IMG/VR virus record: IMGVR_UViG_3300002123_000017
Coordinates: 1-38,763 of that record
Strand: one strand, 5' to 3'
DNA length: 38,763 nt
DNA from: a virus
A program made the translations under genes and the position numbers. Below are positions 1 through 38,763 of the stretch, in pieces. Below the pieces are notes generated by a model that was not told the origin of the DNA, did not search any database, and saw only the letters and a program-made list of their open reading frames with translations. Position 1 is the first letter of the stretch. Every line of letters begins with the position of its first letter.

Positions 1-340
1 TAGCTACACTCTTGCTGGGGCTAGCGCGGGGGCTGGGGGGGTATATACATTCCCTCGGGCGGGGGGAGGCCCTGTTTCTGCTGGAGGAGCTTATTGGGTA
101 GGGGAGAGAGGCCCAGAGGTATTTAGACCTAGCGCATCTGGAAGCATCTCACCAAATACGGGATCGGGCGGTCCTTCAAAGGTAACAGTTCAGATTATAA
201 ATGAAAGTGGGGGGGATAAATTGGAAGCTACTAAATCTGATATTCAATTTAAGCCTGATGAGTATATTATTTCTGTGGTATTGGACGCCGCTCAAAGGAA
301 TAAAATGGGCATGAGGGATGCCTTTGGTGGGGGTAGGTAA
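1..340 (+). CDS. Tail tape-measure protein, C-terminal end (partial)
   Basis: The open frame enters from the left edge (codons start at base 2) and stops with TAA at 338-340, overlapping the next ATG by one base (TAATG). The tail of the protein reads GGAYWVGERGPEVFRPSASG, which is the Gly-rich W-V-G-E-x-G-P-E-x-F-x-P signature typical of the C-terminus of lambda-like tape-measure proteins. These proteins set tail length and pass into the host during DNA ejection. The following M-L-K-J gene order supports the call. Only about 112 residues are visible, so length and the upstream coiled-coil region cannot be judged. Confidence 0.85.
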   Translation, partial: SYTLAGASAGAGGVYTFPRAGGGPVSAGGAYWVGERGPEVFRPSASGSISPNTGSGGPSKVTVQIINESGGDKLEATKSDIQFKPDEYIISVVLDAAQRNKMGMRDAFGGGR

Positions 341-687
341 TGGCAACTTGGCCAGATATTGGTCTTCCTTCTAAGATCGAAGAAGAATTATACAAACCCC
401 AAGTTGAAACAGAGTTTGAAGCAAATTATTCCGCTGCTCGTGCCATTAGTTCTAGGGCCATACGCCGTTGGGGATTAAATTGGAAATCTATGTCTCAAAC
501 AGATTTAGATGCTCTGCAGGCTTTTTTCATAGCAAATATAGGGCTTTCTTTCGTTTGGACGAATCCAAGAAATTCCATCAATTATAATAATTGCAGATTT
601 ATTGGAAATAGTATTAAAGCTAGTAGCATAGGAATTAGTGGGGGAATTTACTATTGGGAAGTATCTTGTATTATCATGGAGTTATAA
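340..687 (+). CDS. Minor tail protein, lambda gpM-like
   Basis: A 115-residue protein that starts at ATG 340 directly on the stop of the tape-measure gene. It has the size and layout of lambda gpM: an N-terminal strand-rich part, a central block where a residue-by-residue tail tube/tip contact is expected, and the motif FVWTNPRN near residues 71-78, comparable to FLWTPP in lambda gpM. It lies between tape measure and gpL, as M does in lambda. In that family the protein is a tail-tip assembly component around the distal tube. No catalytic motif is visible. Identification rests on the motif, size and gene order. Confidence 0.75.
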   Translation: MATWPDIGLPSKIEEELYKPQVETEFEANYSAARAISSRAIRRWGLNWKSMSQTDLDALQAFFIANIGLSFVWTNPRNSINYNNCRFIGNSIKASSIGISGGIYYWEVSCIIMEL

Positions 688-1674
688 TTGGCTCTTACTA
701 TCTCATCGGTAGCATTAGAGGAGAAGAATAAACTTTCTTCTGATGGTGTTTGGTATTTAGCTTTAAAAATTACTATCCCAGGTTTAGTTGATCCTATTCG
801 ATTAATTCGTAACAATGAAAATATAGAATGGCCTACTGGAAGTGGTATTAATTGGATAGCCTTCCCTTTTGAATTGGATGAAATAGGAGAGGAAAGCAAG
901 GGAGAAGTTCCCCAAGTTGAATTAAAAGTTTCAAATATATCTAGAGTGATGGAACAATATTTACAAGATTATGATGCTTATATTAAACGTTATGGTTTTT
1001 CCCCCGTAGAAGTAAATATTTACGTTATCAATTCCAAAAATTTGGCTAGTGCGACCCCAGAAGTAGAATATTTGTTTGAATTAAAACAGCCCAAGACAAA
1101 CTATCGGTGGGCAACGTTTGTTCTTGGTGCTTCTAATCCATTTAATAAAAGATTTCCCCAAAATAGAATATTGAAAAATCATTGTAGATTTAAGTTCAAT
1201 ACCCCAACGGGGTTGACACTATCTGGAAATCCTTATGTAGCAACCACTATCGCCATGACTGTGCCAAATAATGGAGTTTTAGTAGACTCAACTGGTGGAT
1301 TCCTCGTAGCCGGTTTTACTTCCGGTCAATGGGTGTTCATATCTGGTTTTTCAAATCCGTATAATAATTTATGGTTCAAGATACTTACTATTGATGCTAG
1401 TAATATGGAGTTGGGCCAACCAGGAGGCGTAGATTCTCTTAGGCCTGTATCGGCTGTTGCGGAATCTGCCGGACCGACGATAAGCGTGCAGGGATACTCT
1501 GGTTCGCTTTCAAACGAAACAGTTAACCAATTATGTTATTACCAAGGTGGTACGAACGAATATCCATATATGACTTGTAATAAAACACTATCAGATTGTA
1601 GGTTGCGAAATAATTCTAGTAGATTTGGTGGATTTCCTGGAGTCGGATTAGGAGGAATTAGGCTTGGAATATAA
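688..1674 (+). CDS. Minor tail protein, lambda gpL-like, with inserted beta-domain
   Basis: A 328-residue protein starting at TTG 688, directly after the gpM stop. The N-terminal ~165 residues match the gpL tail-tip family layout. The C-terminus has C-x6-C (297, 304) followed by RLRNNSSRFGGFPGVG, the gpL ending. With C166 and C283 this gives four cysteines, as in lambda gpL, where they bind an iron-sulfur cluster. In lambda the first two cysteines are close together; here about 116 residues lie between them. These contain a module at ~175-270 with the pattern D-S-x3-F-L, G-Q-W-V-x-I-S-G-F-S-N and N-N. The same module type occurs at the end of the next-but-one gene. The insert is somewhat GC-richer than its surroundings, which suggests domain acquisition. 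Confidence 0.8.
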   Translation: MALTISSVALEEKNKLSSDGVWYLALKITIPGLVDPIRLIRNNENIEWPTGSGINWIAFPFELDEIGEESKGEVPQVELKVSNISRVMEQYLQDYDAYIKRYGFSPVEVNIYVINSKNLASATPEVEYLFELKQPKTNYRWATFVLGASNPFNKRFPQNRILKNHCRFKFNTPTGLTLSGNPYVATTIAMTVPNNGVLVDSTGGFLVAGFTSGQWVFISGFSNPYNNLWFKILTIDASNMELGQPGGVDSLRPVSAVAESAGPTISVQGYSGSLSNETVNQLCYYQGGTNEYPYMTCNKTLSDCRLRNNSSRFGGFPGVGLGGIRLGI

Positions 1675-2083
1675 TATGGTAGAACTATCAAAATTTAGAG
1701 ATCTGGTAGGAATTCCTTTTGTAGATGGAGGCAGAGATCCCAAGATAGGGTTGGATTGCTGGGGGCTTTGTATGGCAGTTCATCGTAAGTTGGGAAGAGA
1801 GTTTCCGGATTTTCCTATAGCTTGTAATGCTAGTCTTGCTATAGCTTCTACAGTATCTGACGAGATAAAATCTAGATGGAAACCAGTGAAATACCCGTCT
1901 CAGGGAGATTTGATAGGATTTTCCCTAGATCCAGAACTTCCCGAGGGAGTGCAGCATTTGGGGGTATATCTTGGAAATGGGGTAGTAATTCATACCCTTC
2001 GCAAAAGAAATTCCCATTTGATTAGGCTATCTGATTCTTTTTACGCTAAGAAAATCAGGGGGTTTTACTCTTGGATAAGTTGA
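1664..2083 (+). CDS. NlpC/P60 peptidase, tail assembly protein (gpK-like)
   Basis: A 139-residue single-domain NlpC/P60 cysteine peptidase. The catalytic Cys is in GLDCWGLC (about residues 29-36) and the catalytic His lies in HLGVYLGNGVVIH (around residues 98-110). Lambda gpK has the same domain and position, and such proteins cleave peptidoglycan stem peptides or assist tail-tip assembly. The TTG start at 1664 is preferred over ATG 1676, because GGAGG at 1651-1655 sits 8 bases from TTG but 20 bases from ATG. It overlaps the gpL gene by 11 bases, which suggests translational coupling. Confidence 0.85.
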   Translation: MEYNMVELSKFRDLVGIPFVDGGRDPKIGLDCWGLCMAVHRKLGREFPDFPIACNASLAIASTVSDEIKSRWKPVKYPSQGDLIGFSLDPELPEGVQHLGVYLGNGVVIHTLRKRNSHLIRLSDSFYAKKIRGFYSWIS

Positions 2084-4215
2084 CTTTAACATTTGTAAAG
2101 AATCCTTTTGACCCCCTAAACTCTCGTGAGATTATGTTGATAGAAGAGGGACTTTCCATTCGGGAAATGGTAAAAGAGTATTATCCAGTAATTTATGAGG
2201 GATATGATATAGCTGTATCTTTGGACGGTAATATAATTTCCGATGAAAATAAATTGGATTTAATTCCAAAGGTGGGAACTTCTGTAGCTATATGTGCTGT
2301 TCCTAGGGGGGGTGATGGGAAGAATCCATTAGCTATTGTGGCTATGATTGCTTTAATGGTAGTAGCAATAGTTACGGTGCAACCGGAGTTAGCTGGATAT
2401 GCCACATCTTTGGGTATGGTGGGAGCAACAGCAGGTTCATTATCTACTGGTGGATTACTTATGGTAGGTATAGGTACCGCAGCTTTTATGACCGTAGGAG
2501 GAATGCTAATAAACTCAGTTTTCCCCGCTTCTATGCCAGATTTGTCAATGGGTGATATTAATTCTTCCGCAACATATAGTTGGATTCCTGGGGCTAATGC
2601 TTTATATGAGGGAGGTGCACTCCCTGAAATGTTTGGGACTCATAGAGTTGTCCCCCCACTTATTTCTCATTTTATTGAAATTGTTGGAAATAAACAATAT
2701 TTAAATTTATTATTCGCCGTAGCAGGTCATCAGGTAGATAGTATTTCTGATGTTCGAATAAATGAAATAGACTCTAATAATTTCGTGGGAATTTTAATAG
2801 AAACTAGATTAGGAACGATTTTTCAAGGCGTTATCCCTTTTTTCGGGGATTCTCGTTATGATCACTCTGTAAGCGTAAGGTTACAAGACCCCGTTACAAT
2901 TAATATTACTGGTTGTTCTGGTGATGGAAATACCATGACTATTACAGCTGCGAATCATGGATTTTTTAATGGACAATTTGTCGATATAGTTGACGTTGGA
3001 GGAATTGATAATATTAATAATTTTACTTTTCAAATTAGTAATGTAACTAATGATACTTTTGATATATTTTGGGAAGATAATGGTTATCTATCAATGACCG
3101 GTTCTTATTCTGGTGGCGGAACGGCTACTAATGGCTGGATTGTTCGGACTACTGATGGAAATGTGGTTGAAGGTTTGGGAGTAGGAATTGTTTTTCCTGC
3201 AGGATTATTTTATGCTAATGATGGGGGTGGATTATCTCCTCAAACAATTAGGTTATTTATAGAATACAGGGTAAGTGGTGCCGGCAATGCTTGGAATAGA
3301 TTACAAACTGCAGAATATGCCACCACTGTAATTGATACTGGTGCAAGATGGTCTGCCGGACGTTGGGATACTGTAGAGGGCATGATAGGTCTTCAATGGT
3401 TTGAAATAGAGGCTGGATCAAATGTTATAACAGACCATTATGACGGAGAGCCGTATCCATTTGATGTATGGGCAGAATATGGGGAAGGAACGCATTTTAT
3501 AGGAGAATGGCGGTGGATAATTTTCGGCAATTTTATAAATGTTGTTAGTTTAATCTATCAAAATTATGTGGAAATAACGGGGGGCCAAATAGAACCCCTA
3601 CGAAAAATGTTTTTTAAGGATCTACTAGATGCAAATTCATATGATGTTAGGATGCGTCTAGCAGTCGCCTCTCCGTCTGGTTCTAGATATGGTAATGATA
3701 TTATGTTCGAATCAATACAAGAGATAACATACGATGCTTTTAAATATCCAGGTACGGCTTTATTAGCAATTCGTGCTCTTGCTACTGATCAGCTTTCTGG
3801 CGGAATGCCTAAGATTGATTGTTTGGTGACTAGGAGCACTGTTCCTGTATGGACTGGGGCGGCATATGTTTTGAAATCGGCCTCAAACCCTGCTTGGGTA
3901 TCTTATCATTCGCTTCATAGGGCAATGCCGATAGAGGAGCCTCCTGTTGGAGCATGGGTCACCGTAAGCATGGTTGCCGGATTGGAGGGATCCAATAGTC
4001 TGCTCGACTCTGCTTCCCAGTTTCTTATTCGTTTGCCGAATTTGGTTGCCGGGCATTCCATCCAAGTGTCGGGTTTCACGAATTCAGTGAATAACGACAC
4101 TTTCTTTGTGCTAAGCGTAAGCGCAGGGACCATCACGGTAGATTATCCTCCTTATGGAATAGTAGATGAGGCTGCGGGGAATGACATAACAATAATTGAT
4201 TTGGGAGTTATTTAG
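2071..4215 (+). CDS. TipJ/gpJ-type tail-tip protein, N-terminal part of a split gene
   Basis: A 714-residue protein starting at TTG 2071, with a G-rich ribosome site at 2058-2062. Residues 1-75 look like the beta-grasp N-terminus of TipJ/gpI-type tail proteins. They are followed by a Gly/Ala-rich hydrophobic stretch (about 85-150) ending in LINSVFPASMPD, then the conserved tip core. An FCCH-like beta insert (ITAANHGFFNGQFVDIVDVG, about residues 290-365) interrupts the core. The last recognisable TipJ segment is ASNPAWVSYHSLHRA (to about 618). The final 96 residues are a foreign beta-module like that in gpL. The next ORF continues the TipJ core in the same reading frame, so one tail-tip gene appears to have been broken in two. 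Whether both pieces assemble is unknown. Confidence 0.75.
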   Translation: MDKLTLTFVKNPFDPLNSREIMLIEEGLSIREMVKEYYPVIYEGYDIAVSLDGNIISDENKLDLIPKVGTSVAICAVPRGGDGKNPLAIVAMIALMVVAIVTVQPELAGYATSLGMVGATAGSLSTGGLLMVGIGTAAFMTVGGMLINSVFPASMPDLSMGDINSSATYSWIPGANALYEGGALPEMFGTHRVVPPLISHFIEIVGNKQYLNLLFAVAGHQVDSISDVRINEIDSNNFVGILIETRLGTIFQGVIPFFGDSRYDHSVSVRLQDPVTINITGCSGDGNTMTITAANHGFFNGQFVDIVDVGGIDNINNFTFQISNVTNDTFDIFWEDNGYLSMTGSYSGGGTATNGWIVRTTDGNVVEGLGVGIVFPAGLFYANDGGGLSPQTIRLFIEYRVSGAGNAWNRLQTAEYATTVIDTGARWSAGRWDTVEGMIGLQWFEIEAGSNVITDHYDGEPYPFDVWAEYGEGTHFIGEWRWIIFGNFINVVSLIYQNYVEITGGQIEPLRKMFFKDLLDANSYDVRMRLAVASPSGSRYGNDIMFESIQEITYDAFKYPGTALLAIRALATDQLSGGMPKIDCLVTRSTVPVWTGAAYVLKSASNPAWVSYHSLHRAMPIEEPPVGAWVTVSMVAGLEGSNSLLDSASQFLIRLPNLVAGHSIQVSGFTNSVNNDTFFVLSVSAGTITVDYPPYGIVDEAAGNDITIIDLGVI

Positions 4216-4251
4216 CATGACTATTAAAGATATAAGGCGGGTTTCATCATA

Positions 4252-5940
4252 ATGGCAATCACGGGGTATAAGAGTGAAGGTGTTCCAGCATCTAGAATTG
4301 ATCTGGCTGCGTTTCAAGCATGGGCAGATTGGTGTATTGATATTTCAGAGGGAGCAGCACCTACTCCAATTCCTTTAGAATCTCATATTTATTTTGATAC
4401 TGCATTCTCTCTTCGTAAAGCATTGGATATGGTTTCCTTGAATGGAAGGGGGACTATCGTTCAATTAGGTTCCAAGTTTACGGTGATTATTGATAAAGTA
4501 GAAGAAATAGCTGTTCAGAGATTTTTATTTACTATGGGAAATATCAAAAAAGATTCTTTTGCGGAAGAATTTTTACCGATGGGCGATAGGGCAAATGCTG
4601 TAGCTATAACTTATTTTGATAGAGAAATGGATTATATTCGTCAAACAGTAGAAGTTTATTCCGACGATTTTGATACTTCTGATAAAGAAATTAATAAAAC
4701 GTCAATAATTCTTTATGGTTGTACGAGCAGATACCAAGCAACAGACCATGGTTCATTTTTAATAAAGTGTAACCGTTATGTCACGGTGACAGTCTCTTTC
4801 GATGCAGATGTAGATGCCATCGCTTGTCGTCCAGGGGATATAATAGATGTTGCTCATGACGTTCCCAATTGGGGTCAAAGTGGTAGGGTAGTATCCGCCA
4901 CTGTAAATACAATTACTCTGGATAAAGAAGTAGCAATTGATTCTTCTTTTCAATATATGGTAGGTATAAAACATATTGACGATGATTCTAGAGAAGAGAT
5001 TGAAGTTGATGCTGCTACGATGGGAACAGGAAATTACTCTGTATTACAAATTCTAACAAATTGGGTCAAAACCCCCGCATCTAACGCTTTATATTATTTT
5101 GGGAAAATTGATCAATTAACTAAGGCTGTTAGAATATTGAGGATTTCTAGATCATCTGATCAACGTAGGAAACTTTCTGGAGTAGAATACGTCCCAGAGG
5201 TTTATACAAGATCAGGATCTGTAGTTACTCCTGTTCTTCCGGCAGCGCAATCTCAAGCATGTGTTGGATTGTCTGCTACAGAAATATGGAGTGGAGGAAC
5301 AATTTCTTCAGTTTCTCTTTTATGGAGAGGTTTCGCATTAACTTGGTATGTATATAGAAGTAGTGGCGTTTCTTGGATTTTATTAGGAACTACCAATGGA
5401 TTGAATTACACCGACTCTGGTTTATCTTATGGTATGAATTACACTTTCTCCGTTTCTCCTACGGCGAATCCAAATGATGCTAATGCAGATCAAGTAACCG
5501 TAAATGTTTCTGGAGCTAACGTAAAAATTGAAGTTGTAGATTCCATAGGAATGGTAGATGGTACTATTAAAGTTCAGAATTATAATAGAAGAATAATGGA
5601 ATTACTGGAAGCTGACGATTATGGGAAGGGGGGTACGCATAAGAGGAGACTTTCAGAATCTATAGGAATTACTGATGCTATTATTAAAGTTCAGAATTAT
5701 AATAGAAGAATTTCTGAATCCCCTGGTGTATTGGATTCCTCAGTATCTGGATTCGTTCTATTTATCGTTACTAGTGATATAGCAGGAGTAACGGATTCGC
5801 TAGCAATTAAAATAATACAAGGTAGAATAATAAGTGAATCATTGGGTATACCAGATTCCTTGGTTTCTGGGCTGGTTCCGTCTACTGTCGTAGGAGATTC
5901 TATAGGAGTATCAGATTCTTTAGCAATCGTAATAATTTAG
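4252..5940 (+). CDS. TipJ/gpJ-type tail-tip protein, C-terminal part, with repeat tail
   Basis: A 562-residue protein. Its start, ITGYKSEGVPASRIDLAA, is the continuation of the TipJ core lost from the upstream ORF (compare the phage-tail_3 region of gpJ-type proteins). It includes the FTMGNIKKDSF and CRPGDIIDVAHD blocks typical of that core. Residues ~325-425 form a fibronectin-III-like domain (YRSSGVSWILLGTTNGLNYT). From ~425 to the end there are about seven copies of the ~20-residue S-[DE]-S-x-G-[IL]-x-D repeat that fills the next gene. ATG 4252 is preceded by AAGGCGGG. It is in frame with the upstream gene, separated by TAG 4213-4215 and TAA 4225-4227. It probably belongs to the distal tail tip or fibre attachment region. 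Confidence 0.7.
   Translation: MAITGYKSEGVPASRIDLAAFQAWADWCIDISEGAAPTPIPLESHIYFDTAFSLRKALDMVSLNGRGTIVQLGSKFTVIIDKVEEIAVQRFLFTMGNIKKDSFAEEFLPMGDRANAVAITYFDREMDYIRQTVEVYSDDFDTSDKEINKTSIILYGCTSRYQATDHGSFLIKCNRYVTVTVSFDADVDAIACRPGDIIDVAHDVPNWGQSGRVVSATVNTITLDKEVAIDSSFQYMVGIKHIDDDSREEIEVDAATMGTGNYSVLQILTNWVKTPASNALYYFGKIDQLTKAVRILRISRSSDQRRKLSGVEYVPEVYTRSGSVVTPVLPAAQSQACVGLSATEIWSGGTISSVSLLWRGFALTWYVYRSSGVSWILLGTTNGLNYTDSGLSYGMNYTFSVSPTANPNDANADQVTVNVSGANVKIEVVDSIGMVDGTIKVQNYNRRIMELLEADDYGKGGTHKRRLSESIGITDAIIKVQNYNRRISESPGVLDSSVSGFVLFIVTSDIAGVTDSLAIKIIQGRIISESLGIPDSLVSGLVPSTVVGDSIGVSDSLAIVII
5565..5711 (+). repeat. Perfect 30-bp direct repeat inside the repeat-coding region
   Basis: Bases 5565-5594 and 5682-5711 are identical over 30 bases (beginning TATTAAAGTTCAGAATTATA) and 117 bases, or 39 codons, apart. 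Both encode IKVQNYNRR. Most neighbouring repeat units are conserved only as protein, so this identity points to a recent duplication or recombination within the array. Confidence 0.9.
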
Positions 5941-6046
5941 GATAGAAATATTAGTGATCTCTTGTTGCTGAAGAATAAATTTCAGTGATGACCCCGGAGG
6001 TTTCTATGACCCTGTCCCTTAATGCCGCCCGTGGGGGGTAAGGTAG
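5941..6046 (+). other. Spacer with a remnant of the upstream reading frame
   Basis: Translation straight on from the TAG at 5938-5940 gives DRNISDLLLLKNKFQ before a TGA. This begins like one more repeat unit (R-x-I-S-D). GC content then rises sharply from about 5985. The spacer holds an 11-codon ATG frame at 6006-6041, not called as a gene, and a GGGGGG/AAGG ribosome site just before ATG 6047. Confidence 0.5.
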
Positions 6047-9000
6047 ATGGCTACCGAGCGTATCTATCCTGCAAGTGATGTAACAACCAACTGGAATGGA
6101 TGGTCTGCCCCTCCGCATTGGTCGCGTGTAGACGATGCTTATGGATCGGAAACGGAGGCGGATGGAGGGCTTGCCGGGGACAACAACTCCGTAGAAGAAT
6201 TCACCATGGCGAATGTATCCGTCATGGGGGCATCAGATACCGCAACCGGGATAGGTATTTATATATGGTCGAAAAGCGAAAGCAGCACAGAGTCGATAGA
6301 TGTTCAATATTCCATCGACAACGGGTCTAACTGGTCCTCCGTTGTAAACGTAGTAGTTAATCAAACGAGTTACGCCTATGGAATAGCGTCGTGGTCCGGC
6401 CTGTCTCTGACTCAATCGCAGATCAACGCGATGAACATACGGCTTACATGCCCGAATGAGAATGTCGATTGGGTCTATACCTCCGCAGTTTCGGTTCTGG
6501 TGACTTATACGGCGGGCGGAACTAATTTTACCAGAGAATTAGCAAATAGTTTGGGGATCTCTGATGTTCTATATAGACAGTTAGTACGGAGATATGAAAA
6601 TATAGAATCCATCGGAGTTCCAGACTCTATCCTTTGTTCCCTGTCCTTTATTCGTCCGATTGGGGATAGTTTTGGATTAGTAGACTCCAGAGATATTGTA
6701 AAGTCAATGATTCGTAGGCCCACGGAAGTGTTGGAATTGGGAGATTACGAAAGAATTATTAGACAAATAGTCAGATACATATCTGATAGTGAGAATATCT
6801 CAGATTCTTCTATTCTTGTTCATCTTATCAATCGTTATCTTTCTGATTCATTAGGTTTGGCAGATTCTAATAATCGTTATATCACCCTTCGTAAATATCT
6901 TACTGATACTGTTGGAATAACGGATGCTGAAATAGTTATTAATTCCATCGTTCGTTATCTTTCTGATATTTTGGGATTATCTGATATACAAAGTAAAATG
7001 ATTGGCAAGATAGTTGCAGAATCAACTGGTATTATGGATACTTTGAGTAAGATTGGTAATATGGTTAGAGTTCTATCTGAATCAGAGGGAATGACAGATT
7101 CAATAAACCGTATTCTTCAGAAAGTTGCCCAACTATCTGATTCTATTGGAATAGTAGATTATCAATTAATAATTAAATCCCTATCTCGAATTATTTCTGA
7201 AAATGAAGAAATAGGCGATTCTTCCCTTCGGTATTTAAACATGATTCGTGACTCTTTTGATTCTATGGGGATTTCCGATCATTCTATTACAGTAATTGCA
7301 TTAATTAGGACCCTATCAGAATCTTTGGGAATAACTGATTCAGAAGTTTGGGCACTCCTTCGTAGTAGGGTTATTTCTGATACCACTAGTGCATTTGATT
7401 TTCAAGCAAAAACTATTGGTAAGGTTCTTTCAGATATTTTGGGGGTTTCTGATTCTATAGCAAGGGCCTCTTTAGCAAGCAGATATATTTCAGATATTCT
7501 TGGATTATCTGATGTTGTTTCTAGGATATTGGTAAAACGGCTGACTCAACCAGATGTTATTGGGTTAGTAGATGTATTTTATGAAACAGAAATAAATCTA
7601 TTTGTTGCAATAGTGGCAGAGGCGATTGGTATTACTGACGCCCAAGTTAAATCCTCTACTTTGGGAAGAATAGTTTCTGATGCTTTTAATCTTTATGATG
7701 TATCTTTCCGAACGGTTTTGTATAGTCGTGCTTTCTTGGAAATAGAGGGAATTAGTGATTATAGCTCTAGATTAATGGAGGCGGTGCGTTATTTATCTGA
7801 TTCTGGAGGAACGTCTGATTATTTGAATAGAGTAATGGGGCACATTCGGTTGGAGTCTGATTCTATAGCAATGACAGATAATTTAACACATATTAAGTCC
7901 CTTTTAAAAAATATATCTGATTCTATTGGACTTACTGATTCCCAATCAAATATTATTCATTTGGTCCGTGCGGTTTATGATTCTTTGACTATAAACGATA
8001 CGTTGGATCGTCATATATCTTTTGTTCGTTCCTATTCAGAATCGATTGAAATTTTAGACATTTTCTATGGTATAGAAGTTAATTTGCTAGTTTCTGAAAT
8101 TTCAGATGTTATTGGATTAGTAGACGATAAATCTCAAGCCTTCATTAAAACTATATTGATTAGTAATTTATTAGGAATTTCTGATTCTAACATTAAATCT
8201 TTTTTAAAACAAATTTCCGATACAATGGGATTGTCAGATACCATTCAACGTCATTTGACGATTCAACGAATTCTTTTTGATACTGAGGGTCTTTCGGATA
8301 CTCTGATCAAATCAATTGCTAAGACTCTATCGGAAGCATTGGGAATAATTGATTCGACTGTTCGTTATCGTACTCTTCAGAAAATTCTTTCTGAATCTCT
8401 GGATTTGTCAGATTCTCAGTATAGGATAATTGTAAAAATATTTTCCTTATATGAAAATTTAGGGTTGACAGATGCAAGAGTAAAATTATTGGCTAAGACG
8501 ATTGGGGAATCCTTAAATTTAAATGATTACCAGTTACGATCCTTAAGTTTCATTAGAGCTATGATGGAAGGATTAGAATTATCCGATTCCTATGTAAGAG
8601 CATTGAAGGTAAAAAGAGAGTCATTGGAAGAAGTTGGTCTTGTAGATATAAATATTCAATATCTTGCATTAATTGTATCTAGAATTCTGTCTGAGCCTGT
8701 TGGAATTACGGATTCCTACCAAGCCATATTTTATGTTGCTAGGATCATAGCCGAATCCTTAGATTTGTCTGACGAGCAACTTAGGATTTTGGATGTTAAC
8801 AGAATAGTATCAGAATCTTTATCTTTTGTAGACATAGCTCCTAGAACGGTTAATTTGACTAGAATGTCCGTAGACTCTGTTGCCTTAGCCGATTCTCTAT
8901 TATCTTTGGTTATGAAATTACGTTATTTATCAGAATCCTTCGAATTGACGGATTCTCAATATTATCAGTTGGAAATGATAAGGGAATTGGCAGAAACGGA

Positions 9001-9478
9001 GGGGATTTCTGATTTCCTTCTTAGATCTATTTCTGTTAATAGATTTGTGGCAGATTCTACTGGAGTTACAGATAGTTTGAGAAGAGTTCTTGAAATACTT
9101 CGTAGTCAAACGGATTCTGTTGGAATTACGGATACTGCGGAGTGGAAAAAGATTCTTGTTTTGATATTAACGGAATCTATTTCTCTAAATGATTCTGAAT
9201 TTAGAACGATGCTTTATTGGATTCATCAGTATGACGTAGTAGGACTCGCTGATGGTCAATTCCGGTCAGTTAGTTATCAAAGATTTTTATCTGATTTGCT
9301 TAATGTACTAGATAGGTTAGGATTAGACCAAGTAATAGCAAAAATAATTCGTGAAAAGTTGTATGTTTCACTTGCAGTTTATAAACGGTTCTTGATGGAG
9401 ATTGATGCTCTTAATCCCCAAGTAAGTATAAACGTTCAGGATAGGAGAGTTGAATTAAATATCCTCAGAATGAAGTAA
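6047..9478 (+). CDS. Giant ~20-residue-repeat tail fibre-like protein
   Basis: An 1143-residue protein. Residues 1-159 form a GC-richer beta-sandwich-like head (ASDVTTNWNGWSAPP; IGIYIWSKSES) of a kind seen in phage structural proteins. From about 163 to 1090 the chain is almost wholly made of roughly 47 units of 20 residues (range 18-24). The unit consensus is [LIV]-S-[DE]-S-x-G-[IL]-x-D-[S] followed by a variable stretch ending in R/K and an aromatic or aliphatic residue, for example RYLSDSLGLADSNNRYITLR. No cysteine pairs or catalytic motifs occur in the array. The last ~50 residues leave the repeat pattern. Position after TipJ suggests a long distal tail fibre or stalk. The fold is not known to me; a fibrous or solenoid shape is inference. 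Confidence 0.65.
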   Translation: MATERIYPASDVTTNWNGWSAPPHWSRVDDAYGSETEADGGLAGDNNSVEEFTMANVSVMGASDTATGIGIYIWSKSESSTESIDVQYSIDNGSNWSSVVNVVVNQTSYAYGIASWSGLSLTQSQINAMNIRLTCPNENVDWVYTSAVSVLVTYTAGGTNFTRELANSLGISDVLYRQLVRRYENIESIGVPDSILCSLSFIRPIGDSFGLVDSRDIVKSMIRRPTEVLELGDYERIIRQIVRYISDSENISDSSILVHLINRYLSDSLGLADSNNRYITLRKYLTDTVGITDAEIVINSIVRYLSDILGLSDIQSKMIGKIVAESTGIMDTLSKIGNMVRVLSESEGMTDSINRILQKVAQLSDSIGIVDYQLIIKSLSRIISENEEIGDSSLRYLNMIRDSFDSMGISDHSITVIALIRTLSESLGITDSEVWALLRSRVISDTTSAFDFQAKTIGKVLSDILGVSDSIARASLASRYISDILGLSDVVSRILVKRLTQPDVIGLVDVFYETEINLFVAIVAEAIGITDAQVKSSTLGRIVSDAFNLYDVSFRTVLYSRAFLEIEGISDYSSRLMEAVRYLSDSGGTSDYLNRVMGHIRLESDSIAMTDNLTHIKSLLKNISDSIGLTDSQSNIIHLVRAVYDSLTINDTLDRHISFVRSYSESIEILDIFYGIEVNLLVSEISDVIGLVDDKSQAFIKTILISNLLGISDSNIKSFLKQISDTMGLSDTIQRHLTIQRILFDTEGLSDTLIKSIAKTLSEALGIIDSTVRYRTLQKILSESLDLSDSQYRIIVKIFSLYENLGLTDARVKLLAKTIGESLNLNDYQLRSLSFIRAMMEGLELSDSYVRALKVKRESLEEVGLVDINIQYLALIVSRILSEPVGITDSYQAIFYVARIIAESLDLSDEQLRILDVNRIVSESLSFVDIAPRTVNLTRMSVDSVALADSLLSLVMKLRYLSESFELTDSQYYQLEMIRELAETEGISDFLLRSISVNRFVADSTGVTDSLRRVLEILRSQTDSVGITDTAEWKKILVLILTESISLNDSEFRTMLYWIHQYDVVGLADGQFRSVSYQRFLSDLLNVLDRLGLDQVIAKIIREKLYVSLAVYKRFLMEIDALNPQVSINVQDRRVELNILRMK
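6533..9330 (+). repeat. Array of about 47 degenerate 60-bp coding repeats
   Basis: The DNA shows a 60-base rhythm, with TCTGA or TCAGA recurring at the same phase for long stretches. It corresponds to the 20-residue protein repeat. Individual units differ widely in DNA sequence while S, D/E, G and D positions are kept. This indicates an old array under protein-level selection and not a fresh satellite. Unit lengths of 18, 20, 22 and 24 residues differ by two residues, so insertions and deletions come in pairs of codons. A shorter set of seven units ends the preceding gene (about 5524-5937). Confidence 0.85.
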
Positions 9479-9488
9479 GGAGGGAAAT

Positions 9489-9776
9489 ATGAGCATAAAA
9501 GAGTTTACAAATGGGGATACAGTTTGGCTTCAAGCTACCTTTAGAACAAACTCAAAAGTTTTATTTGATCCTACTTCTACTTGGGGAAATATTTGGGATT
9601 CCTCCTCTAATCATATAGGTATATCTGCTTTCACCAAAAGTGTCACAGGAGTTTACGTTTATGGTTGGCAAACAGATCCTAGCAGTCATGCCAATGGGGA
9701 TGTTGTATTTGATGCTTACGGATATTACGGAGGGAAGATATATGTCCATCGTGGAACCCTTTTCCGTTTGGTGTAA
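9489..9776 (+). CDS. Small putative structural protein
   Basis: A 95-residue protein behind a strong AAGGAGGG site. The composition (many Gly, Tyr, Trp, Thr, Ser; alternating polar and hydrophobic residues; ending VHRGTLFRLV) fits a small beta-rich virion protein. Its place between the repeat fibre and another structural gene supports this. I recognise no family. It begins SIKEFTNGDTVWLQATF, reminiscent of small beta-domains found near phage fibre genes, but this is weak. It could be a fibre-associated or assembly protein. Confidence 0.5.
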   Translation: MSIKEFTNGDTVWLQATFRTNSKVLFDPTSTWGNIWDSSSNHIGISAFTKSVTGVYVYGWQTDPSSHANGDVVFDAYGYYGGKIYVHRGTLFRLV

Positions 9777-9877
9777 TTTTTCATAGAAAGGGAGAACCAT
9801 AAACGATATAATAAAAAGGATTCTAACTGGGAACCAAAATGTTCCGAACACCCCATGTAGAGAAGGAGGAAGGGAAA

Positions 9878-10429
9878 ATGAATGAGCAATTAAGAAGGGA
9901 TTTAGATGCAAAACTGGCGGCGTTTCTCAAAGAAACTGAAGGAGATCTTCCCATTGAGAAAATGGGAATTCTCGGGTGTGTTCGTCACCGTTTGTATGGC
10001 CCTGATGGTACACTGAAGCAGGAAGGTCATAAGTTTAACCTAGTAAACTCTATTGGGGATAAGTATCTCTCTGTCTATTTGTCGGGGGCAGGGGTGTTGC
10101 CGGGATCTATGTGGGCAGAGCTTGGTGTTAATACCACCGCTCCGGTGAAGGCTGGAACTGGTTTGGGGACTTTAATTGCTACTTCGTCCCTAGCAACTTC
10201 CGCTTCCTATCCGCAGAATGTCAACTCATTCGGTACGGGTTCCGGTGAGTGGACAATTTGGCGGTTCTCTTGGGGCGCGGGCGTAGCAACCAACGGGTCT
10301 ATCGGAGAAGTGGGAATGCGGACTCAGGCTGGTTCCTTTGTAGCCCATGCGTTGGTGGCTCCGAACGTGAACAAGGCTGCTGGCGATACGCTGCAGATCG
10401 ACTGGGGCTGGAAATTTTTAGGGGCATAA
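9878..10429 (+). CDS. Putative tail/fibre-associated structural protein
   Basis: A 183-residue protein. The ATG at 9878 is chosen because AAGGAGG precedes it by a suitable distance; an in-frame ATG at 9839 has no such site. The N-terminus is helical and charged (NEQLRRDLDAKLAAFLKETE). It is followed by YGPDGTLKQEGHKFNLVNS and a Gly/Ala/Thr-rich beta region ending in LQIDWGWKFLGA. The phrase W-x-I-W-R-F-S-W and the late W-G-W are like those of small phage particle proteins encoded near fibres. The second half is noticeably GC-richer than the repeat gene upstream. The exact role is unknown; last gene of the structural block before the mobile endonuclease. Confidence 0.5.
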   Translation: MNEQLRRDLDAKLAAFLKETEGDLPIEKMGILGCVRHRLYGPDGTLKQEGHKFNLVNSIGDKYLSVYLSGAGVLPGSMWAELGVNTTAPVKAGTGLGTLIATSSLATSASYPQNVNSFGTGSGEWTIWRFSWGAGVATNGSIGEVGMRTQAGSFVAHALVAPNVNKAAGDTLQIDWGWKFLGA

Positions 10430-10485
10430 TACCCAATAGAATCAGGTACTTAGGCGTGCTACAAAGTTCTTTCCTTCTTGTTCAT

Positions 10486-10511
10486 GGGGCATCTCCGAAA
10501 GGGGGTGCCTC
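10486..10511 (+). promoter_or_regulatory. Hairpin covering the ribosome site of the HNH gene
   Basis: Bases 10486-10496 pair with 10501-10511 around a GAAA tetraloop (10497-10500), an 11-bp RNA stem including G-U pairs. The right arm contains GGGGG (10501-10505), the only plausible Shine-Dalgarno sequence, and ends directly at ATG 10512. It should hide the ribosome site in long transcripts. There is no T-tract after it, so a terminator is less likely. Confidence 0.6.
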
Positions 10512-11192
10512 ATGATTCTTGTTCCCCCTAGAACAACCGATATGACTGGGACCCAATTCTTTCGTTTGACTGTATTAGGTCTTTCTAGAATTGATAAAGA
10601 CAAACGGGGGACTACTTCTTTTTGGGAATGCCTCTGCGAATGCGGAAATTATCATATTGTTGCTAAAGATAAACTCAAACTAACAAAAAGTTGTGGATGT
10701 TTGAAAAGGGAGATTATCAAAGCCGGGGCAAATTTCAAACATGGTTTTTGTAAGGATGGTCAGATAACTCCGGAATATAGTTGTTGGTCAGGAATGAAGG
10801 ATCGTTGCTATTGTGAAACCAATCGCAAGTATCCTCGTTACGGTGGAAGAGGAATTACCATTTGCGATGAATGGAGATATAATTTTGAGGCTTTTCTTGC
10901 ATATATGGGACCCTGTAATGGGAAAATAATTGATAGAATTGAAGCAGACGGTAACTATGAACCGGGTAATTGCCGTTGGGTAACTCCTGCAATATCCAAT
11001 AGAAATTATTCAACTAGAAATCGTAATTATACCCATAATGGCGAAACAAAGTGTTTGAAGGATTGGGCAGCTCATTTTGGCATAAACTATGCTACCCTCT
11101 GGCAACGAATTAAAGATGGCCTAAGTTTTGAGGAAGCCATAGCCCATCGCCTTAGAGAAAAAATTGTCGTTAGTCAGGTTATTTCTATTTAA
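10512..11192 (+). CDS. HNH-type mobile endonuclease
   Basis: A 226-residue protein with an N-terminal Cys-rich part (ECLCECGNYHIVAK ... SCGCLKRE, about residues 44-75). A central domain follows with SGMKDRCY, GRGITICDEWRYNFEAF, IDRIEADGNYEPGNCRWVTP and SNRN. That arrangement is typical of HNH-like endonucleases common in phages as free-standing homing or intron-associated enzymes. The C-terminal ~45 residues (LKDWAAHFGINYATLWQRIK) resemble a helix-turn-helix DNA-binding domain. It sits at the end of the structural operon and its stop overlaps the stop of the convergent glycosyltransferase gene. Expression is probably damped by the start-site hairpin. Confidence 0.75.
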   Translation: MILVPPRTTDMTGTQFFRLTVLGLSRIDKDKRGTTSFWECLCECGNYHIVAKDKLKLTKSCGCLKREIIKAGANFKHGFCKDGQITPEYSCWSGMKDRCYCETNRKYPRYGGRGITICDEWRYNFEAFLAYMGPCNGKIIDRIEADGNYEPGNCRWVTPAISNRNYSTRNRNYTHNGETKCLKDWAAHFGINYATLWQRIKDGLSFEEAIAHRLREKIVVSQVISI

Positions 11193-14158
11193 ACGTATTT
11201 CCCTTCTCTCAAAGACATTTGATGTTTAAGAATTCCACCAACAATTTGAGAAGCTATTTCAGAATTAGGGAATCTAGTTTTAACATCTCGTAATTGAATT
11301 CCATCTAGAATAAAAGTAAATATCATATCTTGCCCCAATCCTAGTAAAGCGTTAGCAGTTGAATATAATTCAATCGCATCTAACATAATAGGATCAGCGG
11401 GATTTGGTAAAAATTTAGTTTCAAATATATGCTTAGCCCTCATAGCCCACTCCCGACAGAAATCATCTGGAGGAGTCCCAGGGGGAAAACGATTCATTCT
11501 ATCTTTTATGATATGAATACAATCCCTCATGAATAGGAATTTCATCAAATCCCGATCAGGGCATTCTTTGTAATCTCGAAGAAGCAAATCAATATTTCTG
11601 AGGAATCTTTCATTTCTGATTTTATCTGTTAAATACCCGTCATGACCAATCCAAAAGTCTGGCATAATAATTCCCAAACCAAATCCCTTGTTCAATTCTA
11701 ATTCGGGATGTTCATGAATCAAGCCAAAGAATTTGGCCCCCGTATTGTTTCTAAATAAGCGTGTAGGTAGGTCGGGCTTAAAAGGATTGGGGGGGTCTAC
11801 GGACAAATGATGTTGTTGTATGCCATATCCGTTAAAGGGGTTCGCCCGAAGATATTTATTAACGTTTTCTGGATTGAGTAGAACTTCATCAGAGTCAATC
11901 CAAAGTATCCAATCTCCCTTTGCATCTTTGATGCTTAGGTTTCTGGCGGCTCCGAATCCTTCCTTGAGAGGGTCAATTCCTTTTAAAATCTTGGCCCCAT
12001 ATTTTTGAGCAATTTCTTTGGTGCTATCATTAGTTTTCGGATCTACTGCAATAATGATTTCGTCGGCTATTTTAGAAACAGATTTCAAACATCTATGAAG
12101 CATATCTTCTGCATTATATGCTATCATACAAACTGAGAGAGTTTCCTTTGGAGCTTGCCATACCATCTTTCTTTCAAAATTAACACGGTTAGTCGGAATG
12201 CTAGAATCCTTAGTATATGAGATAAAGTGGTGCCCAATAACTTCTCCAGAATTGATTCTTCCCGTAGATCTAAAGAAAACTTTGATATCTTTTTTCTCAC
12301 TAAACATATCCAAAATGTCGTTCATTTCGTAATGGCGAACGTGGCATCTATGGGGGAAGGTATAGTATGATAAATATTCCCAAGGTCCATATGGAACTGT
12401 CAAGTAAATAGTTCCCCCTTCTTTGCATAAAGTTTCTAATTGATCAATAAGATGATAGGGGTCAATAACATGTTCTAATACTTCATTGCAAAATACTAAG
12501 TCAAAAGTCCCCCCGCCTATTTCTAATATTTTTTCTATAGGATGAGAGGTCATTTCATCTGTAGATATGAATTTAATATTTTTATGCTCAGAATATTTTT
12601 CTTTGCATTTGTTAGCAGTATCAATAGTTTTTCTAGTTATATCTAGCCCCAAAAATTGACTATCTGGGAAAAGATTTGCCATTCTAATGGTTTGATGCCC
12701 AATCCAGCAGCCGTAATCAAGGACTTTTTCATACGGACCAGAAGTTTCCAAAAACTCTTTCATAATCAACCATCGTGGCTCACTTCCGCTAGTTTCAAAG
12801 TGACTAACTTTGGCCCCTTCATGCTTTGTTCCCTCTATAGGAGCATCTACTTTTTTATATTGTTCTCTATATGTTTCAGGAGATTCCATAAAAGAGAAAT
12901 TATCATGGATATATTTAACATCATTCTTTACCAAATTGAGATTATGGCATTCTCTTTCAAAATGTACGGCAACCCCATTTTCTTTTGCTTCTATAATATT
13001 ACACATTTCAATATCAGAATTTTTAAAGAAATGCTTATACAATCTAGCGGGGTTACTTGATTTTTTTCTCATAATTTTATCAGATATATTTAACAATCGA
13101 TCTGCTACAGGCCCCCAAATCAATGTTTTCCCGTGTTCCATACCCGCTATGGACATGTTTTTAGTAATAGAGGGCTTATTTAAAAGTTCTTCAATAACTT
13201 TAATAAATTCATTTTGGCAAGCCTCCGTAGAAGCTAGTCCAAAATCAGTAGTATTGATAAATTTAGTGGCACCAGGATGAAGAGTTTCTACCAATGCGGC
13301 GGTTGGAGTCGTAATGAAAGGAAGTCCGCAAGCTTGGGCTTCGATAGCACTAATGCAAGAAATCTCATCAAACTCTGTGGGGTAAACGTAAGCCCAAGAA
13401 CGAGAATATAAATCATATAATTGAGCTTTTGTTAAAGATCCCAGTAATTGAACGTTGGGAAGTGCTTTGCACCTTTCCCAAAGATGTTCGTAATATGCTC
13501 TTATCCCCGGAACGGTATTGTCATAGTGGGCTACCATAAGTTTTACAGAGATTTCTTTCTTGAGAAATTTTTCCATAATTCCATTTTCTTTGACAAGATT
13601 TTCCAGACCTCGTTCTGGTCTAGCACAGTAGACCATTTGCCCTAAACTTCTGACGGAATTGAGTCCGTCAGGAATCAAGGAAACGTCTATCCCATTTCTG
13701 ATCACTTCAATTGCTTCTTCGGGGATTTCATAAATTTCTTTATATTGATTCTTTTGAAATTGAGACATAAGAAGAACGCGATCAACTTGAGTTAAAATTC
13801 CCCTCATATTTGGGGCAGTTCTTTTGAGAGCGAGGTCATGGCACCATAAATAACAAGTTTTAGCATTATGGGGGGTTTGAAGAATACCAAAATCTCTGGA
13901 TACGATGAGCATATCTATATCTGAATGAGACATTAATTCTTGACCTTGTTGTAGGGGGATGTACATTACCCCCCTGATTCCCATTGGAGCATCGCAAGGA
14001 CTCAGAACTACCACCCTATTTCTTCCGCCAAAAGCATCTTTTTTAGAAGCAAAGGATTCTGCTAATTGAATAGCGGCGGTTTCTGATCCCCCTAATGAGC
14101 TTTTGGCCAAGGTGTTGCCATCGTGTTTCATTCCGGGGGAAACAATGATAATATTCAT
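11189..14158 (-). CDS. Three-domain GT4 glycosyltransferase - methyltransferase - GT2 glycosyltransferase
   Basis: A 989-residue fusion. The N-terminal ~370 residues are a GT-B fold GT4-type glycosyltransferase, with LGGSETAAIQLAESFA near the start and the E-x7-E region in EFDEISCISAIEAQACG. Residues ~425-650 are a SAM-dependent methyltransferase (VLDYGCWIGHQTIRM; FDLVFCNEVLEHV). From ~673 a GT2 domain follows (LSVCMIAYNAEDMLHRCL; DWILWIDSDEVL with the D-x-D metal motif) plus a helical C-terminus. ATG 14158 is chosen over TTG 14164 because AGGAG lies 7 bases before it. Its start overlaps the upstream stop (TGATG). It would act on sugar acceptors in the cytoplasm. The target (DNA, virion protein or host glycan) cannot be told. 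Confidence 0.8.
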   Translation of the reverse strand: MNIIIVSPGMKHDGNTLAKSSLGGSETAAIQLAESFASKKDAFGGRNRVVVLSPCDAPMGIRGVMYIPLQQGQELMSHSDIDMLIVSRDFGILQTPHNAKTCYLWCHDLALKRTAPNMRGILTQVDRVLLMSQFQKNQYKEIYEIPEEAIEVIRNGIDVSLIPDGLNSVRSLGQMVYCARPERGLENLVKENGIMEKFLKKEISVKLMVAHYDNTVPGIRAYYEHLWERCKALPNVQLLGSLTKAQLYDLYSRSWAYVYPTEFDEISCISAIEAQACGLPFITTPTAALVETLHPGATKFINTTDFGLASTEACQNEFIKVIEELLNKPSITKNMSIAGMEHGKTLIWGPVADRLLNISDKIMRKKSSNPARLYKHFFKNSDIEMCNIIEAKENGVAVHFERECHNLNLVKNDVKYIHDNFSFMESPETYREQYKKVDAPIEGTKHEGAKVSHFETSGSEPRWLIMKEFLETSGPYEKVLDYGCWIGHQTIRMANLFPDSQFLGLDITRKTIDTANKCKEKYSEHKNIKFISTDEMTSHPIEKILEIGGGTFDLVFCNEVLEHVIDPYHLIDQLETLCKEGGTIYLTVPYGPWEYLSYYTFPHRCHVRHYEMNDILDMFSEKKDIKVFFRSTGRINSGEVIGHHFISYTKDSSIPTNRVNFERKMVWQAPKETLSVCMIAYNAEDMLHRCLKSVSKIADEIIIAVDPKTNDSTKEIAQKYGAKILKGIDPLKEGFGAARNLSIKDAKGDWILWIDSDEVLLNPENVNKYLRANPFNGYGIQQHHLSVDPPNPFKPDLPTRLFRNNTGAKFFGLIHEHPELELNKGFGLGIIMPDFWIGHDGYLTDKIRNERFLRNIDLLLRDYKECPDRDLMKFLFMRDCIHIIKDRMNRFPPGTPPDDFCREWAMRAKHIFETKFLPNPADPIMLDAIELYSTANALLGLGQDMIFTFILDGIQLRDVKTRFPNSEIASQIVGGILKHQMSLREGKYV

Positions 14159-14394
14159 CAGCAATCTCCTATGATAGTACGAATATTCTTTTTATTTGTT
14201 CGAATAATCTCAATAAGAGCATCTATTATGAAATATGGACTAGCAACCATTGGTTTGGCGGTATCTTGGGGAACTGCCGAATGTATAGGGCATTTATACC
14301 ATCTGGTTCGGGGACAAGTACATTTTATTTTACTCTCATTGCAAACACAAGAAAGATTTCTACAAATTGAGCACTCGCTATCAGGAGTTTTCAT
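14158..14394 (-). CDS. Small Cys-rich protein
   Basis: A 78-residue protein with a cysteine-rich first half (CSICRNLSCVC, then CTCPRTRWYKCPIH, residues 8-38), very likely one or two zinc-binding knuckles. A more hydrophobic helix-prone tail follows (FIIDALIEIIR). The ATG overlaps the stop of the 48-residue gene upstream by ATGA, and its own stop overlaps the glycosyltransferase start, so the four genes 14685 to 11189 look translationally coupled. Family not recognised. It may bind nucleic acid or act as a small adaptor. Confidence 0.55.
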   Translation of the reverse strand: MKTPDSECSICRNLSCVCNESKIKCTCPRTRWYKCPIHSAVPQDTAKPMVASPYFIIDALIEIIRTNKKNIRTIIGDC

Positions 14395-14537
14395 TTTGTC
14401 TCTTTCTTACTATCTTGGTATGCCTTTCTTGTTCCCTGCCAATACATTGATCCATCCGCTCGTCTAGTTCTATGAGAGCCTCCAGGAAAATCTTTAGCTG
14501 CTTGTTTACGAAGTCTTTTTGCAACTGTTCTTCTCAT
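14391..14537 (-). CDS. Small basic protein (48 aa)
   Basis: An unlisted short gene: ATG at 14537, TGA at 14393-14391, 48 residues. It is strongly basic (RRTVAKRLRKQAAK at the N-terminus; RRADGSMYWQGTRKAY later). AAGGGAT precedes the ATG. It overlaps the next gene as ATGA and the preceding one by 32 bases. The coupling and codon-level sense make it more credible than a chance frame. Function unknown; the charge suggests nucleic-acid contact, which is inference. Confidence 0.6.
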   Translation of the reverse strand: MRRTVAKRLRKQAAKDFPGGSHRTRRADGSMYWQGTRKAYQDSKKETK

Positions 14538-14685
14538 TTTTATCCCTTTCATTTATTAGATGTTTCCCACTACAACCTCGTAATTTATAAACATCTGGAT
14601 CTATTTCTATACAAATTGGTTTATAGTCGATACAGCCTAGAATAATCTTACAATAACAATTATCTCCATAGCATATATATTCCAT
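14506..14685 (-). CDS. Small Cys-rich protein (59 aa)
   Basis: An unlisted short gene: ATG at 14685, TAA at 14508-14506, 59 residues. The ATG overlaps the stop of the radical SAM gene by one base (TAATG), with AGGG just upstream, so it is probably translated by coupling. Cysteines occur at CYGDNCYCKIILGC, in IC, GC and near the end (about seven in all), which fits a small metal-binding protein. The end overlaps the start of the 48-residue gene. Its position next to a radical SAM enzyme makes a substrate or partner role thinkable, but no leader/core peptide pattern can be shown. Confidence 0.55.
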   Translation of the reverse strand: MEYICYGDNCYCKIILGCIDYKPICIEIDPDVYKLRGCSGKHLINERDKNEKNSCKKTS

Positions 14686-15407
14686 TATTTTACCCTGGCC
14701 ATTCCTTCAGGAACATCTTCATGGCAAGTATTGCATTGAATATATGGTGTATGAATAATCTCTAAAGAATCGTCCCATACTGTTCCCAAAATCCCCCTAG
14801 AGTAGGCATCTTGGCAACAACGTGTTATATCTCCATTACTCATAACCATTACTTGCCCATTTTTAAGCCATGGGCAAAGGACTCTAGATCTGTAATCTTC
14901 TGGAGTCCAGTTTATCAGTCCCCCCCAATTATTCGGTCTTATGATAGCATCTCGGGAATACCCAAATTGGACTTTAGGATATTCTAAACGCAATTTATTA
15001 AATAGTCCTACTGTTTTCATAGCTATAAACGCATCATGATCCGTAACATCTATTGCATCTATTCCCGCATCAAGAATTTTACGGATTAATTCTTCGTCTG
15101 CCAAAATTCCATTTGTATTGGTACGGAGGCAGAGATACCGAGGCATTATGGTTCGACAACGTTTAACCATTTCAATATATCGGGGGTGTAGAAAAGGCTC
15201 CCCCACCCCAAATAAATTGAGTTCTCTTTGGGTTCCTTTTTTAACAAATATTTCAAGTAATTTGAGAGTTTGTTCAAAGGTGGGCCATTCCATCAATCCA
15301 ACTGGCCTATGCTCCCCTTGACCAGAACAGGGACAATATGGACAAGATAGGTTACAAATTGAAGAAACTTCTAAATTTTTGATACATCCTATTTTTTGAT
15401 AAATCAA
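14685..15407 (-). CDS. Radical SAM protein with SPASM-like C-terminus
   Basis: A 240-residue enzyme. CNLSCPYC (C18, C22, C25) is the C-x3-C-x2-C motif that binds the radical SAM [4Fe-4S] cluster. NLFGVGEPFLHP is the conserved GEP-type strand for SAM binding. The C-terminus has CPWLKNGQVMVMSNGDITRCCQD and a late CNTCHE, the pattern of a shortened SPASM/twitch auxiliary-cluster domain. It is short for a SPASM enzyme but has both ends. SPASM proteins often modify peptides or proteins; in phages the substrates are mostly unknown. It overlaps the HTH gene upstream and is coupled to the Cys-rich 59-residue gene downstream. The QueE type is excluded by the cysteine spacing. Confidence 0.8.
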   Translation of the reverse strand: MIYQKIGCIKNLEVSSICNLSCPYCPCSGQGEHRPVGLMEWPTFEQTLKLLEIFVKKGTQRELNLFGVGEPFLHPRYIEMVKRCRTIMPRYLCLRTNTNGILADEELIRKILDAGIDAIDVTDHDAFIAMKTVGLFNKLRLEYPKVQFGYSRDAIIRPNNWGGLINWTPEDYRSRVLCPWLKNGQVMVMSNGDITRCCQDAYSRGILGTVWDDSLEIIHTPYIQCNTCHEDVPEGMARVK

Positions 15408-16096
15408 AGTAGTCCTAACGAATCTTCAGTATTGTTTGCAGCATAATTTTCTTTACTAATCAAAATTCCGGCTTTCTCCATTCGGATTTTGAGTGCTCTC
15501 TCTGTCACCCCCAATTCATTTGCCATTGCTTCTGGAGACATTTTCTTTTTTATATAATATGCAGCAGCTTCCCTCAAATTTTTAAATCCTTTTTCAGTTA
15601 AAATTTTATTCCATTTTTCTTTAACGTCTGTTTTGGTAAAACCATCTTCATCTCGGTGGGAGGGTCTTTTCCCCTTTATTAATTCCCTCATCGGAAGACT
15701 TCTATCCCCATCCATTCTTATTCTTAGATACTCTATGGTTCTAGTAGTTACCCCCAACTCCATTGCCATTTCCGTATTTGTATATTTTTTCTTATATGTT
15801 TCCATTAAATCATCTATATCTTTAAACCCTTTAATTTGAGCAACAGAACCCCATTTATTCCAAAAGGAAGTGGGCATATCGTATGGGACGGTCAAATATG
15901 GTCTTAGAGATGCATAAACTGTGTTGGACTCCACTTCTATATCTTTTAACAACAACCATTGGTGGAGCGTTCGAAACGTACCCCCTTTGGTAATCCAGTC
16001 ATTTACGAAGATGGATATGCCTTCGTGCCCTTCTTTTAAAATTAATTCTTCAAATTTGCGAATGAATGGACGATGTTTAGATTTTATTCTAGACAT
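15404..16096 (-). CDS. Helix-turn-helix protein with two HTH units
   Basis: A 230-residue protein carrying two similar helix-turn-helix segments: TNTEMAMELGVTTRTIEYL (about 106-125) and SPEAMANELGVTERALKIRM (about 189-209). They are separated by a basic linker. The N-terminal third is rich in aromatic and charged residues and has no known motif. Two HTH units in one chain suggest binding of a direct-repeat site or a role like a phage regulator or small terminase-type DNA recogniser. It sits between SbcC and the radical SAM gene with ATG 16096 overlapping the sbcC stop, so it belongs to the same transcript. Confidence 0.6.
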   Translation of the reverse strand: MSRIKSKHRPFIRKFEELILKEGHEGISIFVNDWITKGGTFRTLHQWLLLKDIEVESNTVYASLRPYLTVPYDMPTSFWNKWGSVAQIKGFKDIDDLMETYKKKYTNTEMAMELGVTTRTIEYLRIRMDGDRSLPMRELIKGKRPSHRDEDGFTKTDVKEKWNKILTEKGFKNLREAAAYYIKKKMSPEAMANELGVTERALKIRMEKAGILISKENYAANNTEDSLGLL

Positions 16097-18008
16097 GGAT
16101 TATACTTTCTCCCCCTTCTTTTATTACCAATATTCTACAATCGAAACGATCTCTAAGTAAAGCATCATGATCGGTAACTAAAACTGCTTTTCCGTCATTT
16201 TCTGCTAAATAAGTAAATGTATCGAAGTTCGACTCTTTGCCCAAGTCATCGAGGGAATCATTCGGTTCATCGAAAGCGATGAAAGAAAAGTCTACGGAAC
16301 ACCCTTCTTTTATAAATTGAGAAAGTGCTCGGGAGATAGACAACCTAATTTTCTGTCTTTCTCCACCACTATACATTTCATAGGAAACTTCATCTCCGTT
16401 ACTATCTACAATAGCAATATGAAATTCATCTTTAATGGTTCCTGATCTAGTTTCCCTTTCTGTGGCCATAATAATATTTAATTCGGAACTGTACTCTGAT
16501 AGGTGGTGCTGGGCCAGGGATTCCAATTGGGATATCATAGAATCAAACAACATCATTCGAATCTTCTTGAACCCGTCTACCCAGAAATCAAAATATTTCT
16601 TTTTATCAAGTAAACCATTTTTAGTTTCATTCATTCCACGGATCTTTGACCCTAATTCCCTTATTTGCTTTTTCCTATTTTCCTCCATTTCTAGATAAGG
16701 ATTAATTTCTTCAGATTTTTTTAGCATATCATTTTTCAAATTAGTTATTGTAATTACTGAAGCGGATATAGTAGATTCCCCATCAGCTTGGGCATGGGAT
16801 AATTCTACTTTCAAATCTCGTATGGAATCTTTAATCGTATCCAATTCCCTAATTTTTTTATCAATTTCATCTACCAATGATTTACTAACTTTTAGTTGAT
16901 CTCTTAAACTTCTTTCCTTATCGGGAATAGTATCCCACTCTGATTTTATTCCCATTGCCTCTAATCCTAATTGATTTATTCGGGATTGGAGATATGACCC
17001 TGTAATGGTTTGGGCACAAAATGGACAAGGGCCTTCTCCCTGTTTTGTAAGAGTTTGAATTTCATTATTTATTTCATTCATATCTATTTTCAAATTATCT
17101 CTACGAAATACAAGAGCATTTAAATCTGACTGAATATTGTTAGTTCTATCGGATGCCTCTTGTTTAGTGCCGGTTTCTTTTATCAAAATATTTTTACTAT
17201 TTTCAAAATGGGCTATCTTCAATTTAATTTTATTTGTTTTTTCGTCTATTCTAAGTTGAATGCTATTTAATTCATTCTCTTCTTCAACTAAACTTTCTTT
17301 CCAAGATGAAATACTGGCCACTCTTTCGGATTCAAAAGTATCTATATTGATTTTGTATGAGGTAGATCGGACCCCAGTTAACTCTCCTTCTTTATTTCCA
17401 ATAGATTTATCTAATTCAAGCACCAAGGACTGTAATGATTTTGCCGATTCCCCCGCCTTCAGACTACTGGACACATATTTGTCTAGACCCCTAACATCTG
17501 TTAAAATTTTGGCACGTTCTGCAGGTTTTAGATCTGGGAAATTATTGAAATCCCTTCCGAACATTACAGCGCATTGAAAAGAAATGAAATTTATTTGTAA
17601 TACTTTTTCTAATTCATTTTGCTTAACTTGGTATGTTGCATTTTTAAATAATTCTGTTTCTTCTTTCCAAATTTTCAAATTGGGTGTTTTCTTTCGTTCA
17701 ATAGTTCTCTCTGTTTTATACATAACGGAATCTGCTGTAAATACAGTTTGAATCAGGGCTTGTTTTTCTTTTTTATGTATAATTTCATCCTTATACCGAT
17801 TTTTTCGGCAAAGTTCCCCAAACCACCCATAACAAAAACTTTCTAGTAACGTCGATTTTCCACTTCCATTTGATTGACTCTTCTCGTCATCCAAATTCCT
17901 TCCGTCTATTTGGATGGTTTTTCCTTCATAATTGGCCATGGAAAATTCGAATGTTTTACGGAAAGACATGAATCCTTTTCCACTTATAGATATTAATCGA
18001 ATTAGCAT
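16089..18008 (-). CDS. sbcC: SbcC/Rad50-type ATPase (T4 gp46-like)
   Basis: A 639-residue SMC-like ATPase. Walker A is SNGSGKST (46-53). Long coiled coils flank a zinc hook CPFC near residue 326. The C-terminal lobe has the ABC signature YSGGERQKIRLSISRAL and Walker B FIAFDEPNDSLD. It pairs with the SbcD/Mre11-like nuclease encoded just upstream. The complex processes DNA ends and hairpins for recombination and, in T4-type phages, host DNA breakdown and recombination-dependent replication. Length is normal for phage gp46 proteins. ATG 18008 follows a GGAG site. Confidence 0.92.
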   Translation of the reverse strand: MLIRLISISGKGFMSFRKTFEFSMANYEGKTIQIDGRNLDDEKSQSNGSGKSTLLESFCYGWFGELCRKNRYKDEIIHKKEKQALIQTVFTADSVMYKTERTIERKKTPNLKIWKEETELFKNATYQVKQNELEKVLQINFISFQCAVMFGRDFNNFPDLKPAERAKILTDVRGLDKYVSSSLKAGESAKSLQSLVLELDKSIGNKEGELTGVRSTSYKINIDTFESERVASISSWKESLVEEENELNSIQLRIDEKTNKIKLKIAHFENSKNILIKETGTKQEASDRTNNIQSDLNALVFRRDNLKIDMNEINNEIQTLTKQGEGPCPFCAQTITGSYLQSRINQLGLEAMGIKSEWDTIPDKERSLRDQLKVSKSLVDEIDKKIRELDTIKDSIRDLKVELSHAQADGESTISASVITITNLKNDMLKKSEEINPYLEMEENRKKQIRELGSKIRGMNETKNGLLDKKKYFDFWVDGFKKIRMMLFDSMISQLESLAQHHLSEYSSELNIIMATERETRSGTIKDEFHIAIVDSNGDEVSYEMYSGGERQKIRLSISRALSQFIKEGCSVDFSFIAFDEPNDSLDDLGKESNFDTFTYLAENDGKAVLVTDHDALLRDRFDCRILVIKEGGESIIHV

Positions 18009-18009
18009 A

Positions 18010-18270
18010 TCATCTCCGTCTTTTTGGGTTTGCAGAGGGAATCAAACTCCATAAAAACTTTTGCGAATGAACTTTACAAGAAAAAACAATCATTTCACTT
18101 TCCATTTTTTTCCTCACTTCATTTTCATATTCATCAATACGTTTTGACATTAAAATTATGGATGTAATTTCCTTTTTGTGGTTTTCATTTACTTTCACTT
18201 TTTTGAAAGGCACTGGGGATACTTCAACAATGATTTCCCTTTTTCTCTTTATTAAAAGAGGCCGTCTCAT
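18010..18270 (-). CDS. Small basic protein between sbcD and sbcC
   Basis: An 86-residue Lys/Arg-rich protein (RRPLLIKRKREIIVEVSPVP ... ANPKRRR). It overlaps the sbcD stop with ATGA-type coupling and ends one base before the sbcC start. No family recognised. The middle (SIILMSKRIDEYENEVRKKM) is helix-forming. Its fixed place between the two nuclease subunits suggests it is co-made with them; a role in that complex is only inference. Confidence 0.5.
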   Translation of the reverse strand: MRRPLLIKRKREIIVEVSPVPFKKVKVNENHKKEITSIILMSKRIDEYENEVRKKMESEMIVFSCKVHSQKFLWSLIPSANPKRRR

Positions 18271-19352
18271 TTGAATAATTCAATGCCCACCCGGATAAGA
18301 TCCACTTGGTTTAGCCCAGATCCTTCAATGTTATTTTGAACATATAAATTTATGATAGAATCATCATCCTCTACCATTTCAGGAGGAATTTGAGATTGAT
18401 GATGACGAATAATATTTACTTGGAAGGAAATTCCCCTAGCACCCGCACCTTGTAATTTAAATCGAATATCATTTTTGATTTCTGGACCCCATTGGGAGGT
18501 TGGAACATCCCCGACCACTCTGATATAATTGCCTTCCAAGTTGGTTGCTTTATCCCACTGGTCAGGAAACGATCTAACATCCAATGATTTGAACTCTGGG
18601 TATTTAAGTTTAATTGGGGCAAGTTTTTTGGTTTTAGAATTGAGTAACCAAATAAATCGGTTCTGCCCTTCGTCAGAAAATCGTATTTGATAAGGGCTTC
18701 CAACATATTGGACTTGCCCAATTGCCTGGCACTTATGAACATGGCCCGAGATGTAGAGTGTTTTGGGGTTGAAAAAATATGAATCCATTCTTCCGGGTAT
18801 TTCTCTTCCAGTTTCATAAGTTACTCCGGGGATTTCTTGATGAAAAAATACTATGTCGGGATTTTGAGAATTTATTCCTTTCAAATCTGTTAGGAAATCT
18901 TCAAATTTTCTTTCATAAGGAATAAATCCAATTTTTACTCCGTCTATTCTAGTAATCATTTGAGTTAACGTTATCAAACAAAGATCAAATAATTTAGCAA
19001 TTGGATATTTGGGCAAGTTGAAATCGTGATTACCGAGTAACGCTGTATGTAGAACTTCTCCTTTTTCTATTTCTGATAACATTTTGTTACATTCAATAAG
19101 TAAGTGGGAGGGAACTTTATCTTTAAGCTCAAATAAATCTCCGAGGGAATAAACCCATTTAATTTCAGGATGACTTCGTAAAATATCTATGATTTGTTGA
19201 AGAATATTTAGTCCTTCTACTAAACGAGAATTTAGTCCTGTTTTTTTATCAACTTGTTCGAACTCTTTACGTTCATGAAGATGAAGATCAGAAAATATGA
19301 GCGAGTCTGGTTGAATGTCGAATGGGGAATGTGGTCTAAGTAGTTTTCTCAA
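18267..19352 (-). CDS. sbcD: SbcD/Mre11-type nuclease (T4 gp47-like)
   Basis: A 361-residue calcineurin-like phosphoesterase. It carries all the metal-binding motifs in order: FSDLHLHE (D-x-H), YSLGDLFELKD (GD), LLGNHDF (GNHD), FFHQE, and YISGHVHKCQ (GHxH). The motifs match Mre11/SbcD nucleases, which work with SbcC on DNA ends. It starts at TTG 19352, supported by GAGGG 7 bases upstream; the next in-frame ATG would remove the first motif. It overlaps the resolvase gene stop by four bases. Confidence 0.9.
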   Translation of the reverse strand: MRKLLRPHSPFDIQPDSLIFSDLHLHERKEFEQVDKKTGLNSRLVEGLNILQQIIDILRSHPEIKWVYSLGDLFELKDKVPSHLLIECNKMLSEIEKGEVLHTALLGNHDFNLPKYPIAKLFDLCLITLTQMITRIDGVKIGFIPYERKFEDFLTDLKGINSQNPDIVFFHQEIPGVTYETGREIPGRMDSYFFNPKTLYISGHVHKCQAIGQVQYVGSPYQIRFSDEGQNRFIWLLNSKTKKLAPIKLKYPEFKSLDVRSFPDQWDKATNLEGNYIRVVGDVPTSQWGPEIKNDIRFKLQGAGARGISFQVNIIRHHQSQIPPEMVEDDDSIINLYVQNNIEGSGLNQVDLIRVGIELFK

Positions 19353-19837
19353 TTTCTGACCCTCTGTTTAATTTTTGGATTCAAAAATTGAAATCCATAT
19401 CTTGCTAAGACGTATGCATCGCATAAATTATCATCATCGAAATCTACCCCAAATTTCTTGTGCACTGATAAAAGCATAAGGTCTTTTTTTGAATTTCCTT
19501 TTCCAGTTACAAATTTTTTTAATACAGTTGGAGGAACGATGATAAAAGGATAATTCGCCATAAATAAATCTCGTTTTATTATTCCTGCAAGCTCTCCTAA
19601 TTGAAATATACTGATTGTTTTGGTGATACCAAAAGCAGGACCTTCTATCATTATTAGATCAGGTTTAATCTTACCGACGGATAATCCAATACTAATTGCT
19701 ATTTTTGTTAATCTTGGTGTATTTTCCTCTTTGGAAGAAGATGTTATGAGTCGTTGTTCTACTATTCTCCAATTATTATCTACGGCTACCAATCCAGTTG
19801 CACATAATGATAAATCTAGCCCCATCACTATACTCAT
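19349..19837 (-). CDS. RuvC-like Holliday junction resolvase
   Basis: A 162-residue RNase H-fold nuclease. MGLDLSL near the start carries the first catalytic Asp, LIMIEGPAF the Glu, VTGKGNSKKDLM the conserved Lys region, and FDDDNLCDAYVLARYG the last Asp pair, as in RuvC. ATG 19837 is preferred since the family starts just before the first strand; the longer frame from 19891 adds 18 residues overlapping the upstream gene and lacks a clear ribosome site. It would resolve branched DNA before packaging. Location between RecA/SSB-type genes and SbcD fits. Confidence 0.8.
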   Translation of the reverse strand: MSIVMGLDLSLCATGLVAVDNNWRIVEQRLITSSSKEENTPRLTKIAISIGLSVGKIKPDLIMIEGPAFGITKTISIFQLGELAGIIKRDLFMANYPFIIVPPTVLKKFVTGKGNSKKDLMLLSVHKKFGVDFDDDNLCDAYVLARYGFQFLNPKIKQRVRN

Positions 19838-19844
19838 GGGTTTT

Positions 19845-20285
19845 TCATCCTCTCTGACTTCCAAAGAATTCAACCAAAACAACTTCACCATCCAATGATT
19901 TAGCCGTTAGTTCTTTTCCGGGGAAATATTTCAATTTAATTATAGACCAAAATAATCCCCGTATAGATTTCAAAGCCTCCGTTTTCCATCTTACTTCTTC
20001 TTCTCTTCTTTTTGATTCTGTTACGGTATGACTAGTTATATCTAATTTTATCGTATTAATTTGATCTACTATTATATCTGATATGGAAAACATCAGTTTT
20101 TTCCAACCAGATAATTGCAATAAAATTATTTCTTGAGGTTGAACGGGGGTTCCTTTATATTTCCAATTTGGTAATTGTAAAAGTATGGCTGATCCGAATA
20201 GCTCTTTAGTCAAATGGGTTAAAAATAATTCCCATCGTTTTTCTTCAACGTTAGGACTTAAATTGACGACCTTATTTTCATTCAT
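19845..20285 (-). CDS. Hypothetical protein in the recombination operon
   Basis: A 146-residue protein of unknown family. The start at ATG 20285 has AGGA six bases upstream; a longer frame begins at 20333 inside recA. The sequence is mixed alpha/beta with PNWKYKGTPVQPQEIILLQL and WKKLMFSISDIIVDQINTIK. A charged helix follows (ESKRREEEVRWKTEALK) and the tail is VVLVEFFGSQRG. It lies one base downstream of recA, so it is co-expressed with it, and could be a recA partner by position only. Confidence 0.55.
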   Translation of the reverse strand: MNENKVVNLSPNVEEKRWELFLTHLTKELFGSAILLQLPNWKYKGTPVQPQEIILLQLSGWKKLMFSISDIIVDQINTIKLDITSHTVTESKRREEEVRWKTEALKSIRGLFWSIIKLKYFPGKELTAKSLDGEVVLVEFFGSQRG

Positions 20286-20286
20286 A

Positions 20287-21330
20287 TTAATTCCTACTTT
20301 TTGGTGAACGTTCTGTTCTAAACTGAGAATCAATTTCTTCCCACATATTTATAACAGCTTCTTTGAGTTGAGATTGAAGATTATTCTCTTCTATATGTTT
20401 AATAGATTTTTCAAGACTAATGAATTCCTCCGTTACGGCCCAATATTTTTTGTTACCAGACATTTCTTTAATGTACACTAAATTTCCCCATAGATCGTCA
20501 AGCCCATAATCAAAAATTATGAATATATCGGCTTCTCTATATGGGGCGTCTATAGAACTTTTTATTACCGTTACTTTGGATTTTACTCCAATTACTTTTT
20601 CAACCTCTACTGCTCCTATTTTTACTTTTTTCTTGATTTTAGATCCTAATGTAGGTGTTACTTCTAAACGTAGAGATGCTAAAAATGGGATAGCATTTCC
20701 ACCACCAGTTTTAGTTCTTTTTTGCCCAGGTAATGCATCTTGGATATCTTGTACTTGATTTGTTAGTACGACCAAACGATTTTTCTTGGATATTTCTGCT
20801 TTTGCCTTTCGGCATAATTGATGGAATTCTTTCGCTCTTGAACTACCTCTTTTATCCCCCTTTTCATCTTCTAATGAAGACATTAAAACAGCAACGCTAT
20901 CTATGGCTGTCAAACTAACTCCCCCATTTTCAGATTCAGGGGTTTCCATAATTAAATTTTCTACTTCTTTAACAGTAGTAGGATTTGATAAATCTTCTTT
21001 ATTAATTTTGATCCCCATATATTTTAACCAATCTGGAGTCATTCGACGTTCGGCATCTCCTATTTTGGTTATACCACCAGTATTTTGGACATAGGCTACC
21101 ATCTCTCCAAGAACGGAGGTTTTTCCACTAGAAGGGGGTCCAGAAATTTCCATAAGTATACCGGAGGGAACTCCTCCCCCACGTATGCGTCTACCACTGA
21201 TCGCCAAATCTAGTAACGTGGACCCCGTAGAAACCATGCGACTTTTATCTATAAGTACTTCTTCCTCTTCTTCATGTATAGCCACTAACCCTTTTGCTAC
21301 ATCTTGTATTTTGCGTTTAATCAATGGCAT
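20287..21330 (-). CDS. recA: RecA/UvsX-type recombinase
   Basis: A 347-residue recombinase. Walker A is GPPSSGKTS (64-72), Walker B LTAIDSVAVL, the glutamine-containing strand RLVVLTNQVQD and the L2-like GGGNAIPFLASLRLEV follow. These are the ATP- and DNA-binding elements of RecA, which forms filaments on ssDNA and drives strand exchange. The acidic stretch EEEEEV near the N-terminus is unusual but harmless. ATG 21330 has GGAG at good spacing and overlaps the end of the FEN gene by 14 bases. Confidence 0.92.
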   Translation of the reverse strand: MPLIKRKIQDVAKGLVAIHEEEEEVLIDKSRMVSTGSTLLDLAISGRRIRGGGVPSGILMEISGPPSSGKTSVLGEMVAYVQNTGGITKIGDAERRMTPDWLKYMGIKINKEDLSNPTTVKEVENLIMETPESENGGVSLTAIDSVAVLMSSLEDEKGDKRGSSRAKEFHQLCRKAKAEISKKNRLVVLTNQVQDIQDALPGQKRTKTGGGNAIPFLASLRLEVTPTLGSKIKKKVKIGAVEVEKVIGVKSKVTVIKSSIDAPYREADIFIIFDYGLDDLWGNLVYIKEMSGNKKYWAVTEEFISLEKSIKHIEENNLQSQLKEAVINMWEEIDSQFRTERSPKSRN

Positions 21331-22183
21331 TCTGATCTCCTTTTAATAAAACTCTCCATTTGTTGTATAAATCCCTCTTTAAAAAACTAGAAAATCCATA
21401 ATCCATGCATATTCCCTCAAATATATTGAAATCTAATTTATCTGGTACTAAATCTACCGAAGTGGATCTTTTATGAGGAAGTTTCACTAAGGAATAATTA
21501 AAAGTAGGATCAAAAGCATGTATATCTTGATATTTTTTTGAACTAACTCCTAATTCTGATTTTAAATATTTTATAGCAGTTTTCTCGCCAACTCCAACTA
21601 CTCCTTTTATATTATCAGATGAACACCCTGCGACCGATTTAACGTAGTACCACATATTAGGGTCTATCCCTTTTTCTTCTATGAAATCATCTTTAGAGTA
21701 AATTTTCTTTTCTCTTGGATTATAAATAGATACTTTTGAATTTAATAATTGGTATAAATCTTCGTCCGACGTTACAATATAAGTATGATCAAATTCCCAA
21801 GCATGGTCATTAGCTATATGAGCAATAATATCGTCTGCTTCTAATCCAGTTTGAATAAAATTATTTTGAAATCCTAATTTAGGAAGAATCTTTGTACGAA
21901 TTTCCGTAAATTGGGGTTTACCAGAACGAATTATATCTTCCATCTCGGGATCTTCAATTTGAGGGCGTTTTTTATAATCAGGGTAAACATCTCTACGATA
22001 TGATTTTCTAGAATCCCAAGCAAATGTAAATCGAGGTTGTTCAAAATCCTCCGATAACTTTAAAATTTCTCTCATGAAACCAAATATAACTCCAGTGGAA
22101 TGTTCCTCATAAGAGAGTCCCATCATTGATAGCATGGCTCTGTATGCTATGAAATTAGAATCAATTATTAAAAGATTGCTCAA
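21317..22183 (-). CDS. 5'-3' exonuclease / flap endonuclease (FEN)
   Basis: A 288-residue FEN homologous to the 5' nuclease domain of DNA polymerase I. Metal-site motifs: IIDSNFIAYRA, FAWDSRKSYRRDVYPDYKKRP, GLEADDIIAH, YIVTSDEDLYQLL, and the H3TH region SVAGCSSDNIKGVVGVGEKTA. In the last, Cys takes the place of the first Asp usual in GDxSDN, a variant I associate with some phage FENs. The polymerase in this phage lacks such a domain, so this separate protein would remove RNA primers and flaps. TTG 22183 is the start, with AAGGA six bases before it and a TGA overlap with the upstream gene. Confidence 0.9.
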   Translation of the reverse strand: MSNLLIIDSNFIAYRAMLSMMGLSYEEHSTGVIFGFMREILKLSEDFEQPRFTFAWDSRKSYRRDVYPDYKKRPQIEDPEMEDIIRSGKPQFTEIRTKILPKLGFQNNFIQTGLEADDIIAHIANDHAWEFDHTYIVTSDEDLYQLLNSKVSIYNPREKKIYSKDDFIEEKGIDPNMWYYVKSVAGCSSDNIKGVVGVGEKTAIKYLKSELGVSSKKYQDIHAFDPTFNYSLVKLPHKRSTSVDLVPDKLDFNIFEGICMDYGFSSFLKRDLYNKWRVLLKGDQNAID

Positions 22184-22467
22184 ATTTTTTCCTTAATTTT
22201 TAACTTAGGATGGTGACGATAATGACGTAACGGGTCTTTGATAGATCTTCCAGTTTTATCTGTAAGTAGAACTTTGTATTGAGATAATTCCGGCATAAGA
22301 TCATCTGGATAAAAAGTTTCTTTCATTTCTTCTAAAAGTTTGACCATTTTCTTTTGCCAATTATATGGCATTGAAATTAATCCTACTCTAGGAAGAACTA
22401 AGTATGATGCATAAGTTAATCCAAACCATTCGTGCATAGGATCTTCTTTGATAACTTCTTTTTTCAT
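22180..22467 (-). CDS. Conserved phage hypothetical protein
   Basis: A 95-residue protein. The block HEWFGLTYASYLVLPRVGLISMPYNWQ with W, Y, P and M positions resembles a small protein seen in many phage genomes near replication genes (typically EWF-x-L-T-Y-A-x-Y-L-x-x-P-R). That likeness is from memory of the pattern. No catalytic motif is visible. It starts after a spacer with strong RNA folding and overlaps the FEN start. Confidence 0.6.
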   Translation of the reverse strand: MKKEVIKEDPMHEWFGLTYASYLVLPRVGLISMPYNWQKKMVKLLEEMKETFYPDDLMPELSQYKVLLTDKTGRSIKDPLRHYRHHPKLKIKEKI

Positions 22468-22479
22468 TTTATAGTCCTT

Positions 22480-22590
22480 GGGAAGTGGGATATAAGCCTC
22501 AAGAGAGGCAGTCCCTTATCCGGCTGGTAGCTCCCACTCCCCAAGTCTGGATGACGCAGTTTGAATATGGTATAGGGCACCCCATCATCC
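22480..22590 (-). ncRNA. Structured spacer RNA element upstream of the 95-aa gene
   Basis: The 124-base spacer can fold almost entirely. Bases 22480-22490 pair with 22532-22542 (10 of 11). Inside, 22492-22495 pair with TTAT of 22516-22519, and GCCTC 22496-22500 pairs with GAGGC 22505-22509 around AAGA. A second hairpin, GGATGA 22549-22554 with TCATCC 22585-22590, follows the stop of the upstream gene. No tRNA cloverleaf or T-tract is present. It may be a leader, processing site or small RNA; strand is assumed from gene direction. Confidence 0.4.
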
Positions 22591-22591
22591 A

Positions 22592-22849
22592 TTATTTAAC
22601 AACCCATTTTCTAACTTCTTCCATTTCAAATAATTCTTCTCGTAAACAATTTTGACATTTCCTAATATGGGTGGTTTGTTTCATAATAAGGGGAAGTAGT
22701 TTTTCTCTAATAGGAGTTTCAGTAGGAGGAAAGGAACTACCATTTACTAATTTGCGCCCATCCCCCCATTTTTGATGTAACTCAAAAACTTTCCAAGAAT
22801 ATTGAAGGCCGTGATTTTCACAATTATCTAATTTCTGTTTTACTATCAT
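22592..22849 (-). CDS. Small putative zinc-binding protein
   Basis: An 85-residue protein with CENH near residue 9 and CQNC near residue 65, spaced like two halves of one zinc site. The middle is helix-prone (YSWKVFELHQKWGDGRK). AGGAGGG lies at ideal distance before ATG 22849, one of the strongest ribosome sites in the window. It stands alone between two structured spacers, unlike the tightly packed genes around it, so it may be controlled separately. Family not recognised. Confidence 0.55.
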   Translation of the reverse strand: MIVKQKLDNCENHGLQYSWKVFELHQKWGDGRKLVNGSSFPPTETPIREKLLPLIMKQTTHIRKCQNCLREELFEMEEVRKWVVK

Positions 22850-22871
22850 TTTCCCTCCTAATTAATTTGGT

Positions 22872-22974
22872 GGTTAGGGGTGCCATCGTCCCAAGACATT
22901 CGCTTGGTCAGCACGGTTACCATCCGTGTCCGTACCGGAAAATCTAACCAGACATACGGAACACCCCCCCAACC
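22872..22974 (-). ncRNA. Branched RNA-like fold upstream of the 85-aa gene
   Basis: GGTT 22872-22875 and GGGGTG 22877-22882 pair with CACCCC 22962-22967 and AACC 22971-22974. They enclose three perfect hairpins: 22891-22907 (5 bp, 7-base loop), 22912-22928 (5 bp, 7-base loop) and 22929-22960 (6 bp, TCCGTA/TACGGA). This is a four-way junction resembling a cloverleaf, but it lacks T-arm and D-arm consensus and a 7-bp acceptor. A regulatory leader, an origin or a small RNA are possible. The spacer is richer in GC than its neighbours. Confidence 0.4.
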
Positions 22975-23026
22975 AATGCACCAGTTTCAGCCCCCTACAC
23001 AAGGCTTAACGCTCCCTGGAGCAATC

Positions 23027-23103
23027 AAAAAGGGGACGGACAGTTGGGAAGAAGTGATAGGCTATCCCGAACCAATACACCCCGACCGTCTGTGACCGTC
23101 CCC
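23027..23103 (-). terminator. Putative terminator after the SSB gene
   Basis: Reading the minus strand, GGGGACGG plus ACAG (23103-23096, 23093-23090) pair with CTGT CCGTCCCC (23043-23032) and are followed by TTTTT (23031-23027). It sits 8 bases beyond the SSB stop. The loop of about 46 bases is long but contains the palindrome GATAGGCTATC, so it is branched. It would separate the abundant SSB transcript from downstream genes. Confidence 0.55.
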
Positions 23104-23110
23104 ATATGTA

Positions 23111-24319
23111 TTACCCTCTTGGTCTTAAACCACGTCTGGGTCCTGCAGTGGCAGGAGCCGCAGTGGTTGCTACCGGAGCCGCTGCTGCAGGAGCCGCAGG
23201 TCTAGGAGTTGGTCTAGGAGTTGCCGGGGCTGCAGGAGTAGGACGAGTAGCAGAGGGTGCAGAAGTCTCTGCGCCAGCCGCATCAATCTTATCCTTCTCA
23301 GCCGAGCAGTCATCCCAAATGGGGCAAGTAGCGCACTCGTTATACTTTTCACAATCTGCCCCAAATACTCCCCCAACAGGACAGATCTGGGCACCAGCCG
23401 TTACTGGAGTAGCGGCGGGGCGTTGACGGGGGGTGGGGGTTGGATTAACAGCCGGGGCAGGTATCGGAGGTTCCGCAGCAGGAGCAGGAGTTGCTCTGGT
23501 ACGAAGTCGGGATTCTGCGGGAGCCGCTGTCGGTTGGGGTGCTGGGGATTCCTCTGTTGGGGGAGCTACATCCCCTCCCCCTCCTTGAAAAGCCAGATTA
23601 ATTTCATCATAAGAAGAATAGTTGACGCAATCGTCCAAAATGAAAGCCGCATCCAAAACTTCATCAGGAATTTGGTAATTTCTGTCCACAAACTTATGGG
23701 CTAGAAATTCCGAATTCCTCTTGGTTCCCTTACGAGTAAAGGAGATGGATTTCCCTGTATCTGGGTCTGAGAATGCCACGTACATATCAGTGGATTTTCC
23801 AGCCCCCCGAACGGGGGTCTTAGCCAAAGGTGCAATATGCTTCTCCATAAACCAGTGGGCGGCATCGAAGATCTGAACCCCCTTGTTCTCTTCCTTATCA
23901 TTATCGTAGCACAGGATATTGTAGATACTCCGACGTTTGGGGGTGAGTTCCTTTACCAGATCCTCATCATAATCCTCCTGCCGGCGAACCTCTTCACGAT
24001 ATTCGCAAATGGGGCAGGACTTATTATAATTGCGAGCGGGGCAAACATAAGCATCTTGATTTACCCCTACCTGATAATGAACCCAAAGAATCAATACATA
24101 ATTGGGTTCCCCAGGCTTGGTATTAGGATCATGGTCTCCAGCAAGGAAGGGAATAATATCGATAAGATGTTCCCCCTCCCCACATTTCCAAAGTTTGCTA
24201 ACGTATTCATCTTTGAAAATGTTTTTAAACTGCCCAGAGTCATCCCGCTTTTCGTATGACTCTTGGGTTTTCTTTGCCAGAGATTCTTTCATCGCCGCAC
24301 GTCTGTCAAGCGTGGCCAT
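23111..24319 (-). CDS. T4 gp32-like single-stranded DNA-binding protein with Pro/Ala-rich tail
   Basis: A 402-residue protein. The first ~245 residues match gp32-type SSBs. They include H81, C93, C102 and C105 (CPARNYNKSCPIC), the gp32 zinc site, and the KxWK/GEGEHLIDIIPF entry to the OB fold. Residues ~250-310 are a Pro/Ala-rich linker. A second cluster of five cysteines (313-338, CPVGGVFGADCEKYNECATC) follows, then another Pro/Ala/Thr tail ending PRRGLRPRG. The usual acidic C-terminal tip is missing; the end is basic. The tail region is GC-rich. It coats ssDNA at the fork. A strong GGAGG site precedes ATG 24319. Confidence 0.85.
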   Translation of the reverse strand: MATLDRRAAMKESLAKKTQESYEKRDDSGQFKNIFKDEYVSKLWKCGEGEHLIDIIPFLAGDHDPNTKPGEPNYVLILWVHYQVGVNQDAYVCPARNYNKSCPICEYREEVRRQEDYDEDLVKELTPKRRSIYNILCYDNDKEENKGVQIFDAAHWFMEKHIAPLAKTPVRGAGKSTDMYVAFSDPDTGKSISFTRKGTKRNSEFLAHKFVDRNYQIPDEVLDAAFILDDCVNYSSYDEINLAFQGGGGDVAPPTEESPAPQPTAAPAESRLRTRATPAPAAEPPIPAPAVNPTPTPRQRPAATPVTAGAQICPVGGVFGADCEKYNECATCPIWDDCSAEKDKIDAAGAETSAPSATRPTPAAPATPRPTPRPAAPAAAAPVATTAAPATAGPRRGLRPRG

Positions 24320-24360
24320 TTCTTTTTCCTCCTTCTTTTATTTTATTAAATTAGTAACTG

Positions 24361-24377
24361 CTGCCTTTAGGTGGCAG
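24361..24377 (+). repeat. Left-end hairpin of the IS element
   Basis: CTGCC and GGCAG are separated by a 7-base loop TTTAGGT. The position, about 60 bases before tnpA, fits the subterminal imperfect palindrome recognised by Y1 transposases. Confidence 0.65.
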
Positions 24378-24438
24378 AGGAAACTCCCTCCTTTCGATTA
24401 ACTTGACTTATATACTCGCCGAACTTATAATAATTTAC

Positions 24439-24834
24439 ATGGCAAGATATGTTCGAAATGTTAAGGCAATTTTTAATCTTAAATTGCATTTGATATGGTG
24501 CACCAAATACCGCCGCCCTGTGCTTGTAGAGGATATTGAAAAGAGGCTTAGGATATTGCTTTATACCAAGACAAAAGAATTGGAAATGGTAATTTACTCT
24601 TTGGATATAAATCCAGATTATGTCCATATATTTATAGAATTTGACCCTCGTCAAGGGATTGCTGAAATTGTAAATCGACTGAAGGGTTTCACTAGTCGAA
24701 TATTGCGTCGGGAGTTTTCTTCGTTGCGTTCTCGATTGCCTACTCTTTGGAGTCGTAGTTATTATGCTGGAACTGTAGGGCAAGTTTTGGGAGTAACAAT
24801 ACGAATGTATATAGACTCGCAAAAGGGAAAGTAG
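24439..24834 (+). CDS. tnpA: TnpA, Y1 transposase of the IS200/IS605 family, with altered HUH motif
   Basis: A 131-residue Y1 single-strand transposase. It has LKLHLIWCTKYRRPVL at the N-terminus, the metal-site strand DINPDYVHIFIEF (59-68), RLKGFTSRILR, and the catalytic-tyrosine helix IRMYIDSQKG (Y124). The HUH motif is His-hydrophobic-His in the family; here the first His is Tyr 61 (codon TAT at 24619-24621; one C-to-T change from CAT). That should weaken or abolish metal binding, so the element may not move by itself. ATG 24439 is used; the longer frame from 24403 adds residues outside the family. The stop abuts tnpB. Confidence 0.85.
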   Translation: MARYVRNVKAIFNLKLHLIWCTKYRRPVLVEDIEKRLRILLYTKTKELEMVIYSLDINPDYVHIFIEFDPRQGIAEIVNRLKGFTSRILRREFSSLRSRLPTLWSRSYYAGTVGQVLGVTIRMYIDSQKGK

Positions 24835-25962
24835 ATGTTCAAAGCTTTCAAATATCGACTTGAACCAAATGTGAATCAAACTAGGGAACTTGAAACATCC
24901 CTTGAAACCCACAGAAGACTTTACAATGCCTGTTTGAGGTGGCGAAAGGAATCTTATGAAACAAATAAACATGGCGTTAATTATGTGGAACAATCGGCCC
25001 AATTTACCCTTGATCGAAAGATAAACCCATACTATGCTAGAATCAATTTTTCCTCTGCTCAAGCAACAATGCGCAATTTGGATAAGGCTTTCAAAGCGTT
25101 CTTTCGCCGTGTTAAATCTGGCGGAAAGCCGGGCTACCCGAGATTCAAAGCAAGAAATCAATTTCATTCGATAACGTTTCCATCTGGTGGCGGAGATGGT
25201 GCCCGGATAATAGGTAATAAACTGAGGCTTCAACATATTGGACTGGTACGAATCAATTTGCATCGCCTCATTGAAGGTACAGTTAAAACTATTAATATTA
25301 AAAGAGAATTGGATAAATGGTATGTGACGGCGGTTTGCAAATTCCCCCTGGTGCCTCAAATAATTACATGTAAGCCTATTATTGGTATTGACGTTGGGTT
25401 GGAAAGTTTCTTGACTACTAGTGATGGAGAGCATATCTATCCTCTTCAACCGATGAAGCCAAATCTTGGCAAACTTCGAATCTCCCAACGCAGTTTGAGT
25501 AGAAAGAAAAAAGGATCGAATAGTAGAGAAAAACAACGAAGGATTGTTTCCAAATTGTACTTGAAAATATCGAATGTACGAAAGGATGCTCATCATAAAA
25601 TTGCGGTGAATTTGATCAATCGCTACGGAGCTTTTGTGGTGGAGAGCTTGAACGTCCAAGGGATGGTCAAGAACCACCGATTGGCACGAGCGGTGTTGGA
25701 TGCTGGCTGGGCTAGCTTCCTTATGATATTGAAGAACAAGGCTGAAAGCGCCGGTCTTCGATACGAAGAGGTGAGTGCGCGTTATACTTCGCAGATATGT
25801 CCTGAGTGCGGCAAGGTTAAAAAGAAAACCTTGAGTGAGCGGAGGCATGATTGTGATTGTGGGTATAGTGCGCACAGAGATCATGCGGCGGCGCGAGTAA
25901 TTCTCGCCCGTGGTATACAGGCTGGGACGCAGCCTGAAGGACTTAATGTTAGTGTTAGCTAA
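24835..25962 (+). CDS. tnpB: TnpB, RNA-guided RuvC nuclease of the IS605 family
   Basis: A 375-residue TnpB. The N-terminal FKYRLEPNVNQTRELE and NFSSAQATMRNLDKAFKAFFRR, GKPGYPRFKARNQFHS are family signatures. The RuvC residues D186 (GIDVGLES), E270 (VVESLNVQGM) and D349 (HRDHAAA) are all present. The zinc ribbon has CPEC (322-325) and C-D-C (340-342). TnpB cuts DNA under guidance of an omega RNA transcribed from the element's right end, which favours retention of the element at empty sites. All catalytic residues are present and length is near normal, so the protein should be active. ATG 24835 follows tnpA without a gap. Confidence 0.9.
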   Translation: MFKAFKYRLEPNVNQTRELETSLETHRRLYNACLRWRKESYETNKHGVNYVEQSAQFTLDRKINPYYARINFSSAQATMRNLDKAFKAFFRRVKSGGKPGYPRFKARNQFHSITFPSGGGDGARIIGNKLRLQHIGLVRINLHRLIEGTVKTINIKRELDKWYVTAVCKFPLVPQIITCKPIIGIDVGLESFLTTSDGEHIYPLQPMKPNLGKLRISQRSLSRKKKGSNSREKQRRIVSKLYLKISNVRKDAHHKIAVNLINRYGAFVVESLNVQGMVKNHRLARAVLDAGWASFLMILKNKAESAGLRYEEVSARYTSQICPECGKVKKKTLSERRHDCDCGYSAHRDHAAARVILARGIQAGTQPEGLNVSVS

Positions 25963-25996
25963 CATGTTCTTAGAAGCCGCCTCATTTATGTGGCGG
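25953..25996 (+). repeat. Right-end palindromes of the IS element (omega-RNA 3' region)
   Basis: A perfect 12-base palindrome TGTTAGCTAACA (25953-25964) covers the tnpB stop. It is followed by the hairpin CCGCC/GGCGG (25977-25981, 25992-25996) with a 10-base loop. In this family the end of tnpB and the right end encode the guide-RNA scaffold, with the guide lying just outside the element. The exact RNA ends are not defined here. Confidence 0.55.
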
Positions 25997-26200
25997 AGCG
26001 TCACTTTTGCCCTCCGGTCCCTTTTGGGGGTTATCCTTGAACACGTCAAGGAGTTTTTTGGTGTGACTAATTTTAGTGTCCCACCAACTGTTCATACACG
26101 CTGTGGCTATTACCCTAACCACCATATATATAGCCATTAGTGATAAGGGTATTCCAACTACAGCTATTAATATTTGTTCCCACAGTTTTAAATCATTCAT
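25982..26200 (-). CDS. Small membrane protein, C-terminus possibly supplied by the IS
   Basis: A 72-residue protein with one clear transmembrane segment (IAVVGIPLSLMAIYMVVRVI, about 11-30), then a basic cytoplasmic part. The TGA stop (25984-25982) lies in the right hairpin of the IS element, and the last residues (around SDAPPHK) are read from IS or junction sequence. The original C-terminus may have been cut. ATG 26200 overlaps the upstream stop as ATGA. No family recognised; it could be a holin-like or accessory membrane protein, but one segment and the position in replication genes do not decide this. Confidence 0.5.
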   Translation of the reverse strand: MNDLKLWEQILIAVVGIPLSLMAIYMVVRVIATACMNSWWDTKISHTKKLLDVFKDNPQKGPEGKSDAPPHK

Positions 26201-26697
26201 TCGGTCCTCTTTCTGGCCTTGAGGAGAGATCGTTGGTGGGCGGTGGCGTCATCTGCTAATTTTCCTACCTCTGTGGTATCCAACCGAACTTGAGAAAAGT
26301 AACCAGAGATGTACAGAGCCACCAATCTCTCCAACATGGACCGGCGTTGATCTAGTGCTTCTTTTGCGGCGGAATAAATATTCACCGCATATTGTGCATC
26401 TGATATTTCTTTCTCGGCTTTATTCACCTCCTCGTTGGATTCTAAAGCTGCATTTATGGAACCCTCCGTTACTTTATCTATTTTATACTCCGCAGGGCGA
26501 GCACGTACATCCATATTTATATTAGATTTAATTACCATTGCCCTCCTTTTTGCTTCGTCTCTGACTCGGATGGCTTCTGAGTATTCTATTGACCACTTTA
26601 GGAAACGTCTTGGCTGGTCGAGGCATGCAATATCGAGGTTGTCTTTATCAATTTCTAAGTCTTTTTCAATTTCTGAAATTTCTAATTCGTCGCTCAT
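26197..26697 (-). CDS. Hypothetical helical protein (possible recombination accessory)
   Basis: A 166-residue, highly charged and almost fully helical protein: acidic start ELEISEIEKDLEID, then FLKWSIEYSEAIRVRDEAKR and a coiled-coil-like stretch with RRSMLERLVALYISGYFSQV. A similar layout occurs in small phage proteins encoded near recombinase and polymerase genes, and a UvsY-like mediator role is conceivable, but no diagnostic motif is visible. It lies between the clamp-loader block and the membrane protein. Confidence 0.5.
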   Translation of the reverse strand: MSDELEISEIEKDLEIDKDNLDIACLDQPRRFLKWSIEYSEAIRVRDEAKRRAMVIKSNINMDVRARPAEYKIDKVTEGSINAALESNEEVNKAEKEISDAQYAVNIYSAAKEALDQRRSMLERLVALYISGYFSQVRLDTTEVGKLADDATAHQRSLLKARKRTE

Positions 26698-26700
26698 TTC

Positions 26701-26892
26701 TTATTTCCCCCCTAACATTTTATCGAACACATTTTTATAAATTTCTTTAATTCCCTCCGCTGCTAGAGTATTTTGTAGTAAAGAAGCAGCGGATTGGAGC
26801 ACCGCTATCTTTTCTGCTATATCAAAACCATTTAGCTCTTTGATGCCTGTAAGCACTTTCGCAACTCCTTCATTTATTTTATTAACGTCCAT
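26701..26892 (-). CDS. Small hypothetical protein
   Basis: A 63-residue amphipathic protein, mainly helical (VNKINEGVAKVLTGIKELNG; IAVLQSAASLLQNTLA), ending in a short basic tail. It lies within 10 bases of the clamp-loader stop and 4 bases from the next gene, so it is part of the operon. Family not recognised. Confidence 0.5.
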   Translation of the reverse strand: MDVNKINEGVAKVLTGIKELNGFDIAEKIAVLQSAASLLQNTLAAEGIKEIYKNVFDKMLGGK

Positions 26893-26901
26893 ATTTTCCC
26901 C

Positions 26902-27831
26902 TTATATTAGAGTAGACATGTAACAACTTGCAATTAATCCGGCTTTTCCAGAATCATAAAAATTGTTTGAGAATTCAGCCATCAATCTAACTACTCTCTC
27001 TCCATTCTTATGGTCCCCATTTAAAAGTACGGAGGCAAGATACCCAAGAACCGCTCTGCGAACTGATTCAGCTTCCTGATCCACTCCCTTCAACATTATG
27101 GATAATTCTTTCCAACGATTTTCGCCCTTCTCTTTAGCCATAATTTTGCGGCACAAGTCAATAATGACAGTCTCACTAGGTAAATTTTCATTGATAGCTT
27201 CAAGTTGTTTCTCTTCCTCTTGGATATCAATGATTTGATCCAAAATGACCAATGCTTTTCTAGCACACCCTTCTGCGGAGAATAGAATGTCACTTTTCAC
27301 CTTTTCCGATAATTGAACGTTCTCTGAGGTTAAAATCCAATTTATCAAGGAAATCATATCGTGTTTTCGTAGAGTTGAAACGTTATATGTGGTGGATCTA
27401 GTTTTAATTGTTTTCAACAATTTCTCTGGTTCTGTAGTACAAAGAATGAAATAGACTCCCTTTGGGGGTTCTTCTAGAATTTCTAACATTGCATTCTGAA
27501 AATCGGCGGTAGATTTGTGACATTCGTTCAGAATGATTACTCTTATGTCCCCATACAATGGCTCAAACTGGCAACTAGCTATAATTTCTCTAGCAGTATC
27601 AATCCCCCGCATATCAGATATATTATATTGAGCTAAATCCATTTCAGAACATTTCAACATGTTAGCGATTATTCTTGCGAGGGTTGTTTTTCCGCATCCA
27701 CTTGGACCAGATAGTAAAATGGTATGTGGTTTATCTTCTCTTGATAAAATTGATTTTAGGCTTTCCTTAATATTTTCATTTCCAAAAAACTCCTCTAGAT
27801 TTTTTGGGCGATACGACAATTGCAAAGGCAT
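26902..27831 (-). CDS. Clamp-loader ATPase subunit (DnaX/RFC/gp44-like)
   Basis: A 309-residue AAA+ ATPase. Walker A is GPSGCGKTT (41-49). The Walker B region reads VIILNECHKS, with Asn where the family normally has Asp (DExH). NAMLEILEEPPKGVYFILCTT and TIKTRSTTYNVS carry sensor 1 and the SRC-type arginine finger (here R-S-T). A C-terminal helical collar domain follows. It would load the DnaN-like clamp encoded upstream. It is shorter than bacterial DnaX, as in phages. AAGGAGAG precedes ATG 27831 at 5 bases. Confidence 0.85.
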   Translation of the reverse strand: MPLQLSYRPKNLEEFFGNENIKESLKSILSREDKPHTILLSGPSGCGKTTLARIIANMLKCSEMDLAQYNISDMRGIDTAREIIASCQFEPLYGDIRVIILNECHKSTADFQNAMLEILEEPPKGVYFILCTTEPEKLLKTIKTRSTTYNVSTLRKHDMISLINWILTSENVQLSEKVKSDILFSAEGCARKALVILDQIIDIQEEEKQLEAINENLPSETVIIDLCRKIMAKEKGENRWKELSIMLKGVDQEAESVRRAVLGYLASVLLNGDHKNGERVVRLMAEFSNNFYDSGKAGLIASCYMSTLI

Positions 27832-27888
27832 AGGTTCTCTCCTTACCTTATACTACAGGATTTCCTACATTTTCAACTTTTAACTCCC

Positions 27889-30800
27889 TCATACTAAAAA
27901 ATCCCAGGATTGGTTAATTTTTCCTATTTTTATATCAGATATTAATGGGACAATGATCCAAGGATTGTTCGCTAAAACATCTTTAGTCATCACTTTTTTA
28001 GTGGTTTCTATTACATGATCTATTTCGTTTGGGTTAGTATCTATAATTATAGAATCATGGATTTGTCCTATTAATTTAGATTTCCATTTTTCTTCTTTTG
28101 ATATTTCATTTATTTTAATTATTGATTCTAAAAGTACGTGGAATGCTGTGCCTTGAATTACGGAATTTATAATTTCATTTTTGGTTAAAAATCCCCTTCG
28201 TCGGAAGCCATGCATCATTTCAACATATCCGTTTTGTTGGTATGATTTTATTAGTCCATCTTGAAATTTTTTAATCCCACGATATTTTAGCCAAAATTCT
28301 CGCTCTGCTTTTTGAACTCTCATTATAGGTAGATCATGGTATCCTCTGCTAATTAAATCTGCATGAATATTTTTATAATAACTGCCGTAAAAGAGGGCAA
28401 AAACCATGGCGTTCTTGGCATCGAATCTCATTATTTTTGCATCGAATCCCTTTAGTTGTAAAAAATCTGCCCACTCTTGATGAATATCCGCTCCATCTAT
28501 ACGTTCTTTCATTAATACAGGGTCTTTGGAATAGCAAGCTAAAATGCCGACTTCATGCCCCCCATAATCAGCCTCAGCTAATAGGTTTCCTGGAGAGGGA
28601 ATTATTCCATTTCTTACCATAGTCATAGATTCTTTATCTCTTTTGGGAATGTTTTGCATATTGGGGGAGTCCATAGAACTTCTGCCTGTTCTTACTAAAT
28701 GTAAATTAGAATTAGGATGTAATTTTTTATTGACTTGTAAACCTAAAATTCCATCAATATAAGTAGTCTTCAATTTATCCAATTTTCTTTTTTTAACCAA
28801 ATCTTTTGCGAAGGGTATATCCAAACTTTCCACAACGTCTTTATCTACGGAGTCCCCACCACCCTCCGTTTTTTTGATGGATTTTACTCCTAAGAATTCA
28901 AACAAAAGTTTTTTCATATCATCAGAAGAAGTTAATTTTATTTCTCTTCCTGTTTTAGATTTAAATAATTTTGCTTCTGGAGAGCGAAGTAATTGTTTTT
29001 CTAGGAAATCTAGTCTTTTTTCTAATTTTATTTGGGTATCTTGATAATATTCTACGTTTACTGAGATCCCTTCCATTTCCATATCAGAAAAAGCAAGAAC
29101 TCCTTTATGAAATAAATCGTAGGCTTTAGAAGCGGCGAGGGATTCCTTATTCCCCTTATCCATGAAATCCCATTGCCGTTCCGCCAATCTCATCGTGAAA
29201 TAAGCATCTAATCCGTTATATTTCAATAGCTCATTTAATGGGCACTTCTGCATAGTATTAAATTTAGTTCCCGGAAGGGCCTTTTTGAATTTAGAAATAT
29301 CCCCTCCGTATTCATACCCCCAATTTATAAACGTTTGAAAATCTAGCCCTGTAAATCCTGCTCGTTCATCTACGATATGAGAACAAACCATTGTATCCCA
29401 ATACCATCCTTTTGGCTCTTCTCCAATTATGATTTTACTCCACGGATGCTCCATCTGAATATTCTGGGCTACTTTTAATATTTCTGGGTCGGAGAGTACC
29501 CCTCGCCATGCCTTATTCAACGCTTCTAACTGTCCTGATTGCCACGCTCCGGGGTAGGAGTAGGGCCAGGCATAGGCTATGTCCTCCCCGTAGATAGCGA
29601 CAGCCGTAGACACAATAGAGTGGCCGGGATAGTAGGGACGGAGGCCAGTAGTTTCATAATCAAATGCTATCGTTGGTTTTTGTTCTTTAATCGTTTTGAG
29701 AATATCTAAAATTTCATCTGTATTGGTTAGACATTTTATCTTTTGGGAATAATCAATTTCTTCTATTTCTGGTAAATTTGAAGTTATTTGTTCCATTGCC
29801 CATTGGAGGTCTAATTTGAAAATGTTCTCTGCGTCAGGATTTCTGATAACGAAAGAGGGATGGTATAGTGGGATAACCCAAGCCTTCGTTTGAACATCAG
29901 GAATGCAAAGTTTTCTCCATCTCCCAATAGATAAATTTGTTGAAATAGGTTGAGTCCTATTCATGAAAAACGCCTCTACTGCTTTTGCGCCAAAAAGTAG
30001 TATATACTTCGGTTGAAATTGTTGTATCGCTGCTCGCCAGTTAGGTTCGCAAGCTTTGATTTCCCGTGTAGTCGGAGTTCGGTTGCTCCCCTTCTCGTTG
30101 GTTGGCCGGCAATTATGATGAATTACTCTATTTGCTATAAAACTATTGTCCTCTTCTACTTCTATGCAAGTTAAAGACATTCTTTTTCCTATAGGAATTT
30201 TTTCTATAGAAACTATTTCTACTTCGGTGAATTGATATTCTTGATTATGATTCTTTATTAATCTTTCTATTGGGGAAATAGGATTTTTAGAGGAAACTCG
30301 GAGTAATTCATAATTATAATTTTTAGCTAGTATGTTTTTTTTCGTTTGATCATTTTTAACTGATTTTTGTCCGTTCCTATCCGGATTATCTACTTCCACT
30401 AGCAAATTATACTTTGGCAAAAAGAAATCATAATTTAATGTTTCAATGGCAAATTGAGAAATGAATTGTATTTTTTTATCGGATAAATAATTTGCTAAAG
30501 ACCCCTCTCCAAATCCTATTGTGATAGGAGATATACTAGATAATTTATTTTCAGATTCTTTAATTTTGGCCCATTTTATTCTGCCTTTTAGCTTAGCTTC
30601 CTTAGTTACTTTCCCCCCCGTCATCTTCCCCCAAACGCCCAGTTTAGCCGATCTTCTTACTTTTTCATGGGCTTTCTCCCTAAGTTTTTCTCCATATTTA
30701 TCCTCTAAGTATTTACTTTCGCAGATTAAAGAACAAATATTTTCCCCATAAGAATTAGTTTTAAAAAAAATACCCCCACAAATTATACATTTTTCTCCTA

Positions 30801-31413
30801 TGGCTATTATTCTATCTCCTTTATTTAATTGACGTGCATAAACCCAATTTTCTTTATTGTCTATTTTAGATAAAAATCTATGTGAAGAGGTAACAACAAA
30901 TTCTTTCAAACTTCTATTTTTATAAGGAGAATTGATCCTCCCCACTTTAATTTTGTAAACTTCTTCAGTAATTCTTTTAAGGTGCTTGGGAAGATCTTGA
31001 ATTCTAGATATTACCTTTCTAAATCTTCCTTTATGGGTTAATACTAAATCCCCCACCTTAACTTTAGATACAGGTTTATACCCATCTATAGTAAATATAG
31101 GAACTTGATGATAAACAAAACACGCTACGGCATTAGTTTTTCTGAAATCTCTATCTAGATCGTACCCCATAATCCTAAAGCATTTTCTAAGAAAATGGCC
31201 AGTTTCTCCTATAAATTGATTGTTCAGTTGATCTTCTCGCTCACCACTAGCTTCCCCCAATATGAAGGTTTTAAGTTTTCCTTCACCAGTGGGGGGAATA
31301 TTTGGGGATAGGGTACGATTTTTCAGCCCACATGCGTCACAACCTACGGCCCCTCGGGGGGTTTTTGGTTGGGCTGCTTTAGCAGGAGTTGGTATATCAA
31401 AGAACCCTCGCAT
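27889..31413 (-). CDS. Uracil-DNA glycosylase - family A DNA polymerase fusion with intein
   Basis: An 1174-residue precursor. Residues 1-97 plus 435-545 form a family 4/5-type uracil-DNA glycosylase: CDAC (25-28), ILGEASGERED, NAVA|CRPTNEKGSNRTP, C455, and LYHPS (516-520). Residues 98-434 are an intein. Then comes the 3'-5' exonuclease (TIAFDYETTG, NIQMEH, YNGLDAYFT) and the family A polymerase: RTGRSSMDSPNMQNIP, motif A EADYGGHEVGILAC, motif B RFDAKNAMVFALFYG, motif C IGQIHDSIIID. After splicing the product would be 837 residues. No 5' nuclease domain is present; the FEN gene supplies it. It is the probable replicative polymerase, with in-built uracil removal. Confidence 0.9.
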   Translation of the reverse strand: MRGFFDIPTPAKAAQPKTPRGAVGCDACGLKNRTLSPNIPPTGEGKLKTFILGEASGEREDQLNNQFIGETGHFLRKCFRIMGYDLDRDFRKTNAVACFVYHQVPIFTIDGYKPVSKVKVGDLVLTHKGRFRKVISRIQDLPKHLKRITEEVYKIKVGRINSPYKNRSLKEFVVTSSHRFLSKIDNKENWVYARQLNKGDRIIAIGEKCIICGGIFFKTNSYGENICSLICESKYLEDKYGEKLREKAHEKVRRSAKLGVWGKMTGGKVTKEAKLKGRIKWAKIKESENKLSSISPITIGFGEGSLANYLSDKKIQFISQFAIETLNYDFFLPKYNLLVEVDNPDRNGQKSVKNDQTKKNILAKNYNYELLRVSSKNPISPIERLIKNHNQEYQFTEVEIVSIEKIPIGKRMSLTCIEVEEDNSFIANRVIHHNCRPTNEKGSNRTPTTREIKACEPNWRAAIQQFQPKYILLFGAKAVEAFFMNRTQPISTNLSIGRWRKLCIPDVQTKAWVIPLYHPSFVIRNPDAENIFKLDLQWAMEQITSNLPEIEEIDYSQKIKCLTNTDEILDILKTIKEQKPTIAFDYETTGLRPYYPGHSIVSTAVAIYGEDIAYAWPYSYPGAWQSGQLEALNKAWRGVLSDPEILKVAQNIQMEHPWSKIIIGEEPKGWYWDTMVCSHIVDERAGFTGLDFQTFINWGYEYGGDISKFKKALPGTKFNTMQKCPLNELLKYNGLDAYFTMRLAERQWDFMDKGNKESLAASKAYDLFHKGVLAFSDMEMEGISVNVEYYQDTQIKLEKRLDFLEKQLLRSPEAKLFKSKTGREIKLTSSDDMKKLLFEFLGVKSIKKTEGGGDSVDKDVVESLDIPFAKDLVKKRKLDKLKTTYIDGILGLQVNKKLHPNSNLHLVRTGRSSMDSPNMQNIPKRDKESMTMVRNGIIPSPGNLLAEADYGGHEVGILACYSKDPVLMKERIDGADIHQEWADFLQLKGFDAKIMRFDAKNAMVFALFYGSYYKNIHADLISRGYHDLPIMRVQKAEREFWLKYRGIKKFQDGLIKSYQQNGYVEMMHGFRRRGFLTKNEIINSVIQGTAFHVLLESIIKINEISKEEKWKSKLIGQIHDSIIIDTNPNEIDHVIETTKKVMTKDVLANNPWIIVPLISDIKIGKINQSWDFLV
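30112..31122 (-). mobile_element. Intein with Vsr-like nuclease domain in the UDG domain
   Basis: 337 residues, C98 to N434 of the precursor, followed by Cys+1 (C435). Block A is CFVYHQVPIFTIDGYKPV, with VKVGDLVLTHKG. Block B is VVTSSHRF with the T-x-x-H pattern. Block F/G is SLTCIEVEEDNSFIANRVI with the terminal HHN. In between lies a Cys-rich knuckle (CIICGG; CSLICES) and a PD-(D/E)XK/Vsr-type nuclease part, YDFFLPKYNLLVEVD with a later LLRVSS strand. Splicing joins TNAVA to CRPTNEKG. Vsr-like nucleases in inteins are known from phage and metagenomic genes. Confidence 0.88.
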
Positions 31414-31584
31414 TTATATTTTTTCCAACCCCACTTCCACATGTCCCACTACGAATCGGGGTTTGGTATCTCCTAGACTAGTCACATCTATCATGGCTAT
31501 AGTTATATTCTCAACTCTTACTTCAGTTTGGTCTATAAATAATCCTACCATTTGTGATATTATTCTTTGCATATTATTTTCCAT
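31414..31584 (-). CDS. Small protein upstream of the polymerase (56 aa)
   Basis: An unlisted short gene: ATG 31584, TAA 31416-31414, 56 residues, ending directly before the polymerase ATG. The sequence (MQRIISQMVGLFIDQTEVRV, then FVVGHVEVGLEKI) is a small mixed alpha/beta protein. Frame length, immediate abutment and conserved spacing of the operon support it. The ribosome site is weak: an A-run precedes the start and AGGA lies 13 bases away. It would be translated just before UDG-Pol. Confidence 0.55.
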   Translation of the reverse strand: MENNMQRIISQMVGLFIDQTEVRVENITIAMIDVTSLGDTKPRFVVGHVEVGLEKI

Positions 31585-31620
31585 CTTTTTTTTTCAATCC
31601 TAATTTGATTAATGTCCATA

Positions 31621-31803
31621 TTAATGCTCCCTCCAGCACATAGGATCGAAGCCCTTTTTCTTGGCAATTTCATCAGCTATCCATTCGAATTGAGGAAACT
31701 TTTCAATAAAGAATCTTGTCATTTCCCCAGTACAAAAAGCACAATCCCCTCCGTCAGCCAACCAAAATAAATTTAATATGAATCTAGCAGTCTCTTCATC
31801 CAT
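31621..31803 (-). CDS. Small protein with CxxC
   Basis: A 60-residue protein. The start at ATG 31803 overlaps the upstream stop (TAATG) with GGGAAAG before it; the longer frame to 31848 lies inside the upstream gene. It has acidic and aromatic residues, FILNLFWLADGGDCAFCTGE with one C-x2-C pair, and IEKFPQFEWIADEIAKKKG. Family unknown; one Cys pair is too few for a full zinc site unless it dimerises or uses the late Cys/His. Confidence 0.5.
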   Translation of the reverse strand: MDEETARFILNLFWLADGGDCAFCTGEMTRFFIEKFPQFEWIADEIAKKKGFDPMCWREH

Positions 31804-32024
31804 TAATCTTTCCCTTCCCAAGGATCTTGGGGGTGCGCCCCGTGGCATTTTACCATTATGGTAGGTGGTTTCTCCCTTTTCCCTGCAGAATATTCTGGAT
31901 CTTTGAAATCCAACACTGGAATTTTACCCGCATAATAACTTTTGCAGCGAGGACAAACTGATTTTGACTCATCAGAAGGAGTAAGAATAATACTTGTCTT
32001 AATCTTTTTGTCTTTCTTTTTCAT
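31803..32024 (-). CDS. Small zinc-ribbon-like protein
   Basis: A 73-residue protein, Lys-rich at the start (MKKKDKKIKTSIILTPSDES). It has VCPRCKSYYAG and a later KCHGAHPQD, giving C-x2-C plus C-x-x-x-H, a plausible zinc knuckle. ATG 32024 is preferred over TTG 32036, which overlaps the upstream gene; neither has a strong ribosome site. Role unknown. Confidence 0.5.
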   Translation of the reverse strand: MKKKDKKIKTSIILTPSDESKSVCPRCKSYYAGKIPVLDFKDPEYSAGKREKPPTIMVKCHGAHPQDPWEGKD

Positions 32025-32026
32025 TT

Positions 32027-32275
32027 TTATTTGCAACTTTTTGGTTGAGGACTACCATGAGCATAATCACTCTTATCATACACTTGAATCACCGATGTGG
32101 GGGCCTTAGCAGGTAAGATATTTCCCATTGACCATTTAAGTGGATAGGCTACTACAAATTCAAGTCCATCTATACACACTGTTTTTACTATTATTCCAGG
32201 AGAAAATTGAACTTCAGAAAGAATAATAATTCCTATAAAAATTGCCCCAACTAATTTACTAAAATAATTTCTCAT
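32027..32275 (-). CDS. Small exported or membrane-anchored protein
   Basis: An 82-residue protein whose N-terminus (MRNYFSKLVGAIFIGIIILS) is a short basic segment and hydrophobic helix of about 15 residues. It is consistent with a signal anchor or signal peptide. The rest is a small beta-like domain with two cysteines (VKTVCIDGLEF; PKSCK). No lipobox is visible. Its place beside the sliding clamp gene has no obvious functional link. Confidence 0.5.
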   Translation of the reverse strand: MRNYFSKLVGAIFIGIIILSEVQFSPGIIVKTVCIDGLEFVVAYPLKWSMGNILPAKAPTSVIQVYDKSDYAHGSPQPKSCK

Positions 32276-32283
32276 ACAATCTC

Positions 32284-33348
32284 CTATTTTCCTACTGATG
32301 CAACCATAATATGACTAAATTTCTCCGAAGAGAACAACAATGATTTCTTAACTCCGCTCATACGGAATTGACGGGTGATTCCTAAAATTTTTTTGAAAAA
32401 GTCAGGTTGTACTTTAAGTTCAATTCCTTCTTCAAAATGACCTTTTTTCCAATCAACTCCGTCAACAATTTCCCCTGCTTCTTTCCCCGCCCGAATTTCT
32501 AAAACTCCCTTGGAATAGGAAAGAGAAACTTTTGATAAAGCATCCCATCCATCTCCACTAGCACCAGCCAGGATTTTAGCCCTTTCCAACGGAGCCTCCA
32601 ATCCCTTGGGAAACTCAAGAGGATCAGCAGTCATATCAAATTTCATAACTTCGAACAGTCCCACAATCTTCTTGGAAGGGTAATCCCCTGCTAGTACCCT
32701 TGAACTATAGATAGCTCCCCTTTCGTTAGAGAAATGAGCCCATGCCTTTGATAAAGCAATAATTTCAAAGTTCTCTTCTAATTTCATAAGCCCTTCCACC
32801 GTTTTGGTTGGGAGGGTAAATGCGCTAGTGACTGCTTCCAACATGGTATAGATGGACACCCGGTAATTGTCTGTAGAAACTGCTTTATTTTCGAAGAAAT
32901 GAACCCCTGCCAAAGGTCCCAAAGCTGGCCCCGTCCCTGCGCTGAATGAACAAAGTTCCATTCCCACTTGGAAGTCTTTGGGGAGATAGAACCATTCCAA
33001 TCCATCTGTTTGAACAGCCCAAGCCCTCTCTAGAGAACTGGTAATCTGTTCTTTTTGAAGAGGGTTCATTTTGAGAGTAGTCTTCCCCCCCTTAACTTGA
33101 AATTTACCGTCGTCATTCATCTTGATATCAATTTCTTCGGCTTCCATTTTGGATAAAACCTTGTACAATTCTTCTGCTCTAACAGCTGTTCTGATTCCCG
33201 TTTCAAGGGGGAAGGAGCAACTGATATCCTCCTTGTACGACCGGACCCAGTTTTCATCGAATAGAATAAAATCTGATCCGATGGCACTGGATTTGTCAAT
33301 CCCCATCATTACAGATTTGATAGCATTTAACAGATCAACTTTTTTCAT
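32284..33348 (-). CDS. dnaN: Sliding clamp, DnaN-like (DNA polymerase III beta type)
   Basis: A 354-residue protein of the length of a bacterial beta clamp (three repeated domains). Features include FENKAVSTDNYRVSIYTML, matching the FVATDGHRLA-type strand of DnaN domain 2, regularly spaced strands such as EEIDIKMNDDGKFQVKGG, and YSSRVLAGDYPSKKIV, matching the EGxYPDY region. It would form the ring that tethers the UDG-Pol protein. The identification comes from length, strand pattern and neighbours, since sequence conservation is modest. T4-type clamps are shorter (~230 residues), so this is the bacterial kind. Confidence 0.7.
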   Translation of the reverse strand: MKKVDLLNAIKSVMMGIDKSSAIGSDFILFDENWVRSYKEDISCSFPLETGIRTAVRAEELYKVLSKMEAEEIDIKMNDDGKFQVKGGKTTLKMNPLQKEQITSSLERAWAVQTDGLEWFYLPKDFQVGMELCSFSAGTGPALGPLAGVHFFENKAVSTDNYRVSIYTMLEAVTSAFTLPTKTVEGLMKLEENFEIIALSKAWAHFSNERGAIYSSRVLAGDYPSKKIVGLFEVMKFDMTADPLEFPKGLEAPLERAKILAGASGDGWDALSKVSLSYSKGVLEIRAGKEAGEIVDGVDWKKGHFEEGIELKVQPDFFKKILGITRQFRMSGVKKSLLFSSEKFSHIMVASVGK

Positions 33349-33653
33349 TTTTCCCTCCCCATAAAAGTTTTATTCCAGGCATCTTTTAACTTTTTAACAT
33401 TTAATATCATAGGAGTAGCAAATGGTGTTTTTGTTCCTTCTAAATATATAGGTGGTTGAGTTACCCCTGAATAAACTCGGATCCAAATTTTTCCGAAAAA
33501 TAAAATAGATAATCTTTCTTTCCAATCTGCTTTCCAACAAGATATACAAATTTGTCCGTCATTCCAAATGGGAAGTGGGGAACATTCTTTATCTGTCATT
33601 TCTGCTGGTTTTTGTAAATCTTTTGTTTTCTCAGAAAAATCTATAGGTTTCAT
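33345..33653 (-). CDS. Conserved phage hypothetical protein
   Basis: A 102-residue protein. ATG 33653 has GGAGGAAAT just before it and overlaps the upstream stop (ATGA). The block PLPIWNDGQICISCWKADWKE, then RLSILFFGKIWIRVYSGVTQ and PPIYLEG, resembles a small protein found in many phages, with the pattern L-P-x-W, S-C-W-K, E-R-L, G-x-I-W. Function not known. It ends four bases inside the clamp gene start, so it is co-translated with the clamp. Confidence 0.6.
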   Translation of the reverse strand: MKPIDFSEKTKDLQKPAEMTDKECSPLPIWNDGQICISCWKADWKERLSILFFGKIWIRVYSGVTQPPIYLEGTKTPFATPMILNVKKLKDAWNKTFMGREK

Positions 33654-34456
33654 ATTTCCTCCATTTTGATATAAGAAAAAATTTCCCTTTTTTCCAAAGG
33701 GCAAAGTTTGTCCTTAAATGCCTCAAGATTTTTGTTATCTAGAGATCCCCCATCATTAACCAATTTATTTTGGTTCAATATGATAGGATCTGTATAGAAA
33801 ATATATCTCAAATATTCGTTTAAAAATTTGATATTTCGGGAGAAATTGAACCGGAAATAAATTTGGGAGTACCCCAAATCCCATATATTTACCCCCAAAA
33901 TATAATTATTTTTATCTACCAAAATTTTTCTATTATTACCATGAAAAAGGTAATTTAGCATAACTTCATCATCATGTATTTCTTGATCTTCCCCCTTGGT
34001 ACCAACCCATTCCAGAAATAACTTTTTCAAATCCTCCTCATGATCAGAGGTTGCTTCAATATATCGTAGGGGGGCATTCCCATATCGGCCAGGGAATTTG
34101 CGAATATTTTTCCTAAAGATAGACCAACGACCCCCTTCCATTTTCAAAAAGTTTTTGGGATCATAGATATACTCAAAGGATAAAAATTCCTTCTTATAAT
34201 CTGAGGACATTTCCCAATTATGAAAACAAGCCCAAATTTTGTTCATGGGAATAATCCAATCTGAAGGAGGGCTTTTAACTAACTCCCCCGTTAGTGAATT
34301 TATTGGCGGCCCTATGAACCACTCGTGTTGTTTCCAATATACATAATCTCCACAAGTTTGCTCTTCAATTCCAGATCGTTCAAAATATTCTTGACTGCAT
34401 GGAAAAGTTGGAGTAATTTTATATTTCTCAAGCAATTTTAAGTAATTACTTTTCAC
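33650..34456 (-). CDS. Putative GNAT/DUF2156-like acyltransferase
   Basis: A 268-residue protein. The mid part (FEYIYDPKNFLKMEGGRWS, then FRKNIRKFPGRYGN) resembles the segment of DUF2156/GNAT-fold proteins where a tyrosine-rich strand precedes a K/R-R-N-x-x-x-F motif. Later strands with ILVDKNNYILGVNIWDLG and IYFRFNFSRNIKFLNEYL fit the second half of such a fold. The evidence is pattern-level only; the substrate is unknown. It sits in the small-gene cluster before the clamp. Confidence 0.4.
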   Translation of the reverse strand: MKSNYLKLLEKYKITPTFPCSQEYFERSGIEEQTCGDYVYWKQHEWFIGPPINSLTGELVKSPPSDWIIPMNKIWACFHNWEMSSDYKKEFLSFEYIYDPKNFLKMEGGRWSIFRKNIRKFPGRYGNAPLRYIEATSDHEEDLKKLFLEWVGTKGEDQEIHDDEVMLNYLFHGNNRKILVDKNNYILGVNIWDLGYSQIYFRFNFSRNIKFLNEYLRYIFYTDPIILNQNKLVNDGGSLDNKNLEAFKDKLCPLEKREIFSYIKMEEI

Positions 34457-34644
34457 CGACTTTTCCTTTCAACAGCCTCAACGATATTCTCCACCGCTTC
34501 TTTTTGCCTATCCGTTACATGACTATTTTCTTCTACAGTATTTGCAATCCCCGACAGCGTTTCTTCGGCCCAATCGTAATCTGGGTCTGATAAATAATCA
34601 TTTATTTCTTCTATGAAATTTTCCCAACTACATTCTTGACACAT
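34453..34644 (-). CDS. Small acidic protein with CxxC
   Basis: A 63-residue protein with CQEC at the start and an acidic middle (EEINDYLSDPDYDWAEETLS), then VTDRQKEAVENIVEAVERK. The D/YDWA..TL..I and T-x-x-Q-x-x-A-V-x-N-I elements recur in small phage proteins of unknown role. It overlaps both neighbours (34 bases upstream; four bases downstream). Confidence 0.5.
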   Translation of the reverse strand: MCQECSWENFIEEINDYLSDPDYDWAEETLSGIANTVEENSHVTDRQKEAVENIVEAVERKSR

Positions 34645-34868
34645 TTATGGTTATCCTCCTCTGCTCGTATAATTCCTATATCAACCCCTTCTTCAAGGAT
34701 GAATATTTTTACTTTTCCTTTCATTCCTATAGGCAAATTATCTTCTGCTAGTTTTCTAATTTTTTCAGAATTTTCTGGTTTAATTTTGTAAGGAATCTTG
34801 ATAATCATTAGATCGTTTTCTCTAACTTCTAGCGTTTGAACACTTTTAACAAACTCAATTTCGTTCAT
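34611..34868 (-). CDS. Small hypothetical protein
   Basis: An 85-residue alpha/beta protein (DLMIIKIPYKIKPENSEKIR; MKGKVKIFILEEGVDIGIIR) with alternating strands and a helix. GAGGAA precedes ATG 34868. It overlaps the next gene by 34 bases. Family not recognised. Confidence 0.5.
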   Translation of the reverse strand: MNEIEFVKSVQTLEVRENDLMIIKIPYKIKPENSEKIRKLAEDNLPIGMKGKVKIFILEEGVDIGIIRAEEDNHKCVKNVVGKIS

Positions 34869-35077
34869 ATTTTTTCCTCTACAGTTTTAAACGAGGCGGA
34901 CCATCCACATCCAGACCAATGTTTGCAGGGACCATTTACTTTGCAATAGGGGCATGGGCCATCTAACTTTCCCCATAGTCGATTTATCTCTTTAAGTATT
35001 GACTTCAATTCCTCTGGTTCGCATATCCCACATAGGGCAAAGGGAGGTACTTCGTGGGTACAATTAGAAAGTCTCAT
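34865..35077 (-). CDS. Small Cys-rich zinc-binding protein
   Basis: A 70-residue protein with CTHEVPPFALCGIC and a second group CPYCKVNGPCKHWSGCGW, about eight Cys plus His. This points to two zinc sites or one treble-clef-like site. It overlaps the genes on both sides (four and 14 bases). Role unknown; such proteins are common among early phage genes. Confidence 0.55.
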   Translation of the reverse strand: MRLSNCTHEVPPFALCGICEPEELKSILKEINRLWGKLDGPCPYCKVNGPCKHWSGCGWSASFKTVEEKI

Positions 35078-35507
35078 TTTTTCCCACCGTCTTCAGCGCG
35101 GCGCGGCAGATGGCGAGAGGGGCGGACGGTTCATCCCATCCCTGCTTACCATCAACGACAGTACATGACTTTTTGTCGATCCCGGTTCCCCTCTCTTCGC
35201 CTATCGCGTCTCTCATAACACAAATCCACGACGCTCCGTCATACCATTCATTACCAATAACGCTTACTTTCCATTGGTTTTGTCTGAAATGCTCCATGAC
35301 CTGCCACGCAGCGGAAATGGAGGTGGAATACATCGGAGGCCCAGCTTTCTTTGGGAAACACTTGCCCATTTCATGCTCACACTTCATGTCATTCATCATC
35401 TCGCCTATATGAAAGCGACTCCATCCGTCGCATGGCACAGACCCCATGATCTTCTCCGCCACCAGCGCGTCCATCTCGCGTCCTGTGAGCATATCGTCGG
35501 GATTCAT
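35064..35507 (-). CDS. Phage_ABA_S-like domain protein
   Basis: A 147-residue protein. The pattern LTGREMDALVAEKIMG at the start, YSTSISAAWQVMEHF in the middle and SAPLAICRAALKTVG at the end is that of the phage ABA sandwich domain family, common in small phage genes with no known reaction. The region (about 35080-35530) is clearly GC-richer than its surroundings, with CG-rich codons, suggesting recent transfer. It overlaps the next gene by four bases. Confidence 0.7.
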   Translation of the reverse strand: MNPDDMLTGREMDALVAEKIMGSVPCDGWSRFHIGEMMNDMKCEHEMGKCFPKKAGPPMYSTSISAAWQVMEHFRQNQWKVSVIGNEWYDGASWICVMRDAIGEERGTGIDKKSCTVVDGKQGWDEPSAPLAICRAALKTVGKNETF

Positions 35508-35710
35508 TTATTTCCCCCTCCCTCGGCTTCGCGTTTCTTTCTTTCCTCATCCCCAGGAAAATCCTTCGTCCAATCAAGTCCCCCCTTATCCAATAATCCC
35601 TTTGGAGAAACCCCCGACTTAGATGATTTTCCTCCTTTTGAGGATTGGCTCAGCAACCGTTCGACTAACTTTTTGGATATACTCCCCGTTTTCCGACTTT
35701 TTCCGCCCAT
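35504..35710 (-). CDS. Small basic Gly/Ser-rich protein
   Basis: A 68-residue Lys/Ser/Gly-rich protein (GGKSRKTGSISKKLVERLLS; GGKSSKSGVSPKGLLDKGGL), probably disordered. GGGGAGG lies just before ATG 35710, a strong ribosome site inside the upstream gene. The gene overlaps that gene by 92 bases in another frame. The ribosome site and the gap it fills argue that it is real. Confidence 0.5.
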   Translation of the reverse strand: MGGKSRKTGSISKKLVERLLSQSSKGGKSSKSGVSPKGLLDKGGLDWTKDFPGDEERKKREAEGGGNK

Positions 35711-36449
35711 GCATAACCTCCCCTAAATCAGCTATTGTCCCGCAGTCGTCATAAATGCACCCCGCAATAACCCCTGATATATTATTATGCAATCCCTCAA
35801 TTATAAAGTATTGCAGTTCTTCTGGAAAATAAATGTCTACCTTCTCATTGAAATTAAATAGTGCCAAGAAATCACCAGTCCTCATTCCCATGGGGGAAAG
35901 AGAATCTGGAAGAACATCTTCTGGTTCTGTTAGGCCGAGGCCCTCCATTTCCATTTTTCTTTCGAGTTGGATTAGAGATCCGACATAGATATCTCGTTGG
36001 AGTATTTTTAGTTCCCCCCCTTTAGTTACAAATTCAATATGCGATAAATTCTCGTCCAAGAGATCCAACGAAGATTTGCTAAAGGAAATTTTCCATTTCA
36101 TTTTATCAGGACTATAAAATTTATAAAACAATTCTTCAACTTCTTGAAAAGTTTGATTGGGGATTCGGCATCTCTTGCTACGTATGAATTCCTCCCCTTT
36201 TTGAAGGAAAGTTATATTACTTCCGTCCGCAGTAAAATTTGGGGAATCATAATCGCTCAAGAAAAATCTAATGGGGTCTTTGAATTCATTAACCGATGTT
36301 TCAAACCGAAGTAGTATAGTCTTATCGGAGTTCATAATATAAATGATATTTTCCCAACAGAATACAGCGTTTTTTTGAGTACCCCCCTGTTCCAAAGCAA
36401 CTCCGTAAGTGAATACCCTTTCAACCTCTAATTCATTTCGAAGTCCCAA
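35619..36449 (-). CDS. Hypothetical protein
   Basis: A 276-residue protein of mixed strands and helices, with no motif that I recognise (VFTYGVALEQGGTQKNAVFC; KWKISFSKSSLDLLDENL; VDIYFPEELQYFIIEG). TTG 36449 is the start, with GGGGG seven bases before it, overlapping the upstream TGA region. The C-terminus is basic (KVSRTVAEPILKRRKII) and overlaps the next gene. Its size and place in the early cluster suggest a phage-specific function. Confidence 0.5.
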   Translation of the reverse strand: MGLRNELEVERVFTYGVALEQGGTQKNAVFCWENIIYIMNSDKTILLRFETSVNEFKDPIRFFLSDYDSPNFTADGSNITFLQKGEEFIRSKRCRIPNQTFQEVEELFYKFYSPDKMKWKISFSKSSLDLLDENLSHIEFVTKGGELKILQRDIYVGSLIQLERKMEMEGLGLTEPEDVLPDSLSPMGMRTGDFLALFNFNEKVDIYFPEELQYFIIEGLHNNISGVIAGCIYDDCGTIADLGEVMHGRKKSENGEYIQKVSRTVAEPILKRRKII

Positions 36450-36450
36450 T

Positions 36451-36690
36451 TCAATTCCCCCTTGGAAATAGAGTCATAGGAACTGTAGATCCCTTGGATA
36501 TCTCAAATGTTTTTCTATCTGCAATTTCCTTCCCCTTGGTAAATACGGTTATCCATACAGTAAAGAATAGTATACAAACTTGAATGGCCAATTGCAATAA
36601 TAATATAATTGTTAATACAAAAGATTTCCCCAATTTAACCCCCCGTTGGACTAAATCTTTTCCTTCTTTTTTAAGATTCATTTGTAACAT
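36451..36690 (-). CDS. Small membrane protein
   Basis: A 79-residue protein with one long hydrophobic segment (FVLTIILLLQLAIQVCILFF, about 24-49). It is flanked by a basic N-terminal part (KKEGKDLVQRGVKLGK) and a positively charged tail. It is likely an inner-membrane protein with the N-terminus in the cytoplasm. Family not recognised. Confidence 0.5.
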   Translation of the reverse strand: MLQMNLKKEGKDLVQRGVKLGKSFVLTIILLLQLAIQVCILFFTVWITVFTKGKEIADRKTFEISKGSTVPMTLFPRGN

Positions 36691-36747
36691 CCTGTAGATT
36701 GAATAATCCTTGTGTGTCCGATTGGAAATGACCTCTCTATTTTTAGT

Positions 36748-36951
36748 TCATTTTTCAATTTTTTTCTCCCTCATTTTTCTATGATATTCTATTTTAGCTT
36801 CTGACATTTTTTGTCTAGTTTCTTTGCTCATAGGATGTTCTTGATAATATTTTATTTTGAATTCCGATAATTTGGTCTTTCTTTCTTTGCTCCAAGGTTC
36901 GTGCATCATTCTATTTATTTTATTAACTATTACATATATCCCAGAAGCCAT
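36748..36951 (-). pseudogene. Remnant of a GIY-YIG homing endonuclease (NUMOD3 repeats)
   Basis: A 67-residue frame. It starts SGIYVIVNKINRMMHEPWS, like the first strand of GIY-YIG nucleases (GIY-x-I-x-N-K-x-N). It then goes straight into two NUMOD3-type DNA-binding repeats (SKERKTKLSEFKIKYY; SKETRQKMSEAKIEYH). The YIG strand, catalytic Arg and Glu are missing, so about 60-80 residues of the nuclease have apparently been deleted in frame. AGGA precedes ATG 36951. It may still be translated as a small DNA-binding protein. Confidence 0.5.
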
Positions 36952-36956
36952 TATTT

Positions 36957-37628
36957 TTATTCCTTTATTTCCAATAGATTAAAAAACCCCTCTGCTCCCG
37001 ATTGAAAATGGCCTTTCATATATTTATTCCCTTGTAAAAACCACTCTAACCCCCTTCTTTTTACGGAGTTGGAGAAAGTATAAAAGCATTCATCTGATTT
37101 TTTATGTTTATTTAATAGTCCAATGAAACAAAATTTATTTATGCAATGATTTGCAGTCGTCCTGTCAAACTTAAATTCAATTGCTGATTGATCTGGCCCA
37201 AATTCTCTTCTAATGAAATCTACAATATCTGGAACTTTTATTTTAGTTAATTTATTTTCAGAATATATTTTGATAAAATATCGCCACATATACCAACTGA
37301 GGCGATCATTAGGATTCACCCCATGATTTTCCACGTAGTCTAAATCAACTCTCCCCTCCCCATCCATAACTGTTTTTTTGTTGGCCTCTATACAACTTTT
37401 AGAATATGCAGTAGAGTCAGGATATTTGGGTTTCTTTGTTCTTTTCTTTTTTTCCGCAGTTACTTCAAAAGCTAAACGAGAAAATTTAATTGAAACTTCT
37501 ACTAATCCCATATTGGATTTGGCATGGATGGTAAATTCCTTAACATCATCAAGCATTTCGTTGGTTTCTGCATTAACCACTTTAACATCTTTGACCAATC
37601 CTGTAGGACTAACAATTTTCAGTTTCAT
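36957..37628 (-). CDS. Hypothetical protein with possible winged-helix C-terminus
   Basis: A 223-residue protein. The first 60 residues (KIVSPTGLVKDVKVVNAETN; EVSIKFSRLAFEVTAEKKK) form a strand-rich part seen at the start of some phage proteins. A basic linker follows. The second half (DRLSWYMWRYFIKIYSENKL; PDIVDFIRREFGPDQSAIEF; CINKFCFIGLLNKHKKSDEC) is helical and could be a winged helix. No family recognised with confidence. ATG 37628 overlaps the upstream stop as ATGA. Confidence 0.5.
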   Translation of the reverse strand: MKLKIVSPTGLVKDVKVVNAETNEMLDDVKEFTIHAKSNMGLVEVSIKFSRLAFEVTAEKKKRTKKPKYPDSTAYSKSCIEANKKTVMDGEGRVDLDYVENHGVNPNDRLSWYMWRYFIKIYSENKLTKIKVPDIVDFIRREFGPDQSAIEFKFDRTTANHCINKFCFIGLLNKHKKSDECFYTFSNSVKRRGLEWFLQGNKYMKGHFQSGAEGFFNLLEIKE

Positions 37629-37792
37629 TTGGAACCTTTCTTTTTCTTGGTAGGAATAATTAGAGGAGGTTTATATTCATCTATTAAAGATTGCAAAACT
37701 TCTTGTGGGCAACCGCCATTATATTTACAATTGCAAGTAGATGCCCTTAAATAATCTTTAGCAGCCTTGATCAATTTTTTTGTATAATCCAT
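37625..37792 (-). CDS. Small Cys-containing protein (55 aa)
   Basis: An unlisted short gene: ATG 37792, TGA 37627-37625, 55 residues. It starts MDYTKKLIKAAKDYLRASTC, then NCKYNGGCPQEVLQSLIDEY, and has a basic tail (PTKKKKGSK). The cysteines (C-x-C, then C five residues later) could bind metal. It abuts the upstream stop (TAA then ATG) and overlaps the next gene by ATGA, which fits real coupled translation. Confidence 0.6.
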   Translation of the reverse strand: MDYTKKLIKAAKDYLRASTCNCKYNGGCPQEVLQSLIDEYKPPLIIPTKKKKGSK

Positions 37793-38173
37793 TTATTCGC
37801 CTTCCGTTAATTCGGCATCTATGGCTGTTTTTTCCACCCACTTATATTTACAAGAACAACTACGATGGAGATGCCCTTTTTCTCCGTAGGGGCATTTTAA
37901 ATTTTCATTTGGTATATAATACGGATATTTTGTTTCTAAATCCCAACGTATTCCTAAGCAAAAATAGGTATATATAGGGCTAGAATGACATATAGGGCAT
38001 TTAGAGTTTTCACAAAAAGGTTGAATAGTTTGCGAAGGAAGGGGGTTAGGCCATTCTATGGGATTAGTTAGAATACTCCCACATCTTTTACAATGGGTTC
38101 CCCCTATTAATATCCCCCTTTTAGGATTGGTAGCAACAGGCTTATGAATTCCCCAAAAACAACGTAAATTCAT
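37793..38173 (-). CDS. Multi zinc-ribbon protein
   Basis: A 126-residue protein with several cysteine pairs: CKRCG, CENSKCPICHSS, CPYGEKGHLHRSCSC. These suggest two or three zinc knuckles separated by Pro/Trp-rich stretches. No enzyme motif is seen. It overlaps the nuclease gene upstream by four bases (ATGA). Zinc-ribbon proteins of this kind often bind nucleic acid or act as host-protein adaptors. Confidence 0.55.
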   Translation of the reverse strand: MNLRCFWGIHKPVATNPKRGILIGGTHCKRCGSILTNPIEWPNPLPSQTIQPFCENSKCPICHSSPIYTYFCLGIRWDLETKYPYYIPNENLKCPYGEKGHLHRSCSCKYKWVEKTAIDAELTEGE

Positions 38174-38553
38174 ATCCTCGCCTCTGTAAATACTTTATTC
38201 CATAATATCGTTATAGGTATTTTCAATTTCCGTACTCCATATTGTTCTGGAAATCGGATAGCAAATTCCAACTCCCCCGATTCTTTGACTAATACAAATA
38301 AAATCATATCGGCCTCTGTTCCCTTATCAAAGTGGAATCTCCCTCTTCTTCTCTTCCATTTTCCCTTAACACTTTCTGAATGTATCCATTCTTGGCACGA
38401 TTTTATTTCTATCTTTGCATCTCCCACCGTAACGTCGTATCCAGCTTTATAATCTGGTTTAATCGGAGGATCTTTGAAAAAGTCCCCCAAATATTTGAGT
38501 ACTCTTTCGTCAGATTCGCTCCAGTGTCTTGAAAAGAATCCTTTATTTTTCAC
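38170..38553 (-). CDS. Putative PD-(D/E)XK nuclease
   Basis: A 127-residue protein with YDVTVGDAKIEIKSCQEW, matching the D-x(n)-E-x-K core of PD-(D/E)XK nucleases. It continues RRGRFHFDKGTEADMILFVL, the next helix and strand. The length fits a minimal single-domain enzyme such as a restriction-like or resolvase-like nuclease. The start is GTG 38553, overlapping the upstream stop (GTGA). It might process branched DNA or degrade host DNA. Confidence 0.6.
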   Translation of the reverse strand: MKNKGFFSRHWSESDERVLKYLGDFFKDPPIKPDYKAGYDVTVGDAKIEIKSCQEWIHSESVKGKWKRRRGRFHFDKGTEADMILFVLVKESGELEFAIRFPEQYGVRKLKIPITILWNKVFTEARI

Positions 38554-38763
38554 CGGACCAAATTTTCTAACATTTCTAAGCGGAAGTCAGAACTTTCAAT
38601 ATATCTCCAAACTATATTTCCTTCTCGATCTCTTCCATAAGGTTCAATTCCCTGGGCCCAATCCACCTGATATGCTTGATGTCCCCCAAGATTCCACGAA
38701 TTCTTTACTTCTTGCATTAAGGTTTCTGATAACCACCCCCCACGTTCCTCTACGAAAGCGTTA
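38550..38763 (-). CDS. Partial gene at the right edge
   Basis: An open frame runs off the right edge on the minus strand and stops with TGA at 38552-38550, overlapping the GTG start of the next gene. About 70 residues are visible: VEERGGWLSETLMQEVKNSW ... YQVDWAQGIEPYGRDREGNI and then RYIESSDFRLEMLENLVR. It is Trp/Glu-rich with no known motif. The start lies outside the window. Confidence 0.5.
   Translation of the reverse strand, partial: NAFVEERGGWLSETLMQEVKNSWNLGGHQAYQVDWAQGIEPYGRDREGNIVWRYIESSDFRLEMLENLVR

Follow-up and report, generated by a model that had tools for sequence, protein, structure and literature searches.

The window analysed here is the whole 38,763-nt stretch of the viral record IMGVR_UViG_3300002123_000017, in which the open reading frame at 6047–9478 encodes an array of 47 tandem units; all features of the window described below lie on the plus strand. 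The encoded protein of 1143 aa, a putative tail-tip stalk, consists of an N-terminal part (aa 1–163, 6047–6535) ending in GGTNFTR, the array itself (aa 164–1099, 6536–9343) and 44 C-terminal residues (9344–9475). Sequences similar to the N-terminal part occur in loci L102 and L128, and the motif GGT-x-[FY]-T-[RQ] also stands before the arrays of L057, L124 and L128.

The array gene follows a group of tail genes. An L-like minor tail protein (688–1674) was recognised by profile matches and a gpK-like NlpC/P60 protein (1664–2083) by Pfam. Beside them, the open reading frames 2071–4215 and 4252–5940, the latter TipJ-related, match the first and second parts of the profile of the lambda tail tip protein J, PHROG_31 (profile positions 76–366, E 6e-47, and 552–944, E 5e-57, respectively), which identifies them as the two halves of a J-like protein. 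Unlike lambda J, this protein is split into two ORFs, the second of which ends in at least five units of the 20-residue array repeat (5524–5937). The position of the array gene after a split J-like gene with C-terminal copies of the same repeat makes it likely, judging from the gene order, that the array is a tail-tip stalk. The original prediction of a tail protein agrees with this neighbourhood of L-, K- and J-like genes, which would make the array a virion protein. Downstream of the array lie a 95-aa protein (9489–9776), which has a homologue at the equivalent position of L128 (46% over 93 aa), and a protein of 196 aa (9839–10429), referred to below as the partner, which belongs to the family PHROG_5417 by a profile match over residues 65–189 (E 1.3e-7).

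The repeat unit and its backbone

An iterated profile run on the array protein placed 43 anchors, which lie 18, 20, 22, 40 or 62 residues apart; with both spacings of 40 read as two units each and that of 62 as three, the count is 47, comprising 39 units of 20 residues, five of 18 and three of 22. About 47 units, mostly of 20 residues and varying in steps of two, had been predicted between 6533 and 9330, and both the number and the limits, the latter to within about 15 bases, were borne out. The core regex occurs 30 times in the array protein, whereas 200 shuffles of its residues yielded 0.5 occurrences on average and never more than 3, and the top self-identity lags over aa 161–1100 are 20, 40 and 60. 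The predicted consensus with fixed acidic and glycine positions was also recovered, with Asp at position 10 in 47/47 units (partly by selection, as the units were found via this core), Asp or Glu at position 4 in 45/47 and Gly at position 7 in 30/47. Arg or Lys is the last residue of 38 of the 47 units. In each of the eight units that are 18 or 22 residues long, the difference lies between Asp10 and the last residue, a stretch of 8 or 12 residues as opposed to the usual 10. Asp10 is encoded by GAT in 40 units and by GAC in 7, and comparison of units over their first 12 residues gives identities of 0.46 for the first codon position, 0.59 for the second and 0.37 for the third. The repeat in the window is conserved at the protein level. 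The units are old, with a mean amino acid identity of 25% that does not drop with distance over lags 1–6 and thus gives no sign of recent expansion.

Along the unit, small or polar residues alternate with hydrophobic or charged ones, the small/polar fraction being 0.58 at odd and 0.105 at even positions; only 5 of the 184,756 ways of partitioning the 20 positions do equally well. Positions 4–10 are partly fixed by the way the units were found, and positions 11–20 taken alone give about 0.45 versus 0.16 (means of per-position values). The alternation fell in the top 1% for 26 of 28 arrays tested, a set in which the window was counted along with L111, whose units mostly have 16 residues and which is probably not a member, and likewise for 9/9 archaeal arrays that hold five or more distinct units of 20 residues (12 loci examined). 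Unit lengths in the viral loci, counted with strict anchors, were even in 397 and odd in 35 of 432 distinct units. The prevalence of length 20 is in part a product of selection, because the motif search demanded a pair of units spaced by 20 residues, and L111 contributed 26 of the 28 16-residue units in one length count. In the window, the even lengths keep the phase of the alternation over 936 residues. The alternation, together with even unit lengths that hold its phase, suggests that the backbone of the array is most likely beta. The near-rule of even lengths places a sharp constraint on any fibre fold that may be proposed.

Known families and candidate folds

The original prediction had left room for a profile search to place the unit in a named repeat family of known fold, and searches of Pfam, NCBIfam and PDB sequences returned no credible family for the window repeat. 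PHROG_12240 matched, over four stretches of the array protein (E 7e-19) and at five places in the window search; it also matches 15 of 34 other array proteins, and PHROG_22415 matches 5 of the 34. The library lists the function of both as unknown, and its entries mention neither a fold nor a definition of the unit, nor any archaeal relative or partner. Matches of the relatives' repeat proteins to the Pfam families TFIIB, RAD24, ribosomal S5 and HTH at times exceeded the curated cut-off, with no stretch passing alone, and were rejected.

The repeat had originally been set apart from collagen-like, coiled-coil and beta-helix fibres. The first two distinctions hold: Gly makes up 4.7% of the array and lags 20, 40 and 60 dominate, in place of a Gly at every third residue, while lag 7 is outside the 12 highest self-identity lags and a two-residue alternation stands in place of the heptad (lag 14 ranks seventh and equals 20 minus the Asp4–Asp10 spacing of 6). 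The third could not be upheld, given the beta sequence pattern and the fact that the better AlphaFold2 model, though perhaps a program artefact, is a beta-solenoid. RTX repeats are calcium-binding GGxGxDxUx nonapeptides; the window array has a period of 20, and no RTX match was listed in Pfam at E up to 1. The Pfam LED repeat PF20854 reached 20 bits in L087 against a cut-off of 59, and the window array was not listed.

Literature searches by repeat motif, PHROG names and topic gave no description of the repeat among the matches listed, and it may nonetheless have been described. Among cultured phages, tblastn with the whole array protein gave no match at E 1e-5, and neither did the repeat consensus, the arrays of L132 and L087 (E 0.01) or the partner (E 1e-3); five records found with a 196-aa part of the array at E 0.7–9 were taken as chance. 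With L123 as query, Mycobacterium phage Aminay gp26 and Natrialba phage PhiCh1 ORF34 were matched in frames opposite to the genes, and were rejected as the sense proteins have other repeats. A protein of Shewanella phage Y11 gave a sense match to L123 at E 0.01 and is a candidate relative.

Both AlphaFold2 models of the repeat are unreliable. The best model of the first run had a mean pLDDT of 69 (the remaining four, 22–44) and appears as an all-beta beta-solenoid of period 20, a low-confidence result that may be a program artefact; the second run, at pLDDT 58, gave no fold. Taken at face value, the better model describes a single-chain beta-solenoid in which each unit would be one rung of ~0.48 nm and the array a rod of ~23 nm, a possible but rather doubtful arrangement. 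It resembles known structures with VIA-align Z of 9.7–12.6, mostly beta-solenoids among the 50 matches listed, and a predicted protein of an uncultured Caudovirales phage with TMq 0.80. Proteins of this fold, such as pectate lyases, pentapeptide repeats and SufB/SufD, give no sequence-profile match to the window repeat; moreover, Asp10 would have to stack at each rung, and AlphaFold2 is reported to produce unrealistic beta-solenoids from repeat sequences (PMC11795689). The two-residue alternation and the mostly even unit lengths also suit an interwound homotrimeric beta fibre of the triple beta-spiral or triple-stranded beta-helix type, which would span more than one strand spacing per unit and at most ~80 nm in total. 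The proposed attachment to a J-like tip, which is trimeric in lambda-like phages, speaks for such a fibre, and the period of 20 speaks against it, as the triple beta-spiral has a period of 15 and the triple-stranded beta-helix of T4 gp5 type one of 8 residues, and neither lag 15 nor lag 8 is among the 12 highest of the window array; we regard this fibre as a tentative candidate. An alpha-helical repeat is very improbable: a GITD..R pattern reminiscent of helix-turn-helix and matches to HTH, TFIIB, RAD24 and designed helical repeats, some beyond the Pfam curated cut-off, are outweighed by the failure of any stretch of the Pfam matches to pass on its own, by indels mostly in steps of two rather than 3–4, by alternation over the unit and by the absence of a helix from either AlphaFold2 model.

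The array and its partner in other phages

The repeat is present in 78 of 116 pattern-selected viral loci, a count that leaves out L017, L072 and L097 (from the same virus as the window) and that was not dereplicated, so that L044, L067 and L088, for example, have identical array length and gap. The gene order recurs in the syntenic L128, where an array of 14 units is followed by a 96-aa protein and the partner; with 47 units in the window, array length varies among relatives, in line with the predicted scaffold of tunable length.

Relatives of the J-, K- and L-like genes are rare in the other array loci, and among the matches listed head and neck families outnumber tail families near other arrays, which implies that the array is not necessarily a tail fibre everywhere. 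It is nevertheless unlikely that the array works elsewhere than in a tail-tip adsorption fibre, be it as a fibre of the head, neck or whiskers or as a component with an assembly or tape-like role. Head, neck, portal and protease families are close to arrays in several other phages, and relative to PHROG_2, which we take to be the large terminase and which was located in 12 of 30 contigs searched, the array lies upstream in 2/12 and 5–8 kb downstream in 3/12 (distances calculated by hand). Against this, the array lies 12–28 kb downstream in 6/12 contigs and 58 kb downstream in 1/12, and in the window it comes after the L-, K- and J-like genes, the last of which has copies of the same repeat.

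The partner was found in 45 of the 78 viral array loci, on the same strand as the array in 45/45 and within 100 bp of it in 16; this count is profile-filtered, and the superseded 46/91 took in loci with a different Gly/Asp/Ser repeat. Where the array is flanked by 2.5 kb or more on each side, 14 of 15 loci have the partner, and most of the 33 from which it is missing in the available sequence are short on one side. It also occurs in 8 of 38 viral loci without a confirmed array. In the reverse search, an array was present in 30 of 58 partner loci and in 14 of the 41 not overlapping earlier loci, with a bias towards finding arrays, since the partner seed A10 was taken from array loci.

Archaeal counterparts and a proposed surface fibre

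Of 300 genomes in the phylum of Nitrosotalea, 28 contained repeat arrays, compared with 4 of 889 in three other phyla; profile A6 contains two L134 rows and one L133 row, so that matches in those genomes are built in (one of the 28 of 300 and one of the 2 of 294). The giant proteins of the archaea, L134 of Candidatus Nitrosotalea (Laminin_G_3, MG2) among them, share the tandem 20-residue unit of the window, reach about 4,200 aa and have at times near-identical units; in contrast to the phage array, they are chromosomal, amid genes that by eye look like housekeeping genes. Within the Nitrosotalea phylum, the partner occurs in 13/28 array-positive versus 10/272 array-negative genomes. Ten loci drawn from the 13 genomes having both were read: in seven the partner lies 22 bp to 12.7 kb from the array, on the same strand in five, and in three the stretch read holds no array. 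The linkage of the partner to the array is recurrent but partial in phages and looser near the archaeal giant proteins. The repeat copies in the J-like gene, the partner and the archaeal relatives all go beyond what the original prediction had noticed.

The occurrence of the repeat with a nearby partner gene in many of the phages and some of the archaea points to a common length-adjustable surface fibre. In the reading we prefer, with a probability of roughly 0.58, the array would be a long beta-structured extracellular stalk. The protein would join the J-like tip via its N-terminal part and/or the common repeats and project from the tail. The resulting fibre would probably be trimeric, as the tail tip is, and the number of units would determine its length. 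The partner may act with the array as a cap, as a distal or receptor-contacting subunit or as an assembly factor, and in archaea a filament on the cell surface would be built from the repeat and the partner. The broader proposal, which we put at not far short of an even chance, is an unnamed two-protein extracellular system that serves tailed viruses on the particle and ammonia-oxidising archaea on the cell, in which a beta-repeat stalk of adjustable length and unsolved fibrous fold and a dedicated cap, tip or assembly partner would have passed between virus and cell. If so, one widespread unnamed repeat would account for stalk-like proteins of many uncultured phages and for the giant proteins of archaeal relatives of Nitrosotalea and Nitrosopumilus. 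The linked partner gene offers a direct experimental handle through co-expression and pull-down.

The strict repeat pattern found five loci in genome contigs, of which those of Chromatiaceae and Streptomyces were rejected, as neither showed a repeat frame and their genomes had no match to the unit profile. The Nitrosopumilus locus L137 had no regex match, yet its genome matched the unit profile. The partners themselves differ between the two groups, with a hydrophobic N-terminal stretch in 10/10 archaeal partners read versus 0/53 viral ones.

The repeat array and its alternating pattern

The ORF at 6047–9478 (+) encodes 1143 aa, and residues 164–1099 (window 6536–9343) form 47 tandem units, mostly of 20 residues (39 units; five have 18 and three have 22), as the original prediction of about 47 units of about 20 residues had correctly stated. 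The unit pattern is [LIV]-S-[DE]-S-[LIV]-G-[IL]-[ST]-D, continued by 10, 8 or 12 variable residues. Asp10 is found in all 47 units, Asp/Glu4 in 45 and a final Arg/Lys in 38, and every length change falls between Asp10 and the last residue. A regular expression for the core hits 30 sites in the array protein vs. at most three in 200 shuffles. Identity between units is around 25% independent of their distance, and this flat profile marks the array as old; the synonymous codons differ among units, which shows selection acting at the protein level.

Small or polar residues occupy 58% of odd but 10.5% of even positions in the 20-residue units of the window, a contrast matched by 5 of the 184,756 possible splits of twenty positions and set in part by the core used for finding units; at positions 11–20, beyond the core, the means are ~0.45 and 0.16. 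The alternation ranks within the top 1% for 26 of 28 arrays (the window, 26 others and L111, a probable non-member with mostly 16-residue units) and for all nine archaeal arrays with enough distinct units among 12 loci examined. With strict anchors, 397/432 distinct viral units have even lengths, and 18-residue units outnumber 19-residue ones (81 vs. 8); two arrays, L079 and L115, supply 15 of the 20 viral units with 21 residues. The search was biased towards motif pairs spaced by 20 residues, which accounts for part of the surplus of 20-residue units, though not for the preponderance of 18 over 19. The simplest reading of these sequence patterns is a beta backbone, the in/out phase of which would be kept from unit to unit. 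For seven window units, the best AlphaFold2 model was a beta-solenoid with pLDDT 69 (the other four, 22–44); nine units of the viral locus L123 gave pLDDT 58 and no fold. As AlphaFold2 reportedly produces unrealistic beta-solenoids for repeats (PMC11795689), structure matches of the solenoid were not relied on.

The repeat family and its partner in viruses and archaea

The wider repeat family, together with a partner protein, is a more interesting result than the window array alone. Searching viral_contigs for two motif copies 20 residues apart yielded at least 120 stretches; 116 loci remained once copies of the window virus were removed, and 78 of these contain an array according to a three-unit profile. 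No credible Pfam family was found for the unit in the window array and the relatives searched; a LED_rpt match in one locus (L087) was weak and far under the cut-off. PHROG_12240 matches the window array and 15/34 other array proteins. Of the regions flanking arrays, the 63 N-terminal parts form 40 clusters and the 75 C-terminal parts 50, counts that take in some non-member repeats, and with such diverse ends the unit looks like an exchangeable stalk. Acidic repeats mimicking the motif (GDSLGLSEGDS-like or LNELDG-like) in L073, L075, L111 and L130 are probably a different kind of sequence.

Relatives of the window partner (196 aa, 9839–10429, PHROG_5417) occur in 45/78 viral array loci, always on the array strand, at most 100 bp from the array in 16 and at most 3 kb in 44. 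The partner is present in 14 of the 15 array loci that extend 2.5 kb or more beyond the array in both directions, and also in 8/38 pattern loci without a profile-confirmed array, some of which carry two or three units beside it. The reverse search, starting from the partner, detected an array in 30/58 loci (14/41 for those not overlapping earlier ones); shuffled ORFs gave no arrays in the looser unit scan.

The unit profile matched 28/300 genomes from the phylum to which a Candidatus Nitrosotalea assembly belongs, and 2/294, 0/299 and 2/296 from the phyla that include a Sedimentisphaerales, a Chromatiaceae and a Streptomyces genome, respectively; a single genome among the 28, and another among the two in the Sedimentisphaerales phylum, had supplied profile rows, leaving independent counts of 27 and 1. 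The archaeal array frames are open and 873–4232 aa long among the matches listed. Some of these arrays consist of near-identical repeats, a sign of recent expansion. In the archaeal phylum, the partner accompanies 13/28 array-positive vs. 10/272 array-negative genomes (Fisher P 1.3e-9, with genomes taken as independent despite kinship). Ten loci were read from the 13 genomes with both; the three left out (G048, G078 and G171) show weaker partner matches. In seven, between 22 bp and 12.7 kb separate the partner from an array, with both on the same strand in five of them; two show no array within the stretch read, and for the remaining locus the listed arrays sit on other contigs. The surrounding genes resemble, by eye, housekeeping genes. 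In all ten archaeal partners read, the N-terminus includes a hydrophobic stretch with a mean hydropathy of 1.76 or more across 17 residues; the 53 viral partners measured all stay below 1.6. The partner domain therefore probably acts extracellularly in archaea and, should its inferred role be right, would ride on virus particles.

The tail-tip neighbourhood and the likely role

Upstream (5') of the array lie genes for a minor tail protein resembling L, an NlpC/P60 protein and a tip protein resembling J; the last is split into two ORFs, the second of which carries at least five units of the array repeat at its C-terminal end. A 36-base gap parts the J-like ORFs (2071–5940), unchanged in same-virus loci covering the split, and the repeat end of the second contains a 57-bp direct duplication (5538–5594 and 5655–5711, 86% identical). 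Five viral_contigs loci contain the window virus at 99.9–100% identity, and wherever they cover it the J split and the unit spacing are constant. Gene order is conserved in L128, the nearest other relative seen: its array is followed by a 96-aa protein (46% identity over 93 aa) and then the partner (64% over 163 aa); no match to the J-like sequences was found in it. Its array has 14 units, counted by hand on the sequence, and the same order with fewer units provides evidence for a stalk of variable length at one genomic position.

Most likely, the array forms a stalk attached at the tail tip, the number of units setting its length and the partner acting as its cap, tip or assembly factor. By arithmetic on known geometries, 47 units would measure ~23 nm at one beta rung per unit and ~80 nm at the rise of a triple beta-spiral. 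The tail-scaffold role originally proposed is partly supported: the adjoining J-like tip and the shorter L128 array favour it, but head/neck families outnumber tail families among those shown near other phages' arrays (three sets: 51 upstream ORFs, for which the first 25 of 31 families were shown; 36 ORFs; and ten proteins), which argues against a general tail role. PHROG_2, which we take to be the large terminase, is present in 12 of 30 contigs searched; the array lies downstream of it by 12–28 kb in six, 58 kb in one and 5–8 kb in three; in the other two it lies upstream. The PHROG_2 matches in the contigs of L115 and L091 have in-frame stops (two TGA and one TAG), which may reflect a pseudogene, an intron or recoding of stop codons.

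Elsewhere in the window, a 226-aa ORF (10512–11192, +) looks, by eye, like a putative HNH-type homing endonuclease. A 991-aa fusion (11189–14164, −) combines group 1 glycosyltransferase, methyltransferase and family 2 glycosyltransferase, and a 1174-aa protein (27889–31413, −) joins a uracil-DNA glycosylase domain, an intein/Hint region and a family A DNA polymerase.
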